In this document: in pieces, positions 1-64,000 of the stretch | Layout: the number at the start of each line of letters is the position of its first letter | Position numbering within the stretch: the first letter of the stretch is position 1 | Assembly: GCA_001314865.1 (NCBI GenBank) | Contig: LJZR01000001.1 | Span: 1 to 64,000, forward strand | Reading direction: 5' to 3' | Source of the DNA: Phormidesmis priestleyi Ana | Lineage (GTDB): Bacteria; Cyanobacteriota; Cyanobacteriia; Phormidesmidales; Phormidesmidaceae | DNA length: 64,000 nt | Notes under the pieces: generated by a model | Told to the model about the DNA's origin: nothing | Database searches by the model: none | What the model saw: only the letters and a program-made list of their open reading frames with translations | Program-made: the position numbers and the translations under genes

Positions 1-397
1 TATCAGTGATTTCTGTGATCGCTTGACCCCTATCTGCGCTCCTCTAATATCCTCTGACATTATTCTCAATGTGACAATTCAAAGGGCGGAATGTGGGATA
101 TATCAACATCCAAGCCGTTTAAGATTCTCGACAGTTCAAAAAGCCGGTCCTACCAAAATCGGATACCAAAAGACAGACGCTAAAAGACAGAACGCCAAAA
201 GACAGTTTATGAATTGACTCGCTCAAAACCGTGAAGCAGGCGTAAGGCAACGGGAACTATACAGTCATTAGAAAACAGGCATCAAAAAAACAGGCATTAA
301 ATATCTATAAATTATTTATAAATATTCTGACACCGCCTCGTACTTTTACGCATTGGCAGCCTTCACAATAGCCCCTTAAGGTGCAGCTTCACTCACT
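1..397. other. Non-coding leader of window
   Basis: AT-rich stretch before the GAF protein gene. A 64-codon open frame at 23-217 has no recognisable family and no good ribosome binding site. The only structure seen is a short repeated motif around AAAAGACAG near 167-205. No RNA gene is visible. Confidence 0.5.
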
Positions 398-3199
398 ATG
401 GTTCAGCCCAAAGTCAATACGCCAGATAGTCGCTCTAGCAAAGGGACTTTTAGCTCGGATCGCCGCGCCGCCAGAGAGCTGATCAAGCAAGATCTTTCTC
501 AGGTATTGCCCGCCATTTGGGAAGCAGAAAATTTAGAAAAGTCAGTTCAAGAGGCCTTAGAAGCCATTCGCGCAGAATTTGGCTATGCGCTGCTGTGGAT
601 GGGCCTTTACGATCGCTTTGAGCATAATTTGACAACGCGCGGCGTCCTCAGCAGCGGGCCGCGTCGATTTTCTTATACATCTTTAGCACTGCACCCTGGC
701 GACCTGTTAGAGCAGGCAATTGTACAGCAGCGGCCAACCGTAATCGCAGATATTGGGGAAGATCCGAGAGCGGGCGCATGGGAGAAAATCGCAAAAACCT
801 TTGAGCTACAGGGCACCGTGATTTTGCCGATTCAGCGCAAGGGCATTTGTTTTGGATTGATCATACTGGGTTCACGGCGGTGGGGCGTAGAACCTGGAAT
901 TTTGGAAAACTCAACGCTGCTAGCTATTAACAATGCGCTGGCCGAAGCCATCCATCAAAACGAGCAAGAGCTAGAAAGGCAGCAAACTAAGCAGCCTGCC
1001 AAACCGCTGCTAAGCCTGCTGAACGCGCTCAGCACCCTGCCCGGATTAGACGCTCGACTAGAGGTCGTTGCCGATGAAACACAAAGGTTTATGGGTGCGC
1101 CTGTGAGTGTTTACTGGCTAGAGCCCAGAGGCCGTCACTTTTGGTGCCGCGTGGGCAAATCTCGCGGCAGAGCCAACAGTGAACGCTTGGTGAGTGAGAT
1201 GCCCCTCCTGTATCAGAGCCTTTGTAACGACGAGATGATTGTGCTTGGAGAAGCAGAAGGATCGCTCAAGGCCGGGGTGGCAACCCGACTGATGCAGCAT
1301 TTAAACATTCAGTCGCTGATGATCGCACCGATTATCTATCAAAACGAGCTACAGGGCTTTATGACTGCTGAAGGGGCTCGATCTAGAATTTGGAGCGATG
1401 TTGAAAAGCACTATTTAAAGGGCGTCGCTCAGCTCGTTGGCATCGCGATGCCAACGTCAGAAATGGATACAGCGCTCAGTCAGGTGAAGTCTGACCATTT
1501 GTTGAGTGCGGGCATCACTCGCAGCATTCACAGCGATCGCGACTGGCAGCATGTATTGGGACTATGCATAGAACAGCTCGCCGCGCGCATTGGCACCGAT
1601 CAGCTCTTAGTACTCAATCTCAACGCCGAAAAAGGCGGCTTTGACCTTTGCTATCGCACAGGCGTAGGGATGGGCCGTAGCGAACATTGGCTACCGCTAG
1701 ATACCGTGGATGAAAAAATGCTCAAGCGAGCCTATTCACCTGTAAGCGTAGAGAGCCTAGAGAACGACCTAAAATTTGCCCCTTGGCGATCGCGACTTAA
1801 AGCCTTAGGCGCTAAGTCCCTGCTTGTCAGCAGCACTTCACCCGGCCAAACGCCTGAAGGCTTGGTCATTGTTATTGATAAAATAGAGCGCCGCTGGAGT
1901 CAGGCTGAACGGCAGCTCGTACAGACGCTTAGCAATCAGATTGGTCTGATTTTGCACCAATGGCATCTCCAGCGGCAAACCGATCAGCAAGCACATCTGC
2001 ACGAAAGCTTTCAATGGGGCATGCAGAGTCTCCAAAGGCTTTCAGATCTCACAACGCTCGATCAGTCGGCAACTCGTCACATCTCGCAAATTTTACATAC
2101 GCCGCTAGTGGCCCTTATCACTTGGGAAAACGGTAGTACATTTGCCCAGGCTAGTAATGTGCATACTCAAAACAACTCTTTTCAAATTGATGAAGAACAT
2201 CAGATTTCGGTTGAAACAGACGCCATCATCAACTGGGCGGCTTCTACCGAAGGATTGCTAACGCTGAAGTTAGAAGATTTACCCAACGACGGCCAGCAGT
2301 GGCTATCCGGGCCAGAAGGATCACAGCTACTGGTGATGGCACTGCGAACCGCCCCCGAACATCAGACCAACGCAGTCATTGTCTTAGCTGATGTTGCCAG
2401 CCGCCAATGGTCAGACGAACAAACCAGCTTGCTGGCGGTCGTCGTCAATCAGCTAGCCTGGTGCCGTCGCCATCTAAAACTCACCACGCTGCTATTGAGT
2501 CAACAGCAGCAGCTCACCCAGCTGAACTGGTACAAACAGCACCAAATTGAAAATCTCAGTCAGGGCTTAAAAGACTGCATGCAACAGCTGAGTTCACAGC
2601 AAGATAGCCTCAAAAACGGTGCCGCGCGCGGGGCCACTATTGAGGCCAAACAAAAAATGCTGCTACAGCGCATGGAGACGATGGTTGAGCAACTGAGCGA
2701 TGTGATTACCAACGAACGCTGGGCGCTAGCAACCCACTCTCAAACCACGCCTTTAATTAGCTTGCTAAAGCGAGCACTAGCTCGGGCTCATCCACTCGTG
2801 CAGGAAAGACAGCTGTGGACGAAGGTTCACTGTGAAAGCAACCTAACGATTGTGGGCGATATTCACAAAATTGAGTTTGTTCTATATGAGCTGATTGCTG
2901 AGGCGTGCGATCGCTCTCCGGTAGGCGATCGCATTGATATTTGGTGCCGCCCGCTCGACAATCACTGGCTAGAAGTAGCCATCACCGACGATGGCGTGGT
3001 AGATCCAGAGGTTTTGCAAGAGCTAGAACAGGGCCGACCGACTGACCTACTCTCGCCCTCTAGCCTCCAGCAGCCCAACAATAGCGCGCTGTGGGTTTGC
3101 CAGTCACTCATGCAGCAGCTCGGCGGCGAGTTTACCCTCTCCCACATGGAAGACGGCAGAATACTGAGCCGAGTGATGCTACCGCTAGCTGACCGTTAA
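398..3199 (+). CDS. Multi-GAF sensor protein with degenerate histidine-kinase ATPase domain
   Basis: 933-residue soluble protein. It reads as consecutive GAF-like domains (about residues 40-190, 205-355, 365-535 and a more divergent one near 555-715), then a Gln-rich helical or coiled segment (about 720-785) and a HATPase_c-like end (about 790-930). The N-box region is near residues 820-842 (ELIAEACDRSPVG). The G1 region is only ITDDGVVDPE, lacking the usual DxGxG. No convincing H-box phosphoacceptor histidine precedes the ATPase domain. I see no Cys typical of a bilin-binding GAF. Inference: a cytoplasmic signalling or scaffold protein derived from a cyanobacterial sensor kinase, perhaps without autokinase activity. 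No response regulator is adjacent. The domain calls are solid in kind; the exact boundaries are approximate. Confidence 0.8.
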   Translation: MVQPKVNTPDSRSSKGTFSSDRRAARELIKQDLSQVLPAIWEAENLEKSVQEALEAIRAEFGYALLWMGLYDRFEHNLTTRGVLSSGPRRFSYTSLALHPGDLLEQAIVQQRPTVIADIGEDPRAGAWEKIAKTFELQGTVILPIQRKGICFGLIILGSRRWGVEPGILENSTLLAINNALAEAIHQNEQELERQQTKQPAKPLLSLLNALSTLPGLDARLEVVADETQRFMGAPVSVYWLEPRGRHFWCRVGKSRGRANSERLVSEMPLLYQSLCNDEMIVLGEAEGSLKAGVATRLMQHLNIQSLMIAPIIYQNELQGFMTAEGARSRIWSDVEKHYLKGVAQLVGIAMPTSEMDTALSQVKSDHLLSAGITRSIHSDRDWQHVLGLCIEQLAARIGTDQLLVLNLNAEKGGFDLCYRTGVGMGRSEHWLPLDTVDEKMLKRAYSPVSVESLENDLKFAPWRSRLKALGAKSLLVSSTSPGQTPEGLVIVIDKIERRWSQAERQLVQTLSNQIGLILHQWHLQRQTDQQAHLHESFQWGMQSLQRLSDLTTLDQSATRHISQILHTPLVALITWENGSTFAQASNVHTQNNSFQIDEEHQISVETDAIINWAASTEGLLTLKLEDLPNDGQQWLSGPEGSQLLVMALRTAPEHQTNAVIVLADVASRQWSDEQTSLLAVVVNQLAWCRRHLKLTTLLLSQQQQLTQLNWYKQHQIENLSQGLKDCMQQLSSQQDSLKNGAARGATIEAKQKMLLQRMETMVEQLSDVITNERWALATHSQTTPLISLLKRALARAHPLVQERQLWTKVHCESNLTIVGDIHKIEFVLYELIAEACDRSPVGDRIDIWCRPLDNHWLEVAITDDGVVDPEVLQELEQGRPTDLLSPSSLQQPNNSALWVCQSLMQQLGGEFTLSHMEDGRILSRVMLPLADR

Positions 3200-3322
3200 A
3201 CAGGACAGTTGAACAGAGCAGTTAAGCTGACGGTTATCATCCACTCGGCTGACTACTCTCATGTGCCAGTTTAGGCAGAGCCGTTCTAAACTGGCAGCGA
3301 CTGCTACTTTTGCGATTACATA

Positions 3323-4600
3323 ATGTCAAATTCTGATTCGCCAGATCCTTACCACTGGATAGAAAAATCCCTTCACACTATTCATCGGGCTAGTTGGCAT
3401 AGAAGCGTGCAGCCGATTGAGGGACGCAGCGGCCCATCTGTGAGCATGGCAGGTCAGCCGAGCGTGAATTTTGCCAGCAATGACTATTTGGGATTTGCTG
3501 GCGATGAAAGGCTCATAGAAAGGGCGATCGCAGCGACCCAAATCTATGGTACAGGTGCCACAGGTTCGCGGCTGCTCAGTGGTCATCGACCATTGCACCG
3601 TGAGTTAGAACAAGCGATCGCGCAGCTCAAAGGCACCGAAGACGCGCTGGTATTTAGCAGCGGCTACCTAGCCAATATCGGCACGATTGCGGCATTGGTG
3701 GGCGATCGCGACCTCATTCTCAGCGACGAGTACAACCACGCTAGCCTTAAAAACGGCGCAGTCCTCAGCGGTGCAACCACTCTCACCTATCCCCATAGCA
3801 ACATTGACCAACTCCAAGACCTGCTGAACAACCACCGATCTCGCTACCGACGCTGCTTGATTTTGACAGATGGCGTATTTGGCATGGATGGGGATGTGTG
3901 TAAACTGCCGCAAATTTTGAATTTGGGCGATCGCTTTGAAAGCATGGTAATGATAGACGAAGCCCATAGCGCAGGTGTACTGGGTAAAACGGGCGCAGGC
4001 TGCGCTGAGCACTTTGCCAGCGAACTAAAAAAAACAAGCGGCAACAAACCATGCCGCATGGTGCAAATGGGGACACTCAGCAAGGCATTTGCTAGCCTAG
4101 GCGGCTATGTGGCAGGCAGCTCAAGTTTGATTGATTTTTTACGAAACCGAGCACCGAGCTGGATTTATACCACTGGCCTTTCGCCCGCAGATACCGCAGC
4201 GGCGCTAGGTGCGATCGCCCTACTCCAGCAAGAACCCTACCGACTCAGCCAGCTCCACCAAAACAGCCAGTATCTTGTCCGGCAGCTAGACCAGTGGCTA
4301 ACCCATCGTTCTGCCCAACTTCCAGACCAACTTCCAGACCAACTTCCAGACAAAACCACCTATCCGCTCAAGCGACTGCCCACCGACTCAGCCATTGTGT
4401 GCCTACAGGTAAAAGACGCAGCTACGGCAATCAGCTTAGGGCAACAGCTCAAAAACAAAGGCATTTTCATTTCAGCCGTACGCCCGCCCACTGTCCCGGT
4501 CAGCCGCCTGCGCATAAGCGTTATGGCCACTCATACGCTTGCGCATATCGATCAGCTCGTGACCGCTTTAACAGCCGTTTTAGACCCCAAAAAGACCTAA
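3323..4600 (+). CDS. bioF: 8-amino-7-oxononanoate synthase (BioF)
   Basis: PLP-dependent alpha-oxoamine synthase. It condenses pimeloyl-ACP/CoA with L-alanine to 8-amino-7-oxononanoate, the first ring-forming step of biotin synthesis. Visible signatures are NDYLGFAGD near residue 53, [12 protein letters not shown] in the substrate region, [10 protein letters not shown] (Asp that contacts the PLP ring nitrogen, about 211-217) and [13 protein letters not shown] with the Schiff-base lysine near 254. The length of 425 aa is longer than the usual ~385-400. Part of the excess is an in-frame 3 x 12-bp repeat at 4316-4351 giving repeated LPDQ in a surface region. KBL-type homologues have the same fold, but BioF is the best fit in a cyanobacterium. 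No other bio gene is adjacent. Confidence 0.9.
4316..4351 (+). repeat. 3 x 12-bp in-frame tandem repeat in bioF
   Basis: Three identical copies of CAACTTCCAGAC, keeping the reading frame and encoding repeated LPDQ. One of the many short tandem arrays in the window. Confidence 0.95.
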
Positions 4601-4713
4601 CAAAAACTTGAAAAAAGACCTTAAAAGAAGCCGGTGGAAAGAGAACTGCCCAGTCAGAATCCTTTAGAATTGGCAACAAGAATAACTTTTAGCATTCGGT
4701 TCATCACAACATC

Positions 4714-4938
4714 ATGGCAGATATCAACTGCGCCGTAGACTGTCAAAACGGCTGCGTTTTAGGCGAGCAGTGCCCTCACAAGCCAGAACAGCAAAAGGCC
4801 GCTGAATTCATTGAAAAAACATCTTTAGACGACATGCTGGCCATAGCCGCCGAGGCCGTTCGTAAAAAGCAGCAAGCACGCGTTAGCGAAGGGCCAAAGT
4901 GGGTATTTCCTGAAGATGGCATTGCACCAGAAGCCTAG
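4714..4938 (+). CDS. Small four-cysteine protein, function unknown
   Basis: 74-residue protein resembling small conserved cyanobacterial hypothetical proteins. The N-terminus carries four cysteines at positions 6, 10, 14 and 20 (Cx3Cx3Cx5C), followed by His22. This arrangement could bind a metal or an Fe-S cluster. A charged helix follows (about 30-52), then a short tail with KWVFPEDG. There is no signal peptide or membrane segment. It lies downstream of bioF on the same strand, about 110 bp away, and converges with the MscS gene. Metal binding is inferred from cysteine spacing only. Confidence 0.7.
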   Translation: MADINCAVDCQNGCVLGEQCPHKPEQQKAAEFIEKTSLDDMLAIAAEAVRKKQQARVSEGPKWVFPEDGIAPEA

Positions 4939-4976
4939 CCTGTTTGACATGCGTTCCTAGATGCCGCCTAGCACAG

Positions 4977-6887
4977 CTAGGCCTTCTCTTCTTTATTCTC
5001 TTCTTGTTCATCCCAACGAACCGCTACCTGCTCTTGAGAAAGTCCCATATCGATATTTTCTTTGTCAAAACGTTCTTTGATACGCTTTCTTAGCTCGCGC
5101 GCGACCAACCACTGCTTGAGCGGCTGAGTTTTGAGCTGTAGCCGCAGCTGAATACCGGTGTAGTCTAAACTCTCTACACCCAGCAAATCGGGGGGCTCTA
5201 AAATCAGCGATCGCCATTCGTCGTCGTCAGCGAGCTCAGCAGCCACCGACTTTAAAAGCGTGAACACCTGATTTAAATCATTATGAGGTGCAACCGTAAT
5301 GAACAAATCAACCTGCGACCAGTCCATAGATAGGTTTTGCACAACGGTAATTTGGCTATTAGGAATGGTAATGAGCTTACCTTCAGTGTCTCTAAGCTGA
5401 GTGATGCGCAGGTTCAAATACTCCACCATGCCTGCAAAACCATCAATTGAAACCACATCCCCAATGCCAAACTGATCTTCTAACAAAATTAAACAGCCGT
5501 TAATCAAGTCTTTAATCAGACTTTGCGCCGCCAGCGAAATGCCGATGCCCACAATGCCAGCACCGGCTAACAAAGGCGCAACCTGAACACCGGCTATTGA
5601 AAGTATCAGCAGCAAAGTAATCGCTAAAACAATCGCGCCTGCAATGCCCTTGGCAACCTGAGACAGGGTCGAAAATCTCAAGCTGCGGCGCTGTGACTGA
5701 TCAGGCGCCCATTGTGTCCCCTCTTGCAGCGTTAAGCTGACTTTATCTATCGCTAGGCTACTCAATCGCACGGCCATGTAGGCCAAACCGCACAACAACA
5801 GCATCTTCGCCGGAATCTCTAGCCAGTAAAGCAATAGGGTTGCTAGCCAACGACTATAGGGAAATAGGGAGAGTATCCCCAGCATGCTGCCAATCCATAG
5901 CACCGGCTGTAAAATAAGCAGCAAGCCGCCTGCGGTTTCGTTGATCTTTCGCTTTTGGCGGATGTCTAATCGGGCTTTAATCGGGTCTAAAACGCTGCTA
6001 AAGCCAGGAGTAGCGGGAGGGCCCACAGGCCCTGATTTGGGGGTTACTTCCCCTGTCCTCAGCTGGGCTTGCATTTTTAGCAGACGAGACTGACGATTCT
6101 TTATCCTACGTAGCCACCGTCTGGAGAGTATTTGAAGCAAAACAGCTCCAATCAAAATACCAGCCGAAAACCGGGCTGACCTAAGTAAAAATTCAGGCGA
6201 TCGCTCAATTGAATAGCGAACGAATGCCTGCTCTAATTTCGTTTCTAACGTCAGCGCTAAATTGTATGGGTCAACATAGCCATTTCGCTCAGCATCTAAA
6301 GAAGTCACCGTCGTCAATAACTGACCGTTCACCAGAATGACGGGCAAGTTGCTCTCTTCATCAATACTAACGCTGACGTTAACCGACTCATCCGTGTCTT
6401 CAACATCTCGAATTAAGCTGTTAATTCGCTGCTGAACGGTCTGGGCCCGCTCCTCTGCGGCTACCTGCCCCGCTGAGGCAGGCGCCGTCACCCGAAAAAT
6501 CACTCGGCCATCTAGGTAAACAGGCGAGGCATCAATGGCATCAGAGTCTTCTACCAGTTGCTCAGGCAGCAGCCGATTGATTGCAGGTCTAGCGGCAGAA
6601 TCGGGCTGCGAGGTTTCGGCGTCATCTGCGACGGTTTCTCCCGGAACGGTTTCTCCCGGAGCGGTTTCCCCAGCAGTCTCTGAGGGCGCCTCAGCGGCAC
6701 CGTTGCCTTGAGAACCCGCTTGAGCACCCACTTGAGAACCCGCTTGAGCATCCGGAAGATTATTCAGCTGAGCTGAAGCCGGTAAAGATATTACTAAAAT
6801 CGCAGCGATGCTAATAGCCCAACACAGCCAGTACTGCCGAGATCGGGCACGACCTATGATTAGCCAGCAACGAATCAAGTGACGCAA
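4977..6887 (-). CDS. MscS-family mechanosensitive channel, long form with periplasmic domain
   Basis: 636-residue inner-membrane channel. An N-terminal signal sequence ends near residue 39 (ASA). A Gly/Ala/Glu/Thr-rich linker holding short repeats follows (about 40-95), then a periplasmic alpha/beta region (about 105-225). Membrane helices are seen around 235-255, 330-350, 355-375 and 415-470. The pore helix and beta domain carry ALLAGAGIVGIGISLAAQSL and the OB-like segment GFAGMVEYLNLR. The C-terminal cytoplasmic domain ends in an acidic tail. The family gates in response to membrane tension and protects against osmotic downshock; the N-terminal domain suggests extra sensing. Divergent from ribD with a short intergenic gap. 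A second, shorter MscS lies at 22167-23255. Confidence 0.85.
   Translation of the reverse strand: MRHLIRCWLIIGRARSRQYWLCWAISIAAILVISLPASAQLNNLPDAQAGSQVGAQAGSQGNGAAEAPSETAGETAPGETVPGETVADDAETSQPDSAARPAINRLLPEQLVEDSDAIDASPVYLDGRVIFRVTAPASAGQVAAEERAQTVQQRINSLIRDVEDTDESVNVSVSIDEESNLPVILVNGQLLTTVTSLDAERNGYVDPYNLALTLETKLEQAFVRYSIERSPEFLLRSARFSAGILIGAVLLQILSRRWLRRIKNRQSRLLKMQAQLRTGEVTPKSGPVGPPATPGFSSVLDPIKARLDIRQKRKINETAGGLLLILQPVLWIGSMLGILSLFPYSRWLATLLLYWLEIPAKMLLLCGLAYMAVRLSSLAIDKVSLTLQEGTQWAPDQSQRRSLRFSTLSQVAKGIAGAIVLAITLLLILSIAGVQVAPLLAGAGIVGIGISLAAQSLIKDLINGCLILLEDQFGIGDVVSIDGFAGMVEYLNLRITQLRDTEGKLITIPNSQITVVQNLSMDWSQVDLFITVAPHNDLNQVFTLLKSVAAELADDDEWRSLILEPPDLLGVESLDYTGIQLRLQLKTQPLKQWLVARELRKRIKERFDKENIDMGLSQEQVAVRWDEQEENKEEKA
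6631..6675. repeat. 3 x 15-bp in-frame repeat in MscS linker
   Basis: Copies of ACGGTTTCTCCCGGA (third diverged) encode a repeated Thr-Val-Pro-Gly-Glu-type segment in the linker. A second, 12-bp-type repeat (ACCCGCTTGAGC) lies at about 6708-6750 in the same gene. Confidence 0.9.
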
Positions 6888-7009
6888 TTCTTATCTCTCC
6901 TCGTAACAACGCCAAAGAAATGGCAGCAACATAACAAGCCTTTAATTTAGAGCCTACAAGACTTTAATTTAGAATGGATCGTCAACGGTGCTTTAGCCCA
7001 AGGATGTTT

Positions 7010-8092
7010 ATGCCTCAATCGGTTTCTCTAGATGCAGCGATGATGGGGCGCTGCTGTGAGCTGGCGCTCCAGGCAGCGGGCCATACCGCGCCAAATCCAA
7101 TGGTTGGCTCGGTCATTGTACAAGGTGAAGAAATTGTAGGAGAGGGATTTCATCCCAAAGCGGGAGAGCCCCATGCGGAAGTCTTTGCCTTACAAGCGGC
7201 GGGCGATCGCGCCCAAAATGCCACCTTATATGTCAACCTAGAGCCGTGTAAGCACACAGGCCGCACACCGCCCTGTAGCGAGGCCATTATCCAAGCGGGC
7301 ATTCGCCGAGTGGTCATTGGCATGGCCGACCCCAATCCGACAGCGAGTGGCGGCATTCAAAAGCTTCAGGCAGCTGGTCTTGAAGTGAGCGTTGGCGTAG
7401 AAGGCGATCGCTGCCGTCAGATCAACGAAGCCTTTATTCACCGAGTCACGCACCACAGCCCGTTTGGCATTTTTAAGTATGCGATGACGCTAGATGGAAA
7501 AATTGCCACGACGACAGGACACAGCGCCTGGATCAGCGGGCCACAGTCTCGGATTCAGGTGCATCGGCTACGCGGTCAGTGCGACGCGGTAATCGTGGGC
7601 GGCAACACTGTGCGCAAAGACAATCCACACCTCACAAACCACGGTCAAGGTAGCCATACGCCTTTGCGAGTGGTAATGAGCCGACAGCTCAATTTGCCGC
7701 TCACTGCTCACCTATGGAATACCGCCACGGCACCCACCCTAGTAATGACTCAGCCCAACGCCAACCTTGAGGTACAACAAGCACTGCAAGTACAGGGTGT
7801 AGAAATTATCAGCGTCCCCAATCTAACCCCGGCGGTCGTTATGCGACAGCTGTACGAGCGAGACCTGATGAGCGTGCTATGGGAATGTGGCGGCGCGCTA
7901 GCAGCCGAAGCCATCACTCAGGGCGCAGTGCAAAAAGTGTGGGCATTTATCGCACCCAAGATAATTGGCGGCGCAACAGCGCCTTCCCCCGTCGGTGAGC
8001 TAGGGCTCACGCAAATGAGCGATGCTAGGTCACTAAAAAATGTCACCATCACGCCTATAGACGAGGATTTTTTACTACAAGGATATCTGTAA
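7010..8092 (+). CDS. ribD: Bifunctional riboflavin biosynthesis deaminase/reductase (RibD)
   Basis: Catalyses the second and third committed steps of riboflavin synthesis: pyrimidine deamination and ribosyl side-chain reduction. The N-terminal cytidine-deaminase-like domain shows the zinc motif HAE plus EPCKHTGRTPPC. The C-terminal reductase domain shows KYAMTLDGKIA and the NADPH-binding IVGGNTVRKDNPHL. The open frame reaches back to an ATG at 6974, but ATG 7010 (MPQSVSLDAAM) has AAGGA just upstream and matches the usual family start, giving about 360 aa. Divergent from the long MscS gene. No other rib gene is adjacent. Confidence 0.9.
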   Translation: MPQSVSLDAAMMGRCCELALQAAGHTAPNPMVGSVIVQGEEIVGEGFHPKAGEPHAEVFALQAAGDRAQNATLYVNLEPCKHTGRTPPCSEAIIQAGIRRVVIGMADPNPTASGGIQKLQAAGLEVSVGVEGDRCRQINEAFIHRVTHHSPFGIFKYAMTLDGKIATTTGHSAWISGPQSRIQVHRLRGQCDAVIVGGNTVRKDNPHLTNHGQGSHTPLRVVMSRQLNLPLTAHLWNTATAPTLVMTQPNANLEVQQALQVQGVEIISVPNLTPAVVMRQLYERDLMSVLWECGGALAAEAITQGAVQKVWAFIAPKIIGGATAPSPVGELGLTQMSDARSLKNVTITPIDEDFLLQGYL

Positions 8093-8127
8093 GCTTTTTG
8101 CCAGCTTAGTGAAGCCTTAGTTTCTAT

Positions 8128-8217
8128 CGTTCGATTTTACCGTTCGATTTTGCCGCTGGCTTTTACTTTCGCTTTTACCATTGGCTTTTACCGTTGGCTT
8201 TTATTGCTGGCTTTTAT
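8128..8217. repeat. 7 x 13-bp degenerate tandem repeat, intergenic
   Basis: About seven units related to CGTTGGCTTTTAC lie between the converging ribD and thioredoxin genes. The period is 13 bp (one unit 12 bp), not a multiple of three, consistent with a non-coding position. Confidence 0.9.
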
Positions 8218-8226
8218 CTTTTGCTG

Positions 8227-8589
8227 CTAGGCAGAGCGGGAAACAAAAGCGTTTTCTAAGCGGTAGCGACAGGCAATGGCCTCTAGGCGATCGCGCAAAT
8301 CATTCCGGCTCTCAAACCCTTCTATACGATGCAAGACCTCGCCATTTTCTATATAGAGAAGGGTTGGCAGGGTGGTCAGCTGATACTGATTAGCCAGCTT
8401 AAAATTTTCGTCCGCATTGACATCAAAGATGCGTAACGGAACTGGCCACTGCTCTTGATAGCTGTTCAAAATGGGTGAAGCTATCCGGCAAATACCACAC
8501 CAAGGGGCTCGAAAATGGACAAAAACTGGGCCTGAAGAGGCAAGAACTGCTTGATTAAAGTTGTCTTCAGTAACCGTCGTCATCATCAT
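8227..8589 (-). CDS. Thioredoxin-like protein
   Basis: 120-residue thioredoxin fold. The active site is WCGIC at residues 30-34, after a beta strand (VFVHFRAP). The cis-proline region is TLPTLLYIENG. The CGIC dipeptide differs from the CGPC of housekeeping thioredoxins, so redox potential or partners may differ. The start is placed at the first of three ATGs (MMMTTVTEDNF); the open frame extends 21 codons further upstream, but that part is not family-like. No signal peptide, so cytoplasmic. The C-terminus runs past the last helix (ENAFVSRSA). Exact partner unknown. Confidence 0.85.
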   Translation of the reverse strand: MMMTTVTEDNFNQAVLASSGPVFVHFRAPWCGICRIASPILNSYQEQWPVPLRIFDVNADENFKLANQYQLTTLPTLLYIENGEVLHRIEGFESRNDLRDRLEAIACRYRLENAFVSRSA

Positions 8590-8957
8590 AGGTGGAGGCT
8601 CTTTCTTTCTATTTATTTTGTGTTTTTTAAGGTTGGGAATCGATTCAAGCAACTGCTTTACCAGTGCTGAATAGAAGTAACGAAGGTCATCTGGCCGCCT
8701 AAAAATTTCGCGTCAAGACAGCCATGCTTATTTTGAGTAGAAACTTATACATAGAATAAGCGGCTACTTAAAACGAATAACACGGCATAAAGCCTTTATT
8801 TTCAACGATTATATCGATTCACCGCTTTTTGTAATAGTTACATTTTATATGGTTTTTTCATAAAAGAATATAAAATTCCCTTCCTTAAGAAATATCTTGC
8901 CCAGTCCTAATTTAGCGATCACGCGCCTTTAAGCAGGAACTGTAAGATTGTGCAGGG
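8590..8957. other. Intergenic, no gene seen
   Basis: AT-rich region between two minus-strand genes. It should hold the promoter of the thioredoxin-like gene. No tRNA, convincing hairpin terminator or conserved small ORF recognised. Confidence 0.5.
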
Positions 8958-9731
8958 CTACAAAATCAACCAGCCTAAGCCAATCGCAACGCCAGCGCCT
9001 ATGGTGGTGTTGATAATATTGACCAAATCGTGAGTAAGCCAGGCTAGTTTTTCTTCAACAGTCGCACCAATGAGGCTCTCTATAGTCGTAGCGACGAATG
9101 CAGCGATCGCGCAAATACCGATGCCTACGAGTGAAATGAGCCCAACGCCCCAGGCAATAGCGGCCAAAGCCAGTGAGCTGACGATGCCTGCTAAAGTGCC
9201 CTCTAAGCTCACAGCGCCTTCAGTTCCCCGTGGCACCGGTTGCAGTGTAGTGATCAAAAACGTGCGTTGACCGTAAGCCTTACCGACTTCAGTCGCCGTC
9301 GTATCCGAGAGTTTGGTACTTAGGGAGGCGACAAAGCCCAGTACCAGCAGCATTTGCCATTGCAGCGCTCGCGCCGACTCAGCCGCAGTCCACAGCTGAA
9401 GTAGGGTAATGCTAGCAGCGCATACAGCCGCCGTCAGCGCCGAGCCCCACACATTCCCAGGGCCGCGCACGCCGCCCCTGGCTTCAGCAATTCCAGCGGA
9501 TTCTTTTTGGGCCATGCCGACCCTGGTAACCGCTGAACCCACGAAAAAATAGAACAAAATCGTGGCATAGGCAGGCCAACCTAGCGCGCCCCACACAATG
9601 ACGCCTAACAGCCAAGCGTTGAGATAGCCAGCTGTGGTCAGCAGCTTTTTGGGCAGCAAAAGGGCGATCGCAATTAGGCCCGTATTGAGTAGAACAGCTA
9701 TTAGCCAAGGACTATCTAAGGGCATAATCAC
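8958..9731 (-). CDS. DUF92/TIGR00297 membrane protein, VTE6-like
   Basis: 257-residue polytopic membrane protein (about six hydrophobic segments) of the DUF92 family. Family motifs include the loop GGVRGPGNVWGSA, KLSDTTATEVGKAYG and SLEGTLAG, the last ahead of the final helices. Plant VTE6 and its cyanobacterial homologue in this family act in phytyl-phosphate phosphorylation for tocopherol and phylloquinone synthesis. That function is transferred by family only. Start at ATG 9731, with a second ATG two codons in. No neighbouring prenyl-quinone gene supports the pathway. Confidence 0.8.
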   Translation of the reverse strand: MIMPLDSPWLIAVLLNTGLIAIALLLPKKLLTTAGYLNAWLLGVIVWGALGWPAYATILFYFFVGSAVTRVGMAQKESAGIAEARGGVRGPGNVWGSALTAAVCAASITLLQLWTAAESARALQWQMLLVLGFVASLSTKLSDTTATEVGKAYGQRTFLITTLQPVPRGTEGAVSLEGTLAGIVSSLALAAIAWGVGLISLVGIGICAIAAFVATTIESLIGATVEEKLAWLTHDLVNIINTTIGAGVAIGLGWLIL

Positions 9732-9777
9732 CGCCTAAGGGCATAATCACAGCGTGAATCACAGTGCATAATCATAA

Positions 9778-10479
9778 CTACTTCGACTTCGTAACGCTCT
9801 CGGATTGAGAGTAGCGACCGTTACGGCCTCGGTACCAGGTGCCGTCACGCGCACCGCCCGACAAAATGTTGGAGATTCGATTGCGCGCCTTAAGATAGGC
9901 ATCTCTGGGCATATCTTCAGTAAAAATAGAAGACATAACATCAGCGATCGCAAAGATCTCCGATGGCTGAGCGCGCAAAACGCTACTCACTGCCTCTGGC
10001 AAAGCAGCCTCACCAAAGTCGGATTGAACATATTTTTGCCAGTCAGCAGCTCGGCCATCTTTCTTTTTCTTTTGCGCTGTCTTTCTAGGGACCGGCTTTT
10101 TCTCGGCACTGGCTTTTTTGGCAGATATCTTAGTTTTTTTTGATGGGGTTGTTGCTGGGGTTTTTGATGTTTTTTTTGCTGGGGGTTTTTCTGGGGGAGT
10201 GCTTTCGGCTTTGTCGGCGGTTGCGCCAGATTGGGCTGTTCTTTTTGTCGTCAACCGACTTGTGCGTGCGGCGGACGGTTTTTCCGCAGATGATGTTGTG
10301 GGTTCAGCACTCGGTGGCTCACTACCGGCTGGGTCATCCGTTTTTTGAAACATGTCAATTACAGTACGCAGCCCAAGCCGTTGCGATTCAATCGCAGCGA
10401 GTTGAGATTCTAAATTCTCGACCTGTTGGGATAGATCATCCTCAACAGCAACGAGTTGAGACAGGACAGGATCACTCAT
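9778..10479 (-). CDS. Histone-H1-like protein with C-terminal winged-helix-like domain, paralogue A
   Basis: 233-residue protein with three parts. An N-terminal coiled coil (about 5-45) ends in RTVIDMF. A long Lys/Ala/Pro/Ser/Thr-rich low-complexity linker (about 50-145) resembles histone H1 tails. A conserved C-terminal domain (about 148-228) contains ADWQKYVQ, IADVMSSIF, KARNRISNILSGGARDG and WYRGRNGRYS. The last domain resembles small winged-helix modules of the HARE-HTH kind; this is my reading, not a database match. A same-length paralogue lies at 13184-13885 on the opposite strand. Inference: a DNA-binding, nucleoid-associated or regulatory protein. Directly downstream of nothing operon-like. 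Confidence 0.75.
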   Translation of the reverse strand: MSDPVLSQLVAVEDDLSQQVENLESQLAAIESQRLGLRTVIDMFQKTDDPAGSEPPSAEPTTSSAEKPSAARTSRLTTKRTAQSGATADKAESTPPEKPPAKKTSKTPATTPSKKTKISAKKASAEKKPVPRKTAQKKKKDGRAADWQKYVQSDFGEAALPEAVSSVLRAQPSEIFAIADVMSSIFTEDMPRDAYLKARNRISNILSGGARDGTWYRGRNGRYSQSESVTKSK

Positions 10480-10881
10480 TTTTCAAAGTCCTCATTACAA
10501 ATTTCCTCTGAACGGAAGTTTAGCGGGCGGTTTAACAGGCGCTTCTACGGTTAATGCAGCAGATAGCTCAATGGTCGGTTCAATGGTTCGGCTCACCAAT
10601 CGCGGCTCAACCGCCTACTCAATCGGTTCACTTAATAAGTAATCAGTCAACTCAATTAAATTAACTCAATTAAATCAACTCAATTAAATCAACTAAACTA
10701 AACAGTACAATTAGCACTCGTTATGCTTGCATCCGCCAAGCTGATGATATGTTCACTCCCGATATCTTTAGTAAAGATACCTTCAGTCAAGATACCTTTA
10801 CTCAGTGAGTGTAGCGCTTTCCGTAACGTTTGCTGCGTTGGCTCAACAATCTCGTAACGAAAATCTTGCAATATCTAAATA
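10480..10881. other. Intergenic region with two tandem arrays
   Basis: Region between purU and paralogue A, both on the minus strand. It holds 14-bp units (CAACTCAATTAAAT, three copies, 10648-10689) and 15-bp units (GATACCTTTACTCAG-like, three copies, 10761-10805). No gene seen. The promoter of the histone-like gene should lie here. Confidence 0.7.
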
Positions 10882-11742
10882 TTAGCGAAACACAATCGTT
10901 TTGCGCTCATGGAGCATAACGCGATCTTCAATATGGTAGCGAAGCCCTCGGGCAAGAACTGTTTTTTCAATATCTTTTCCACAGCGAGCCAGATCTTCCG
11001 GAGAGTCTGAATGGTCAATCCTCAGAACATCTTGATCAATAATGGGGCCGCAGTCTAGCTCTTGAGTGACATAGTGGCAGGTTGCACCGATGAGTTTTAC
11101 GCCACGGTCATAAGCCTGATGGTAGGGCTTTGCGCCGATAAAAGAGGGAAGAAAGGAATGGTGAATGTTGATGATCCGACCTGGGTAGCGATCGCATACG
11201 GCCTTCGACAAAATTTGCATATAGCGCGCAAGCACCATTACATCGGCCTGCGACGATTCAAAAAGGGTCACCATTTTGTCGTAGGCAACAGCTTTTGTGT
11301 CTGGCGTCACAGGAACATGATGATATGGCACACCATGCCACTCTACGAGACCTCTAAAAGTGTTGTGGTTGGAGATGACACAGGCAATGTCGATCTCTAG
11401 TTCTTGCGATCGCCAACGAGAAAGTAGGTCATACAAGCAGTGACCACTTTTAGACACCAAAATAGCCACTCGCTTCTTTTGCGCAGAGTCTCGAATGGCC
11501 CAGTCCATTTTAAACTGCTCAGCAATCGGCAAAAAGCGTCTGCGCAGCTCATCAATTGGGAACGAAAGAGAATCACTTAGAATCTCTTGACGCATAAAAA
11601 AACGCGCACCTGCCTGCTCTGAGTGGTGCTGAGCCTCACTAATCCAGCCGTTGTTCGCCGCGATTAGGCCACTGACTGCCGCAACAATGCCAACCCGATC
11701 CGGGCATGAAAGGGTCAAAATATAGCGCCTTGAAGAAGTCAT
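10882..11742 (-). CDS. purU: Formyltetrahydrofolate deformylase (PurU)
   Basis: Hydrolyses 10-formyl-tetrahydrofolate to formate and tetrahydrofolate, balancing one-carbon pools and supplying formate for purine synthesis. The N-terminal ACT domain (about 5-85) starts RYILTLSCPDRVGIVAAV. The C-terminal formyltransferase-like domain (about 90-280) has NIHHSFLPSFIGAKPYHQA and GATCHYVTQELDCGPII, containing the conserved catalytic His and Asp. Length of 286 aa is normal. Start ATG at 11742. No neighbour is metabolically linked. Confidence 0.93.
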   Translation of the reverse strand: MTSSRRYILTLSCPDRVGIVAAVSGLIAANNGWISEAQHHSEQAGARFFMRQEILSDSLSFPIDELRRRFLPIAEQFKMDWAIRDSAQKKRVAILVSKSGHCLYDLLSRWRSQELEIDIACVISNHNTFRGLVEWHGVPYHHVPVTPDTKAVAYDKMVTLFESSQADVMVLARYMQILSKAVCDRYPGRIINIHHSFLPSFIGAKPYHQAYDRGVKLIGATCHYVTQELDCGPIIDQDVLRIDHSDSPEDLARCGKDIEKTVLARGLRYHIEDRVMLHERKTIVFR

Positions 11743-11865
11743 AAATTATCAGGGGCAGCGATCGCCCAAGCTAAAGATAGCGATGATTTGGTTAGATCAA
11801 GTAGTATCGCCCAAGTTGGTATACTCCTAGCAATCGACTCTCTCAAGCCATCCCATAATATTCGT

Positions 11866-11905
11866 CATCGCCTATCCAGTCATCGCCTATCTAGTCATCG
11901 CCTAT
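11866..11905. repeat. 15-bp tandem repeat overlapping a start codon
   Basis: Units CATCGCCTATCCAGT occur two and a half times. The last partial copy supplies the ATG at 11904 of the next gene. Confidence 0.85.
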
Positions 11906-12536
11906 GCAACCCTTCAAAGATTCAGACGACGACTCAGCGAATCATACAAATGCCCCCTTTGTAGGCAGCTCAACCGACCAAACCGTCAAACCGTTAACCG
12001 CCTACTCATTCGCGTCTTACTATGTGCTGCTGCTGTTTATTCCAGCAGGCATCCTGTTACTGTTCACGACAGTGACTGCACAGACCGCAGCAGAAAGGAT
12101 TTTAGCGATCGCCCTCACCTTGTTTTGCCCTGAACTAGCCCACATGGCTCAGGTCGATTTAGAGAATATTCGTTTGCATGGGCACCTGCAAGACTCTCGA
12201 CTCCAGCGCTTTCGCAAAGTAACAACAAGTACAGTTGTTCTAGAATTAATCGGATTATATGTAGCCCTTTTCTCCCTTCGGTGGGGAACTGTTGTGATTA
12301 TCGCCAGTCAGCTTTGGTTTAACCTACTGGCAAACATTCAACTCTCTCCTGGCGCCTCGCCCGCTGTAATCCCCTTTGGAATTGCCGATAGAAAGGCAAT
12401 CCTAATCGCCAACACAGTTGGCTTGAGCCTACTTTTATTGTGGCCGATTGCAGCGGCCCAAGCATGGCTAGCATCAGGGCTGTTGCTGCTGATTGCTCTC
12501 TTTTTAATCATTAAATACTGGATCGTTAAATCCTGA
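11904..12536 (+). CDS. Hypothetical polytopic membrane protein
   Basis: 210 residues, no recognised family. A polar N-terminus (about 1-35) rich in Asp, Ser and Thr is followed by about five hydrophobic segments (roughly 38-60, 65-82, 108-130, 160-178 and 180-205). A conserved-looking loop, HMAQVDLENIRLHGHLQD, lies between the second and third segments. Start at ATG 11904, inside a short tandem repeat, without a clear Shine-Dalgarno. Neighbours give no functional clue. Confidence 0.6.
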   Translation: MQPFKDSDDDSANHTNAPFVGSSTDQTVKPLTAYSFASYYVLLLFIPAGILLLFTTVTAQTAAERILAIALTLFCPELAHMAQVDLENIRLHGHLQDSRLQRFRKVTTSTVVLELIGLYVALFSLRWGTVVIIASQLWFNLLANIQLSPGASPAVIPFGIADRKAILIANTVGLSLLLLWPIAAAQAWLASGLLLLIALFLIIKYWIVKS

Positions 12537-13183
12537 TCGATGGAGGCTGAACCCAATACCCCAAGTAAGTCGCAATTCCGCAGCCGAGGGATCATTCAAT
12601 CATGACCCACTCAAGGGTAGCCAAACAGGGTTGGGGATATGAGGGCTTCGGCCATAATGACAGATGGGACATTGTTAAGGCGCACTTCCTGTATTTGTTC
12701 GTGCCTCAAAGGGATTCCTTTAGAGTTCCAAAGGAGCTGACGCCTGAAGAAACTCTTTTGACGAAGCTTTCAACGAAGCTTTTAACGAAGCTTTTAACGA
12801 AGCTTTGGATAGAGTAAAGAAAGAAAATTACCCGCCCAAACACCCAATAAGGCGAATTTGACCGTGATCTTGCCTATTTTTTCAAAAAAGAGCAAAAAAA
12901 GACTTGCTTAAAAACGAGAAAGTGTTTAAATAGTGCTATTCTCGAAAAAGATATTTTTCCAAAAGCCTTTCAAGCAATTTTCTATACTCAAAATGGCTCT
13001 TCTAGATCTGTTTTGAGAAAAGCTGTTCGTTATAGAGCTGTTTGCAAGAAGATTCTTTTGTACTTGAGTAAGCGTTTTTAAGCGCTTGCAGAGCCAGAAG
13101 CGCTTAATCGCTGGCTTAATTGCTGATGGAATCATCCATAGTTTTTCATATTCTCAACTCATTAAACAAGGAGAAAGTCGTAT
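12537..13183. other. Intergenic region upstream of paralogue B
   Basis: Contains a 71-codon open frame (12602-12817) that I do not believe codes, because its end is four 12-bp repeats ACGAAGCTTTTA (12761-12808). The 12840-13180 part is A/T-rich with several AAGCGCTT-type short palindromes (13070-13115). It probably holds the leader and promoter of the downstream histone-like gene. That gene has a strong AAGGAG site at about 13169. Confidence 0.6.
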
Positions 13184-13885
13184 ATGTCTACATCTGTTTT
13201 GCCGCAGCTTTTAGAAGTTGACTCCGAGCTGTCGGCGCAGGCAAGTGCCCTACAAGCACAGCTAAATGAACTGCAAGAAAAGCGCAAAGGGATTCAAACT
13301 GTTATTGACATGTTTGAATCAAAGGGTGGTTCTGAGTTAGCGGAAATTGCCGCGGTGACTGTACCGGTTGTGGCAACTAAACCTGCGGTAAAAACGGCTC
13401 CTAAAAAGGCAACTCCCGCAAAATCAGCAAAAGAAGTAAAAGCACCCAAGGCAGCAACGAAGGCCAAAACAGTCAAAGCGCCCAAGGAGGGAACAGTTGC
13501 CAAGGTCAAAGCAAGCCGGGGGCGTCCTGCTAAGGTCAAGACTAAAGCGACGAAGGCAGCCGTCACTAGCCCCAAGAAAACTGCTGAAAGCAAGCGCAGT
13601 GGTGGTCGCACTGCTAATTGGCAGCGCTATGTACAAGATAGCTACAGCAAAGCGCCCTTACCTGACGTGATTGTTGGCGTGTTGCAAGCACAGCCCAACC
13701 ATATCTTTAAAATTGCGGATGTTATGAGCGTCGTGTTCAAAGAAGATATGCCTGAGAATCAGTTCTTAAAGGCTCGCAACCGCGTTTCTAATATTCTGTC
13801 AGCGGGTGCGCGTGAGGGTGATTGGTATCGCGGTCGTGGGGGTACTTATAGCGTTTCGGAGAAAGCTATCAAAGCAGCAGGCTAA
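13184..13885 (+). CDS. Histone-H1-like protein with C-terminal winged-helix-like domain, paralogue B
   Basis: 233 residues, the same length and architecture as the protein at 9778-10479. An N-terminal coiled coil (SVLPQLLEVDSELSAQ to QTVIDMF) is followed by a Lys/Ala/Pro/Val-rich linker (about 60-145) with repeated APK, KVK and KA motifs. The C-terminal domain has ANWQRYVQ, IADVMSVVF, KARNRVSNILSAGAREG and WYRGRGGTYS. The C-terminal domains of the two paralogues are far more alike than their linkers, as expected if the linker is a flexible basic tail. A strong ribosome binding site, AAGGAGAAAG, fixes the ATG at 13184. Likely DNA-binding, by inference. Its long A/T-rich leader contrasts with paralogue A. 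Confidence 0.78.
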   Translation: MSTSVLPQLLEVDSELSAQASALQAQLNELQEKRKGIQTVIDMFESKGGSELAEIAAVTVPVVATKPAVKTAPKKATPAKSAKEVKAPKAATKAKTVKAPKEGTVAKVKASRGRPAKVKTKATKAAVTSPKKTAESKRSGGRTANWQRYVQDSYSKAPLPDVIVGVLQAQPNHIFKIADVMSVVFKEDMPENQFLKARNRVSNILSAGAREGDWYRGRGGTYSVSEKAIKAAG

Positions 13886-13929
13886 ACCCTTTACTAATAG
13901 ACGCATGCTCAATGTTTGATAGGCCAATT

Positions 13930-14013
13930 GGCTTATCAGACATTGGCTTATCAGACATTGGCTCATCAGACACTGGCTCATCAGACACTGGCTCATCAGA
14001 CACTGGCTCATCA
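13930..14013. repeat. 5.5 x 15-bp tandem repeat downstream of paralogue B
   Basis: Units GGCTCATCAGACACT, the first two reading GGCTTATCAGACATT, head to tail between converging genes. Copies are near identical, suggesting recent expansion. Confidence 0.95.
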
Positions 14014-14051
14014 TTAGACGGAGAGGCATTGTCGCCAGGGCTGTAGAAGCT

Positions 14052-15449
14052 TTAGGGGCTAGATTGATAGCGTAGCGGTACGGCGGGGGCGGGAATCAGC
14101 GCCATGCTCAAAGAGACTGTAATGGTGTTGTCAGCGGCTCGCTCGTAGATCCACTTTTGGCGGGGACAAGCATGGGAAGTAGCATCTGCTAGGTGTTCGG
14201 GCCATTGTCCTAACGTTTGTCGCTGCTGTTTTAGTTCGAGCACTTTTTGGGTGAGTTCTAGGGTAAGGGCGCGATCGCCTAGCAATTTCCATCGCTGTGC
14301 CAACACCGCAGGCACAGCAGAGGGTGAATCAGTCGATTTTCCACTGAACGATTCGGTTGCCAACAGCTGTTCTATCGCGCTTTGAGTGGTAGAACATACG
14401 GTAAAGTCGCTGAGTCTTTGAACGGCGTGCTGAGTGGTTCGCACGCTGTCTATGTTATCGAGATTAAAAGCATAGGCGGGTGAGAACCAGTAGGAGAGCG
14501 ATCGCAACATTTTGTGATTTGGGTTGTTATCTGCGGCTGTGTTTGCCATGTCATCGCGAGTGACAACCTCTTCCAAAGACTTTTGCAGCGACCGATACTG
14601 TATCCAATTATCAAACGCGAGTCCTTTGATTACAGACTGCTGCTTGCTCTGCTGAGCAAGTCGTACCGGCCATTGACTGGGCACCTGATTTAAATGGCGC
14701 AGTAAGCCTGCTTGATATTCAGAAACAATAGAGGTAGAGATCTGAGCAACTAAATCAGGACGCTGAGCGATCGCTTGATTCAGTCGCCATGATGCCTCCA
14801 AGGCGCTCCCCATTTCGTCATACTGCTGGCGCTGACTGTAGTCCATCACCGACAGCAACAGCAGCTTTTGGATGTTCAACGTATTCACTAATCCTGGAAA
14901 TGGATAGTTTTGGTCAGACATCTGCTCGATATCAACTTCCCACAAAGGCACATCACCCTGCAAAATATGCGCCTGTATCTCACTGAGCTTAGGCTTTATT
15001 GCTGTCAAATACGCGCTTAGCTGAGGAGGCAGCCCGCTTAAAGGACCAGCCGTTCTAGCGATTTCCAACTGAAGAAACTCATTCAGCAAGGATTCAATCG
15101 CGGCATAGGCCTGTTCGGCCTCTGAATTGATCCGAATGGTCAGACCACGACTGTCATTGGGCAAAAAGCCCATATCGGCCCCTAATCGATCAAACTGCTC
15201 AGCAGCAGCGTTTCTAGAATGAGGTGTGATCTGAACAAAGAAAGCCTCCGAGCGAGCGGTCATTTGAGCCTGCTGTTGCCTTGCCCAGAAGCCATTACAC
15301 AGCAGCAGCAGCCAAGGGAGTAACCCACAAACACCCAAAATAAACAAAAACAAAAACAAGCGAGATTGACGATTTTTAGCAAGCTTTGATGAGATCAGCT
15401 TTGGCGGGATCAGCTTTGGCGGGATCAGCTTTGGCGCAATAAACTTCAA
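14052..15449 (-). CDS. Uncharacterised single-pass membrane protein
   Basis: 465 residues, family not recognised. A short basic N-terminus built from repeated KLIPP units (15-bp DNA repeats at 15393-15437) precedes one membrane helix (about 30-52, FLFLFILGVCGLLPWLLLL). A large extracytoplasmic alpha-helical domain follows. It contains two cysteines, in TVCSTTQSA near 365 and SHACPRQKWIY near 432. The C-terminus KWIYERAADNTITVSLS looks like a beta strand pair. Likely anchored in the plasma or thylakoid membrane facing the periplasm or lumen. No operon partner. Function unknown. Confidence 0.6.
   Translation of the reverse strand: MKFIAPKLIPPKLIPPKLISSKLAKNRQSRLFLFLFILGVCGLLPWLLLLCNGFWARQQQAQMTARSEAFFVQITPHSRNAAAEQFDRLGADMGFLPNDSRGLTIRINSEAEQAYAAIESLLNEFLQLEIARTAGPLSGLPPQLSAYLTAIKPKLSEIQAHILQGDVPLWEVDIEQMSDQNYPFPGLVNTLNIQKLLLLSVMDYSQRQQYDEMGSALEASWRLNQAIAQRPDLVAQISTSIVSEYQAGLLRHLNQVPSQWPVRLAQQSKQQSVIKGLAFDNWIQYRSLQKSLEEVVTRDDMANTAADNNPNHKMLRSLSYWFSPAYAFNLDNIDSVRTTQHAVQRLSDFTVCSTTQSAIEQLLATESFSGKSTDSPSAVPAVLAQRWKLLGDRALTLELTQKVLELKQQRQTLGQWPEHLADATSHACPRQKWIYERAADNTITVSLSMALIPAPAVPLRYQSSP
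15393..15437. repeat. 3 x 15-bp in-frame repeat at gene 5' end
   Basis: GATCAGCTTTGGCGG units encode the repeated KLIPP in the N-terminus of the membrane protein gene at 14052-15449. Confidence 0.92.
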
Positions 15450-15528
15450 AATGACGCAGGAGAAAAATCTTCTGAAGAGAGGATACAGGGCAATGGGGGC
15501 ATTCGTTTTTCTGGCTAGACAGCCAGAC

Positions 15529-15562
15529 AGATATACAGGCAGATATACAGGCAGATATACAG
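15529..15562. repeat. 3 x 12-bp tandem repeat, intergenic
   Basis: AGATATACAGGC repeated almost three times upstream of the membrane-protein gene. Confidence 0.9.
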
Positions 15563-15676
15563 ACTGCTGCTGACAACGGATACTTCTCTCAACAGACGAA
15601 AACGAGAGCGGCTCAGTTTTTAACCAGCGCCTACTTCATCAAACAATGACAAATCTACAGCAGTTGATAAAGACAA

Positions 15677-15722
15677 CAAGCGGGCCCCGGCTGACGAACA
15701 TAAGTCAGTTGAGGCCCGCTTG
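15677..15722 (-). terminator. Long hairpin, likely terminator of the RRM gene
   Basis: Outer arms CAAGCGGGCC and GGCCCGCTTG form a perfect 10-bp stem. Inside it, CTGAC and GTCAG can form a second stem. It lies about 60 bp past the stop of the minus-strand RRM gene. The T-rich tail on that strand is weak (TTGTTGTCTTTATC), so transcript stabilisation is an alternative role. Confidence 0.6.
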
Positions 15723-15784
15723 CATAGTAGAAAATGCAGTTGCTGGGAATAGAGTTGCTTTCTTAAAATCCAAGATCGGATTGT

Positions 15785-16030
15785 TTAAGTGCGGGGTCTG
15801 GCCTTGTTCACTTTTAGAGTGCGCCCCATCCATTCGGCCCCATCAAGGGCATCTATGGCTGCTTGTTCTTCACTTTCTGCGCCCATTTCAACAAAGGCAA
15901 AGCCTCTGACTCGGCCCGTTTCACGATCGGTCGGTAGCTTGACAGACTTGACCGAACCGTACTCTGCAAAGACCTGATTGATGTCCTCCTGAGTAGCATC
16001 AAAAGACAGGTTTCCAACATAAATTGACAT
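15785..16030 (-). CDS. RRM RNA-binding protein, cyanobacterial Rbp type
   Basis: 81-residue protein that is almost entirely one RNA-recognition motif. RNP2 is IYVGNLS (residues 3-9) and RNP1 is RGFAFVEM (about 43-50), the aromatic residues of which stack on RNA bases. The short tail KARPRT lacks the glycine-rich extension of some cold-induced Rbp proteins. Cytoplasmic; family members bind transcripts in cold response or target thylakoid-protein mRNAs. It is preceded by an unusually long untranslated region and followed by the strong hairpin at 15677-15722. Which Rbp subtype it is cannot be decided here. Confidence 0.92.
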   Translation of the reverse strand: MSIYVGNLSFDATQEDINQVFAEYGSVKSVKLPTDRETGRVRGFAFVEMGAESEEQAAIDALDGAEWMGRTLKVNKARPRT

Positions 16031-16541
16031 AAAATTGGCTCTAGCGTTTTTCTAGAGTATGGGTGACAAAGGACTGAGATAAAATGTAGAAGTAATATAC
16101 ATTTATCTTTATGAAATAGCTTTGAGGCAGCTATATTTTCTGTAGCTATGTTTTCTGTAGCTATATTTTATATTGCTATTTTTTATTGCCTTAGCTGTGT
16201 TGATAGCGGTGTTGACTGCTACACAGCTAAGACAATACTTGATCAATACTGAATCAATATTAAATCAACACTGCATCACCAACATCACAATAAATGGGCA
16301 AAAAAATCGCTATCAGTCACGTTAGCACAGTCATAGATGCAGCCTTAGATGCAACTTTAGCGCCCTGATAACAACCGATTTTATGATCGATTGTGCTGAT
16401 GGCTCAGCTCAGAAAATTTACCTGTATTCAGATCTACCTGGATTGTGCTAATTATGACTGTAGCGCCCACTACAAAGCTCGGAATATAGAAGATTACAAT
16501 TGAGAAGTTAGGTATCGGAATATTTAGGTATTGGAATATTT
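16031..16541. other. Divergent intergenic region with repeats
   Basis: 511 bp between the divergent RRM and VOC genes. It contains a 15-bp repeat (CTATATTTTCTGTAG, 16131-16175) and AATCAATA-type repeats near 16240-16275. Just before the VOC start it has TAGGTATCGGAATATT/TAGGTATTGGAATATT direct repeats (16508-16541). Promoters of both genes must lie here. In this family the 5' leader of rbp genes is commonly regulatory. Confidence 0.6.
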
Positions 16542-16964
16542 ATGAGTACTATCTTCCACCTTTCCTTTCCAGTTGGCAATCTTCCGGAGACGAAGCACTT
16601 TTACATTGAGGGACTAGGCTGCGAAGCGGGCCGGGAAGGCAAGGGGTCGTTGATTCTTAACTTGGGCGGACATCAGCTAGTAGCTCACGTTGTAGAGTAT
16701 CCAATTTCGCCACAACAAGGTATTTATCCTAGCCATTTTGGCCTTACTTTTGAAACTGAGGCTGAATGGGAAGCGACCCTAATGAGAGCAAAAGAAAAAG
16801 GACTGACGTTTTATCAGCAGCCTAAGCATCGCTTTAAGGGCGATCGCATCGAACATCGCACCTTCTTCCTCCAAGATCCTTTTGCCAACCTGTTGGAGTT
16901 TAAATATTACGTTTATTCCAGCGCCGTATTCAAAGAAGTGCAGTATTCCAAGGTAGGAGAATAG
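16542..16964 (+). CDS. VOC (glyoxalase/dioxygenase-fold) family protein
   Basis: 140-residue single vicinal-oxygen-chelate module with paired beta-alpha-beta units. It begins IFHLSFPVGNLPETKHFY and ends with the typical FFLQDPFANLLEFKYY. Candidate metal ligands are His6, the His of YPSHFGLTFE (mid-protein) and the Glu of LLEFK. Members act as glyoxalases, dioxygenases or resistance proteins; substrate cannot be assigned. A short repeat (ATCGGAATATTTAGGT) sits in the immediate leader. Convergent with the hydrolase gene, only 3 bp away. Confidence 0.8.
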   Translation: MSTIFHLSFPVGNLPETKHFYIEGLGCEAGREGKGSLILNLGGHQLVAHVVEYPISPQQGIYPSHFGLTFETEAEWEATLMRAKEKGLTFYQQPKHRFKGDRIEHRTFFLQDPFANLLEFKYYVYSSAVFKEVQYSKVGE

Positions 16965-16967
16965 CGG

Positions 16968-17681
16968 TTAGCCATTAGCAGGCGGGCGAGCAGGCGGGCG
17001 AGCAGGCGGGCGAGCGGGCGGGCGAGACTGGTGAGCCGAGTCTTGGCAAAGACAGGTAGCGATCGCACTTAGCCCTGCCGGATCTTGAATCATTTGATCA
17101 TGCGTCGCAATCAGCAGCCTGTGTGACTCGCCAATCCCCCAATGAGATAGGTTGGAACTCCAAGGCGGCAAAATGAGCAAATCAAACGGTGTCCACAAAG
17201 AAAAAAACTGAAGTTGCTTAAGCTGATAAATATCTTGATTGAGCGACTTTAGAAAAGGGCTGTTTGGCCGCATTTGGCGAATACCGTAGCGATGACTCAA
17301 CGCGGCTAATAGCGTTCCTTGATGCGGCGTAGAGAGTGTAATGAACCGCCGCACCCTAGTCAGCCCGCCTAGCCGCTGCACATAGTATCGACTAATTAAC
17401 CCGCCCATACTAAACCCAATCAGGTCAAAGGATTGGTGCGCGCCTAAAGAACGATCAATAAAACTAGCCACTTGCTCGGCTAAAGACTCTAGCGACGCAT
17501 CTCCATTGTTGGGCGTCATACTCAACCCATATACCGGCCAGCCTTGCTGTTCTAAGTAGGCTTGCAGCACCGAAAAAATGCCCGCTGTATTCCAAATGCC
17601 GTGAACCAGCACAACCGGCAGGCGAGCCTGTTGCGCCCGCAATTCTGGCGCTTTATCCCGATTCAATAAGTCTTCGTTCAA
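16968..17681 (-). CDS. Alpha/beta-hydrolase, lipase-like
   Basis: 237-residue alpha/beta-hydrolase. The oxyanion segment VVLVHGIWNTAGIF is at about 24-36. The nucleophile elbow GFSMGGLISRYY (about 93-104) is typical of triacylglycerol lipase-like and PGAP1-like esterases. It has no signal peptide. The C-terminus is a low-complexity ARPP repeat generated by a 12-bp DNA array. The start is TTG at 17681: its TTGA overlaps the TGA of the preceding DUF3493 gene, indicating translational coupling, and no ATG precedes the core domain. Substrate unknown. Confidence 0.8.
   Translation of the reverse strand: MNEDLLNRDKAPELRAQQARLPVVLVHGIWNTAGIFSVLQAYLEQQGWPVYGLSMTPNNGDASLESLAEQVASFIDRSLGAHQSFDLIGFSMGGLISRYYVQRLGGLTRVRRFITLSTPHQGTLLAALSHRYGIRQMRPNSPFLKSLNQDIYQLKQLQFFSLWTPFDLLILPPWSSNLSHWGIGESHRLLIATHDQMIQDPAGLSAIATCLCQDSAHQSRPPARPPARPPARPPANG
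16981..17028. repeat. 4 x 12-bp in-frame repeat at hydrolase 3' end
   Basis: GGCGGGCGAGCA units encode the terminal RPPA repeats of the hydrolase. Confidence 0.93.
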
Positions 17682-18121
17682 CGGTCTTTCTCTTGATTAC
17701 GATCTTCCCAGCGAAATAAGAAGACCATCAGCGCAACAACCCCAACCTGTAGGGCCAAATTAGGGATTGACTGGGAGAGATCGCGGCCTGCGAGAATTTT
17801 GGTGAAAAAGACAAAGCCGCCAATCGCGCCTGAGGCCCCAAATGAGGCATAGATAAATTTGCGAAGACCTTTATAAGGAGCCCGAGATTCGGCCACCAGT
17901 CGGTCGTATCGTTCCTGGCTCATGCCGCTAGGCGGCGTTTTGCGGGGAGTGTTGCCAGCGCCTTTCTGGTTTGAGCTTCTCTGGTTTGAGCTTCTCTGGT
18001 TTGAGCTTCTCTGGTTTGAATTTCCAGGTAACGAGCTTTTTAATTTACCTTTCGCCATAGCCAAGCTGCTTTCTGAACTGCTTTCTGAACTGCTTTCTGA
18101 ACTGCTTCCTGAAGGATGCAT
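17678..18121 (-). CDS. DUF3493 membrane protein (LPA1/REP27-like domain)
   Basis: 147 residues. The low-complexity Ser/Glu and Asn/Gln/Arg/Ser-rich N-terminus (about 1-60) is made of two DNA repeat arrays. It is followed by the conserved DUF3493 region SQERYDRLVAESRAPYKGLRKFIY and two membrane helices (about 90-108 and 120-138). Homologous domains occur in plastid LPA1/REP27 proteins needed for photosystem II assembly or repair; a thylakoid role here is inference. The start could instead be the internal ATG at 18058 (MAKGKLKSS). The stop overlaps the next gene by TTGA. Confidence 0.75.
   Translation of the reverse strand: MHPSGSSSESSSESSSESSLAMAKGKLKSSLPGNSNQRSSNQRSSNQRSSNQKGAGNTPRKTPPSGMSQERYDRLVAESRAPYKGLRKFIYASFGASGAIGGFVFFTKILAGRDLSQSIPNLALQVGVVALMVFLFRWEDRNQEKDR
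17965..18024. repeat. 4 x 15-bp in-frame repeat in DUF3493 gene
   Basis: TCTGGTTTGAGCTTC units encode a repeated Asn-Gln-Arg-Ser-Ser block in the disordered N-terminus. Confidence 0.95.
18066..18113. repeat. 4 x 12-bp repeat at DUF3493 gene start
   Basis: CTGCTTTCTGAA units (last one CTGCTTCCTGAA). They encode repeated SSSE if the upstream ATG is used, otherwise they are leader sequence. Confidence 0.95.
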
Positions 18122-18279
18122 CCAATGATGGATCTAAGTAATGCATCAATGAATTTAATACATAGATCGCTACTTTCATTGTGGCAGAGGTTGTGACAGA
18201 CTGTAACAGACTATGACAGCCGTATGAAAGCTGTATGACAGCCGCAACGGGCTTCAATCGCTGCTATAATTTTCATCTT

Positions 18280-18351
18280 GCCGATGTGGCTCAGGGGTAG
18301 AGCAACGCATTCGTAATGCGTGGGTCGTGAGTTCGAATCTCACCATCGGCT
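18280..18351 (+). tRNA. trnT-CGU: tRNA-Thr (anticodon CGU)
   Basis: Acceptor arms GCCGATG and CATCGGC pair perfectly. The D loop contains GGCTCAGGGGTAGAG. The anticodon stem ACGCA/TGCGT closes the loop TTCGTAA with anticodon CGT, reading ACG threonine codons. The T arm contains GTTCGAATC. The 3' CCA is not encoded. Downstream T-rich DNA may terminate transcription. Confidence 0.95.
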
Positions 18352-18425
18352 TTTAAAGGCGTTGTTTTTTACAGTCTTGTTTTTATATTTTTTTAAGAAG
18401 CAGCTAAGAGACGGCTCAGAAACAG

Positions 18426-19112
18426 CTAAGAAACCGCCGATCTAGCCACTTTTGTTGCCAAGTCACTGCGACCTGCTTGAATCAGCGCAGCATCGCGAAT
18501 TCGGCATGAGTCGCACAGCCCGCAGGGTTCTGTGCCGCCTTCATAGCAAGACCAAGTTTTTTCGATGGGGACGCCTAAACGGAGCGATCGCTGCACAATG
18601 TCGGCTTTAGAATCCATCGCCAAAGGCGCAACCAACTCGGGCGCACACCCTTCTAACCCGGCTTTTGAAGAGAGTGTTGCGAGATGTTGAAAGGCAGCCA
18701 AATATTCGGGCCGACAGTCGGGATAGCCAGAGTAGTCAACGGCGTTGATGCCTACATAGATGGCTTTGGCTGATTGGGCTTCGGCCAATGAAAGAGCGAT
18801 CGCGATAAAAACCGTATTGCGACCCGGCACATAAGTAGACGGAATTTCATTTGGCTTAACGCCCTCGGTAGGGATAGCCATCGTTTGATCAGTCAGCGAC
18901 GAGCCGCCCCACTGAGCCAAGTTAACGCTAATAATACGATGATCGCTAATACCTAACGCCTGCACAACTGCTTTGGCCGCCACGAGTTCTCGGTTGTGAC
19001 GCTGCCCGTAGTCTAGCGAGAGCGCCGTCACCTGAAAGCCATCGGCGATCGCCTGAGCCGCACAAGTAGCCGAATCCAAACCACCCGAGAGCAAAACAAT
19101 TGCTTTGGGCAT
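18426..19112 (-). CDS. queC: 7-cyano-7-deazaguanine synthase (QueC)
   Basis: ATP-dependent conversion of 7-carboxy-7-deazaguanine to preQ0, precursor of queuosine. The pyrophosphatase loop SGGLDSAT is near the N-terminus. The C-terminal zinc knuckle has cysteines in [16 protein letters not shown]. The start is taken at ATG 19112 ([11 protein letters not shown]), the normal family start; the frame also allows an ATG 14 codons upstream at 19154. Length from 19112 is 228 aa. Last gene of the minus-strand order queD-queE-queC. Confidence 0.95.
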
Positions 19113-19161
19113 CTCATTGTCATGATTAAAACGATTGCTTGATAAGGCAGTCATCTTTTAG

Positions 19162-19788
19162 CTATCTAACCCCTAAAAATTTATGAGTTTGCAGTCCTAA
19201 CCGCCACTCCGGATGAGACAGCACATAATCAAACACAATTTGCTCGCCGAGCTTACTTTCCCAGCAGGGCTGTAATATTTTAACGGCCTCAGGCGAGATC
19301 TTTTGAGCGGCCGCTTCCGCCCACTGCACATCTGCGGGCTTATCGACCACCACCTTCAGTTCATTCGCCTGCGCGTAAATATTTTCGAGCGGCGGCTTAA
19401 ACCGCTTAGGGGACAGTGAAATCCAGTCAAATTCTCCACGCAGGGGATGCGCACCAGAGGTTTCTAAATGTATCCGCAGCCCTGAAGCATGCAGCGCCTG
19501 CGTCAGATCGGTTAAATCATGCATCAGCGGCTCACCGCCTGTGATCACAACCATAAAAGGCCGAGCCGCCAATGCCTGAGCCGTCAGATCGCTCACCGTT
19601 TGAAGAGGATGACGATTTTGCGGCCAAGAGTGCTTAGTATCACACCAAGAACAACCCACATCGCAACCCGCCAAACGAATAAAAAAAGCGCTTGAGCCCG
19701 TCCAGAAGCCTTCCCCCTGAACAGAGTGAAATATTTCTACAACAGGCAATTGTGTGCTCTGTTTTTCGACCAAAATAGCTGTTGCCAT
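19162..19788 (-). CDS. queE: 7-carboxy-7-deazaguanine synthase (QueE)
   Basis: Radical-SAM enzyme rearranging 6-carboxy-tetrahydropterin to 7-carboxy-7-deazaguanine. The cluster-binding CDVGCSWC (Cx3Cx2C) is near residues 43-50 and is followed by DTKHSWP. The substrate/SAM region TGGEPLMH and the phrase SVQGEGFWTGSSAFFIRLAGC are typical. 208 aa is normal length. It lies between queD (about 90 bp upstream) and queC, consistent with one transcription unit for the preQ0 pathway. Confidence 0.95.
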   Translation of the reverse strand: MATAILVEKQSTQLPVVEIFHSVQGEGFWTGSSAFFIRLAGCDVGCSWCDTKHSWPQNRHPLQTVSDLTAQALAARPFMVVITGGEPLMHDLTDLTQALHASGLRIHLETSGAHPLRGEFDWISLSPKRFKPPLENIYAQANELKVVVDKPADVQWAEAAAQKISPEAVKILQPCWESKLGEQIVFDYVLSHPEWRLGLQTHKFLGVR

Positions 19789-19880
19789 AACTTGCTTAAC
19801 AATACCTAACGATACTGTACCGACTCCTATACGACGGGCCTACATGTGACTGGCACGACGTTAATAACCAGAAATTAGGT

Positions 19881-20270
19881 TCAATCAGCCTCATACTCGA
19901 CCCAAGAGTCGGGCGTTTCCGAAACACAGACCTTTAGCTTGATATGGGCTGGCAACATTTTGCTGGTTTTTTCATGAATGTATTGAGCGATCATCTCTGC
20001 CGTAGTCTCATATTCCTTAGGCATGACCTCATTGAGTACACAGTGGTCTAGTCCGCCTTTTAGGGCATCTCGCTTGGCCCAGCGCAGTGTTCTAAAGTCG
20101 GCCACCATGGCTGGATGCGGGCAATACTCTGAAGCCTGTAGCTGATCGGCAGCGGCTTCTACTCTAACGCGGTAGGTGTGGCCATGCATCCGTCCACAAG
20201 GGCCATCGTAGTCGCGAATATAATGCGCTGCATCAAATGTAAATTCTGTAGATAGTTTCCACTGAGCCAT
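19881..20270 (-). CDS. queD: 6-carboxy-tetrahydropterin synthase (QueD)
   Basis: Zinc enzyme making 6-carboxy-5,6,7,8-tetrahydropterin from dihydroneopterin triphosphate, first dedicated step to preQ0. Zinc histidines are in FDAAHYI and MHGHTYRV; the catalytic Cys is in GPCGRMHGH. The end contains CVSETPDSWVEY. 129 aa. First gene of the cluster and divergent from an SDR gene; the 117-bp intergenic region holds both promoters. No preQ1 riboswitch-like structure is obvious upstream. GTP cyclohydrolase is not in this window. Confidence 0.94.
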   Translation of the reverse strand: MAQWKLSTEFTFDAAHYIRDYDGPCGRMHGHTYRVRVEAAADQLQASEYCPHPAMVADFRTLRWAKRDALKGGLDHCVLNEVMPKEYETTAEMIAQYIHEKTSKMLPAHIKLKVCVSETPDSWVEYEAD

Positions 20271-20387
20271 AATTTTCTCTCCGATGATTCGCTTTGACCT
20301 TGTGAGTCTTCATTTGGGTTTGCTATAGACTAAACACTACAGCGTACAGAAGGTGCGCACAACTCAAGTAATGAGGACGCAATTTTT

Positions 20388-21179
20388 ATGGATTTAGGTT
20401 TATCTGGCAAGGTAGCGGTAGTAACAGGCGGTGACTCAGGGATTGGGAAAGCGACTGCTGAAATACTGCTCAAAGAAGGCGCTAAAGTGGCGATTCTTAA
20501 TCGTTCTTTTGACGAAATTGATGATTTAAAAGCGTTTGGCGATCCTTTTCCGGTCAAAGCCGATATCACGAGTTTAGAGCAGGTAGAAGCGGCAAGAGAC
20601 CAAATCACTGAACACTTTGGACCTGCTGAAATTTTGGTGCATTCCGCTGGCATTACTGGCGCGGTAGGTGACTTTTTAGAGATTGATGACGAAGGCTGGA
20701 TGCACACCATCAACGTTAACTTAATGGGCACGGTGCGCGTTTGTCGGGCGTTTATCCCGGCGATGCGCAAAGCGGGCTGGGGTCGTATTGTGCTGCTAGG
20801 ATCGGAAGATGCCGTACAGCCCTATATTGAAGATATGCCCTACTGCTCTTGTAAGGCAGGTATGCTAAACCTGACTAAAAATCTTTCTAAGGCCTATGCC
20901 AAGGATGGTGTGCTCACGAACATGGTGTCGCCTGCGTTTGTAGAGACCGCGATGACCAATGCCATGATGCGATCGCGCTCCGAAGAAAGAGGCATTTCTA
21001 TGGACGAAGCCGTCAAAAGCTTTCTCGCCGAGAATCGTCCCGGCATTGAAGTGGGTCGGCGAGGCAGAGTAGAAGAGGTCGCCGCTGTGATCACGTTTTT
21101 ATGTTCTGAGCAAACGAGCTACGTCGTAGGGTCTAACTGGCGCGTCGACGGGGGATCAGTTTCAACGATTTCGACTTGA
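20388..21179 (+). CDS. Short-chain dehydrogenase/reductase
   Basis: 263-residue classical SDR. The cofactor loop is TGGDSGIGKATAE (about residues 13-25), the structural motif is around HSAGITG, and the catalytic Tyr-x3-Lys is YCSCK in the segment MPYCSCKAGMLN. The C-terminus DGGSVST is standard. Acidic ILNRSFDEID after the second strand suggests mixed cofactor preference; Arg after Asn may favour NADP. No substrate is inferable. Divergent from queD and convergent with the SecD-like gene. Confidence 0.88.
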   Translation: MDLGLSGKVAVVTGGDSGIGKATAEILLKEGAKVAILNRSFDEIDDLKAFGDPFPVKADITSLEQVEAARDQITEHFGPAEILVHSAGITGAVGDFLEIDDEGWMHTINVNLMGTVRVCRAFIPAMRKAGWGRIVLLGSEDAVQPYIEDMPYCSCKAGMLNLTKNLSKAYAKDGVLTNMVSPAFVETAMTNAMMRSRSEERGISMDEAVKSFLAENRPGIEVGRRGRVEEVAAVITFLCSEQTSYVVGSNWRVDGGSVSTIST

Positions 21180-21195
21180 TTTTTCGACTCTTAGA

Positions 21196-22083
21196 CTATT
21201 CACTATTGGGCTCTGCCAAAGGCTCTGACGAAGTCACCTCAACGGCTTCCAACTGCACTGGCAGAGCCCCGTTTTTTAGCTGTACTTCTAACTCCTTAGC
21301 GGCATCCTGCGTAAAGTTGCCCGAAATCAGCGCTGTTCCTTCAGTGATGCCAGTCTTTGCATAGGCCACATCAACAACAGGCGTACTGAGCAGCACGTCA
21401 TCCAAAAACAAACCAACCGCACGGCCTGTACCCGCCATCCTCTGAGTCTGCTCAGCGAACTTATCGGCACCTTCGGCGTTAAATTGAATGACGACATCCC
21501 AGGTGTTGTTATTTGCACTACTCGGCTGAGCTTGGGCATCGTAGAGCATATCACCCGTCAACGTGCTGGGCTCAAAAAGAGCCGAGATCGCCACGCGGGT
21601 TTCATCTATTTTCACCTGCAAGGCATCTGCTTCAGTCTGTTTGCCAATTTGAGCAAGCGTATTTTGCTCTACTAGCAGCCGCTGTAAGTCTTCAATATTT
21701 TTGGCCAGTTCCTTTTCAGTATCCGGCTTTTGATTGCGTAAATACAACTGTCCAGTGTTCGTTAAAACCGACTCTGCGGCTTTGGCATTTACTGACTGCG
21801 GCAACTTTACGACCAATTGATCAGGCGGTTGAATGCTAACTTCGGCCAGGTCAACGCCTAGCCCCACGAGCCGACTTTCTAATATTGTCTGCGTTTTGCC
21901 CAGACTCTCTGCGCTCACTTGGGCCTCTGTTTCGAGAGAGCTGGCCAAAGGACTGGCCTGTAATGTAATCTGCGTATAGTCTTTGAGCTGGTTGGTACAG
22001 GCAACGCCCGATATTGCCGCTGCCGACAGTACCCAGTGAGACAGTGAACCAGGCAACCATTGACCGAGTTGTTTAGTCATCAT
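21196..22083 (-). CDS. Stand-alone SecD periplasmic head-domain protein
   Basis: 295 residues that match only the periplasmic P1 base and head regions of SecD. The base part is ITLQASP to ESRLVGLGVDLAEVSIQPPDQLVVKLP. The head part is the segment GRAVGLFLDDVLLSTPVVDVAYAKTGITEGTALISGNFTQDAAKELEVQLKNGALPVQLE, given here as positions about 220-285. All six membrane channel helices of SecD are absent. The N-terminus is a signal-like hydrophobic stretch ending VACTNQ, possibly a poor lipobox. It should therefore be periplasmic or membrane-anchored. Whether it aids Sec export, or is a regulator or chaperone, is unknown. The frame is intact, so this looks like a stable truncated paralogue, not decay. 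Confidence 0.75.
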   Translation of the reverse strand: MMTKQLGQWLPGSLSHWVLSAAAISGVACTNQLKDYTQITLQASPLASSLETEAQVSAESLGKTQTILESRLVGLGVDLAEVSIQPPDQLVVKLPQSVNAKAAESVLTNTGQLYLRNQKPDTEKELAKNIEDLQRLLVEQNTLAQIGKQTEADALQVKIDETRVAISALFEPSTLTGDMLYDAQAQPSSANNNTWDVVIQFNAEGADKFAEQTQRMAGTGRAVGLFLDDVLLSTPVVDVAYAKTGITEGTALISGNFTQDAAKELEVQLKNGALPVQLEAVEVTSSEPLAEPNSE

Positions 22084-22166
22084 AATTTTCAGGTTTACTC
22101 CCCGTACGTTCTTTTATCAGCGTACACAAACACACCTTAAATATTTATTATTTCACTACGTCGCCC

Positions 22167-23240
22167 CTACCGCTTGAGATTGGTGTTGGAAAGACTTGTG
22201 CTGGCAGGATTGGTGTTAGGAGGACTGTTATTAGAAGGACTGTTATTAGAAGGACTGGTGTTAGAAGGACTGGCGTTAGAAGGATTAGCGTTAGGAGAAT
22301 TGGTGTTAGAAAGACTGGTTTTGGGTGCCATCGGTTCGTCTGTCGCAACGGCTGTTGTGTAAAAGCGCTGAGTGGGGTACGCCAGCGAAATATCAGGATT
22401 TTTGGCAAACTCACGCAAAATGTTTTCCCAGAGCACCTGCTCCGATCCTCTTCGACGTCGGGGTTCGCACAGGTAGCGCATAGTGAGTAAAATGCCGCTT
22501 TCTCTAACGGTGGTATATACCGTTGGCGTGAGCTTGGAGTAAGAGATCATGTACTTTTGGCCCGCTCTGCGCAAATGCTCTTCGGCTGATCCGCTGAGAT
22601 GTTCGGCATGGTTGTTGACCTGGGTAAACAGTATTTTTTTCGCGGCTTCCCAATCGCTCTCAAAAGTAATAAGCACCGGGATTTCATGCCAAATATACTT
22701 GAATCCTTGAGAGTAGTTGGCAAGCTCAGATTGAAAAATTTTCCCATTGGGAATGTGAAGAATCCGACCGGTGCTTTGGTCACTTTCTACCCAATTACCA
22801 ATTTCCATTAGAGTAAATTGAAAAACGCCGATGTCGATTACATCGCCTGCATGGGTGTTGATTTGAATGCGATCGCCCATCTGAAACGGCTGTCGCCATA
22901 AAATGAACAGCCAGCCCGTTACATTGACGAGTGGGTCTCTGAGCACCACAGCCAAGCCCGCTGCCGACAATCCCAAAAACGTTGGCAGCCCATCAAAGGC
23001 AGGCAGCCAAAGCGATATCAACAGCAACAGATACAACCCATAGAATAGGTAGCCCAGCCACTTTCGTACCGAATAACGTAGTCGAGGACTCTCAATTTGC
23101 TGATTAGCTACCTGAGTCACGCCAAAACGCAGCAAGCTAATCGCTAGCAACCCCACCACCGAAGTAATGATCTTGCGGCGGATAATAGGGTCTATGAAAA
23201 CATCAGACACGCTGGTGGCTTCACCTAGGATCAAAAACAT
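22167..23240 (-). CDS. MscS-family mechanosensitive channel, short form
   Basis: About 357 residues. Membrane helices lie near 25-45, 62-84 and 88-110, then the MscS beta domain with GDVIDIGVFQFTLMEIGNWV and IPNGKIFQSELANYS. The soluble C-terminal domain is followed by a low-complexity tail (about 315-362) of Asn/Ser/Pro pentapeptides produced by a 15-bp DNA array. The ATG at 23240 is taken as start; a TTG at 23255 in the same frame is possible. Tension-gated osmotic release is the family role. The loop sequence after the third helix is closer to eukaryote-like/YbdG types than to the long paralogue at 4977. Confidence 0.82.
   Translation of the reverse strand: MFLILGEATSVSDVFIDPIIRRKIITSVVGLLAISLLRFGVTQVANQQIESPRLRYSVRKWLGYLFYGLYLLLLISLWLPAFDGLPTFLGLSAAGLAVVLRDPLVNVTGWLFILWRQPFQMGDRIQINTHAGDVIDIGVFQFTLMEIGNWVESDQSTGRILHIPNGKIFQSELANYSQGFKYIWHEIPVLITFESDWEAAKKILFTQVNNHAEHLSGSAEEHLRRAGQKYMISYSKLTPTVYTTVRESGILLTMRYLCEPRRRRGSEQVLWENILREFAKNPDISLAYPTQRFYTTAVATDEPMAPKTSLSNTNSPNANPSNASPSNTSPSNNSPSNNSPPNTNPASTSLSNTNLKR
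22181..22320. repeat. About 9 x 15-bp in-frame repeat at MscS 3' end
   Basis: Units related to GGTGTTAGAAGGACT, moderately diverged, encode Asn/Thr/Ser/Pro pentapeptides in the channel tail. Longest array in the window. Confidence 0.93.
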
Positions 23241-23263
23241 AAGGAGAAGGGGCAAAATGAACT

Positions 23264-23596
23264 ATGCGAAATCCGACTCGATCAGCAGCAATAGAGAGCC
23301 GTTTTCCGTACCTTTGTAAGGTACTGTACTTTCCTGAACAAACGGCGTCTGAAAACGCCCATTATGCACCCGCCGAACAGTTCGGGTGGTTCCTACGCAG
23401 CTCAACCTTGCCCAGGGTAGGCGATGTAATTCCTTACGGCCAGTCACTCTTTTCAGTAACAACCGTTATTTTAGAAGACTGCTGTAGCGCTGATGCGATT
23501 TCAAAAGTAGACCGACTCGCAGGGCGGATTGCCGAACGAGAGGAGATGCCGAAGTGGCAGGCGGTGATATGGGTAGGATTTTGGGGAAATCGGTAG
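23264..23596 (+). CDS. Possible small hypothetical protein
   Basis: 110-residue open frame with protein-like composition (VLYFPEQTASENAHYAPAEQ, then GDVIPYGQSLFSVTTVI) but no recognised family. A strong AAGGAGAAGGGG stands 12-20 bp upstream. A closer ATG at 23257 is in a different frame and stops after 20 codons, so the initiation site is unclear. The start lies back to back with the MscS gene. The opposite strand is open only for a 66-codon shadow. Moderate to low confidence that it is expressed. Confidence 0.4.
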   Translation: MRNPTRSAAIESRFPYLCKVLYFPEQTASENAHYAPAEQFGWFLRSSTLPRVGDVIPYGQSLFSVTTVILEDCCSADAISKVDRLAGRIAEREEMPKWQAVIWVGFWGNR

Positions 23597-23604
23597 CAAG
23601 GAAA

Positions 23605-24105
23605 CTACAGCAACGGCTTCGCGACATTTTTTTGCCACAGCCAAATGCCGCCAGCGCACAGTGCGCTCGTCCACCAGGCGGCAGCCGCTTCGGCCTTGCC
23701 AGCGAGGAGGTAGCTACTGCCGATGAAAATAAGTGCGATCGCACTCGCTCCAGACACCATGAGCATGAGCTTAACCGTCCGCACCGCTAGCTGAACCCGC
23801 TGCGCCAAATCATCACCCGCGCTCAGCGGAATCGAGTTTTGAATAGCGACCTGAAAAGACTCAACCTTCTTAGGCTCTATTTGGTAGTAGGTACCTAGCT
23901 CCGAGTCCCGCAGCGATGGGTCAGAGCGCAAGCCAAACTGCTTAGCTAGCGCGATAGATTCACGCACCTGCCGCTTGGTCGCCAGCGACTGAAAAGCCTC
24001 AAACAGCGACTCTCGATAAACACCCGTTTGCGCCATTTCTAAAATGCTGCCGGTAAGCTCATTCATCGAAAGCTGAGCAGTTAGCGCGGGTTTAGTCATG
24101 ATCAC
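23605..24105 (-). CDS. Hypothetical protein with two C-terminal membrane helices
   Basis: 166 residues. The N-terminal helical soluble part (about 10-95) contains RESLFEAFQSLATKRQVRESIALAKQ near residues 31-56, then GTYYQIEPKKVESFQ. Two hydrophobic segments follow near 112-132 and 140-157. No known catalytic motif is seen. Composition and codon use fit the neighbours. Probably an integral membrane protein with a cytoplasmic N-terminal domain. Transcribed convergently with the small frame at 23264-23596. Confidence 0.6.
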   Translation of the reverse strand: MIMTKPALTAQLSMNELTGSILEMAQTGVYRESLFEAFQSLATKRQVRESIALAKQFGLRSDPSLRDSELGTYYQIEPKKVESFQVAIQNSIPLSAGDDLAQRVQLAVRTVKLMLMVSGASAIALIFIGSSYLLAGKAEAAAAWWTSALCAGGIWLWQKNVAKPLL

Positions 24106-24492
24106 TCACAGCTGTTTTGGCAACCTTAATAACAGAAAGTTCTAAAGAAAGTTCTAAAATCACATGGTACATCAATATAGTACATAAAGACTACATTGAT
24201 AGTCTTCACCAAGGAATGTAGAAGGATTATGTTACAGAAGCTTCTCTAAATAGATCCAAACAAATTCGAGTAAATCCAATCTGAATAAATTCAAACAAAT
24301 TTGAATATCTCCAAATAAATAAAAATCTAACTCCATAAATAAGATCCAATCTCATAGATAAGATCAAAGAAGGCACAGTCTTTTACAGACTGTGCCTTCT
24401 TTAATGCGATTGACTAGTGTGATTGACTAGTGCGACTGACTAATTCAATTGACTAAACAATTACTATAAGGCTGCAAAGCTTAAGCCGTGAG
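24106..24492. other. Intergenic region downstream of groEL
   Basis: A/T-rich with repeats of TCCAAACAAATT/AATTCAAACAAATTTGAAT (about 24255-24310) and a strong hairpin at 24366-24402. No gene seen. Confidence 0.6.
24366..24402 (-). terminator. Strong intrinsic-terminator-like hairpin after groEL
   Basis: Perfect 15-bp stem of AAAGAAGGCACAGTC with its complement and a 7-nt loop. The stem ends are T-rich on the exit side. It lies about 90 bp beyond the groEL stop and could also serve the opposite strand. Confidence 0.8.
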
Positions 24493-26187
<1,695 letters not shown>

Positions 26188-26199
26188 CTATCTCAGAAT

Positions 26200-26226
26200 T
26201 TAGCACTCGATAGCCGAGAGTGCTAA
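26200..26226 (-). promoter_or_regulatory. CIRCE operator (HrcA binding site)
   Basis: Perfect inverted repeat TTAGCACTC-N9-GAGTGCTAA, identical to the consensus CIRCE, 46 bp upstream of the groEL start codon. HrcA repression released by heat is the known mode. Confidence 0.97.
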
Positions 26227-26369
26227 CTTAAGTCACACTTTACCGATGAGAGGGACCAGGTTAAAAGTCGCAATAACCGATCCTTTGCTGTCTACCGTCG
26301 CCGGTTGGTCATTACGGGTTGGCTAGCTACTGGGCTGGTCGTCATAAGCATATAAAAATAAGCATGTCA

Positions 26370-26400
26370 AAGGACACCTACGGCGATCGCAAGTGTCCTT
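26370..26400 (-). terminator. Hairpin after rhodanese-fold gene
   Basis: 8-bp perfect stem AAGGACAC/GTGTCCTT with a 15-nt loop containing a HIP1 octamer. It lies about 100 bp past the stop of the rhodanese gene and upstream of the groEL CIRCE. The U-tract is short. Confidence 0.5.
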
Positions 26401-26501
26401 ATTACTTTATTCAATAGCTGTTTTCTAAATTGCTATGCTCCGAGTGCTATATCCCGAGGTCATCACAAGGCAATGACAAATCGGCTATGCACAGAGAACA
26501 T

Positions 26502-27029
26502 TTATTTCAGCCCTGGAATGGGAGACTCAATATAGAACTGACCTTCTGTCGGCCCGTCGATTGCCTTCCAGGCAGGCAGTCCGCCCCGAATGGTGCTGAC
26601 ACGCTTAAAGCCAGCGCTGCGTAACTGCGTCGCCGCCTCTACCGCGTTCTCATCAGAGTCACTGTAAATAAACAGATCACGAATGGGCTCAAAGGAAGAT
26701 TTGGCTTGCTCAACTAGGTTGTCCATAGACATGGGCATAGCGCCCATGATGCGCTCGTAGTTGAAGTCAGCGCGATCGCGCACATCTAAAATAGAAAGCG
26801 CAGGCTCACCCCAGTTTAGCCTTGCATTGAGATCCGAAGGGGAAGAGACTGCATCAAAATCGGTTGGTACAGGTGTTGCCTTGCCAACGACATCTTGAGC
26901 GTCGCTAACAGCACCGAGCACGCCTCTTTCTTTGTCTCTTGCAGTTTCTAACACGTCAGCAGCTTTGCCCTTTGCCGCTTCAAACGCATCACCCGAAGTA
27001 TTATTAGGCGTAGAAGTTTCAGTATCCAT
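26502..27029 (-). CDS. Rhodanese-fold protein without catalytic cysteine
   Basis: 175 residues from ATG 27029, which has AGAGGAC upstream. The frame also extends 17 codons further, without a ribosome site. A hydrophilic N-terminal region (about 1-65, rich in Ala, Asp and Lys, amphipathic) precedes one rhodanese domain (about 70-165). That domain has ALSILDVRDRADFNYERIMGAMP spanning its start and ends RGGLPAWKA. The active-site loop, normally with Cys, reads IYSDSDENA: the Cys is replaced by Ser. No sulfurtransferase activity is expected. Possible sulfide-independent binding or stress scaffold role is inference. It is followed by groEL and preceded by a small acidic protein gene. Confidence 0.82.
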   Translation of the reverse strand: MDTETSTPNNTSGDAFEAAKGKAADVLETARDKERGVLGAVSDAQDVVGKATPVPTDFDAVSSPSDLNARLNWGEPALSILDVRDRADFNYERIMGAMPMSMDNLVEQAKSSFEPIRDLFIYSDSDENAVEAATQLRSAGFKRVSTIRGGLPAWKAIDGPTEGQFYIESPIPGLK

Positions 27030-27109
27030 AATGTAATGTCCTCTGTTTTGAAATTTTGTTGTGGCATCTGCTGGTAGCATTAGCCAGTAAAACGAGCCGC
27101 TCTAGCGAT

Positions 27110-27150
27110 GGCTTTCTATTGAAGGCTTTCTATTGAAGGCTTTCTTTGGA
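27110..27150. repeat. 3 x 14-bp repeat spanning a gene end
   Basis: GGCTTTCTATTGAA units overlap the stop codon and last codons of the small protein at 27130-27357. The repeat itself supplies the TAG. Confidence 0.9.
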
Positions 27151-27357
27151 GTCAACATTGAGTTCATATCGCTCTTGGTCGCGGTCATGAAGGCTATCGG
27201 CGACTGCCAAAGGCTCCTCCGACTGAATATCTAGCCCTGCGCTTTCGCCCAAGTCATCGATTTCCATCCCTCTTTCACGCTTAGGTGATCCGTTGCCAGC
27301 AAAGGCAGACTTGTTGTCTAGTGCCGCTTGCTTGCTCTGAGTGTCAGTATTTTCCAT
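27130..27357 (-). CDS. Small acidic hydrophilic protein
   Basis: 75 residues, strongly hydrophilic and predicted disordered (many Asp, Glu, Ser, Gln and Lys), with no cysteine and no membrane segment. TAGGAA stands about 5 nt before the ATG at 27357, supporting translation. The C-terminus is formed by the 14-bp repeat array. It lies upstream of the rhodanese-fold gene on the same strand. The composition resembles small stress or desiccation-type proteins, but no family motif is recognised; compare the plus-strand protein at 33065-33262. Confidence 0.6.
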   Translation of the reverse strand: MENTDTQSKQAALDNKSAFAGNGSPKRERGMEIDDLGESAGLDIQSEEPLAVADSLHDRDQERYELNVDSKESLQ

Positions 27358-27738
27358 CGTGTTCCTAATGTTGTTGACGGCCCACTAAAGTCTGCCTAAC
27401 ACCCGTTTGCTAACATTCGTTAGCAGTGGATAAAAGCGCCTAAATATAATGTTTGGACGCAATGCTTGAACACGCTTACAGCAGGCTTTGCATATGTTTA
27501 CAAAAATATCGGATACTCTCAGATTTTCTCTCTACAGTTGGGTAGAACTCTTCTCTTTCTTAAGATCTAAGTTGCAAGGTTTAAGTGAGCGAGGTTTAAG
27601 TGAGCTAGATTTGAGCTGCCTGATGTCGTAGCGTTTACAAACAATCTACAAACAATCTGTAGACAGACTATAGACAGATCTTGAAGGAGTAGATTGCCCC
27701 TTATACTTCATCATGTAGAGAACTCAAGGAAACACAGT
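27358..27738. other. Divergent intergenic region
   Basis: About 380 bp between the divergent small acidic-protein gene and an SDR gene. It contains short direct repeats (TTTAAGTGAGC twice near 27580-27605; ACAAACAATCTA/ACAAACAATCTG near 27638-27660; AGACAGACTATAGACAGATC). No RNA gene seen. Confidence 0.5.
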
Positions 27739-28545
27739 ATGCGTGGGTTGCAGGGTAAAAACGTATTAATCACTGGAGCCAGCAGTGGAATTGGGCAGGC
27801 GATCGCCGTTCGATTTGCTCAGGAGGGCGCACATGTCGCGGTGAACTACTACAAAGGCGAAGCCGAAGCCAAAGCCACCATTGAGCAAATGCACGCAGCT
27901 AGCAAAGCAGCGGGGATTGCCCCTGGTAGCCTCAAGGATATGACTGTGCAGGCCAATGTCGCCAAAGAAGAAGATGTCGCCATCATGTTTGATAAGGTGA
28001 TTAGCAACTTTGGCGGGCTAGATATTTTAATCAACAACGCGGGGATGCAAATTCAGGGGGCTTCTCATGAAATTCCGCTTGATCAGTTTGACCGGATGAT
28101 TGACATCAATATGCGAGGCGCTTTTTTATGTGCGCGCAAGGCGATCGCTCATTTTTTAGATCACGGTGGCGGCGTCATCGTCAACGACTCTAGCGTCCAT
28201 GAACTCATTCCACGCCCCGAGTACGTGGGCTACACCATGAGCAAATCAGGACTGCGCGGCATGACCCGCACCCTCGCCCTTGAATATGCGCGCGACAATA
28301 TTCGCATTAACTCGTTTGCCCCTGGTGCAACACTTACCCCCATTAACCCGTGGAAAGACGATCCGCAGCGCAAGGCCGATATTGAAAGCCATATCCCGAT
28401 GGGACGTGCGGGCACCTCAGAGGAAATGGCCGCAGTAGCCGCCTTTTTGGCTTCAGACGATGCCGCCTACATTACGGGACAAACCATCTTTATCGACGGT
28501 GGCCTAACCCTGTTTCCTTCTTTCCGAACGCCTTGGACGGGCTGA
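27739..28545 (+). CDS. Glucose-1-dehydrogenase-like SDR
   Basis: 268 residues from ATG 27739 (MRGLQGKNVLITGASSGIG), which has CAAGGAAAC upstream; a longer frame begins 15 codons earlier. Cofactor loop TGASSGIGQAIAV, NNAGMQIQG, Ser of NDSSVHE and catalytic YTMSK are all in place. The C-terminal GPG-type region FAPGATLTPINPW and DGGLTLFPSF match bacterial glucose 1-dehydrogenase-like SDRs. Substrate unproven. TspO and a small membrane protein follow on the same strand, spaced 56 and 120 bp, possibly co-transcribed. Confidence 0.88.
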   Translation: MRGLQGKNVLITGASSGIGQAIAVRFAQEGAHVAVNYYKGEAEAKATIEQMHAASKAAGIAPGSLKDMTVQANVAKEEDVAIMFDKVISNFGGLDILINNAGMQIQGASHEIPLDQFDRMIDINMRGAFLCARKAIAHFLDHGGGVIVNDSSVHELIPRPEYVGYTMSKSGLRGMTRTLALEYARDNIRINSFAPGATLTPINPWKDDPQRKADIESHIPMGRAGTSEEMAAVAAFLASDDAAYITGQTIFIDGGLTLFPSFRTPWTG

Positions 28546-28549
28546 TAAC

Positions 28550-28588
28550 TGGCTAATCACTGGCTAATCACTGGCCGATCACTGGCCA
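28550..28588. repeat. 3 x 12-bp repeat between SDR and TspO genes
   Basis: ACTGGCTAATCACTGGCTAA-type units of 12 bp just after the SDR stop codon. Confidence 0.85.
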
Positions 28589-28601
28589 AGGAATCACCGC
28601 G

Positions 28602-29051
28602 ATGAAATCTTGGATGGTTATTGGGATAGTCGCCTTTGCGATCGCCCTCATCTCTAACCTCATTAGGCCCAAAGACGCTAAGTGGTTTAGGCGGTTGCAG
28701 CGCCCTAACTGGCTCACGTTTGAAAAGCTCATTCCCGTCATTTGGACGACGGTATTTATTTGCGGTGCCTGGTCGGCCTACATAATATGGGAGCAGACTC
28801 AGTCGTGGAATTGGATGGCCACCTATATTGTGCTAGAGCTGCTCACGATTGCCTTTACGCCAGTGCTGTTTTGGTCGCATAACCTTAAACTAGCTGCTTA
28901 CATTGGCGGTGCTGGCTTTATCATGTGTCTGCTGCTGACGCTGGGCGTTTTTCAGCTGTCTGTTTGGGCAGCTGTCCTGCTCATTCCGTACCTGCTTTGG
29001 AGCCCGATTGGCACCTTTACGACCTGGGAAATGGACAAGCTGAATGAATAA
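28602..29051 (+). CDS. tspO: TspO/MBR family tryptophan-rich membrane protein
   Basis: 149 residues with five membrane helices, Trp-rich as in TspO. Family landmarks are the loop RRLQRPNWLTFEKLIPVIWTTVF split around residues 30-52, and WSAYIIW. The ending TFTTWEMDKLNE replaces the more common NP motif. Family members bind porphyrins or cholesterol-like ligands and influence tetrapyrrole and stress metabolism. An accumulated ribosome site is weak (AAGGAATCACCGCG). It is followed by a small histidine-containing membrane protein gene. Confidence 0.8.
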   Translation: MKSWMVIGIVAFAIALISNLIRPKDAKWFRRLQRPNWLTFEKLIPVIWTTVFICGAWSAYIIWEQTQSWNWMATYIVLELLTIAFTPVLFWSHNLKLAAYIGGAGFIMCLLLTLGVFQLSVWAAVLLIPYLLWSPIGTFTTWEMDKLNE

Positions 29052-29171
29052 GCTGAATGAATAAGCAGAACTAAAGCGATCTTTGCTGAGTAAAGTATTC
29101 TCTATTAAATCTGAATAATTTGTACGATTAATCCAGATTAATAGAGATTGAATACTTAAGGAGCACTCACT

Positions 29172-29393
29172 TTGAGCCGCAAACAGCTTTTAAAAGTTAT
29201 CAACATCGGACTCGGCATCCTGTTCTTGGATATGGCTGTGACAGGGCTATTTCCAGATCTTGTCTCACATGATATTTTTCACATCGTGCATGAGAAGGCA
29301 GGCAAGGTATTTGTGTTCTTTGCGATCGCCCATCTAGCACTCAATTGGAACTGGGTTAAGCTCACATTGCTAAAAAAGAAGAAAAAGGCTTGA
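29172..29393 (+). CDS. Small two-helix, histidine-containing membrane protein (DUF4405-like)
   Basis: 73 residues starting at TTG. The start is decided by AAGGAG at 29158-29163, eight nucleotides upstream, and by the absence of any upstream ATG. Two membrane helices (about 10-28 and 42-60) and a basic C-terminus (KLTLLKKKKKA). Histidines at 33, 37, 40 and 54; His40 and His54 flank the second helix with the 14-residue spacing seen in b-type haem helices. The motif HEKAGKVFVFFAIAHLALNWNW resembles DUF4405 proteins. Haem binding is inference. Follows tspO by 120 bp. Confidence 0.7.
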   Translation: MSRKQLLKVINIGLGILFLDMAVTGLFPDLVSHDIFHIVHEKAGKVFVFFAIAHLALNWNWVKLTLLKKKKKA

Positions 29394-29409
29394 AAACTGC
29401 AACAGCAGA

Positions 29410-31140
29410 TTAATTCACAGCAGACAGCTCATCAGTATCAACATACTCGCTTGTTACCGGGTCAGGCAGCGAAAGCGAGTCGGCGGAGACATTCGCCTGC
29501 GTATCTATCGGCCCTAGCTCATAGTTGCGCCACTTTCCTTGATAGCGTTCGGCGACTAGGGGCCGAAGCTCAAACTTAGGAATATCTGGATTGTCGTTAT
29601 AAGTCACATCTACACGCAAAGCCGAGTAAGGGCGGCGCTTATGGTTACCGGTGCCAGAGCGACCTATAAACAAATGGCACTTGGCTACGGGCTGGCCAAA
29701 CTCTTCTAGCACATCCCCTTCTTGGCGCTGCCTGCGCAGGCTAAAACCGCTGCCACCGCACACAACCCAAGGAATGTTGCGATCGCCATGTCCGGTCTCT
29801 TCTGTTTTTAAATACTCAAAGCAGTGGGCATGTCCGCTCAACACCAAATCCACCAACGGTCTGCCTTTAGACTCTTCGCCAACTGCCGCATCAACCTGAT
29901 CGAGCAGCTCACGCAAATGAAAGCGCACGGCGAGCGTCTGCGCCTGAAACCACTTCGTTTTTTCGGTGACGTAGGGCGGATGATGAAAATACAGCACCCG
30001 GCCCTTAGCGCTGGGGTCTTGCCAAGAGGCAATTAGGCGATCGCGCAGCCAGTCAAGCTGAGCAGTATCCACTGTATTGCTACGGTAAGAGGCATTCAAC
30101 TGCATTTCAATATCGTGCAGCTGCTCTTCGAGTTGTTCTAACTTAGCGTAGATATGGTTAGCGCGTTCGGCCTCCTCAGGAATGTCAATATTTAAGAGGT
30201 TTGATTCTTCTTCGAGCGATCGCACCTCCGATTCTAGCAACCTTCTAAAAGCCTGTATCTTCTCTCGTTGGGTACGACCTTCCTCAGTTTTGGGCAAAGG
30301 CTGAGGCGCATTAAACGTATTGCTATCCAACGCAAAAAAATCCACCCCACCTTGCCGAAAACTGTAGTAGCGATTCGGCAACCGCGTAAATTTCCCTGGC
30401 ACGTAGCGCAAACATCGCCCCGTGTCTGTTGGGTGAGTATAGTGCTTTGCAAAATGCCCCTCTAGCTGCGCAGTGCCAACCAGCTCTAAGCAATCTAAAA
30501 AAGCCCTCGCATAGCCCTCTCCCTGAAACGAACCATGCCAACCAATATCTAAGTTAATTCGCTTTTTTAGCAGCTTTCGCAGCGGCGTCAGCGCCTTACT
30601 AATCAAGCCAATACCTATCGACAAATCATAGTAGTCATGGTTGCCTAACACGGGTAAAAAAGGCAACTTAAACGTCATCTTGTCGAAACAAACCTTGTTA
30701 GGCCGCTCGCCACCGACAATAAACTCTCGATAGGGCTTAATAAAATTATCTGGATACTGCTCGCTAGAACCCGTGAGATAGACAACATCGCCCGTATGCA
30801 AAATAAAGTCACACGCGGAAGAATGCTCAATCAGACGTTGGGCCACATGCCTTTGAGGGCGATCCTGCAAATGCCGACTCGTACCGCTATCGCCCAGCAC
30901 CAAAAAAGAGAATCCAGCTGTTCCTAACTGAGCCTTCTCAGCGGCATCTTGCAATGAACGCTTGTCTAGGTCTTGAGCCGCTGGGCCTTGAGCCGCTGGG
31001 TCTTGAGCCGCTGGGTCTGGGGCAATCACCAGTCTCGTCTGGTCAATCCCATGCTTTGCCACCAAAGGATGCTGCCACCGTACCCGATAGTTCATACGGG
31101 AAATTTTAGTTGCGATAGGTGGGTCGCTAGCAAACCTCAT
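29410..31140 (-). CDS. Calcineurin-like metallophosphoesterase
   Basis: 576 residues. Dimetal-site motifs in order: LVLGDSG (about 79-85), HTGDVVY (about 114), LGNHDYYD (about 166), FHHPPY (about 398) and SGHAHCFEY (about 438). A charged coiled insertion (about 285-350) separates the halves. The N-terminal linker contains the repeat PAAQD from a 15-bp DNA array at 30970-31014. No signal peptide is seen, so cytoplasmic. The large size and insertions resemble purple-acid or nucleotide-phosphoesterase-like family branches; substrate is unknown. An internal ATG at 31095 (MNYRVRWQHP) is an alternative start. Confidence 0.85.
   Translation of the reverse strand: MRFASDPPIATKISRMNYRVRWQHPLVAKHGIDQTRLVIAPDPAAQDPAAQGPAAQDLDKRSLQDAAEKAQLGTAGFSFLVLGDSGTSRHLQDRPQRHVAQRLIEHSSACDFILHTGDVVYLTGSSEQYPDNFIKPYREFIVGGERPNKVCFDKMTFKLPFLPVLGNHDYYDLSIGIGLISKALTPLRKLLKKRINLDIGWHGSFQGEGYARAFLDCLELVGTAQLEGHFAKHYTHPTDTGRCLRYVPGKFTRLPNRYYSFRQGGVDFFALDSNTFNAPQPLPKTEEGRTQREKIQAFRRLLESEVRSLEEESNLLNIDIPEEAERANHIYAKLEQLEEQLHDIEMQLNASYRSNTVDTAQLDWLRDRLIASWQDPSAKGRVLYFHHPPYVTEKTKWFQAQTLAVRFHLRELLDQVDAAVGEESKGRPLVDLVLSGHAHCFEYLKTEETGHGDRNIPWVVCGGSGFSLRRQRQEGDVLEEFGQPVAKCHLFIGRSGTGNHKRRPYSALRVDVTYNDNPDIPKFELRPLVAERYQGKWRNYELGPIDTQANVSADSLSLPDPVTSEYVDTDELSAVN
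30970..31014. repeat. 3 x 15-bp in-frame repeat in phosphoesterase
   Basis: GTCTTGAGCCGCTGG units encode PAAQD repeats in the N-terminal linker. Confidence 0.93.
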
Positions 31141-31341
31141 AAGTACCTGACAATGCTTTGCAATACTAATATAAACCGCACCAACAGTACCGACGTAAGT
31201 ATTGCGCCAATAGCGGCAACTTTTCGTTCTTTGCCTTAGTCGTTAAACTTGTCTAGGTACGTCCCATTTCTATAAATCGCCCTATATTTAACCTTTTTGA
31301 CCTTTAAGCCCTAATTAAGCTTTGCTTAAAAGTAGCCTAAG

Positions 31342-31383
31342 AGCCGATTTCGTAAAGCCGATTTCGTAAAGCCGATTTCGTTA
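31342..31383. repeat. 3 x 14-bp repeat just before WD40 gene
   Basis: AGCCGATTTCGTAA units end 12 bp before the ATG of the WD40 gene, replacing the usual ribosome-site region. Confidence 0.93.
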
Positions 31384-31394
31384 TAGCGACGCTA

Positions 31395-32744
31395 ATGCAC
31401 CGAAACAATCGAAATCTATTTCCCTTTATTGCCGTGCTCACAGCGGCAGGCACTCTTTCGGGTATTTGTAGTATCTTTTTTTTGGCGATTGATAACATAG
31501 GCAGCGCTCGCGTCGGCTCAGTTGCTTTATCACCCAGTCCTCTGCCATCCAGTCCTTTGCCATCCAGTCCTTTGCCATCTAGTCCTCTGCCATCCAGTGC
31601 GCAGAGCTTAAACGATAACGAGCTAAGTGGCGCTGTTTTAGACGTTACTTCACCGAGCACTCCGCCCCATACATCAGGCACCCATACATCAGGCACCCAT
31701 ACATCAGGCGCGCGTACATTAGGCACGCATAAAACGGCAGTGCTGAGCACCCGTTCAAATGGACAACTCGTAGCCAGCGGCAGCTACGACAATACAGTCA
31801 AAATTTGGAGTCTCAAAAATTTATCAACAGATTTGTCAGCAGAGCTATCAACAGAAGAACCATCAAAAAACCGTGCCAATGCCGAAGCATCGCTAGCGCA
31901 TAATGGTCATGTCAACACCCTTACCTTTATTCCGAACCGGCTCTCCTCGGGCGAACTTTCACGACCCGCAGAACGACCCGCAGAACGACCCGCAGATACC
32001 GATTATTCCCTTCTAGCCACGGGCAGTGGCAGCGGTGAAATCAAGCTATGGGACTTGGCATCAGCCGAACTGATGACGACTATTGCCGATCGCTCAGGTC
32101 GCATTATGAGTCTTGCTACCAATGCTGACGGCACCTTCATCGCAAGCGGCAGCAGCAACGGTGCGCTCAAGGTATGGCCTGTTGAGGCGATCGCTACTCA
32201 AAAGAGTCAAACCAACTTAAGAGGAATTGTGCTGAGTGAAGTCGGCACACCAATAAACACGTTAGCCTTTCACCCGAGTGATCCTAACATTCTAGTTAGC
32301 GGTGACCAATCGGGTGACCTCACGGTTTGGAACATCGCGAAACCTGAGCGTATCCTGACGCTTGCTAGTAACACTGCCCCCATTATGAGCCTAGCCATGA
32401 GCCCCGATGGCCGGTATATCGCTAGTGGTAGCGATGACACCATCATCCGCATTTGGAACCTACAAACAGGTCGGATTGTTCGGATGCTCTCGGGTCATAA
32501 CGCTGTTGTTTCTGACGTCGCCTTTAGCCCCAACGGCAAGCTGCTCGTCAGCAGTAGCTACGATGGATCGATTAAAACTTGGGACTGGGAGAAAGACGCT
32601 GCCCTTTGCACCCTCAAAGGACATACTGGATTCGTCTACTCATTAGCCTTTGCCAATAGCAGTAGCTTGGTCAGCGGTGGGGACGATGGCACCGTTCGCA
32701 CATGGAACCTAACAGCATCTGCCGATCAGAACTGCTTAATTTAG
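31395..32744 (+). CDS. Membrane-anchored WD40 repeat protein
   Basis: 449 residues. A short basic start and one hydrophobic segment (about 10-28) act as signal anchor. A low-complexity linker follows, made of two separate DNA arrays (PLPSS and HTSGT repeats). Seven WD40 blades come next, ending in KIWSL, KLWDL, KVWPV, TVWNI, RIWNL, KTWDW and RTWNL, which is enough for one closed seven-bladed beta-propeller. A further REP-like array (ERPA) sits in a loop of the first blades. It probably acts outside the cytoplasm or on the membrane as a protein-interaction platform. No enzymatic partner is fused. The start ATG lies right after a 14-bp repeat. Confidence 0.85.
   Translation: MHRNNRNLFPFIAVLTAAGTLSGICSIFFLAIDNIGSARVGSVALSPSPLPSSPLPSSPLPSSPLPSSAQSLNDNELSGAVLDVTSPSTPPHTSGTHTSGTHTSGARTLGTHKTAVLSTRSNGQLVASGSYDNTVKIWSLKNLSTDLSAELSTEEPSKNRANAEASLAHNGHVNTLTFIPNRLSSGELSRPAERPAERPADTDYSLLATGSGSGEIKLWDLASAELMTTIADRSGRIMSLATNADGTFIASGSSNGALKVWPVEAIATQKSQTNLRGIVLSEVGTPINTLAFHPSDPNILVSGDQSGDLTVWNIAKPERILTLASNTAPIMSLAMSPDGRYIASGSDDTIIRIWNLQTGRIVRMLSGHNAVVSDVAFSPNGKLLVSSSYDGSIKTWDWEKDAALCTLKGHTGFVYSLAFANSSSLVSGGDDGTVRTWNLTASADQNCLI
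31536..31597. repeat. 4 x 15-bp in-frame repeat in WD40 gene
   Basis: AGTCCTTTGCCATCC units encode PLPSS in the linker. Confidence 0.95.
31671..31730. repeat. 4 x 15-bp in-frame repeat in WD40 gene linker
   Basis: ACATCAGGCACCCAT units, the last two diverged, encode TSGTH repeats. A third array, 3 x 12 bp of ACGACCCGCAGA, is at 31961-31996 and encodes RPAE. Confidence 0.95.
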
Positions 32745-33064
32745 ACAATAACTAGACGCAATAACTAGACGCAATAACTAGCCCATATTGTTTTTATCCC
32801 AACGTTAACGAATCATTGGGCGGACTTTTTTGGATTCTACCGAGCTTAATAATCCCTCTTTTGTAGCGTTGTGTGAGTGGTACGACTGCCTCTACTGACA
32901 GAGTTGTCGATTGGCTCTTTTTCCTATTATTAAGAGCGTTGGTGATCTGTTTTTGTCTTGCTACTGCGCTGGGAAATAATAATTTATTTACCAGAAACAA
33001 AACCTAGCCTTAGCTTTTCAACAACCGCAAAACACCACTGCTCCAACACAAATAGGAAACCATT
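32745..33064. other. Intergenic region after WD40 gene
   Basis: Starts with 13-bp repeats (ACGCAATAACTAG, 32745-32780). The rest has no recognised gene; a 68-codon minus-strand frame (32794-33000) is judged random. Confidence 0.5.
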
Positions 33065-33262
33065 ATGGCTACCAAGAAAGAGAATAGAGAAAATAAAGAT
33101 GTCGATTTAAAGACTAGCGGTAAGCAAACAACGCTTAACCCCGAGACCCGCACAACAGGGCAGGGATCTAACACCGATACCCGAGATGGCGCAGAGCCTG
33201 AAGCACCTGGCAATGATGGCAACGTTCCAGGCAGCCCTAATCAAGGCACCGAATCTCGCTAA
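33065..33262 (+). CDS. Small hydrophilic disordered protein
   Basis: 65 residues, very rich in Asn, Gly, Thr, Glu, Lys and Pro, no hydrophobic core, no cysteine. TAGGAAACC stands about 7 nt before the ATG at 33065, supporting translation. The sequence is low in bulky residues, like small stress- or hydrophilin-type proteins, but no family is recognised. A stress-type SDR gene follows on the same strand after the structured element at 33279-33424. Comparable in size and character to the protein at 27130-27357 without clear sequence identity. Confidence 0.55.
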   Translation: MATKKENRENKDVDLKTSGKQTTLNPETRTTGQGSNTDTRDGAEPEAPGNDGNVPGSPNQGTESR

Positions 33263-33278
33263 CGAGCCTAGCTAGTTT

Positions 33279-33424
33279 GCCCTACCGCCCCATTTTTTGT
33301 TCCAATCAGCCATTTAAAGCAATTGATTGACCTGTTGGAACAACCTACCGTGGGACGGTAGGGCGAAATATTCGCCTGTACAGCTAATACATGTACAGCT
33401 AATACATTCGCTAATATTTTTTTT
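33279..33424 (+). other. Nested inverted-repeat element with alternative pairings, then T-run
   Basis: Outer arms GCCCTACCG (33279-33287) and CGGTAGGGC (33356-33364) pair perfectly, as do inner arms TTGTTCCAA (33297-33305) and TTGGAACAA (33335-33343). The right outer arm can instead pair locally, CCTACCG-TGGGA-CGGTAGG (33344-33362). Next come a second hairpin GGCGAA-ATA-TTCGCC (33362-33376), a 15-bp direct repeat TGTACAGCTAATACA twice (33377-33406) and eight T at 33417-33424. It lies 72 bp before the SDR start. Terminator, attenuator or structured-RNA roles are possible; direction is taken from the flanking genes. Confidence 0.7.
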
Positions 33425-33495
33425 GTTGTCACGCCTTTTTACGGCTTTTCTTTTTACTGTTTACTTGCCGCTTTTACTTACCGCTTTTATTTACT

Positions 33496-34371
33496 ATGGT
33501 CACCGCACAATCAGAACGACGCCCCACACCTGACGAAATTCCTGGACAACAGCTGCCTTATCCAGGTAGCCAAGCCGATATGACGCCAGCTCCTGATAGC
33601 GACCTATCTAATTACAAGGCTGCTGACAAGCTCAAAGGCAAGGTTGCGATTATTACTGGCGGAGACTCAGGTATTGGCAGAGCAGTGGCGATCGCATACG
33701 CAATGGAAGGTGCGAATGTTGCCATTGTGTACAACGTGAACGATCAAGACGCTGAAAAAACCAAGTCATTGGTAGAAGAGCGCGGCGGCCAATGCCTACC
33801 GATAAAAATAGATGTGCGTAAGCCAGAGGAATGTGAACAGGCAGTCGAGCAAACGGTCGAAAAGTTTGGCCAACTCAATATTTTAGTAAACAACGCTGCT
33901 TTTCAAATGGTTCACGAAGACATTGCTGAACTTACTATCAAGCAGTTCCATGAGACCTTTGAAACCAACGTTTTTGGATATTTTCACATGTTCAAAGCCG
34001 CCTATCCTCACCTCAAAGCAGGCGACGTTATTATCAACACCGGGTCGATTGTTGGCAAAATTGGCAAAAGCTTTTTGGTAGACTATGCTGCGAGCAAAGG
34101 CGCTGTGCATACCCTGACCAAGTCTTTAGCACAAACCTTAGCCGATAAAAAAATTAGAGTCAATGCGGTTGTCCCCGGTGCGGTATGGACGCCAAACATT
34201 CCATCAACCATGACCGAAGAGCAGGTTGATCAGTTTGACGATGCCAACGCCTTGAAGCGAGCAGGACAGCCAGAAGAGCTAGCCCCAACCTATGTATTTT
34301 TGGCTGCTGAGGACAGCAGCTTCATTACAGGTGCTTTGATTGATGTGACAGGCGGCCAGCTCTCTAGCTAG
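33496..34371 (+). CDS. General-stress-type SDR oxidoreductase
   Basis: 291 residues. A proline-rich N-terminal extension of about 45 residues (PTPDEIPGQQLPYPGSQADM) is typical of the YdaD/YhxC-like SDR branch seen in stress regulons of other bacteria. The core has TGGDSGIGRAVAIAYA, VNNAAFQ and catalytic YAASKGAVH, and ends DVTGGQLSS. It is probably an NADP-linked soluble enzyme; the substrate is unknown. Preceded by a long structured leader (33279-33424). Its neighbours, topoisomerase IB and a hydrophilic small protein, recur with such SDRs in stress-tolerant bacteria, which is my general impression and not a search result. Confidence 0.9.
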   Translation: MVTAQSERRPTPDEIPGQQLPYPGSQADMTPAPDSDLSNYKAADKLKGKVAIITGGDSGIGRAVAIAYAMEGANVAIVYNVNDQDAEKTKSLVEERGGQCLPIKIDVRKPEECEQAVEQTVEKFGQLNILVNNAAFQMVHEDIAELTIKQFHETFETNVFGYFHMFKAAYPHLKAGDVIINTGSIVGKIGKSFLVDYAASKGAVHTLTKSLAQTLADKKIRVNAVVPGAVWTPNIPSTMTEEQVDQFDDANALKRAGQPEELAPTYVFLAAEDSSFITGALIDVTGGQLSS

Positions 34372-34426
34372 ACTTCTTAACTAGACTTTTGAAAGAGCTG
34401 AGTTTTTTAACGGGTTTATTGCCAGC

Positions 34427-34645
34427 TCAAGCGTTGTCTTTGTCTTTTTTAATTTCAGGAACTACGCTGGGTCGCTCTTTATCTTCCCAACCTGCCGGAC
34501 GTTTGGAGTTATACCAGGCGATAGATCCTAAGCCCACAGCGGCGACAAAGCCTACAACGCCAACAATCGTTAAAAACAAAGAGTAAGGAACAGCTGTTTC
34601 CTGCATGAGCAAAACCATCATTAAATTCATATTTAGTACGTTCAC
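34427..34645 (-). CDS. Psb35-like small thylakoid membrane protein
   Basis: 72 residues at most; the real start may be one of the internal ATGs (MQETAVPYSLFL). One membrane helix (about 20-45) contains VVGFVAAVGLGSIAW. It is followed by the characteristic YNSKRPAGWEDKERPSVVPE and a charged tail. I recognise this tail as that of cyanobacterial Psb35, which stabilises high-light-inducible proteins at the CP47 assembly module of photosystem II; the match is from memory, so the gene symbol is left empty. Convergent with the SDR gene. The 3' end of the coding region is 55 bp from it. Confidence 0.6.
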   Translation of the reverse strand: MNVLNMNLMMVLLMQETAVPYSLFLTIVGVVGFVAAVGLGSIAWYNSKRPAGWEDKERPSVVPEIKKDKDNA

Positions 34646-34726
34646 TCAGCCTGCAAACCGAGCTTAAAAACATCATTCTCTACCATACCAGTTGGTGTTT
34701 ATGGCAGCTGAGAAAAGGAGCTATAA

Positions 34727-35776
34727 ATGGCGAAAGTTGGGCCTGAAACAGCGGCAGCCGCCGCCGGACTGCGCTACGTTCATGACGGTATGTCAGGAAT
34801 TCGCCGCCAGCCCTGGGGCAAAGGATTTACCTACTATCTACCGAATGGCGATCGCCTCCCACCTTCTGCGGAACGCGATCGCATTGAATCGCTAGCCATT
34901 CCCCCAAACTGGCAAGATGTCTGGATTTGCCTATACCCTAACGGCCACTTACAGGCCACCGGACGCGACGCCAAAGGCAGAAAGCAGTATCGCTATCATC
35001 CCGACTGGCAAAAGTTTCGCAATCTGCAAAAGTTTGATCGCATGGTGCCATTCGGCCTCGCCCTGCCTGAACTTCGCCGACAAGCACAGGCTGATATGAG
35101 TTTGCCCCCGCTCTCCCGCACCAAAGTCACTGCTGCCCTTGTGCAGCTGTTGGATCAAACCCTAATACGGGTGGGCAATGTGGAATATGCCAAACGAAAC
35201 CAGTCTTACGGACTCACGACGTTGCGCGATCGCCATGTAGAGATCAGCCAACAAAAAGTCGATTTTCACTTCGTTGGCAAAAGTGGCATCGAGCACAACA
35301 TCCATCTTGAAGATCCCAAGCTCGCCAACGTTATTCGCTGCTGCAAAGACATTCCAGGCTACGAGCTATTTCAATATTACGACGAAGCGGGCAACCGCCA
35401 AACCGTAGACTCTGGCGATGTCAACGAATACCTTCAAAGCGTAACTGGCGAAAACTTTACGGCCAAAGACTTTCGCACCTGGGCAGGCACTACCGTTGCC
35501 ACCCATACACTCCACCAGCTAGGCGACTGGGAGCAAGAATCACAAGCCAAACATAATGTGGCTACCGCCATCAAAGCCGCCGCCACTCGGCTAGGCAACC
35601 GCCCCGCCACCTGCCGCAAATACTATGTCCACCCGGTCGTACCCGAAAACTACTTAGCTGGGGCACTCATTGAGCAGTTGTCCAAAGCCATTGAACAGGC
35701 AAAAACAAACGCAACCGACCAAGATTGGTTAGACGAACAGGAACAAATCGTTTTGAATTTCTTGAAATCGATGTAA
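34727..35776 (+). CDS. DNA topoisomerase IB
   Basis: 349 residues, poxvirus/Deinococcus-type type IB topoisomerase. It relaxes both positive and negative supercoils through a 3'-phosphotyrosine intermediate without ATP. The N-terminal beta domain has GKGFTYYLPNGDRL and IPPNWQDVWIC. The catalytic domain has RVGNVEYAKRNQSYGLTTLRDRH split around residues 147-168, KDFRTWAGT with the active Arg region, and CRKYYVHP with catalytic Tyr300. Bacterial members are scattered and often acquired by transfer. A ribosome site, AAAAGGAGC, precedes the ATG. Here it follows the stress SDR and the Psb35-like gene. Confidence 0.93.
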   Translation: MAKVGPETAAAAAGLRYVHDGMSGIRRQPWGKGFTYYLPNGDRLPPSAERDRIESLAIPPNWQDVWICLYPNGHLQATGRDAKGRKQYRYHPDWQKFRNLQKFDRMVPFGLALPELRRQAQADMSLPPLSRTKVTAALVQLLDQTLIRVGNVEYAKRNQSYGLTTLRDRHVEISQQKVDFHFVGKSGIEHNIHLEDPKLANVIRCCKDIPGYELFQYYDEAGNRQTVDSGDVNEYLQSVTGENFTAKDFRTWAGTTVATHTLHQLGDWEQESQAKHNVATAIKAAATRLGNRPATCRKYYVHPVVPENYLAGALIEQLSKAIEQAKTNATDQDWLDEQEQIVLNFLKSM

Positions 35777-35835
35777 AACACTTGGCCCTGAGAGCCCTTT
35801 CCTGGCGGACTTTTCCTATTGCCGTCCAAAGCAAT

Positions 35836-36708
35836 TTACTTCGGTTGGGCCGGATGGATTTGTTTTTCAAGGGTTGATTGCAGCAGCCAGAGCCCGCTAT
35901 AGGTTACCCCCGAGTCATCAGGGCGAATGAGTAAAAAATGGAGCCCTTTAGCCGCCTGCTTGCGCTCGGTAAAAGTGCGAGCAGCTCCAGCCATGTCTGC
36001 ATCTTCAAAGGTTGCCAGAATCCAACGGTCAGCCAGCCCTGCCTCTAGCAATAGCCCATCGGGTTTACCGGCGATGTACTGAAGCATCACGGGGCGAGCA
36101 GACTGTAGCCACTGGGCTAGCGTCATAGCCACCCGCCCACCGTCGATAATGACGCCAGGAATGAGCAGCGTACTCGGCAGGCCCAGATTGATAGGCAATT
36201 GTTCATCAGCAATAGACTGAATAGGAATGGGCTCCTGTAAGAGTCTGGCTAGCTGATCTGAGCTGATGGCCGCAAACTGCCACTGCTCGCCCATTAAGTA
36301 GTCAGCCATGGGCTGAGGGGCCGGACGTTCTATCGCAATTGGATCGTAGGGCTCGCCGGTGTAGTTGTTCAAATTGGGATACCAGACGGCCCTTTGGCGC
36401 AGCCACTGCTTGAGCGTTGGCACCTCTCGGATAGGGCGCACCTGAATAGGCAGCTCCCGGCAGGCGACTTCTATCAGGCTGACCGTCTGAGGCCGAAAAA
36501 CATTGATGTACTCAGGCCAGCCGCCTGCGCCATTGCGGGCAATTTGCAGCTGTTTTTTGAGCCAGGGTGCGCCAGCTTCTGCCTGTGGGCAAAATTCACC
36601 ATAGCTAAAATCCATCTGCGGATCGCAAATGAGCAGCTCCCACAGTGGTTTGCCTTGAGAATCTTGAAGCGGACGACGATAGAAATCAAGCTGCCAGGAA
36701 GAGCGCAT
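35836..36708 (-). CDS. Tab2/Atab2-family RNA-binding protein
   Basis: 290 residues, cyanobacterial member of the Tab2/Atab2 (DUF1092) family. The conserved opening is WQLDFYRRPLQDSQGKPLWELLICDP around residues 5-30. Further landmarks are the RP-rich middle (NVFRPQTVSLIEVACRELPI near 68-87), the WYPNLNNYTGEPYDP-like segment and GLWLLQS near the end. In algae and plants the family promotes translation of the photosystem I mRNA psaB. A role in photosystem expression is inferred by homology. Soluble, no signal peptide. Divergent from the aminotransferase gene. Confidence 0.87.
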   Translation of the reverse strand: MRSSWQLDFYRRPLQDSQGKPLWELLICDPQMDFSYGEFCPQAEAGAPWLKKQLQIARNGAGGWPEYINVFRPQTVSLIEVACRELPIQVRPIREVPTLKQWLRQRAVWYPNLNNYTGEPYDPIAIERPAPQPMADYLMGEQWQFAAISSDQLARLLQEPIPIQSIADEQLPINLGLPSTLLIPGVIIDGGRVAMTLAQWLQSARPVMLQYIAGKPDGLLLEAGLADRWILATFEDADMAGAARTFTERKQAAKGLHFLLIRPDDSGVTYSGLWLLQSTLEKQIHPAQPK

Positions 36709-36763
36709 GGGTAAATAGCGTTATATTGAATCGAATAAGTTATTGTTCACCACCAGATACATC

Positions 36764-38080
36764 ATGACTCCTGCTCTTACCCAGTTTGGCGATCGCATGT
36801 CTCACCTGACCGGGGTGCGCGCGATTATGAAAGATATTATCGAAACGCTAAATTCGAGCAAGGCGTCTAATCAGGGTATGGAATTCATTAACCTGAGTGC
36901 GGGCAATCCGGTTATTTTGCCTGAGGTAGAACAGCTGTGGCGTGATTGTACCGCAGACCTGCTAGCTAGCGATGAATATGGCGAGGTAGTATGCCGCTAC
37001 GGCGCGAGCCAGGGCTACGAGCCTTTTATTGAAGCCATTCGTGATGACTTTAACCAGCGCTACGGCCTTAGCCTCACCTCTCGCAACATTTTGATCACAC
37101 CCGGTAGCCAAAATCTCTACTTTTTGGCGGCCAATGCACTCGGTGGCTACAGCGCCAGCGGCCAGCTTAAAGATATCGTACTGCCCCTAAGCCCTGACTA
37201 TACCGGTTACGGCGGGGTAACGCTGTATCCGGAAGCCGTAAAGGCCTATCGTCCTTTTATTGAGCTCAGCGATGACCCGCACTCATTTAAGTACCGGCCT
37301 GACTTTAATCAGCTACAGATTAATGACAACACAGGGTTTGTCCTGTTTTCACGGCCTTGTAATCCCACTGGCAATGTCATCACAGATGATGAAGTGCAGG
37401 GTATCGTTGATTTGGCGGCACCTTACAATGTGCCGGTATTCATTGATTCGGCCTATGCACCGCCTTTTCCTGCACTGAATTTTACGGATATGACGCCCGT
37501 GTTTGGGCCTAATATCGTTCACTGCATCAGTCTTTCTAAAGCGGGCTTACCGGGTGAGCGCGTCGGCATTGCCATTGGCGATGAAAAGATTATTCAGATA
37601 CTAGAGGCTTTTCAGACCAATTTGTGTATTCACTCTAGTCGTTATGGTCAAGCGATCGCAGCGCGTGCTATTCGCAGTGGTGCCCTAGCCGACATTGCCA
37701 AAAATGTGATTCGTCCTCACTACCGCAACAAGTTTGCCGTGCTCGAAGAAACCCTCACTCAGCACATGCCCAACGCAGCACCGTGGCGGCTGCATAAGGG
37801 CGAAGGCGCAATTTTTGCTTGGCTGTGGTTTGACAATCTGCCCATGACAGATTGGGAATTTTACAACGAGCTAAAGCGGTACGGGGTGATTATTGTGCCA
37901 GGAAGTCCATTTTTCCCAGGACTCAAAGAGAGCCTAAAGGGTGAAGATTGGCCTCACATGCGCCAGTGCTTCCGCATTAGCCTGACAGCAACAGAAGATC
38001 AGCTGATAACAGCGCTAAAGCATTTGGCGACACTCACTGACAAAGTATATTCAAGCAAGCCTGTGATGGCTGCGGTTTAG
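36764..38080 (+). CDS. Valine--pyruvate transaminase-like aminotransferase (AvtA type)
   Basis: 438 residues from ATG 36764; an upstream TTG at 36743 is less likely. Fold-type I PLP enzyme. It has LSAGNPVILPEVEQ near the start, FSRPCNPTGNVI (PLP region), IDSAYAPPFP (Asp-x-Ala-Tyr) and the Schiff-base lysine in SLSKAGLPGERVG. The C-terminal Arg is in RQCFRISLT. Overall it aligns with AvtA, which interconverts valine/2-oxoisovalerate with alanine/pyruvate. Cytoplasmic. It lies 20 bp upstream of rimM on the same strand, possibly co-transcribed. Confidence 0.82.
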   Translation: MTPALTQFGDRMSHLTGVRAIMKDIIETLNSSKASNQGMEFINLSAGNPVILPEVEQLWRDCTADLLASDEYGEVVCRYGASQGYEPFIEAIRDDFNQRYGLSLTSRNILITPGSQNLYFLAANALGGYSASGQLKDIVLPLSPDYTGYGGVTLYPEAVKAYRPFIELSDDPHSFKYRPDFNQLQINDNTGFVLFSRPCNPTGNVITDDEVQGIVDLAAPYNVPVFIDSAYAPPFPALNFTDMTPVFGPNIVHCISLSKAGLPGERVGIAIGDEKIIQILEAFQTNLCIHSSRYGQAIAARAIRSGALADIAKNVIRPHYRNKFAVLEETLTQHMPNAAPWRLHKGEGAIFAWLWFDNLPMTDWEFYNELKRYGVIIVPGSPFFPGLKESLKGEDWPHMRQCFRISLTATEDQLITALKHLATLTDKVYSSKPVMAAV

Positions 38081-38099
38081 GCGCTAGGCGCTAGGTAAT

Positions 38100-38843
38100 A
38101 TGGAGAGCAAATCAGATAAGGCTAGCGCAACAGAAGCGCAGGAATGGTTGTTAATTGGTCGGATTGTTGGCGCGCATGGGCTCAATGGTCATGTGAAAGT
38201 GTTTGCGGAAAGTGATTTTCCGGAGCGGTTTACGCAGGCGGGCGATCGCTGGCTGCAAAAACCCAACGATGAGCCCAATGGTGAGCCCATACGGGTGCGC
38301 CTGACGAGTGGTCGGTATCTGGACGGCAAAAACCAGTACTTGGTAAAGCTAGAAGGCATCGACCATCGCGACCAGGCAGAAGATTTGCGGCAGGCGAGGC
38401 TGATGGTGCCGGAGGGCGATCGCCTTTCGTTAGAACCGGGCGAGTTCCATGTTTCTGACCTAATCGGCTCAACCGTCGTCATGCAGTCCACTCAGTTCAT
38501 CCTGGGCACTGTGACGGATGTGTTTACCACCGGTCACGACATGCTAGAAGTTTTGCTAGCAGACCAAGATCTTGCAGAGCCTGCCGCAGAAAATACCGCA
38601 GAAGGTACTACAGATGCGGCCCAAGTTCCCACATCGTTAGAAGAGATTTCCGCTGAAATAGCGCATCCTTCCACGCGGGCTAAAGCGGTTAAAAAGCTGA
38701 AGCTTCAGGCGAGGCGCAAGCAAAAAAAGAAAGCGCCCAAAACCTTGCTCATTCCCTTTGTAGAAGAAATTGTGCCAGTGGTTGATGTCGCCGCTGGGCG
38801 AATTGAAATTACACCGCCGCCCGGTTTGATCGATTTGGCATAA
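38100..38843 (+). CDS. rimM: Ribosome maturation factor RimM with insertion
   Basis: 247 residues. The N-terminal RimM domain has IGRIVGAHGLNGHVKVFAESDFPERF spread over residues 18-44. The C-terminal PRC-barrel has LIGSTVV, TGHDMLEV and LLIPFVEEIVPVVDV. It helps assemble the 30S head with S19. The usual length is about 170-180. Here an acidic then very basic insertion (about residues 155-215, with AEIAHPSTRAKAVKK and RRKQKKKAPK) splits the PRC barrel. The frame is intact. Start ATG 38100 lies 20 bp after the aminotransferase stop. Convergent with kdsA, with only 20 bp between stops. Confidence 0.9.
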   Translation: MESKSDKASATEAQEWLLIGRIVGAHGLNGHVKVFAESDFPERFTQAGDRWLQKPNDEPNGEPIRVRLTSGRYLDGKNQYLVKLEGIDHRDQAEDLRQARLMVPEGDRLSLEPGEFHVSDLIGSTVVMQSTQFILGTVTDVFTTGHDMLEVLLADQDLAEPAAENTAEGTTDAAQVPTSLEEISAEIAHPSTRAKAVKKLKLQARRKQKKKAPKTLLIPFVEEIVPVVDVAAGRIEITPPPGLIDLA

Positions 38844-38863
38844 TCGATTGCACTTGCAATTTC

Positions 38864-39769
<906 letters not shown>

Positions 39770-40537
39770 TTAAAGCTTTCCTTCTGCAATGAGGGTTTGG
39801 GCGTGCGTGAGGTCTTCGGGCGTATTGATTTCTATGATGGCAGTTTCTGTTTGACATACGCGAATACGATAGCCATGCTCTAACACTCGAAGCTGCTCAA
39901 GGCTTTCACACTGCTCTAGCGGCGTGGCTTCTAGCGAAGTATAAGTAGCCAGAAAATCAGCGCGGAAGGCGTATAGGCCAAGGTGATGGTAAACGGGGAC
40001 TGTTGGAGCGGCGGTTGGAGCGGCGGCTGGCGGCTGGCGAAAGTAAGGGATGAGCGATCGCGAAAAATAAAGGGCGTTGTTATAGCGATCGCAAATCACC
40101 TTCGCCACATTTGGATTATCCAAATCATTGGCTAAATCCAGCGGGCAGGCCAGCGTTGTCATATCAGGCAGCACTGACTCACTCAAATAGGGCTCAACCA
40201 GCTGGCTCAGCATATGAGCCTTCACAAACGGCTGGTCACCTTGAACATTCACCACCACTGCATACTCCGGATGACGCGCCGCGACTTCAGCAATTCGATC
40301 GGTGCCCGTTTTGTGCTGGTCAGAAGTTAGCGCCACTTCACCACCAAATCCGCGGACACATTCAGCAATTTTTTCGCTTTCGGTAGCCACAATCACCCGA
40401 CTAAAAGCCGAACAAGACTTAGCCGCCTCATACACTCGCTGCACCATAGTGCGATTCCCAATTTTCACCAGCGGCTTACCCGGAAACCGCTGCGACTGAT
40501 AGCGCGCCGGAATCACCGCCAGCATCTCAATAGACAT
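39770..40537 (-). CDS. kdsB: 3-deoxy-manno-octulosonate cytidylyltransferase (KdsB)
   Basis: About 255 residues from ATG 40537; a GTG at 40555 opens the same frame slightly earlier. It activates Kdo to CMP-Kdo. Family signatures are VIPARYQSQRFPGKPL (nucleotide-binding start), DQHKTGTDRIAEVA, VVNVQGDQPFV, YFSRSLIPYFR and HLGLYAFRADFL. A short Ala/Pro-rich insertion (PPAAAPTAAPTVP) sits before the last motif. Partner of kdsA downstream. Its presence with kdsD shows that this cyanobacterium makes activated Kdo; a KdsC phosphatase is not encoded in the window. Confidence 0.95.
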   Translation of the reverse strand: MSIEMLAVIPARYQSQRFPGKPLVKIGNRTMVQRVYEAAKSCSAFSRVIVATESEKIAECVRGFGGEVALTSDQHKTGTDRIAEVAARHPEYAVVVNVQGDQPFVKAHMLSQLVEPYLSESVLPDMTTLACPLDLANDLDNPNVAKVICDRYNNALYFSRSLIPYFRQPPAAAPTAAPTVPVYHHLGLYAFRADFLATYTSLEATPLEQCESLEQLRVLEHGYRIRVCQTETAIIEINTPEDLTHAQTLIAEGKL

Positions 40538-40615
40538 ACAAACCCTACTCCTCACGTGGGTACGATTCTATCGTAAAGAGCCCTGGCGGAACCCCAACGA
40601 GTCCGGCGTTAAGAG

Positions 40616-41839
40616 CTATTTAGAGAGCAAAAAGTAAAAGTCCTTATGGTTGGGCGTGTGGCGAATGTCGAACCAAGTGTAGCCAAGATGTTCTACGGCA
40701 TATTCCAATACCTTAGCCATGTTGCGGTTGGTGTAGTAGTGAACATGAATTGATCGCTTCGCCTCGTAAAACATTTGCGCGGGCTTACCGCCACCGTGAT
40801 TTTTGGCCCAGCGCTCGTAGTGCCTTAAGGTGGGTTCCATATCGCCTGAGGCCTGTTCTGCTAACAGCTCACTCATGCCAGAAGGCCGATAGATATAGTC
40901 TTTACAACCTGCGACATCAGGCACAATGCCCAATACCTTGCCATCGTCTTTGAGCTTGGTTGACCAGTACTTGAGATGACCTAAAGGATTGGCCAAATGC
41001 TCAAAAACATGACTCGAAAAAATAAAGTCTAGGCTGCCATCTTCTACAGGTAGGTTGCAGGCATCTCCAATTTTGTACTTAGACCAGAGCTGAGGATCAA
41101 CTCGATAGTTGCCCAGGTCGTTATACAGTCGCTCCCAGTCTTGCGGCGCAGATTGCTCAATGTAGGTGACATCTACCGTTTCACTGTCTTGAACCTGTGG
41201 GTTGTGACCGGGGCCAATTTCTACGCCTTTGCCCTGGCACAGCTGCAAGATTTCGGATCGGGCGAGCACTTCATGAACTGAAATAAAGGCAGAAATTGGC
41301 TTAGATGCGGATTCGATTTTATGAGCGGTCTGTTTTCGGCTGAAGAGGCTGAAGATACTGAGGCTGAGCTTTTTTCTGACTGATTTTTTTTCGGCTGAGT
41401 TCTTTTTACTTGACTGATTTTCTCCTTTCAGTTTTGACGCTTTAGGCGCGGATGCCTGTAGCCGCAGGGTGAGATGGCAGGTTTGATTGGAGGCTCCGGC
41501 TAGGAGTTTGCTCGGTAAATAAATGGGCGTGATTTTGTCGCCGAGCGTAATTGACTCAGTAGCCAAAATATCGCCAGCATCGTTGCGTAGACATACTTCA
41601 AGCTGGCTGCCTAACGATTTGTTGTTAAGGGCTTGAACGGCCCAGCCGGTGATAATGGTGCGCTCACAAAAGGGATACCAGTTAAAGATATTTTTGAGCG
41701 TGATAGCAGGTTGATCAGAAACAGTCAGGAAAAACCCTTTGTGTAGCGTGTCACCAATGGGGCGCTTGTGGATTTTAACGGTGCTCTCTAGTAGTAGTAA
41801 GTTCTCATCTTGGCGCTGAGCCATGTTGACTAGGTTCAT
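40616..41839 (-). CDS. SAM-dependent methyltransferase with N-terminal beta domain
   Basis: 407 residues. The N-terminal part (about 1-130) is beta-strand rich and resembles carbohydrate-recognition sandwiches only loosely. A Lys/Ser-rich basic linker (about 130-185) follows. The methyltransferase domain (about 195-405) has motif I VEIGPGHNPQV, SLDFIFSSHVFEHLANP and GKVLGIVPDVAGCKDY. The C-terminal HVHYYTNRNMAKVLEYA segment is typical of methyltransferases in surface-glycan clusters. Probably modifies a sugar or caps a chain. It lies between kdsD and kdsB on the same strand. Confidence 0.82.
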   Translation of the reverse strand: MNLVNMAQRQDENLLLLESTVKIHKRPIGDTLHKGFFLTVSDQPAITLKNIFNWYPFCERTIITGWAVQALNNKSLGSQLEVCLRNDAGDILATESITLGDKITPIYLPSKLLAGASNQTCHLTLRLQASAPKASKLKGENQSSKKNSAEKKSVRKKLSLSIFSLFSRKQTAHKIESASKPISAFISVHEVLARSEILQLCQGKGVEIGPGHNPQVQDSETVDVTYIEQSAPQDWERLYNDLGNYRVDPQLWSKYKIGDACNLPVEDGSLDFIFSSHVFEHLANPLGHLKYWSTKLKDDGKVLGIVPDVAGCKDYIYRPSGMSELLAEQASGDMEPTLRHYERWAKNHGGGKPAQMFYEAKRSIHVHYYTNRNMAKVLEYAVEHLGYTWFDIRHTPNHKDFYFLLSK

Positions 41840-42029
41840 GGTGAGAATTCAATTAATCAATTAAGAAGTTGTACATCGTTTAGGGCGCAAAAAGGAGAAA
41901 GCGCAGAAGGTCGAAGGCGCAGAAGGTCAAGAAAACAGAAAATCGAGAGAACAGAAAATCGAAATAACAGAAGGTCTAGGAGGGAACAGGGAAAAAAGCA
42001 GGACTTAAGCAGATAAAGTTCAGTTCGAG

Positions 42030-43040
42030 CTATAGGCCGCTGCTCACCACATCGTGCAGCCGTACAATGCCTATGCACAGTCGCTTTTCGTCGATGACCG
42101 GCAACACTGAAATTTGGGAGGGCCGATCTTCCATAGTTCTCAGTGCGTCATAGGCTAAGCTGTCGGCGGTGACTGTGACGGGGTTAGGCGTCATGATCTC
42201 TTGGCTGAGCACCTTGCTCCAATTTGCTTGGTCAGTTTTTTCAAAGGTTCGACGCAGGTCGCCATCAGTAATGATGCCGAGCAATGTGCGATCGCAGTTC
42301 ACCACGCCGACAGCACCTAGTCCACCCTGACTAATGGCTGTAATCACCGCTATTAAAGGGGCATTGGCCTGTACGGTTGGCGTAGGCGTATGCATCAAAT
42401 CAGAGACTTTAAGCGTGAGCCGTTTGCCGAGCCTGCCAGAAGGATGATTAAAGGCAAAGTCTTCCGGGGTGAGCCCTTTTTGTTGCATCAGGGTCATGGC
42501 GATCGCATCGCCAATCGCCATTGCAACCGTCGTGCTGGCAGTCGGTGCTAGGTTCAATGGGCACACCTCTTTATCCACTGTGGCTTTGAGTACCACACTG
42601 GCCTTTTGAGCCAACGGTGAAGCTTCGTTGCCCACAATGGCAATAATCGGCGTTTTGCGGTGTTCTAGGTAGGGTAGTAGACCAATAATTTCTTCGGTGT
42701 AGCCGCTGTTACTCAGAGCGATCGCAACATCCTCTGGCCCCACTAAGCCCAAATCACCATGCAGGGCGTCGCTAGGATGCAAGTACACAGCAACAGTGCC
42801 CGTGCTGGTGAGGGTTGCGGCAATTTTACGCCCGACAATACCCGACTTACCCATACCTAAAACGATCACTTTGCCCTTACACCTATAAAGGAGCGCGATC
42901 GCATTTTCTATTTGCTCGGGCACAAGGGCGCTAGCGGCCTGGGCAATGGCACAAGCTTCCGCCTCTAGGAGCGCGACAAACTGCTTAGCCGCCGTATCGG
43001 GCGTTGTCTTTACAGATGCAATAGTTGAGAGAGTATCCAT
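42030..43040 (-). CDS. kdsD: Arabinose-5-phosphate isomerase (KdsD/KpsF/GutQ family)
   Basis: 336 residues. SIS domain (about 35-190) with VLGMGKSGIVGRKIAATL, HPSDALHGDLG and LNLAPTASTTVAMAIGDA, followed by two CBS domains (about 215-335). It converts ribulose-5-phosphate to arabinose-5-phosphate, the entry to Kdo synthesis. Its presence with kdsA and kdsB in one cluster supports that role over the gut-operon paralogue. It is separated from the methyltransferase gene by about 190 bp with weak repeats (GAAAATCGA) and from the upstream glycosyltransferase by 60 bp. Confidence 0.93.
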   Translation of the reverse strand: MDTLSTIASVKTTPDTAAKQFVALLEAEACAIAQAASALVPEQIENAIALLYRCKGKVIVLGMGKSGIVGRKIAATLTSTGTVAVYLHPSDALHGDLGLVGPEDVAIALSNSGYTEEIIGLLPYLEHRKTPIIAIVGNEASPLAQKASVVLKATVDKEVCPLNLAPTASTTVAMAIGDAIAMTLMQQKGLTPEDFAFNHPSGRLGKRLTLKVSDLMHTPTPTVQANAPLIAVITAISQGGLGAVGVVNCDRTLLGIITDGDLRRTFEKTDQANWSKVLSQEIMTPNPVTVTADSLAYDALRTMEDRPSQISVLPVIDEKRLCIGIVRLHDVVSSGL

Positions 43041-43100
43041 GCTGCTGCTGTTAAAGGCTGTTATTTGAGGACGGGTGTTGAAGGCTGGTGTTAAGAGCTG

Positions 43101-44153
43101 TTATTTAAAAAGCTTGCCGAAGGGTCTGGGCAAATTAATGGCATTGAGCCGACGAATAAACCGCTGCTTAAACCGATTCCAAACGAACTGAAAGGGCCTT
43201 GCTACGATGGCTTGATGTTTAGTTCGTAAGTCCTGATGCTGCTTTTCTAAAGCGCTGTATTTGTGGTTGAGGGCTAAATATTTTCTGTGACTCTGGGCGA
43301 TCGCTTGATTGAGTTCTGTTCGAGCTGCTTGCAAGCTGATAAGTTGCTGCTCAAGCCGATCAAACTGCTCGGCAGGAGGACAGAATTTAGGCACAATGCA
43401 GCTCTCCCAAAAGGGCTGCATATATTGCTTTCGCGCTCCTTTAAAGTGAATGACCTTTTTACCTGCGCCTGCGCCATACATGTCGAGTTCTTGCGCAAAG
43501 TCGGGCGAATAGTTATGGGTCGCACAAGGTAATAGCAATAGCCGCATATCTCCTATAGTTTGCTCGCCTAGCCCTAACAGACTTTGGCCTGACTGGGTCA
43601 GCACATCAACCAGCGCTTTTTGATCGCCCCACCATTGGGCTTCGTCAGAAAAAGCATCTACATACCGCTGATAAAAGTTTTTGAAAAAGTTAATGGCAGT
43701 TTGAGGCGATCGCTGAGAAATAAGCATTACTCCCCCGTTAATCGGCATCCCTTTAGGGTCATCTCTGAGCGTTAGTGCAATGTCAAATTCAGTCCAGTTC
43801 AGCGCAGCGTCTAAATTTTCATTAATTAAAATATCAGTATCTAAAAAAATGACATGCGAGCGAAAGTCGTGAGCCTGTAAAAACGCGAGCTGTGCATATG
43901 AGCGGCTGAGCATAATATTGCTCGTATCAATATCGTAATACTGCACCTCTACGCCGCTGGGTAGATCGGCAAACATGGCCCCTTGATTAGTGAGCAGCAC
44001 CTTTCGCGCATCGGGATGAAACGCCGTCACAGACTGAAACATCAGCAACAATATCTCTCGGTGACTCAGTGAAGATAAAGAAGTTGCGGGGATATCGGCT
44101 GTCGCGCGCGCGGCCTCAGCAAGATCGACATGAAAGGTCACAAAGGTAATCAT
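43101..44153 (-). CDS. Putative glycosyltransferase (GT-A fold, DxD) with coiled-coil tail
   Basis: 350 residues. The N-terminal domain (about 1-265) looks GT-A like: strand ITFVTFHVD, the metal site FLDTDILINENL (about residues 98-108), and INGGVMLISQRSP followed by WWGDQKALVDVL. These resemble the DxD and acceptor/His-type regions of family 8/nucleotide-sugar transferases. A helical segment (about 275-325) predicts a coiled coil, with a basic C-terminus RFIRRLNAINLPRP. No signal peptide. A cytoplasmic glycan-building enzyme is inferred from the surrounding locus; donor and acceptor unknown. Confidence 0.65.
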   Translation of the reverse strand: MITFVTFHVDLAEAARATADIPATSLSSLSHREILLLMFQSVTAFHPDARKVLLTNQGAMFADLPSGVEVQYYDIDTSNIMLSRSYAQLAFLQAHDFRSHVIFLDTDILINENLDAALNWTEFDIALTLRDDPKGMPINGGVMLISQRSPQTAINFFKNFYQRYVDAFSDEAQWWGDQKALVDVLTQSGQSLLGLGEQTIGDMRLLLLPCATHNYSPDFAQELDMYGAGAGKKVIHFKGARKQYMQPFWESCIVPKFCPPAEQFDRLEQQLISLQAARTELNQAIAQSHRKYLALNHKYSALEKQHQDLRTKHQAIVARPFQFVWNRFKQRFIRRLNAINLPRPFGKLFK

Positions 44154-44169
44154 TAACGCTGTACTACCA

Positions 44170-44273
44170 TTTTGGGCTGGTCAATCCTTTTGGGCTGGTC
44201 AATCCTTTTGGGCTGGCCAATGAACCGACTAAATGAATCAACCAGATGAACCGACCAAATGAACCAACCAGAT
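44170..44273. repeat. Two tandem arrays between glycan genes
   Basis: 18-bp units TTTTGGGCTGGTCAATCC (nearly three, 44170-44220) are followed by a 26-bp unit repeated twice (TGAACCGACTAAATGAATCA..., 44221-44273). Confidence 0.93.
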
Positions 44274-44283
44274 GCGCGATCGC

Positions 44284-45432
44284 TTAGGCATAGGTCTGTT
44301 TAAGATGGCTCACAAACTGAGTCATCACCGCATTGAGTTTATCAATTTCTAGCTGGCACCTAGAAAAATCATAGTTTAGGTAGGTATCTAATTTTTCCAC
44401 CTCACAGATGGGAAAGTCGAGCGATTCAGAGAATCCAACGCATCTATCGTCTACATAAGTCAAAAAAGAAGGCTTACGCTGACTTAAAAAATAGAGATGA
44501 GCGTGGAGACGGCTGCCGATATGCAGGTCTGTGTTTTGATAAAAGTCAAAGCATTCTTCCACAGAATGAGGAATAAATAGCTTGAACCCATATTTGCGCG
44601 CGATCGCTCTTAGCATCACAGGCGTTGGGTCATACTGCCGCTTAAATCCTAGCCTTGCAAAAGACTTAGCCGTTGAAAGGCTCCAATCCCACCGAGGCAT
44701 AAAAAAGTCTTGATGGAGAGATAAAACCTTTTGAGCATGCTGAAATTTACCGGCAACAAACGCCAGGGTGGCCGATTCTCGCGCCCAAAAGTCATCTCGT
44801 TCAGTCACCGTAACCACCACTCGATTAATCGCCTGATGAGCGAGCCAATCGGCAGACTCTGCGGCAGGCCCTGCGGTCGATTGAGAGGCAGTCGATTGAG
44901 AGGCGGTCGATTGAGATGGCTGCAACAAGTCTGAAGAAACTCTGCTGCCGTACATCACCGGGCATCCTGTCATCAACGCCTGGTCTTTGAGTTCTGGCAA
45001 CGCCTGGGTCAAATAGCTCACAGTTCTAGGACAGCGCCAAGCAGAAAACTGAATGCGCTGATGAATCTCACGCAAAAGAATACGAGTATTCTGCGACATC
45101 TCGTTGTTTCTATTTGCTTGACCGTGAATGCCAATGCCAAAAGGCAAAATCGGCACCTCAATTTTTTCAAGCTGTTGTAGCGTCATTTTCGGCAGCATCG
45201 AAAACTCATCATGCAGCTGATTGGCCCCAGCCAAAATCACAAAGCGCGTTGAGTTAATTTGCGCTAGGTCACTTTCTGAAAGCGGCTGTCTAGAGGTAAA
45301 AATACCTTCGCAAGTCAGCGGCGCTAAGAGCTTTTGAATAGAGTAAAGAATAAATCCATCGCCAATATTGACCCGTTTTTTAGCCGCGATGCTCGGGGGC
45401 ACTAAAAAAGGCGAAATCACGGAATAGCTCAT
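44284..45432 (-). CDS. Polysaccharide pyruvyltransferase family protein
   Basis: 382 residues of the CsaB/WcaK-like pyruvyltransferase family. The N-terminus has NIGDGFILYSIQKLL. The middle has VILAGANQLHDE and ILPFGIGIHGQ. The C-terminal hallmark is DLHIGSRLHAHLYFLSQRKPSFLTYVD (about positions 310-336), with SHVEEC-like flanks. Adds ketal-linked pyruvate to sugars of surface polysaccharides in studied members. A 15-bp repeat (44873-44917) inserts SQSTA units in a loop. It neighbours the ABC exporter genes; 100 bp of repeat-rich DNA separates it from the ATPase gene. Confidence 0.8.
   Translation of the reverse strand: MSYSVISPFLVPPSIAAKKRVNIGDGFILYSIQKLLAPLTCEGIFTSRQPLSESDLAQINSTRFVILAGANQLHDEFSMLPKMTLQQLEKIEVPILPFGIGIHGQANRNNEMSQNTRILLREIHQRIQFSAWRCPRTVSYLTQALPELKDQALMTGCPVMYGSRVSSDLLQPSQSTASQSTASQSTAGPAAESADWLAHQAINRVVVTVTERDDFWARESATLAFVAGKFQHAQKVLSLHQDFFMPRWDWSLSTAKSFARLGFKRQYDPTPVMLRAIARKYGFKLFIPHSVEECFDFYQNTDLHIGSRLHAHLYFLSQRKPSFLTYVDDRCVGFSESLDFPICEVEKLDTYLNYDFSRCQLEIDKLNAVMTQFVSHLKQTYA
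44873..44917. repeat. 3 x 15-bp in-frame repeat in pyruvyltransferase gene
   Basis: GCGGTCGATTGAGAG units encode repeated SQSTA in a loop. Confidence 0.93.
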
Positions 45433-45532
45433 AACACCTTAATAGAGGCAGAGAAATAGAGGCAGAGAATAAAAATAAAGGCAGAGAATAAATAAAGGAT
45501 CTTTATAGAGGGCTTTATAGAGGTTTTTATAG

Positions 45533-46942
45533 TTATGGCATTAGATTCGCATCAGCAGCCTTATCCTCCGCATCCTCATCAGGTTTGCGCTCGGTCACTT
45601 GCTCAAAACTCCAGTCTCTGGGCTGGTAGTAAGAACTTTGGCTAGCGATTTCTTCACCTTCAACTTTGAACTTGAGCGATTCTACGATGTCAAGAATATT
45701 AAAAAATTTGCCGTTGTCAGTGAAGTTTAATTTCAGTGCATAACCGCCCGGAACCAAGCCACATTGCGGCAAATTCAGGGTGATAAAGTTTTTTTGCGGC
45801 TCAATTTTAGCGATAAAGCCGATGTCTCGGGCGCTCTTTAAAAATAGAGCAGTTGTATTAGAGCTAGATAGGCTCTTGATAATTGCCGTGATTGACACAT
45901 TTTCAATAGGCTCGCTCAGGGCAAAATGCACTCTTATTTTGGCCGGTTGGCCGGTTTTTAAGGTTTCAACTTTTTCGCCCTTATCGTTGAGAAGAACAAC
46001 GGACTCAATCTGTAAAACAGACTGCATCAAGCCTTTGGAGACTAAAGAGCGATCGCTAGCACTCAACGGCCCTTTAACCGTGGCCCCGCCGCCCACATCG
46101 TTTTCATACTTTCTTGTCACCACATCCGATTCACCAAAGGCCACCAGTTCGCCTTTAGAGAGATAGGCCGCTAAATCGCAATTAGACAAAATCGCCGCTG
46201 AGCTGTGTGAAACCAAAATAAAAGCAACGCCCTGCTGTCTTAACTCAGCCAGCCTGCGATAGCACTTGGTTCTAAAAGTAAAGTCGCCAACTGCCAGAAC
46301 TTCATCAATTAAAAGAATTTCAGGATCAGTATGAATTGCGCAAGAAAAGCCCAGCCTGGCTCTCATGCCCGAGCTATAGGTTCTTACAGGAGCATCTATC
46401 GCATCCCAAATTTCGGCAAAATCTAAAACCGAATCAAACTTTTGGTCTATTGCCTGCTTAGAAAGGCCAAAAATAGACATGTTAATGTACACATTTTCTC
46501 GCCCGGTGAGCAGCGGGTTAAAGCCTGCGCCTAAGGCAATCAGGGCAGCCACTTTGCCATGTATTTCCAGCCTTCCCGTATCTGGCTTTATGAGTCCTCC
46601 AATCATTTTTAGCAGCGTCGTTTTGCCGCTGCCATTCGTGCCAATTAGGCCCAACGATTCACCCCGTCTGATTTCAAGGCTGACATCTCTAACTGCCCAA
46701 AATTCTCCAGTCCTGAGCTTTTCGCTGTGACGGGAGGTGCCAAAAACTTCTGAGGCAATATCCTTAAGCCCGTAGGCATACGACGCCTTGAGGTTTCGGC
46801 AAAACTTTTTAGAAACGCCTTGAATCGAAATTAACGGCTCTGATGCCGATTTTGGTAATGGCTCTGAAACAAGATCTGACACTGGCTTTGACACTGGCTT
46901 TGGCACTGGCTTTGGCACTGAGTGGTTGCGTTCTCTCATCAT
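45533..46942 (-). CDS. ABC exporter ATPase with C-terminal glycan-recognition domain (Wzt type)
   Basis: 469 residues. NBD (about 45-285): Walker A GTNGSGKTTLLK, signature YSSGMRARLGF and Walker B ILLIDEVLAVGD. The C-terminal domain (about 310-450) is beta-rich, beginning VLQIESVVLLNDKGEKVETL and including LVPGGYALKLNF. It matches the Wzt C-terminal carbohydrate-binding type that recognises the finished, capped O-antigen. It powers export of a lipid-linked polysaccharide to the periplasm. An N-terminal 12-bp array (46878-46919) encodes PKPV/SKPV units. Directly adjoins the permease gene with no gap. Confidence 0.92.
   Translation of the reverse strand: MMRERNHSVPKPVPKPVSKPVSDLVSEPLPKSASEPLISIQGVSKKFCRNLKASYAYGLKDIASEVFGTSRHSEKLRTGEFWAVRDVSLEIRRGESLGLIGTNGSGKTTLLKMIGGLIKPDTGRLEIHGKVAALIALGAGFNPLLTGRENVYINMSIFGLSKQAIDQKFDSVLDFAEIWDAIDAPVRTYSSGMRARLGFSCAIHTDPEILLIDEVLAVGDFTFRTKCYRRLAELRQQGVAFILVSHSSAAILSNCDLAAYLSKGELVAFGESDVVTRKYENDVGGGATVKGPLSASDRSLVSKGLMQSVLQIESVVLLNDKGEKVETLKTGQPAKIRVHFALSEPIENVSITAIIKSLSSSNTTALFLKSARDIGFIAKIEPQKNFITLNLPQCGLVPGGYALKLNFTDNGKFFNILDIVESLKFKVEGEEIASQSSYYQPRDWSFEQVTERKPDEDAEDKAADANLMP
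46878..46919. repeat. 3.5 x 12-bp in-frame repeat at ATPase 5' end
   Basis: GACACTGGCTTT units encode repeated Lys-Pro-Val-Pro/Ser near the N-terminus of the ABC ATPase. Confidence 0.93.
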
Positions 46943-47800
46943 TTAGCTAATTCTCTCAATCAAGAAGGGAATTGACAGCTTATAAATGAGCCAGCCAACT
47001 AGCAGTAGAGCAAAAGCAAGCAGTGAGACGCTCGCAAAAGCGATAGGGTTTTGAAAGGTGCCCAGCGTGATGAGATCTCGGGTAGTCACCAGTAAAGGGG
47101 TGACCGGATTGAATTTGACAAAGAACAAAAAAACCGACTGTTCAGGCATGGGGTACACCACAGGCGTGAGGAAAAACCACCCTAAGATGATGGCCTGCAT
47201 AGCGTTTGAAATATCTTTGACCAAGCTGGTAATAGGCGCAAGAATCAGCCCTAACCCCAGTCCAAGGACCACCAGGGAAATCAGCGTGAGCGGAGAAAAT
47301 ATAAACTTCCAGCTCACCGGAACTCGGAGCACTAAAAATAGCGCGACGACTAAAACAAGCTTGGTTAAAAAATTGAAAATGACCTGACCTAGCTGAGCCA
47401 AAATAATCGCTTCATGCGGAAACTTGACTTGAGAGAGCAATGGCTTAGAGGCTTTGATGGCAATTTCTGGGCTTTGAAACGCTTCTAAAAAGGTTTGCCA
47501 GAGGACGGTGCCCAGCATGACATAGGCAGGATAAGGAATGGATGTGTTGGCAACGTTTAAAAAACCCGCATCGCTAGCAAATGAGAGACCCACAGCCGTG
47601 AGTGTAGGGGGCAAAAGTGCCCAAGTCATGCCAAAAAAGGCTTGGCGATACTGCGCTTGGAGGTTGCGCTTAACCAATCGCCATGACAGCTCTCTAGAGC
47701 GATAGACATCTAAGAGCATTTCTTTGATGAGAAAGCCCGGTTTTTTGACTAGGCTATGAGGGGTATAAATCAAAACCGGGCTGGGGTTGGGCCGAATCAT
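46943..47800 (-). CDS. ABC exporter permease (Wzm/KpsM type)
   Basis: 285 residues with six membrane helices, ABC-2 type permease. The amphipathic N-terminal SRELSWRLVKRNLQAQYRQA precedes the first helix. The loop motif KFNPVTPLLVTTRDLI is characteristic of polysaccharide exporters (Wzm, KpsM, TagG). The stop codon abuts the ATPase start at 46942, so the two are translationally coupled. It moves undecaprenyl-linked or lipid-linked polysaccharide across the plasma membrane. Confidence 0.93.
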   Translation of the reverse strand: MIRPNPSPVLIYTPHSLVKKPGFLIKEMLLDVYRSRELSWRLVKRNLQAQYRQAFFGMTWALLPPTLTAVGLSFASDAGFLNVANTSIPYPAYVMLGTVLWQTFLEAFQSPEIAIKASKPLLSQVKFPHEAIILAQLGQVIFNFLTKLVLVVALFLVLRVPVSWKFIFSPLTLISLVVLGLGLGLILAPITSLVKDISNAMQAIILGWFFLTPVVYPMPEQSVFLFFVKFNPVTPLLVTTRDLITLGTFQNPIAFASVSLLAFALLLVGWLIYKLSIPFLIERIS

Positions 47801-47912
47801 TGAGTTTGGGTAACGTTGAGTGAGCAGCAGGATAGCATTCTAGATCCTTTTGACTATGCAGCTTGACTAGACGGTCATAATAAATAGTCCTAAATAATCA
47901 GCGCTCCAAATA

Positions 47913-50330
47913 TTATCCTTGCTTGCTGAGCGCCGCGAAAATATGGTTGGCAATGCGCTCAACGGCGTCACCAGGGACGAGGCGATCGCGCATAAACTCA
48001 TCTACCTTAGTCGTCAGCTCAGCATGGATACCTTTTCCTTGTGCCACCCCTGCCACCTGTTCGATGAGCGATCGCCAATCATCGCCATTGCGCAATAGCG
48101 GCAGTGGCGCAAAATTAGGCAGCTCCAAATCATAAGCCACGACCGCGACTGGGCAAGCTGCGCGGGCCGCGTCTACCGCCACTGTCGAAGGCGTAGTAAT
48201 CACCGCATCGGCCACCTCAATCAGGGCAGGCGCGGTAAATATCTCCCATTCAAGGGCCTTGGGGTCGGCAATAATTAAGTTATCGGCGATGGGCACTTGG
48301 CCCTGATAACGCTGCGTGAGCCATAAACCAGTGTGATGGGGTTTGACCAAAAAGGTAATGGCTGGATAGGCGATCGCAGCTTGCTCTAAATCCTGCAAAA
48401 ATCGCTGCCGGTAGTCGTCGCTATAGCGGCTCCAGTGCAAATTCTCAAATACAACGATCAGCGGGTTGCCTGCCGGATGCCCCGGAATTTGGACACTCAG
48501 ACCCGGCGCATCAATGAACTTAGGACAGCCGACAGCGACACATTTTGCCCTGGTCTGAGGCGGCGTTTGCGGGGGGAGTTGAGCGATCGCGCCCCAAGTA
48601 AAAATGGTACTAGAAGCAAACAGAATGCTGCCAACCGGATACTCAGCATCAAAGTAGTTGATACCGACATTTTCAAAGCCATGTTGCAGGGTGTAGGTCA
48701 AAATGCCTTGCTGATTAGCCCTTTGCGTGAGCTTATGCGGCGCTTTATGGGGGTTGGCCGTGGTTTCAGAAGCCGTGATCACAGCGCGTACCTGAGTCAA
48801 CCGCGGCTGCAACCCGCCCACGACCGCCTTGTGGTTCAGCACAGTGGGCTCAATTCCCACCTTCCTCAGCAGCGTCCCTATCCGCGGAGACTGCCCCATC
48901 ACCTTATCGGTCGCGGCCACTTCTAGGCGATACTCAGCGCTTTCTTGCAGCCGCAGAGCCAGCGGCAGCAGCATATCCAAATCTTGAGGCAAATTGATCA
49001 TCAGCAGAATTTTGCCCGCGTCGCTCCCCTTACCGCCAACATGCTCTGGCAGCGCATTGACTTTCATCAACAGGCTTTGCCACTGCCGGGCGATGACTTC
49101 GCCGCTCAGATGCTGGGCAATCAACTGCTGGGCTTGGGCCACATGTGCCGTGCCCACATCCGGGCTTAGTAGATAGGTGCGCAGCCCGGTTTCCCAATCA
49201 TCTAGCCATACGCACTCGGCAAATAGGTTCAAAGCAGGCGTGCGACTCGCGACGACGGGCGTTCCTTGAGAGAGGGTCAGCACCGCTCGATTGGCCGACT
49301 TGCAAATGCTATAAACCGACTGTGAGTTCGGGATAATTACAACATCGCTGGCCTGGATATAGTCATAAATTTTGCGCGGATGCCAGGGTAAATATTCAGT
49401 CGGAAAGGGCAGCGGTGCAATGCACTGGTTGTATTTTTCGCGGCTATTACTCACGACCACGAGCCGCAGCGGCTGTTCGCGGCTGATCTTCTCCAGGGCC
49501 GGGGCCACTTCGACAATGTTAGCCATGCCAAAGTTGCCGTATTTTGCCCCGTGATTGCCAAACCACAGCACGGTTTTAACGCCTGCTGCGGCTGCGGGCC
49601 AAGGAGCGGGCCGTAAAGGGGTGGTTTGCATGGTGACTACAGGTGCGATCGCACTATTTGCCGAGCGTTGGTGCTGTGGCAACCCCGCCGACGAAACCGC
49701 CGCAGAACTTGGGTTATCAGGCAGCAAATTACAACGCCTTAACCAATCACCCACTTGTTTTTTTGCACCATAGGCTAGCCGCTCGGTCTGTCGCTTAGCC
49801 GCATGATACTTTCGCTTACATACCATCGCTGACCACAGGAGATTTTTGCGTATTCGCTGCCACCGAGTCGTTTGAAAAGAGAACTCAATATCGCTCAACG
49901 TTTCATTACCATCGGGAATAACCACCACGGGTAGCGCCAAATTGAGCTGCCGAATAGCAGCTTCTACTTCCGCCTGCAAAGCCGAGCCCGTTGTGACAAC
50001 CGCTGCCGCCATTGGCAGCATTCGTTGAAAGTTGTGAGCAGGTACATAGTCTGCATCGGCAGCGTACTCGTCAATCAAAATGTTGTCGCATAGGTCTAGC
50101 AGAATCGGCACACCCAGCTGATAAGCTTGCTCACAGAGGGCGACATCTTCCTCGCGAAAACTTTTGACAAAGATAATGGCTTGGACATGGGAGGTGAACT
50201 CAATGGCACTAGCATCACTGAAAACACAGGAGGCTATCTGGCGCTGCTTAAGATAACGCAGCGGCAGTAAGCATCGATAGCGCAAGCTCGCTACGTTAAC
50301 ATTGAGTGTTTGAGTTTTCCAGACCAGCAT
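47913..50330 (-). CDS. Fused double glycosyltransferase-like protein
   Basis: 805 residues with two unequal GT-B-like halves. The N-terminal half (about 1-430) has VVTTGSALQAEVEAA, WFGNHGAKYGNFGMANI and the nucleotide-sugar region VVIIPNSQSVYSICKSANR with LSQGTPVVASRTPAL, like family 4 transferases. The C-terminal half (about 445-800) starts KILLMINLPQDLDMLLPLALRL. It includes YTLQHGFENVG, WGAIAQLPP, VAVGCPKF, VKPHHTGLW and VITTPSTVAVDAA, a pattern of CDP-glycerol/Kdo-transferase-like folds (KpsC/KpsS, TagF relatives). A Ser/Pro-rich hinge lies near 210-240. Likely builds a linkage or repeating unit of the exported glycan. It is first gene of the minus-strand arm, with GT4 divergent 110 bp away. 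Confidence 0.72.
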   Translation of the reverse strand: MLVWKTQTLNVNVASLRYRCLLPLRYLKQRQIASCVFSDASAIEFTSHVQAIIFVKSFREEDVALCEQAYQLGVPILLDLCDNILIDEYAADADYVPAHNFQRMLPMAAAVVTTGSALQAEVEAAIRQLNLALPVVVIPDGNETLSDIEFSFQTTRWQRIRKNLLWSAMVCKRKYHAAKRQTERLAYGAKKQVGDWLRRCNLLPDNPSSAAVSSAGLPQHQRSANSAIAPVVTMQTTPLRPAPWPAAAAGVKTVLWFGNHGAKYGNFGMANIVEVAPALEKISREQPLRLVVVSNSREKYNQCIAPLPFPTEYLPWHPRKIYDYIQASDVVIIPNSQSVYSICKSANRAVLTLSQGTPVVASRTPALNLFAECVWLDDWETGLRTYLLSPDVGTAHVAQAQQLIAQHLSGEVIARQWQSLLMKVNALPEHVGGKGSDAGKILLMINLPQDLDMLLPLALRLQESAEYRLEVAATDKVMGQSPRIGTLLRKVGIEPTVLNHKAVVGGLQPRLTQVRAVITASETTANPHKAPHKLTQRANQQGILTYTLQHGFENVGINYFDAEYPVGSILFASSTIFTWGAIAQLPPQTPPQTRAKCVAVGCPKFIDAPGLSVQIPGHPAGNPLIVVFENLHWSRYSDDYRQRFLQDLEQAAIAYPAITFLVKPHHTGLWLTQRYQGQVPIADNLIIADPKALEWEIFTAPALIEVADAVITTPSTVAVDAARAACPVAVVAYDLELPNFAPLPLLRNGDDWRSLIEQVAGVAQGKGIHAELTTKVDEFMRDRLVPGDAVERIANHIFAALSKQG

Positions 50331-50440
50331 GAGCGACTGTAGAGCTTAAAGAACTAGAGCTTAAAGAACACGGATTATAAAAACCAAACAATCTAGAACA
50401 CAAGCCAGTTCTGGCTGAGAGCTGCCGGTAAAGAAAGCGA
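50331..50440. promoter_or_regulatory. Divergent promoter region of the two glycan arms
   Basis: 110-bp gap between the divergent first genes of the minus-strand and plus-strand polysaccharide arms, with a short repeat (AGAGCTTAAAGAACTAGAGCTTAAAGAAC). Both arms are probably driven from here. No specific operator recognised. Confidence 0.5.
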
Positions 50441-51616
50441 ATGAAGAAAATTGCCGTCGTCCATGAGTGGCTTACAAGCCATGCGGGTTCTGAAAAAGTC
50501 GTTGAGCAAATTCTCAAAATTTATCCTAATGCGGATCTGTACAGCTTGGTGGATTTTTTGCCAGAGAACTTGCGCGAGTTTATTCAATACAAAACCGTAA
50601 CTACATCGTTTATTCAAAACCTGCCGTTTGCCAAGCGTCATTTTCGCAGCTATTTACCGCTCATGCCGCTAGCCATAGAGCAATTTGTACTCTCTGACTA
50701 TGACTTAATTATTTCGAGTCATCATGCGGTGGCCAAAGGCGTATTGACTCGCCCCGATCAGCTCCATATCAGCTACGTCCATACCCCTTTGCGCTACGGT
50801 TGGGAGTTGCAGCATCAGTATTTACAGCAGGCCAACCTCGCGAGCGGTTTCAAGGGCGGACTCACGCGGGCTATTTTGCACTATATGCGGCTATGGGACA
50901 TAGCTAGCGCCAATCGGGTAGATTACTACTTGGCCAACTCCCGCTATGTGGCGCGCCGAATTGAAAAAACCTATCGCCGCACTGCTAAGGTGATTTATCC
51001 CCCGGTCGATACTCGGCGATTTGAATCCACCAGCAAGCAAAATATGCCAGATAAATCTCCAGGTCAATCTCCATGTCAATCTCCATGTCAATCTAAAGAC
51101 GGCTTTTATCTGGTGGTCTCACGGTTTGTCCCTTATAAGCGGGTGGATTTGGCGATCGCCGCGTTCAATCAGCTGGGTCTGCCGCTGGTCATTATTGGCG
51201 ATGGAGCTAGCGGTAAGGCACTGCGCAAGCTGGCCGCTCCTAACATCTGCTTTTTGGGGAAACAACCTGATAGCGTTGTAGAAGACTACATGCAGCGCTG
51301 CCGAGGGCTCATTTTTCCGCCAGAGGAAGACTTTGGCATTACACCCGTAGAGGCTCAGGCGGCGGGGGTTCCCGTGATTGCCTATGCCAAGGGCGGACAG
51401 GCTGAAACCGTACTGCATGAGCAAACCGGACTGTTATTTTCGGAACAGACAGTTGAAAGTCTGGTACATTCGGTCAAAAGGCTGCATTCAGGTGTGGATC
51501 AATTTGATTCAGACCGGTTGAAAGCGAATGCTGAAAGGTTTTCGGTCGCTCGTTTTAAAACACAATTTAAAAACTTTGTAGACCATGCCTGGATGCAGTC
51601 GAGGGAAAGCAGGTAA
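50441..51616 (+). CDS. Family 4 glycosyltransferase
   Basis: 391 residues, GT-B fold, GT4. N-terminal VHEWLTSHAGSEKVVEQI and the acceptor-side YVHTPLRYGW. C-terminal domain with VSRFVPYKRVDLAIAAF, LGKQPDSVVEDYMQRC and the donor motif FPPEEDFGITPVEAQAAGVPVIAY (Ex7E type). A 12-bp array (51056-51094) gives SPCQ units in the inter-domain linker. Closely resembles mannosyl/rhamnosyl transferases of O-antigen loci such as WbaZ. It ends overlapping the upstream part of the wbaP open frame, but the likely wbaP start (51684) is downstream. Confidence 0.9.
   Translation: MKKIAVVHEWLTSHAGSEKVVEQILKIYPNADLYSLVDFLPENLREFIQYKTVTTSFIQNLPFAKRHFRSYLPLMPLAIEQFVLSDYDLIISSHHAVAKGVLTRPDQLHISYVHTPLRYGWELQHQYLQQANLASGFKGGLTRAILHYMRLWDIASANRVDYYLANSRYVARRIEKTYRRTAKVIYPPVDTRRFESTSKQNMPDKSPGQSPCQSPCQSKDGFYLVVSRFVPYKRVDLAIAAFNQLGLPLVIIGDGASGKALRKLAAPNICFLGKQPDSVVEDYMQRCRGLIFPPEEDFGITPVEAQAAGVPVIAYAKGGQAETVLHEQTGLLFSEQTVESLVHSVKRLHSGVDQFDSDRLKANAERFSVARFKTQFKNFVDHAWMQSRESR
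51056..51094. repeat. 3 x 12-bp in-frame repeat in GT4 gene
   Basis: TCTCCATGTCAA units encode SPCQ/SPGQ in the domain linker of the glycosyltransferase. Confidence 0.92.
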
Positions 51617-51683
51617 AACCCGTGAATACTCTGGCCCTAAGCACACTCGACGGCGCGTTTCATCAGGAGGGCGACAGGACACC

Positions 51684-53156
51684 GTGACGATTTATCAACC
51701 GTCCTCCGCTGCAAATAGCAACAGCGCTGCCAACCTCAGACAGGCGATCGCGCATCATGTACGCACCCGCCCTTGGCTCACGCTCGTTACGCTTGTGAGC
51801 ATCGACTTTGTCTGTTTGAGCTTGGCGGTCATTACCAGCGTATGGGCGCGCTTGGTCTTTGATGGGCAGTTTTCGCCCGCTTTGTACTGGCGGCTGTGGC
51901 CGATTGCAGGCATTTTCATCGTGGCCTATGCGCTGGCCAACCTATACCCCGGCATTGCCACGAGCCCAGTAGAAGAGCTTCGCCGTCTGACGCTGACCAC
52001 TACACTGCTGTACCTGCTACTGGGCTCGGCAATTTTTTTGTTTAGAGAGGTCGAGCTATATTCTAGAGCCGCTTTTTTAATGGCTTGGCTGCTCTCAATG
52101 CTGTTTGTAATTATTGGGCGCTATGGCATCCGGGCGCTATGTGCCCGTCAGGCTTGGTGGGGCTATCCTGTGGTGGTCATGGGTGCTGGTAAAACCGGAG
52201 AAATGGTCATTCGAACCCTCCAACGCCAGCCCAGTCTAGGGCTAAAACCCGTAGCCGTACTCGATGATGACGCCGACAAGCACGGCTCGCTCGCTGGCGT
52301 GCCCGTTATCGGCAGCCTGTCCATGGGGCCGATGCTGGCTCATCAGCTCAAAATTCCATACGCTATTGTGGCGATGCCAGGGGTCGCGTATCACCGTCTA
52401 TCGCCTTTGCTAGAGCGCTATGGACGCACCTTTCCTCACCTGATGATTATTCCTGATTTGTTTGGCATGGCCAGCTTGTGGGTTGCAGCTAAAGATCTGG
52501 GCGGCGTACTGGGGTTAGAGGTTCGTCAGCAGCTGTTTTTGCCTGGGCCTCGGCTGCTCAAGGCCCTGTTAGACAAAGGGTTAGTGCTGCTCGTAGGGCT
52601 AATGGCGCTACCACTGATATTGCTCATTAGCTTGTTGATTGCCAGTGATTCGCCGGGGCCTATCTTTTACCGGCAAACTCGCATTGGGCAGGGCGGCAAG
52701 CTGTTTCAGGCATGGAAGTTTCGCTCTATGGTGGTGAATGCCGATATGGCCTTAGAGCAATACTTAGAGACGCATCCCGAGCTACATGCCTCTTGGCGGG
52801 AAGATCACAAGCTCAAGCAAGATCCTAGAATTACGCGCATTGGCAAGTTTTTGCGGCGCACTAGCCTCGATGAGCTACCGCAGCTGTGGAACGTGCTGCG
52901 AGGTGAAATGAGTATGGTAGGCCCACGACCCATTGTGCGGGAAGAAGTGTGGCGCTACGGTGATAAGTTTGATTTGTACTTGCAGGTATTGCCCGGATTA
53001 ACTGGGCTGTGGCAGGTATCAGGTCGTAACAATGTGACCTACGAAGAGCGGGTCAATTTTGATGCTTACTATGTTAGAAACTGGTCGGTATGGCTAGATA
53101 TTTATATTTTAATTCGCACGTTTAAGGTAGTAATAGCCGGTGATGGGGCCTATTGA
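51684..53156 (+). CDS. Undecaprenyl-phosphate galactose phosphotransferase (WbaP type)
   Basis: 490 residues from GTG 51684; AGGAGG at 51665 and AGGA at 51676 support it, whereas an ATG at 51585 would overlap the GT4 gene. Four N-terminal membrane helices (about 20-140) precede a nucleotide-binding-like cytoplasmic domain ([18 protein letters not shown]). One membrane helix ([21 protein letters not shown], about residues 325-345) leads into the catalytic PglC-like domain. Catalytic landmarks are [20 protein letters not shown] (Asp-Glu), MVGPRP and the C-terminal [21 protein letters not shown] region. It starts the chain by moving sugar-1-phosphate to undecaprenyl phosphate. Confidence 0.93.
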
Positions 53157-54507
53157 AACGAATGAGCCTGAAAGAACAATGGCCAGTAATGCCGTTAGCC
53201 AGCGAGAGCGAATTGGGCTGCTGAGTTTGATTGTGCTGCCTTATGCGAGCTATGTGGGGCTGTCGATCATGCTGGGCCTGCTGATCGTCGCGATGAAAGA
53301 AAGAGGGGGGCAGGTTTGGGCGCTATGTGGTCAGCGGGGATTTGGCTGGCTGACGGCAGGACTGCTGCTGAGCGCTAGCTTCGCTTTAGATCGGGGCGAC
53401 GGCTTTTTGCAGCTGGCTAATTTTTTGCCGTTCTTTTTGTTTTTTGGGGTGCTGGCGACGGTGCCTGGTGTGGTGCAGCAGCCTTTTATTAAGCTTGAAT
53501 CGCTGGCGCGATCGCTCCTACTCACCTCTTTGCCAATGACTATCTGGGCAGTGGTGGAATTTGGCCTGAAGTTTGATGCGATCGCCTCAACCGTTCAGTC
53601 AGCACTGCGGCCAGCACTACAATCAACAAATCACTCAAGCGCTCTAGCGAGCTGGCTAATCAACCAAATTTATGAGCCTGACTTCGGCCATCGGGCTCGT
53701 AGCGTGTTTGGCCATCCTAATGACCTGAGCGCCTATCTGGTCATTTTATTAGGGTTAGGGTTGGGCGTGGTGATTAAAAGCCTGACAGACAAAAAGCTGT
53801 GGCATTACGAAAGGACCAAGGCCGTCCTGCAAGTGGTGGCCTTGGGGTTTGTAGCGGCGGCAATTTTTTGTACTGGGTCTCGCAATGGGGTGCTGATTGC
53901 GCTATTTTTAGGGGCCATTACCCTCTACAACACTCGCCAGTACAAGTGGGTAATGCTCACCGGGCTCGCTGGCAGCGGCGCGATTGTGGCAGCGGTGTTG
54001 AGTTTTGGCATTGGCGGGCGATCGCTCTCTTGGGCTTTGGTCACTCAAGATCCGCGCGTCGGCATTTGGCGGCTTGCCACTGAAATGATCAAACAGCGCC
54101 CCTGGTTTGGCTGGGGCTTTTCAGGACTCAGGCGGCTATACGAGCCGGGCAGCATTCCTGACTATGACGTGGTTTTTCATGCACATAATATCTGGCTATT
54201 TTTAGCCTCAGAAGCTGGCATCCCTGTGATGCTTGGCTTTTGCATCGTCGTTGGCTCAATTTACTACCGAGGGGTCCGCGCTTTTATCGAAAGGTCTGTC
54301 TCCAATGGCGACGCTGAGCAGCGCCATGGAGAGCGGGCTATTTTGCTAGGCTATTTACTGGCTTTTGGCAGCTGCCTACTGTTTGGCCTGTTTGATGTCA
54401 CCCTGTTTGATGCTCGCAACAACGCGCTGAGTTGGGGACTGCTGGCCAGCATTTATCAGCTCAGCTGGCCACATAAAAACGAAACAGGACTGCCTCTAGA
54501 GCGCTAA
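53143..54507 (+). CDS. O-antigen ligase/polymerase family membrane protein
   Basis: About 454 residues from ATG 53143 (GTG 53140 possible), overlapping the wbaP end by 14 bp. Ten to twelve membrane helices with a large periplasmic loop. The family Wzy_C/WaaL motif is visible as RARSVFGHPNDLSAYLVI and, after the loop, GIWRLATEMIKQRPWFGWGFSGL, followed by FHAHNIWLFLASEAGIPVMLGF. Both ligases and Wzy polymerases share this fold; with WbaP and an ABC exporter present, a ligase is more plausible, but this is not provable here. It ends in a hairpin that contains its own stop codon. Confidence 0.85.
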   Translation: MGPIETNEPERTMASNAVSQRERIGLLSLIVLPYASYVGLSIMLGLLIVAMKERGGQVWALCGQRGFGWLTAGLLLSASFALDRGDGFLQLANFLPFFLFFGVLATVPGVVQQPFIKLESLARSLLLTSLPMTIWAVVEFGLKFDAIASTVQSALRPALQSTNHSSALASWLINQIYEPDFGHRARSVFGHPNDLSAYLVILLGLGLGVVIKSLTDKKLWHYERTKAVLQVVALGFVAAAIFCTGSRNGVLIALFLGAITLYNTRQYKWVMLTGLAGSGAIVAAVLSFGIGGRSLSWALVTQDPRVGIWRLATEMIKQRPWFGWGFSGLRRLYEPGSIPDYDVVFHAHNIWLFLASEAGIPVMLGFCIVVGSIYYRGVRAFIERSVSNGDAEQRHGERAILLGYLLAFGSCLLFGLFDVTLFDARNNALSWGLLASIYQLSWPHKNETGLPLER

Positions 54508-54523
54508 TACCTCTAGGGGCAGT
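54489..54523 (+). terminator. Terminator hairpin overlapping the O-ligase stop codon
   Basis: ACTGCCTCTAGAG pairs with CTCTAGGGGCAGT (13 bp, one G-T wobble) around a 9-nt loop that contains the stop codon TAA. It is followed by TTTTGTCCCGTTT. Likely intrinsic terminator of the plus-strand glycan arm. Confidence 0.75.
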
Positions 54524-54610
54524 TTTGTCCCGTTTAGGGGATGAAAAATATTGAAAAATCTGAGCCGAATCAGCAATCGAATCAGCGCTAAAACAGTCCG
54601 ATTAGATTAT

Positions 54611-54706
54611 CTAAATGATCTTAGCTGTCCGTAATCCAAAGTAAAGACCCATTGCTGTACCAAACAATGCAACAAGGTAACCCACATAGATGACTGCGCC
54701 GCCCAT
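54611..54706 (-). CDS. petL: Cytochrome b6f subunit PetL-like small protein
   Basis: 31 residues beginning MGGAVIYVGYL and ending GLYFGLRTAKII: one membrane helix and a short basic end, like PetL of the cytochrome b6f complex. AGGAGATAAC stands 5-10 nt upstream of the ATG at 54706. PetL is a single-helix subunit stabilising the dimeric b6f in thylakoids. Identification rests on length, topology and the FGLR-x-x-K-x-I ending; alternative small photosynthetic subunits are possible. It lies 83 bp from the divergent aroB start. Confidence 0.7.
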   Translation of the reverse strand: MGGAVIYVGYLVALFGTAMGLYFGLRTAKII

Positions 54707-54789
54707 AGTTATCTCCTAAACTCAAGTTTTTGATACTGTGTATTATCAACAGCTTATATATTGAAGCACATTATCGAAGTGCGCATCCT

Positions 54790-55908
54790 ATGAAGACCCT
54801 TGCCCAAGCTACGATCCGCGTCAACATTCCTCAGGCTGCTTACGATGTCAAAATTGCGCCGGGTGGACTCGATTCTTTGGGCACTTGGATGACACCTTTG
54901 GTCAAGACAGGGCAAAAGGTGCTGTTGGTGTCAAATCCGGTGGTGTTTGAGCTGTATGGAGAGCGGGCGATCGCCTCACTCACACAGGCAGGCTATCAGG
55001 TGTGTTACTGCCTTTTGCCAGCAGGCGAGCAGTACAAAACCATGACCTCTATTGCCAAAATTCATGATGCAGCCTACGAAAACCGACTAGAGCGTAACTC
55101 TGCAATGGTAGCGCTAGGCGGCGGTGTGATTGGTGATATGACTGGCTTTGCCGCCTCTAGCTGGCTCAGAGGCATTGCCGTTGTGCAAGTGCCCACCTCT
55201 TTACTGGCCATGGTAGATGCCTCAATGGGTGGCAAAACGGGCGTCAATCATCCCAAAGGAAAGAACCTAATCGGAGCCTTTCATCAGCCCCGCTTGGTAC
55301 TGATTGACCCCCAGGTACTAGAAACGCTACCGATTCGAGAGTTTAGAGCAGGCGTTGCCGAGGTCATCAAATACGGCGTTATTTGGGACTTGCCCCTGTT
55401 TAAAACGCTAGAATCCGCCGAGCGTTTAGACGACTTTAACCATGTCAGCGTCGACTTGCTGCAATACATGCTGGAGCATTCCTGTCAGGCCAAGGCCGAT
55501 GTGGTGAGTCAAGATGTCAAGGAAGGGGGGATTCGCGCCATCTTAAACTACGGACATACGGTCGGTCATGCGGTCGAAAGCTTGACTGGCTACAACCAAA
55601 TCAATCACGGCGAGGCTGTGGCCATTGGGATGGTAGCCGCTGCCAAAATTGCAGAAAAAATGGAGCCGTCAATCAGCCAGTGGGATGAAGCCGCGACAGT
55701 TCGCCAGCAAGCGCTGCTAGAAAAAACCCAGCTTCCTACCCAGCTTCCAGAAAATGTCGAAATTGAGGACATTTTGGTGGCCATAAAAAGCGATAAAAAA
55801 GTTAAAGAAGGCAAGGTTCGCTTTGTACTGCCCCAAGATATTGGCGCTGCCCTAGTGACCGATCAGGTGAGTGAGGCGATCGCGCGAACCGTCCTACAAA
55901 CGGTTTGA
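54790..55908 (+). CDS. aroB: 3-dehydroquinate synthase (AroB)
   Basis: 372 residues from ATG 54790 ([15 protein letters not shown]); an upstream in-frame start at 54730 would add 20 unrelated residues. NAD- and zinc-dependent cyclisation of DAHP to 3-dehydroquinate in the shikimate pathway. Motifs: [16 protein letters not shown] (NAD), [27 protein letters not shown], and the metal ligands in [11 protein letters not shown] and [10 protein letters not shown]. Length normal. Stands alone; the 3' end is convergent with azoR. Confidence 0.96.
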
Positions 55909-55973
55909 GATAAACAGTTTGACTCAACCCAATAAAAGCAATGAGGCAATCAGAGCCTTAGTCGTTTATCGCT

Positions 55974-56564
55974 TTATGCCGTCGGCAATGCCTGTAGCTG
56001 CTCACGAACTCGCTCAAGCTTATCCGAACCAGTGCGAGAGAGGCTATCTGCGGCAATGATTTCGATAGACTCAATGCCGAGAAAGCCCAATACTAGCTTC
56101 AGATAGCCCGAAGTATAGTCAATGTCGCTGCCTACAGTCGTTCCGCCAGAGGTAATGATGATGTAGGTAGGACGGTCTTTGAGCAAACCTTTGGGGCCTT
56201 CCGAAGAATAGGTGAAGGTGAGGTTAGCTCTAGCAACTAGGTCAATATAGGCCTTAAGCGGCGCAGGCACCGAAAAATTGTAGATAGGAACGCCCATTAC
56301 CAGAAGGTCAGCCGCTTGCAGCTCGGCAACCAGCTCGTTTGAGGGCTGCAAAATCTCTTTTTGCTCAGGCGTACGATCTTCGTCCGGCGTATTGTAAGCA
56401 GCAACCATAGCTTCATTGACAAAAGGTAAGCCCTTAGCGACATCACGCACGATGATCTCAGCGTCGGGATGCTGCTGTGTAAGCCTAGAGAGCAGTTCGT
56501 CAGTGAGTTGACGGCTAACTGAGTGGGTATAGCGAACGCTAGAGTCGATGCGAAGTATTTTCAT
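55974..56564 (-). CDS. azoR: FMN-dependent NADH-azoreductase (AzoR)
   Basis: 196-residue flavodoxin-fold quinone/azo reductase. N-terminal LRIDSSVRYTHSVSRQLTDEL phosphate-binding start, MGVPIYNFSVPAPLKAYIDLVARANLTF (about 90-117) and ITSGGTTVG are family-defining. It gives two-electron reduction of quinones, protecting from thiol-reactive electrophiles. Encoded just downstream of a pirin gene on the same strand, 170 bp apart, with a divergent LysR gene beyond: this trio looks like a quinone/electrophile response. Confidence 0.9.
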   Translation of the reverse strand: MKILRIDSSVRYTHSVSRQLTDELLSRLTQQHPDAEIIVRDVAKGLPFVNEAMVAAYNTPDEDRTPEQKEILQPSNELVAELQAADLLVMGVPIYNFSVPAPLKAYIDLVARANLTFTYSSEGPKGLLKDRPTYIIITSGGTTVGSDIDYTSGYLKLVLGFLGIESIEIIAADSLSRTGSDKLERVREQLQALPTA

Positions 56565-56734
56565 GATTTTGTGTCGGGTGGTTTTCTTATTGCTTAAGGT
56601 AACAACCGGAGGAACGCTAGGCTAAGGCCCAATAGGCTACATCGCGAATACACCCTCCGGCAGTTTTCGCATCTCCTATTCGCATCTCCTAGCAGGGCGC
56701 AAATTCGCCCTGCCAAGACGGAATTTGGAGAAAA

Positions 56735-57439
56735 TTAGGCGGCTAGGTCAAATAACAGCACTTCAGCATCATCTTGGTGGCTGACCACTGTTAAAGCCTC
56801 TAGGTCGGCCACGGCGGCGCCATCACCTGCTGCCATCGCCTCACCATTAAGCGAAACAACACCGCGAACAACCTGCAACCAACCCCGCCGACCGGTGGCC
56901 AAATCATAGTTCAGCTCAGTATCGGCATTGAGCGTTGCGGTATACAAGCTCACATCTTGGTGAATGGTCACCGACCCCTCACGACCATCGCGCGAGCCCA
57001 TGAGTCGCCATTGATTTTGCCGCTCAGCCAGGTCAAAGTGCTTTTGCTCATAGCCCGGCGTAAGTCCTTTGGTTTCAGGCAACAGCCAAATTTGCAGGAG
57101 ATGAACCGGATTGTGCTGAGAGTCGTTTATCTCGCTGTGCGTCACGCCAGTACCGGCAGTCATCCGCTGTAAATCACCAGGGCGAATTACAGAGCCGTTA
57201 CCCATGCTGTCTTTATGAGCAAGCTCACCTTCTAATACATAGGTGACAATTTCCATGTCTCGATGGCCATGAGTGCCAAAGCCTGCGCCTGGTGTGATGT
57301 GATCTTCATTAATGACGCGCAGGTCGCTAAAGCCCATATGGCGAGGGTCCATATATCCGCCAAAGGAAAAACTGTGCTTAGAGTCTAACCAGCTGAGCTG
57401 CGAAGCGCCTCTTTCGGAGGCTTTGCGAATGGTAAGCAT
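56735..57439 (-). CDS. Pirin family protein (quercetinase-like bicupin)
   Basis: 234 residues. Metal ligands lie in the first cupin: HGHRDMEIVTYVLEG and TAGTGVTHSEIND (two His, His, Glu). The N-terminal RGASQLSWLDSKHSFSFGGYMDP is typical of YhhW-like pirins. The second cupin (about 150-230) is degenerate. Family members have quercetin 2,3-dioxygenase activity or act as iron-dependent regulators. It is divergent from the LysR gene across a 183-bp region holding a clear palindrome, so it is the probable main target of that regulator. Confidence 0.9.
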   Translation of the reverse strand: MLTIRKASERGASQLSWLDSKHSFSFGGYMDPRHMGFSDLRVINEDHITPGAGFGTHGHRDMEIVTYVLEGELAHKDSMGNGSVIRPGDLQRMTAGTGVTHSEINDSQHNPVHLLQIWLLPETKGLTPGYEQKHFDLAERQNQWRLMGSRDGREGSVTIHQDVSLYTATLNADTELNYDLATGRRGWLQVVRGVVSLNGEAMAAGDGAAVADLEALTVVSHQDDAEVLLFDLAA

Positions 57440-57622
57440 ATGGGTTTTTCACCTCTCTTAAGTGAAGTTTGCTTGGTTCCCATTATGAATTGGATTCAAT
57501 GAAACAACAATACTCTATTTTATAGACAGATTGTATTCAAAATAGATACAATAAACCTAAAACAGGTAGCCCAAAACAGGCAGGCATCTATTACAAGAAA
57601 GCATTCCATTCAGAGAAAGCAT
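57440..57622. promoter_or_regulatory. Divergent regulatory region between pirin and LysR genes
   Basis: 183 bp with two dyads. ATTGTAT-N9-ATACAAT (57530-57552) is perfect and fits the T-N11-A rule for LysR sites. ATTGGATTCAAT (57489-57500) is a shorter dyad. They lie 50-90 bp from both starts. Confidence 0.8.
57530..57552. promoter_or_regulatory. Perfect 7-bp palindrome, LysR-type operator candidate
   Basis: ATTGTAT, nine bases, ATACAAT. The T-N11-A core is present. Location between a divergent LysR gene and a pirin gene supports autoregulation and activation of the pirin/azoR genes. Confidence 0.75.
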
Positions 57623-58537
57623 ATGGATAAATTGGAGAGTATGCGCGCCTTTGTAGCGGTGGTGAGCCACGGGGGGTTTGCAGCAGCAGGGCGGCAGATG
57701 GGACTGTCACGATCGGTAGTGAATAAGTTGGTAGGTCAGCTAGAGACCGAACTCGGTGTGCAGCTACTGCAACGGACGACGCGGCGAGTGAGCCCAACGG
57801 ATATGGGGCGGGCTTACCATGAGCGCTGTGTAGATATTTTGGCAGAGGTAGCAGCGGCAGATGTGGCGGTTAGTCAGCTACAGGCTGAGCCAAAAGGCAC
57901 GCTGCGAATTAATGCGCCGATGTCGTTTGGGACGATGCATTTGGCTCAGGCGATCGCACAGTTTATGAATCGCTACCCCGCAATACAGGTACAGCTCACG
58001 CTCAACGACCGATTTATCGATCTGATCGAAGAAGGCTTTGATGTCACCTTACGCATTGCCGAGCGCAAAGCAGACGAACCACTCGTGGTGCAAGACCTCG
58101 CCCCGATTCGGCGGGTACTGTGCGCTGCGCCTAGCTACTTAGCAACGCACGGAACACCGGCCCACCCCGAAGAACTCGGTGAGCACGACTGCCTACAATA
58201 TGGGCATTTGGCCACCCATAGCCAGTGGCAACTGACAGATAAAAACGGCAAGCCCTTTACTGTAAAACTGCATTGCCGAGGATACTCTAACAATGGAGAG
58301 GTACTCAGAGAAGCCGCCATAGCCGGTGCAGGCATTGCCCTACAACCCACCTTCATCGTCGGCAATGCGATTAAAGCGGGAGACCTCGTAGTTGTGCTGC
58401 CCGATTACTGTCCGCCGCCCATTACCGCTTACTTGGGCTATGCGCCCAACCGTCATCTATCGACCAAAATTCAGCTGCTCACAGCCTTCTTGCAAGATTG
58501 GTTCAAGCATCCCGCATGGGACATGAAAGAGGCGTGA
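57623..58537 (+). CDS. LysR-family transcriptional regulator
   Basis: 304 residues. N-terminal winged helix (MDKLESMRAFVAVVSHGGFAAAG to VSPTDMGRAYHER, about 1-65) followed by a periplasmic-binding-like effector domain (about 90-295) with GTLRINAPMSFG, FDVTLRIAERKAD and LQPTFIVGNAIKAG. It resembles the CrgA/PtxR/AaeR-like branch that senses aromatic or quinone-type compounds. No annotated ligand. Divergent from the pirin gene, with a palindrome between. Inference: it controls pirin and possibly azoR. Confidence 0.92.
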   Translation: MDKLESMRAFVAVVSHGGFAAAGRQMGLSRSVVNKLVGQLETELGVQLLQRTTRRVSPTDMGRAYHERCVDILAEVAAADVAVSQLQAEPKGTLRINAPMSFGTMHLAQAIAQFMNRYPAIQVQLTLNDRFIDLIEEGFDVTLRIAERKADEPLVVQDLAPIRRVLCAAPSYLATHGTPAHPEELGEHDCLQYGHLATHSQWQLTDKNGKPFTVKLHCRGYSNNGEVLREAAIAGAGIALQPTFIVGNAIKAGDLVVVLPDYCPPPITAYLGYAPNRHLSTKIQLLTAFLQDWFKHPAWDMKEA

Positions 58538-58604
58538 AAAAACAGTACCGCCAACAGAAAGGTCTGATCAAAAAGCCTGCCAGGGCGTTCTTTCGTCACT
58601 GATA

Positions 58605-58686
58605 ACGAGACTGAGATGACGAGACTGAGGTGACGAGACTGGGATGACGAAACTGGGATGACGAGACTGAGATGACGAAACTGGAG
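58605..58686. repeat. 6 x 14-bp tandem repeat, intergenic
   Basis: ACGAGACTGAGATG units (variants ACGAAACTGGGATG) run head to tail from the LysR 3' region to the stop of the next gene. The period is not a multiple of three. Confidence 0.95.
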
Positions 58687-58687
58687 A

Positions 58688-59131
58688 TTATGTCGAAACT
58701 GAAACCGAGGAAGACCCCGATTGCTTTTGTTTTTCTTTAGCGAGTTTTTCAGAAACCGCCGCGACCTCCTCTAGTCGGGCGGTTTCTTTAGCCTCTGTTT
58801 CGGCATCTATTTCAGTGTCTATTTCTGTCGCGTCTTTGCTGTCGTTAAGCGTGCTAGGAGCAGGAAAAGCCGCTGTTGGAGAGGATGGAGTTGCTAACTG
58901 CGTCGATACCGCCTGTACCGCTTCAGTCACGGTCAAGTCTTCGGTATCGGTGACACCTGAGCTTAGGGTTAGGTTGCTGTCTTCCGTTTGAGCGATCGCA
59001 GCCGCTTGAATATCTTCTTGAATGCGTTTGGAGACAAAAGCTATAAACGTGGTGCTGATAAAGCCCGCGCTAAATAGCATCCAACCTTCAACAACGTAGG
59101 TCATCAGTTCATTGAGTTCACTCACAGACAT
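58688..59131 (-). CDS. Single-pass membrane protein with acidic disordered tail
   Basis: 147 residues. One N-terminal membrane helix (about 12-32) precedes a short basic stop (KRIQED). A long acidic Glu/Thr/Ala/Ser-rich region follows, then a charged helix (RLEEVAAVSEKLAKEKQKQ) and a Ser/Val tail. Perfect AGGAGG ribosome binding site upstream of ATG 59131. No recognised family; composition suggests an unstructured cytoplasmic or thylakoid-surface extension. Flanked by the 14-bp repeats at its 3' end. Confidence 0.62.
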   Translation of the reverse strand: MSVSELNELMTYVVEGWMLFSAGFISTTFIAFVSKRIQEDIQAAAIAQTEDSNLTLSSGVTDTEDLTVTEAVQAVSTQLATPSSPTAAFPAPSTLNDSKDATEIDTEIDAETEAKETARLEEVAAVSEKLAKEKQKQSGSSSVSVST

Positions 59132-59435
59132 TTAGGTGGCCTCCTTATAACGCTACGAAGCTAGTAAAAATACTCACGAACGCTAGCTCATTATGCTAGT
59201 TCTTTTGTCAGGATTCAATTTCATGTGAAGAAGGGTTGCAAAAAGATAAGACTGCTCGGGCGCAGCTTCTATAAACGGCTATAGACGGTCGTAAAGTCGT
59301 AAAAGTCGTAAAGGTCACCGTCCTAAGATCGTAAGATAAAAGAATAGCTTTGAGCCTTTAAAGTGAGCCTTTAAAGTGAGCCTTCGAAGGCGCCTCATTC
59401 AGTATTTCATCCTGTCTACCTCTGCATTTACGACC

Positions 59436-59471
59436 GCATTCACTACTACATTCACGACTACATTCACTATG
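59436..59471. repeat. 3 x 12-bp repeat just upstream of hisB start
   Basis: CATTCACGACTA units, the last reading CATTCACTATGG, so the repeat unit itself supplies the hisB ATG. Confidence 0.9.
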
Positions 59472-60164
59472 GTTTCTAGCATTTCTCGGACGACTGCTGA
59501 CTCTAACGGCACTGGTAACGGCACTGGTAACGGTACTGGTACGGCTGAGGCCGCAACCTCAGGCACTCAGGAATTGAGGCGCACAGCTTCGGTGAGTCGA
59601 ACAACCAAGGAAACCAATGTTCAGGTAACGCTAACTGTAGAAGGAACAGGTCAATGTATTGCCGATACGGGCATTCCGTTTTTAGACCATATGCTCCATC
59701 AAATCGCTTCTCACGGGCTGTTTGACCTAGAGGTTCGGGCTACAGGCGATATTGAAATTGATGACCACCATACGAATGAAGATGTGGGGATTACGTTGGG
59801 AATGGCACTGCATGAGGCGCTAGGCGATCGCAAAGGAATCACTCGCTTTGGTCACTTTGTTGCACCTTTAGATGAAGCCCTAGTACAAATTTCACTTGAC
59901 TTTTCGGGTCGCCCTCACCTCAGCTACGGGCTAGAGATTCCAACTCAGCGCGTAGGCACCTACGACACCCAGCTAGTACGCGAGTTTTTTGTGGCAATTA
60001 TCAACCACGCTCAAATGACGCTCCATATTCGTCAGCTAGATGGCCTGAACTCTCATCACATTATCGAGGCGACGTTTAAGGCGTTTGCACGGGCTATGCG
60101 CATGGCTAGCGAAATTGACCCCCGTAGAGCCGGGACGATTCCTAGCTCTAAAGGGGTGATTTAA
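59469..60164 (+). CDS. hisB: Imidazoleglycerol-phosphate dehydratase (HisB)
   Basis: 231 residues from ATG 59469; a GTG at 59376 opens a longer, repeat-made frame. Dehydrates imidazoleglycerol-phosphate to imidazoleacetol-phosphate in histidine synthesis. Manganese motifs: [11 protein letters not shown] and [12 protein letters not shown] in the first half, HYVEA-type [11 protein letters not shown] in the second. A low-complexity N-terminal extension (TGNG repeats from 12-bp units at 59505-59540) precedes the catalytic core. Followed by a hairpin (60215-60237). Confidence 0.95.
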
Positions 60165-60214
60165 GAACGGCCCTAAAGTGTGTGCTTTAAGTGCGCTTTT
60201 GACAGGTGCTTTAG

Positions 60215-60237
60215 AAGTGCGTTTTAAAGGCGCACTT
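60215..60237 (+). terminator. Short hairpin after hisB
   Basis: AAGTGCG pairs with CGCACTT around a 9-nt loop, 50 bp past the hisB stop. Weak tail. Terminator role is tentative. Confidence 0.45.
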
Positions 60238-60268
60238 CATAAAGGCGGCTGAAGGCGGCTAAAGGCAT

Positions 60269-60850
60269 CTAAATACGGCGGTAGTGAGAAAGGGTGACTT
60301 GCTGCTGGGGAGCAATGACCTTACGTGCGGGCTTTTTATGCAGATTATTAATTGTGGTGGGCACAAGGGCTAGTTGATAGTTACGCACAAAGATGCCGAT
60401 TTGGTGGAGGGATTGGGCAACGGATTCTTTGATAGAGACCGACTGCATTCGGTGTGCCCGCATTTCAATCGTAGGCATTTGTAGCCACCAAGATTGAGGC
60501 GACTGGCCATGGCGATTGTGAATTGCACCTAGCAGAGCTGCTGGGCTATGTTCATCTACCTTGTTGGGGTGCGTGACATCTAGTGGGCTGACTCGCACCT
60601 GAGAACTAGGCTGGTTGTAAGGGGTAACAAAAATGGCATAGTCAGACGCTGCAACGGTTTCTGAAAGGGGACGTTGGGCAGGCGTTCGATGGGTCAAAAG
60701 AGACTGCGTAAAGAGCGATCGCACGGCGGGGAGCTGCCATTCTTCAACAGCTTCAAAGACTTGCGTAGCGGCTTCTGTTTCTTCACAGCAGACAACCCAT
60801 AGTCTTGTTTTATGAGCAGGTACGCTTTTGCTTACAGTCGTCATTGACAT
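60269..60850 (-). CDS. Degenerate hydrogenase-maturation-protease-like (M52) protein
   Basis: 193 residues from ATG 60850; a longer frame extends 37 codons upstream. Secondary pattern and order follow M52 proteases: the segment after the first strand is LPAVRSLFTQSLL, then DYAIFVTPYN where the family has IFVDA, and EHSPAALLGAIHNRHGQSPQSWWLQMP. The usual N-terminal GnxLxxDDGxG motif with its metal Glu/Asp is absent, and the Asp of FVDA is Thr. Only one possible ligand His (in EHSP) remains. Protease activity is therefore unlikely. No hydrogenase gene is in the window. Identification is by recollected pattern only. Confidence 0.5.
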   Translation of the reverse strand: MSMTTVSKSVPAHKTRLWVVCCEETEAATQVFEAVEEWQLPAVRSLFTQSLLTHRTPAQRPLSETVAASDYAIFVTPYNQPSSQVRVSPLDVTHPNKVDEHSPAALLGAIHNRHGQSPQSWWLQMPTIEMRAHRMQSVSIKESVAQSLHQIGIFVRNYQLALVPTTINNLHKKPARKVIAPQQQVTLSHYRRI

Positions 60851-61609
60851 GGTTTTTAAGGCTAAATAATTTTTGTTTAAGGCACAAACACTGAGGTTGA
60901 GAGAGCTGATGCAATAGTCACGAGTCTTGAAAGACAAGTGCAGTCGTAGAACACTTAGCAATTCTGACAGGGATCACTCAAAAACAACGCTAAGTTTTCT
61001 TAAAACCTGTAATTGTAGACAGCGGGCTGTAACGAAATGCTGAGAGTAATGACTCAACTTAGGCATTAGGAACGTATTAAAGGGGCGCTAGGGGATGTGA
61101 TTGTGATACTAATTTGCCCTTCGCGATGGGGATAATTTTAAACTTCTTGATGTTTTTTAATAGAAGAGTCCCTGAGTCAACAGGAAGAGTCAATAGAAAT
61201 GATCCCCAGATACCTTAAAACACTGAATTAAAAATTAAATAAAAACACCAAACTGCTATTTTCTACCGAATAAAACGTAGCAAGCTATTTTTTTATGTCA
61301 TTGATTATCCGCACAATTTCTGACCCTATGGCGACAATATCTGACCATAGAAGCTTTTTTAAATCCAAGCCTATGCGAGAAGCTTACTAAAGTTGTCCGC
61401 TTTGACAAAATCGCGATCCCAAGCAGGGCATAAGCAGGTTCCAAGCAGATAAATCGCGTCCTTAAAAACGCCGATACAATGGCAAGCAATAAAATAGTGG
61501 CCGTAAAATAGCAGCAATATGAGTGATTTTGCCTCTAGCTGTTTGTGCAGATATATTTTTAGGAAATCTATCAAGAACCCTATTGGTGAATTTGGTGAAT
61601 CCAAAATTT
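60851..61609. other. Long gap before MESH1-like gene
   Basis: Divergent region of about 760 bp. A 77-codon minus-strand frame (61371-61604) has no recognisable family and is not accepted. There is a short TTGGTGAATTTGGTGAAT repeat near 61583-61600. No tRNA or known RNA pattern recognised. Confidence 0.45.
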
Positions 61610-62182
61610 ATGGCTCCAACCTCCTCTTCCAACCCAGATGGTGAAACAACTTTCTCGTTTTTACAGGCGCTGAGTTTTGCGGCCTATCAGCATCGCCATC
61701 AGCGCCGTAAAGATAACGAAACGCCTTATATCAACCATCCCATTGCGGTGGCGAGCATTTTACGCAATGAAGCAGGCGTTACCGATGAAAGCGTCTTAGT
61801 TGCCGCGCTGCTGCACGACACCGTAGAAGATACTGAAACGACGTTTGCAGAAATTGAGCAGCTCTTTGGATCGGTGATATGCGGTATTGTCAGCGAAGTG
61901 ACGGACGATAAGTCCTTGCCAAAAGCCATCCGCAAGCAAAAGCAGGTAGAACATGCTGCTGGGCTCAGCAAGCGGGCAAAGTTACTTAAGCTCGCTGATA
62001 AAACCGCCAACCTGCGCGATATGGTTTCAGCGCCGCCTGTGGGCTGGCCGCGCGATCGCATCAATGACTATTTAGACTGGGGCAAGGCAGTTGTGGACGA
62101 ACTCCGAGGCGTTGATCCACAGTTAGAAGCCCTGTTTGACCGAGCCTATGAGCAAGGAAAAAGCACTGTTGGCAAGCTATAG
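61610..62182 (+). CDS. HD-domain (p)ppGpp hydrolase-like protein (MESH1 type)
   Basis: 190 residues from ATG 61610; the frame allows an ATG at 61523. HD-domain fold of RelA/SpoT N-terminal kind: HRHQRRKDNETPYINHPIAVASIL, then AALLHDTVEDTETT (metal HD and ED) and KLADKTANLRDM. Small stand-alone members such as MESH1 hydrolyse (p)ppGpp or NADPH; no synthetase or TGS/ACT domain is present. Its 3' end overlaps the opposite-strand ABC gene by 6 bp, both ending there. A stringent-response-modulating role is inferred. Confidence 0.85.
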   Translation: MAPTSSSNPDGETTFSFLQALSFAAYQHRHQRRKDNETPYINHPIAVASILRNEAGVTDESVLVAALLHDTVEDTETTFAEIEQLFGSVICGIVSEVTDDKSLPKAIRKQKQVEHAAGLSKRAKLLKLADKTANLRDMVSAPPVGWPRDRINDYLDWGKAVVDELRGVDPQLEALFDRAYEQGKSTVGKL

Positions 62183-63880
62183 GGCGCTGGCTTCAGCTTT
62201 TGCTAAGAGCGGCGCGGCTTTTAGCAACGCTTTTGTGTAGGCATGGGCCGGAACGCTAAAAATTTGTTCAGCAGAGCCGATTTCGACGAGCTTGCCTCGG
62301 TTCATCACCGCAATGCGATCGCACAAATACTTGGCCACCCACAGGTCATGCGTAATAAATAAATAAGTCAGCGCCAACTCATCTTTAAGATCCAGCATGA
62401 GCTCTAGCACCTGCGCCTGCACACTGGCATCGAGCATACTCACCGGCTCATCGCAAATCACTAGCTTAGGCCGGGTGATCAGGGCACGGGCGATCGCCAC
62501 TCGCTGCTGCTGTCCGCCCGAAATATCGCCCGGATATCGGTTGTAATACGCCTCTACCGGCGTTAGCCCAACGCGGTCTAGCATTGCTTTTACCTTTGTT
62601 TCAGCCTCCGCATGGTTGGCGAGTCCATGAATCAACAGCGGATCGGCAATGCCTCGGCCAATGGTCATCATCGGGTTCAAGCAGGCAAAGGGATCTTGAA
62701 AAATCATTTGAATGTCGCGGCGTTTGGCCTGCAATTGCGATCGCGACAGAGCGGTAAAGTCAGCCCCTTGAAACCAAATTTCGCCAGAAGTGGGCTCTAC
62801 AATCCGCAGCAGCGTACGCGACAGGGTGCTTTTGCCACAGCCCGATTCGCCCACCAGTCCCAAAATTTCACCCGGATACAAATCAAGCGAAACCCCATCT
62901 ACGGCCTTAATCGGCTCCGGCGGATCTTGACGCAAGAGTTTGCTTACGATCCCTTGCTCAAGCAGGTAGTGCTTGGTGAGTTTTTTCAGGCTCAAAATGG
63001 GCGTATTTTCGTTGGTTTCTTCTCCCGCTGAATTTTCGGCCCCAGCCGACTGCAGCTGATTGGCAGCAGCTAGCAAAGATTGGGTATAGGGATGCTGAGG
63101 ACTGTAAAACACCGCTTGGGTGGGGCCAATTTCAACCAGCTTGCCCTGGTACATGACGGCGATGCGATCGCAATACTCTCCGACCAGCGCCAAGTCGTGA
63201 GAAATCAAAATCAGCCCCATATTTCGTTCAGCGCACAGCTCCGTTAGCTGAGTCAAAATTTGCGCCGATACGGTCACATCTAAGCTGGTTGTGGGTTCAT
63301 CCGCCACAATGAGCTTAGGATTAAGGACCAAAGCCAGAGCGATCGCGACTCTTTGGCGCATTCCACCGCTAAACTCATGCGGATACTGTCGCCAGCGGTC
63401 GGCAGGGATTTTGACTGATTCTAAAGTCGCGATCGCAATATCTTTCGCTTGTTTTTTATCCAAATCAGGCCGATGCGCCAGCAGTGTCTCTGTGCAGTGA
63501 TCCCCAATTGTCATCAAGGGATCTAAGCGCGTCATAGGGTCTTGAAACACCAGCGAAACGGCCTCTCCTCTAAAGCGCCTCAGCTCACTCGGTGAAAAAT
63601 CTAAAACCGATCGCCCCTCAAACATGGCGCGTCCTTCAATTCGCGTCGCTGTAGGCAAAAGCCGCATAGCCGCTCGGCCCAACGTGCTCTTACCACAGCC
63701 CGACTCACCAACTAAACCCAACTTTTCACCCGGCTTAAGCGACAAACTGACATCGTCAACAGCCCATGTTGACTGCCCAGGGTAAGACACTCGAAAGTTC
63801 TCGACCTCAAACAAAGGAGGTGCCGGCATTTCTCCGGTTGGGCTAGGTGTTTGATCAGGCGGGATCAGAGATTCCGTCAT
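62177..63880 (-). CDS. Double ATPase of a peptide/nickel-type ABC importer
   Basis: 567 residues with two tandem NBDs (about 25-270 and 295-555), DppD/DppF-like fused in one chain (GsiA-type arrangement). First [16 protein letters not shown], signature [17 protein letters not shown]. Second [40 protein letters not shown]. Both carry the oligopeptide-family end. It energises a periplasmic-binding-protein-dependent uptake system; the permeases and binding protein are not adjacent here, which is common in cyanobacteria. Overlaps the HD gene by 6 bp tail to tail. Confidence 0.93.
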
Positions 63881-64000
63881 AAGACATAGGGGAGGAGAGA
63901 ATCTTTTGAATTATGCCTCTTTTAATCCCGAATACAAACCTGTTTTCGAGATCCTGATTTTGATCAAGGCTCACTGACTAGGCTCACACCGCCAGACTCA
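63881..64000. other. Upstream region of the ABC ATPase, window end
   Basis: 120 bp of leader with no ribosome binding site close to the ATG and no gene seen. Confidence 0.4.

Follow-up and report, generated by a model that had tools for sequence, protein, structure and literature searches.

Paralogous coiled-coil/winged-helix proteins A and B of Phormidesmis priestleyi belong to an unnamed multicopy cyanobacterial family and may act as DNA-bridging proteins

Two genes of Phormidesmis priestleyi Ana, here referred to as A and B, form a genuine paralogue pair and, as far as sequence comparisons can tell, represent a widespread, multicopy, and unnamed protein family that is found on cyanobacterial chromosomes and plasmids. 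They are encoded within a 64,000-bp stretch of one contig (the window), and their products combine an N-terminal coiled coil with a disordered linker and a C-terminal winged helix, so that the structural reading of this pair in an earlier note on the same DNA is largely right. Judging by analogy, there is an even chance that A and B are dimeric DNA-bridging nucleoid proteins or silencers that resemble H-NS and Rok in their way of working and not in family membership.

The earlier note had described two paralogous open reading frames (ORFs) of 233 residues each on opposite strands, and both are present exactly at the coordinates listed in Table 1. The sequence motifs said to be shared by their products (LRTVIDMF/IQTVIDMF and the C-terminal block IADVMS..F.EDMP....LKARNR.SNILS.GAR.G.WYRGR.G.YS) are real in the A/B alignment, and the two proteins are 42% identical over 238 columns (BLASTP E value of 2e-56). 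Among orthologues, the pN/pS ratios for the coiled coil, linker, and winged helix are 0.14, 0.60, and 0.16, respectively, in B and 0.28, about 0.61, and 0.16 in A. Such purifying selection on both ends of the proteins, with a much less constrained middle, supports the view that both ORFs are coding.

Table 1. Positions of the A and B genes and of their predicted parts and flanking elements in the window
Feature	Position	Strand	Basis or remark
Gene A, 233-aa coiled-coil/linker/winged-helix protein	9778..10479	-	ORF
Winged-helix domain of A, C-terminal ~90 aa	9781..10059	-	Alignment with B; A3 profile E value of 3e-29
Conserved non-coding block 5' of A	10797..10860	-	Conserved in six genomes aligned, alignment A5
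Non-coding block 5' of B	12916..12958	+	Common to two congeners (G003, G006), alignment A4
AAGGAG ribosome-binding site of B	13168..13173	+	Sequence; kept in most B orthologues
Gene B, 233-aa coiled-coil/linker/winged-helix protein	13184..13885	+	ORF; AlphaFold model
Coiled-coil helix of B, residues 6-46	13199..13321	+	AlphaFold helix, heptads
Disordered Lys/Ala-rich linker of B, residues about 47-143	13322..13612	+	pLDDT about 50
AT-hook-like core R112-G-R-P115 in the B linker	13517..13528	+	Kept in 5/6 B orthologues
Predicted winged-helix domain of B, residues about 141-233	13604..13882	+	AlphaFold pLDDT 93.8, pTM 0.85

In the full-length model of B, obtained with AlphaFold2 from a 46-member alignment, residues 6-46 form a single 41-residue helix (pLDDT of about 95 over residues 11-40) with a clear, near-perfect heptad pattern. 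Positions 9, 16, 23, 30, 37, and 44 are hydrophobic in 99% of the alignment cells, and positions 27 and 41 are likewise invariantly hydrophobic. The helix and its heptads bear out the N-terminal coiled coil suspected earlier, through which these proteins probably dimerize; this segment is acidic in 45 of the 46 members. The flexible middle is similarly supported by the disordered, low-pLDDT linker of the B model, which is 31% identical among B orthologues versus 78-84% in the flanking parts. Linker length also drifts across the members, and its net charge ranges from about -15 to +21 over the 46 members and from -11 to +14 within the A orthologues alone. Since total linker charge is not conserved, the H1-like basic linker of the earlier note holds for A and B and does not hold as a family trait. 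The second half of the linker is basic in 44 of the 46 members, and for the final 20 residues ahead of the winged helix this holds without exception.

In B, the winged helix covers residues 145-232. The isolated C-terminal domain, modelled by AlphaFold with a 32-member alignment that included distant relatives (A3), came out as a confident winged helix (pLDDT 93.8), in agreement with the winged-helix-like end proposed before. The domain model contains helices at domain positions 19-29, 37-44, and 51-71, with strands around the wing, that is, a helix-helix-long helix layout and a beta-hairpin, the three-helix bundle plus wing of a winged helix. In Foldseek comparisons with the PDB, the best fold matches were mostly winged helices (E values of 0.06-0.8), including Z-alpha, LACTB2, the PhiH1 repressor, OmpR-type and MarR-type domains and, in the first search, linker histone H1.0; no match fell below an E value of 0.001, so that the fold class is supported and the domain is not placed in a named family. 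Several other matches were O-methyltransferases, presumably through their small winged-helix domain.

The HARE-HTH domain (PF05066, found in RpoE delta and ASXL), which the earlier note had named for comparison with the C-terminal end, has a winged-helix layout of similar length and can be aligned collinearly with the family domain over 70 columns, not significantly (P value of 0.06 in the profile comparison). PF05066 produced zero matches at an E value of ≤1 in the genome, and HARE-HTH membership was accordingly rejected. The same comparison bears on the idea that A and B are RNA-polymerase- or protein-associated factors similar to the delta subunit RpoE, whose winged helix would bind protein or polymerase and not DNA. 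RpoE, which consists of a HARE-HTH winged helix and a charged disordered region, is a weak fold match (rank 33), and the linkers of A and B are charged and disordered as well. However, PF05066 fails to detect the family in the genome, helix 3 and the pre-domain tail are basic and not acidic, and the multicopy, plasmid-borne distribution is unlike that of a polymerase subunit, all of which makes such a role unlikely.

Searches of Pfam, NCBIfam, PHROG, and PDB sequences with the single proteins and two alignments yielded only low-complexity or chance matches; no model in these collections recognizes A or B, in keeping with the earlier description of the family as uncharacterized. Among known silencers, the Rok family was rejected, its WH_Rok domain (PF23159) having only a chance match elsewhere in the genome (E value of 0.9; in the WH_Rok control, one control genome passes the cut-off), as was membership in H-NS or Lsr2, for which PF00816 and PF11774 gave no match above the cut-off in the genome. 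No relative turned up in direct searches of phage records with the proteins or in a scan of viral contigs with a short conserved motif, and a viral origin thus found no support. A literature search found no description of the family, its text queries being ill suited to an unnamed protein and its coverage incomplete. The predicted fold and the family are established at the level of sequences and models.

The earlier view of a two-gene affair was correct as regards the paralogy of A and B and too narrow in scope, as the two belong to a multicopy family that is itself part of a wider superfamily including tandem-domain proteins. The genome of P. priestleyi Ana carries five full family copies and one fragment, and members were detected in all 7 genomes of the genus. 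Of the 65 genomes in the GTDB family, 21 have members; the highest number of matches per genome is 13, fragments included, and one large genus has none. Fragments were found in two genomes. This patchy distribution, which weighs against the bridging reading, shows that the family is no universal housekeeping nucleoid protein. The A/B pair lies in a conserved block in 7/7 congeners, with the order, as far as the contigs reach (some end inside the block), ribD, a thioredoxin-like gene, DUF92, A, purU, a membrane protein gene, B, and, 3' of B, genes for a second membrane protein, an RRM protein, a glyoxalase-like protein, and a lipase; the exceptions are one congener missing a purU match and one missing the second membrane protein. 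The syntenic RRM RNA-binding protein gene near B (window 15785-16030) is 86-90% identical across the congeners that have it. In one congener (G005), the B orthologue is interrupted, with two pieces in different frames (L109:1933-2726), and purU also looks split; the interruption could be either real or an assembly error.

In phylogenetic analysis, the A orthologues from 7 genomes form one clade (support values of 100/99), the B orthologues a separate clade (99/97), and a third clade (100/99) consists of extra copies, several of which are near-identical and lie on separate contigs of a single genome. In genome G001, near-identical copies are located on three contigs (L047, L048, and L050); two have transposase-like ORFs next to them and the third has topA-like and UmuC-like ORFs nearby, a pattern that suggests spread between replicons. 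A further copy in the genome of strain Ana (L043:6087-6734, contig 108 of G000) directly follows genes that, as read from sequence alone, encode phycobiliprotein-subunit-like and phycobilisome-linker-like proteins.

The domain profile found relatives in 56 of the 386 sampled cyanobacterial genomes, among them many of one Nostocales-type family; as the profile included proteins of some matched genomes, this count describes distribution and is not independent proof of homology. Homology across the superfamily is supported independently by the A1 single-domain profile, which was built without the Nostocales and tandem types and nonetheless matched them (best per-genome E values of 1e-8 and 5e-14, respectively), and by profile comparison (E values of 2e-9 to 4e-11). 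In these proteins, a coiled-coil-like helix at the N terminus is combined with one to three copies of the domain. A different architecture is seen in one fusion protein (L053:5043-6032, contig 79 of G002), in which a ComJ-like domain (PF11033, E value of 1e-4, below the cut-off) precedes this winged helix.

With the Nostocales homologue as the query, homologues annotated as "hypothetical protein" were found on 21 plasmids from Nostoc, Trichormus, Halotia, Gloeocapsa, Rippkaea, and Acaryochloris; B itself as the query gave no plasmid match. A superfamily protein with two domains (L157:4362-5621) adjoins parA, parB, and topA on the Gloeocapsa plasmid pGLO7428.02. No generally conserved neighbour gene was found at eight sampled loci outside the genus, nor any conserved operon for the Nostocales homologue, as would be the case for a stand-alone regulator. 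Plasmid homologues, one of them adjoining parAB and topA, the fragments in two genomes, and the near-identical copies beside transposase-like genes on several replicons of one congener would also fit maintenance or accessory proteins of plasmids or mobile elements that were domesticated on the chromosome. Such an origin, which is compatible with DNA bridging, is nevertheless improbable, even more so than the polymerase-associated role: in 7/7 genomes, A and B occupy a conserved block and are under purifying selection, and the Nostocales homologue is widespread without a conserved plasmid context.

The closest architectural analogues of A and B are Rok and H-NS, not H1. Histone H1 and bacterial H1-like proteins share with A and B a winged helix and Lys/Ala/Pro-rich disorder, and H1.0 was among the weak fold matches, but a basic linker is not conserved in the A/B family. 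H1 and H1-like proteins are not known to have an N-terminal coiled coil. Rok, a xenogeneic silencer of Bacillus subtilis, has the same N-terminal oligomerization region, flexible linker, and C-terminal winged helix preceded by a basic stretch, and it also occurs as chromosomal and plasmid-borne paralogues (PMC6212790, PMC6936261). Rok contacts the minor groove of DNA with three elements, namely helix 3, wing W1, and the basic tail that precedes its domain (PMC6212790), and the conserved basic residues of A and B fall in the corresponding parts. The two differ in that there is no sequence relationship (WH_Rok has no real match in the genome) and in that the linker of Rok is neutral, whereas the A/B family is charge asymmetric. 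Charge asymmetry, with an acidic N terminus versus a basic linker end or DNA-binding domain, has been reported for H-NS, MvaT, and Lsr2 (PMC6936261). A and B share with these proteins the order of parts and the acidic-to-basic asymmetry, a likeness of anatomy from which function is drawn by analogy; their domain is a predicted winged helix and not the H-NS or Lsr2 fold.

By this analogy, A and B may bind DNA with a preference for AT-rich sequences, bridge it, and silence genes. The N-terminal helix would pair two subunits in a coiled coil, and the disordered linker would allow the two C-terminal winged helices to reach separate DNA sites. Contacts with DNA would be made by the basic stretch ahead of the winged helix, by helix 3 (K196, R198, R200, R210), and by the wing (R216-G-R218), while in B the RGRP core of the linker would add minor-groove, AT-leaning affinity. 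The winged helices of the dimer could keep two DNA segments together or coat a single one, with an AT-rich preference that would be stronger for B. The outcome would be a nucleoid organizer, or a silencer of AT-rich or acquired DNA, with a broad AT-leaning preference, and plasmids would carry extra copies of it.

Support for DNA bridging comes from the combination of the N-terminal helix with its hydrophobic heptads, the disordered linker, and the confident winged helix with conserved basic residues (98-100% of members have a basic residue at protein positions 198, 200, 210, and 216, and, with electrostatics of the DNA face judged from sequence, the winged helix is basic in 45 of the 46 members), as well as from the H-NS-like asymmetry between the acidic coiled coil and the basic pre-domain stretch, the AT-hook-like cores, the multicopy, plasmid-borne homologues, the absence of conserved neighbours around the Nostocales homologue, and the lack of H-NS, Lsr2, or Rok matches above the cut-off in the genome. 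Several observations weaken it: the Foldseek matches are generic, and there are winged helices that bind protein or RNA; only 26 of the 51 members carry an RGR-type motif in the wing; and neither A nor the multicopy third subfamily has the AT-hook-like motif, which is sub-threshold in Pfam (AT_hook, PF02178, 14.6 bits and an E value of 0.03 on the B fragment, with a cut-off of 17.4). In B orthologues, the RGRP core persists although the linker otherwise drifts, and RGRKP is present in 7 relatives of a sister clade. Overall, [KR]GRK?P is found in 13 of 51 members versus a mean of 0.2 (maximum of 3) expected in shuffled linkers, these 13 being related sequences and not independent events.

It is also quite possible, if rather less than probable, that A and B are dimeric sequence-specific transcription factors, each with its own operators and a limited regulon, in which the linker serves only as a spacer. 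Winged helices of this size are most common in specific regulators, which account for many of the fold matches, the leaders of A and B are distinct and each is conserved, and one copy adjoins the phycobiliprotein-like gene cluster. However, a long low-complexity linker, charge asymmetry, and an AT-hook-like core would be unusual for a one-site factor, the proteins are devoid of ligand or signal domains, and the basic residues of helix 3 are nearly identical across the paralogues, whereas paralogues that have diverged in specificity usually differ there.

The contrast between the leaders noted earlier, a strong AAGGAG and an A/T-rich leader of about 650 bp for B versus repeat-rich DNA before A, is real in all its parts. 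AAGGAG lies 10 nt ahead of the start codon of B, and A has a weaker GAGG-type site that is kept in most A orthologues. The B leader (12537-13183) is 647 bp long with 59.5% A+T, and its final 365 bp reach 64.4% A+T, the 99th percentile of the window; the A leader contains tandem repeats with 14-bp and 15-bp units (10647-10702 and 10761-10800). Each leader has its own conserved non-coding block, and neither has an Rfam match. The strongly conserved block between purU and A (core GCGCTACACTCACT) could be a promoter or operator. Just 3' of B, at 13929-14013, there is a 15-bp tandem repeat of 5.7 copies (TGGCTCATCAGACAC). Unequal expression of A and B is plausible, given their distinct conserved leaders.

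Two cyAbrB proteins are encoded in the genome of strain Ana. According to a 2024 study, the nucleoid-associated proteins of cyanobacteria remain unidentified, and cyAbrB2 of Synechocystis was proposed for this role (PMC11368403). cyAbrB2 (PF14250) resembles the reading favoured here for A and B in its proposed role of coating AT-rich DNA (PMC11368403), but it belongs to the unrelated AbrB family. The presence of this already proposed H-NS-like system weakens the case for bridging by A and B; with two cyAbrB genes in the genome, the two systems would coexist.

There is a real prospect, though short of an even one, that these proteins constitute a new cyanobacterial class of H-NS/Rok-like bridging silencers, in which a coiled coil is joined to one to three winged helices that form a new family. 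Such a class would be widespread in the Nostocales-type family sampled and expanded in some Leptolyngbya-like genera, with stealth copies on large plasmids, and A and B would be its division-of-labour versions, B with and A without the AT-hook. The family is larger and more widely spread than the two-gene view suggested. Chromosome organization and the silencing of acquired DNA in cyanobacteria are largely open problems, for which a widespread family that lacks models, has the anatomy of a bridging silencer, and occurs in plasmid-borne copies offers testable candidates, including those in the tractable Nostoc/Anabaena relatives.
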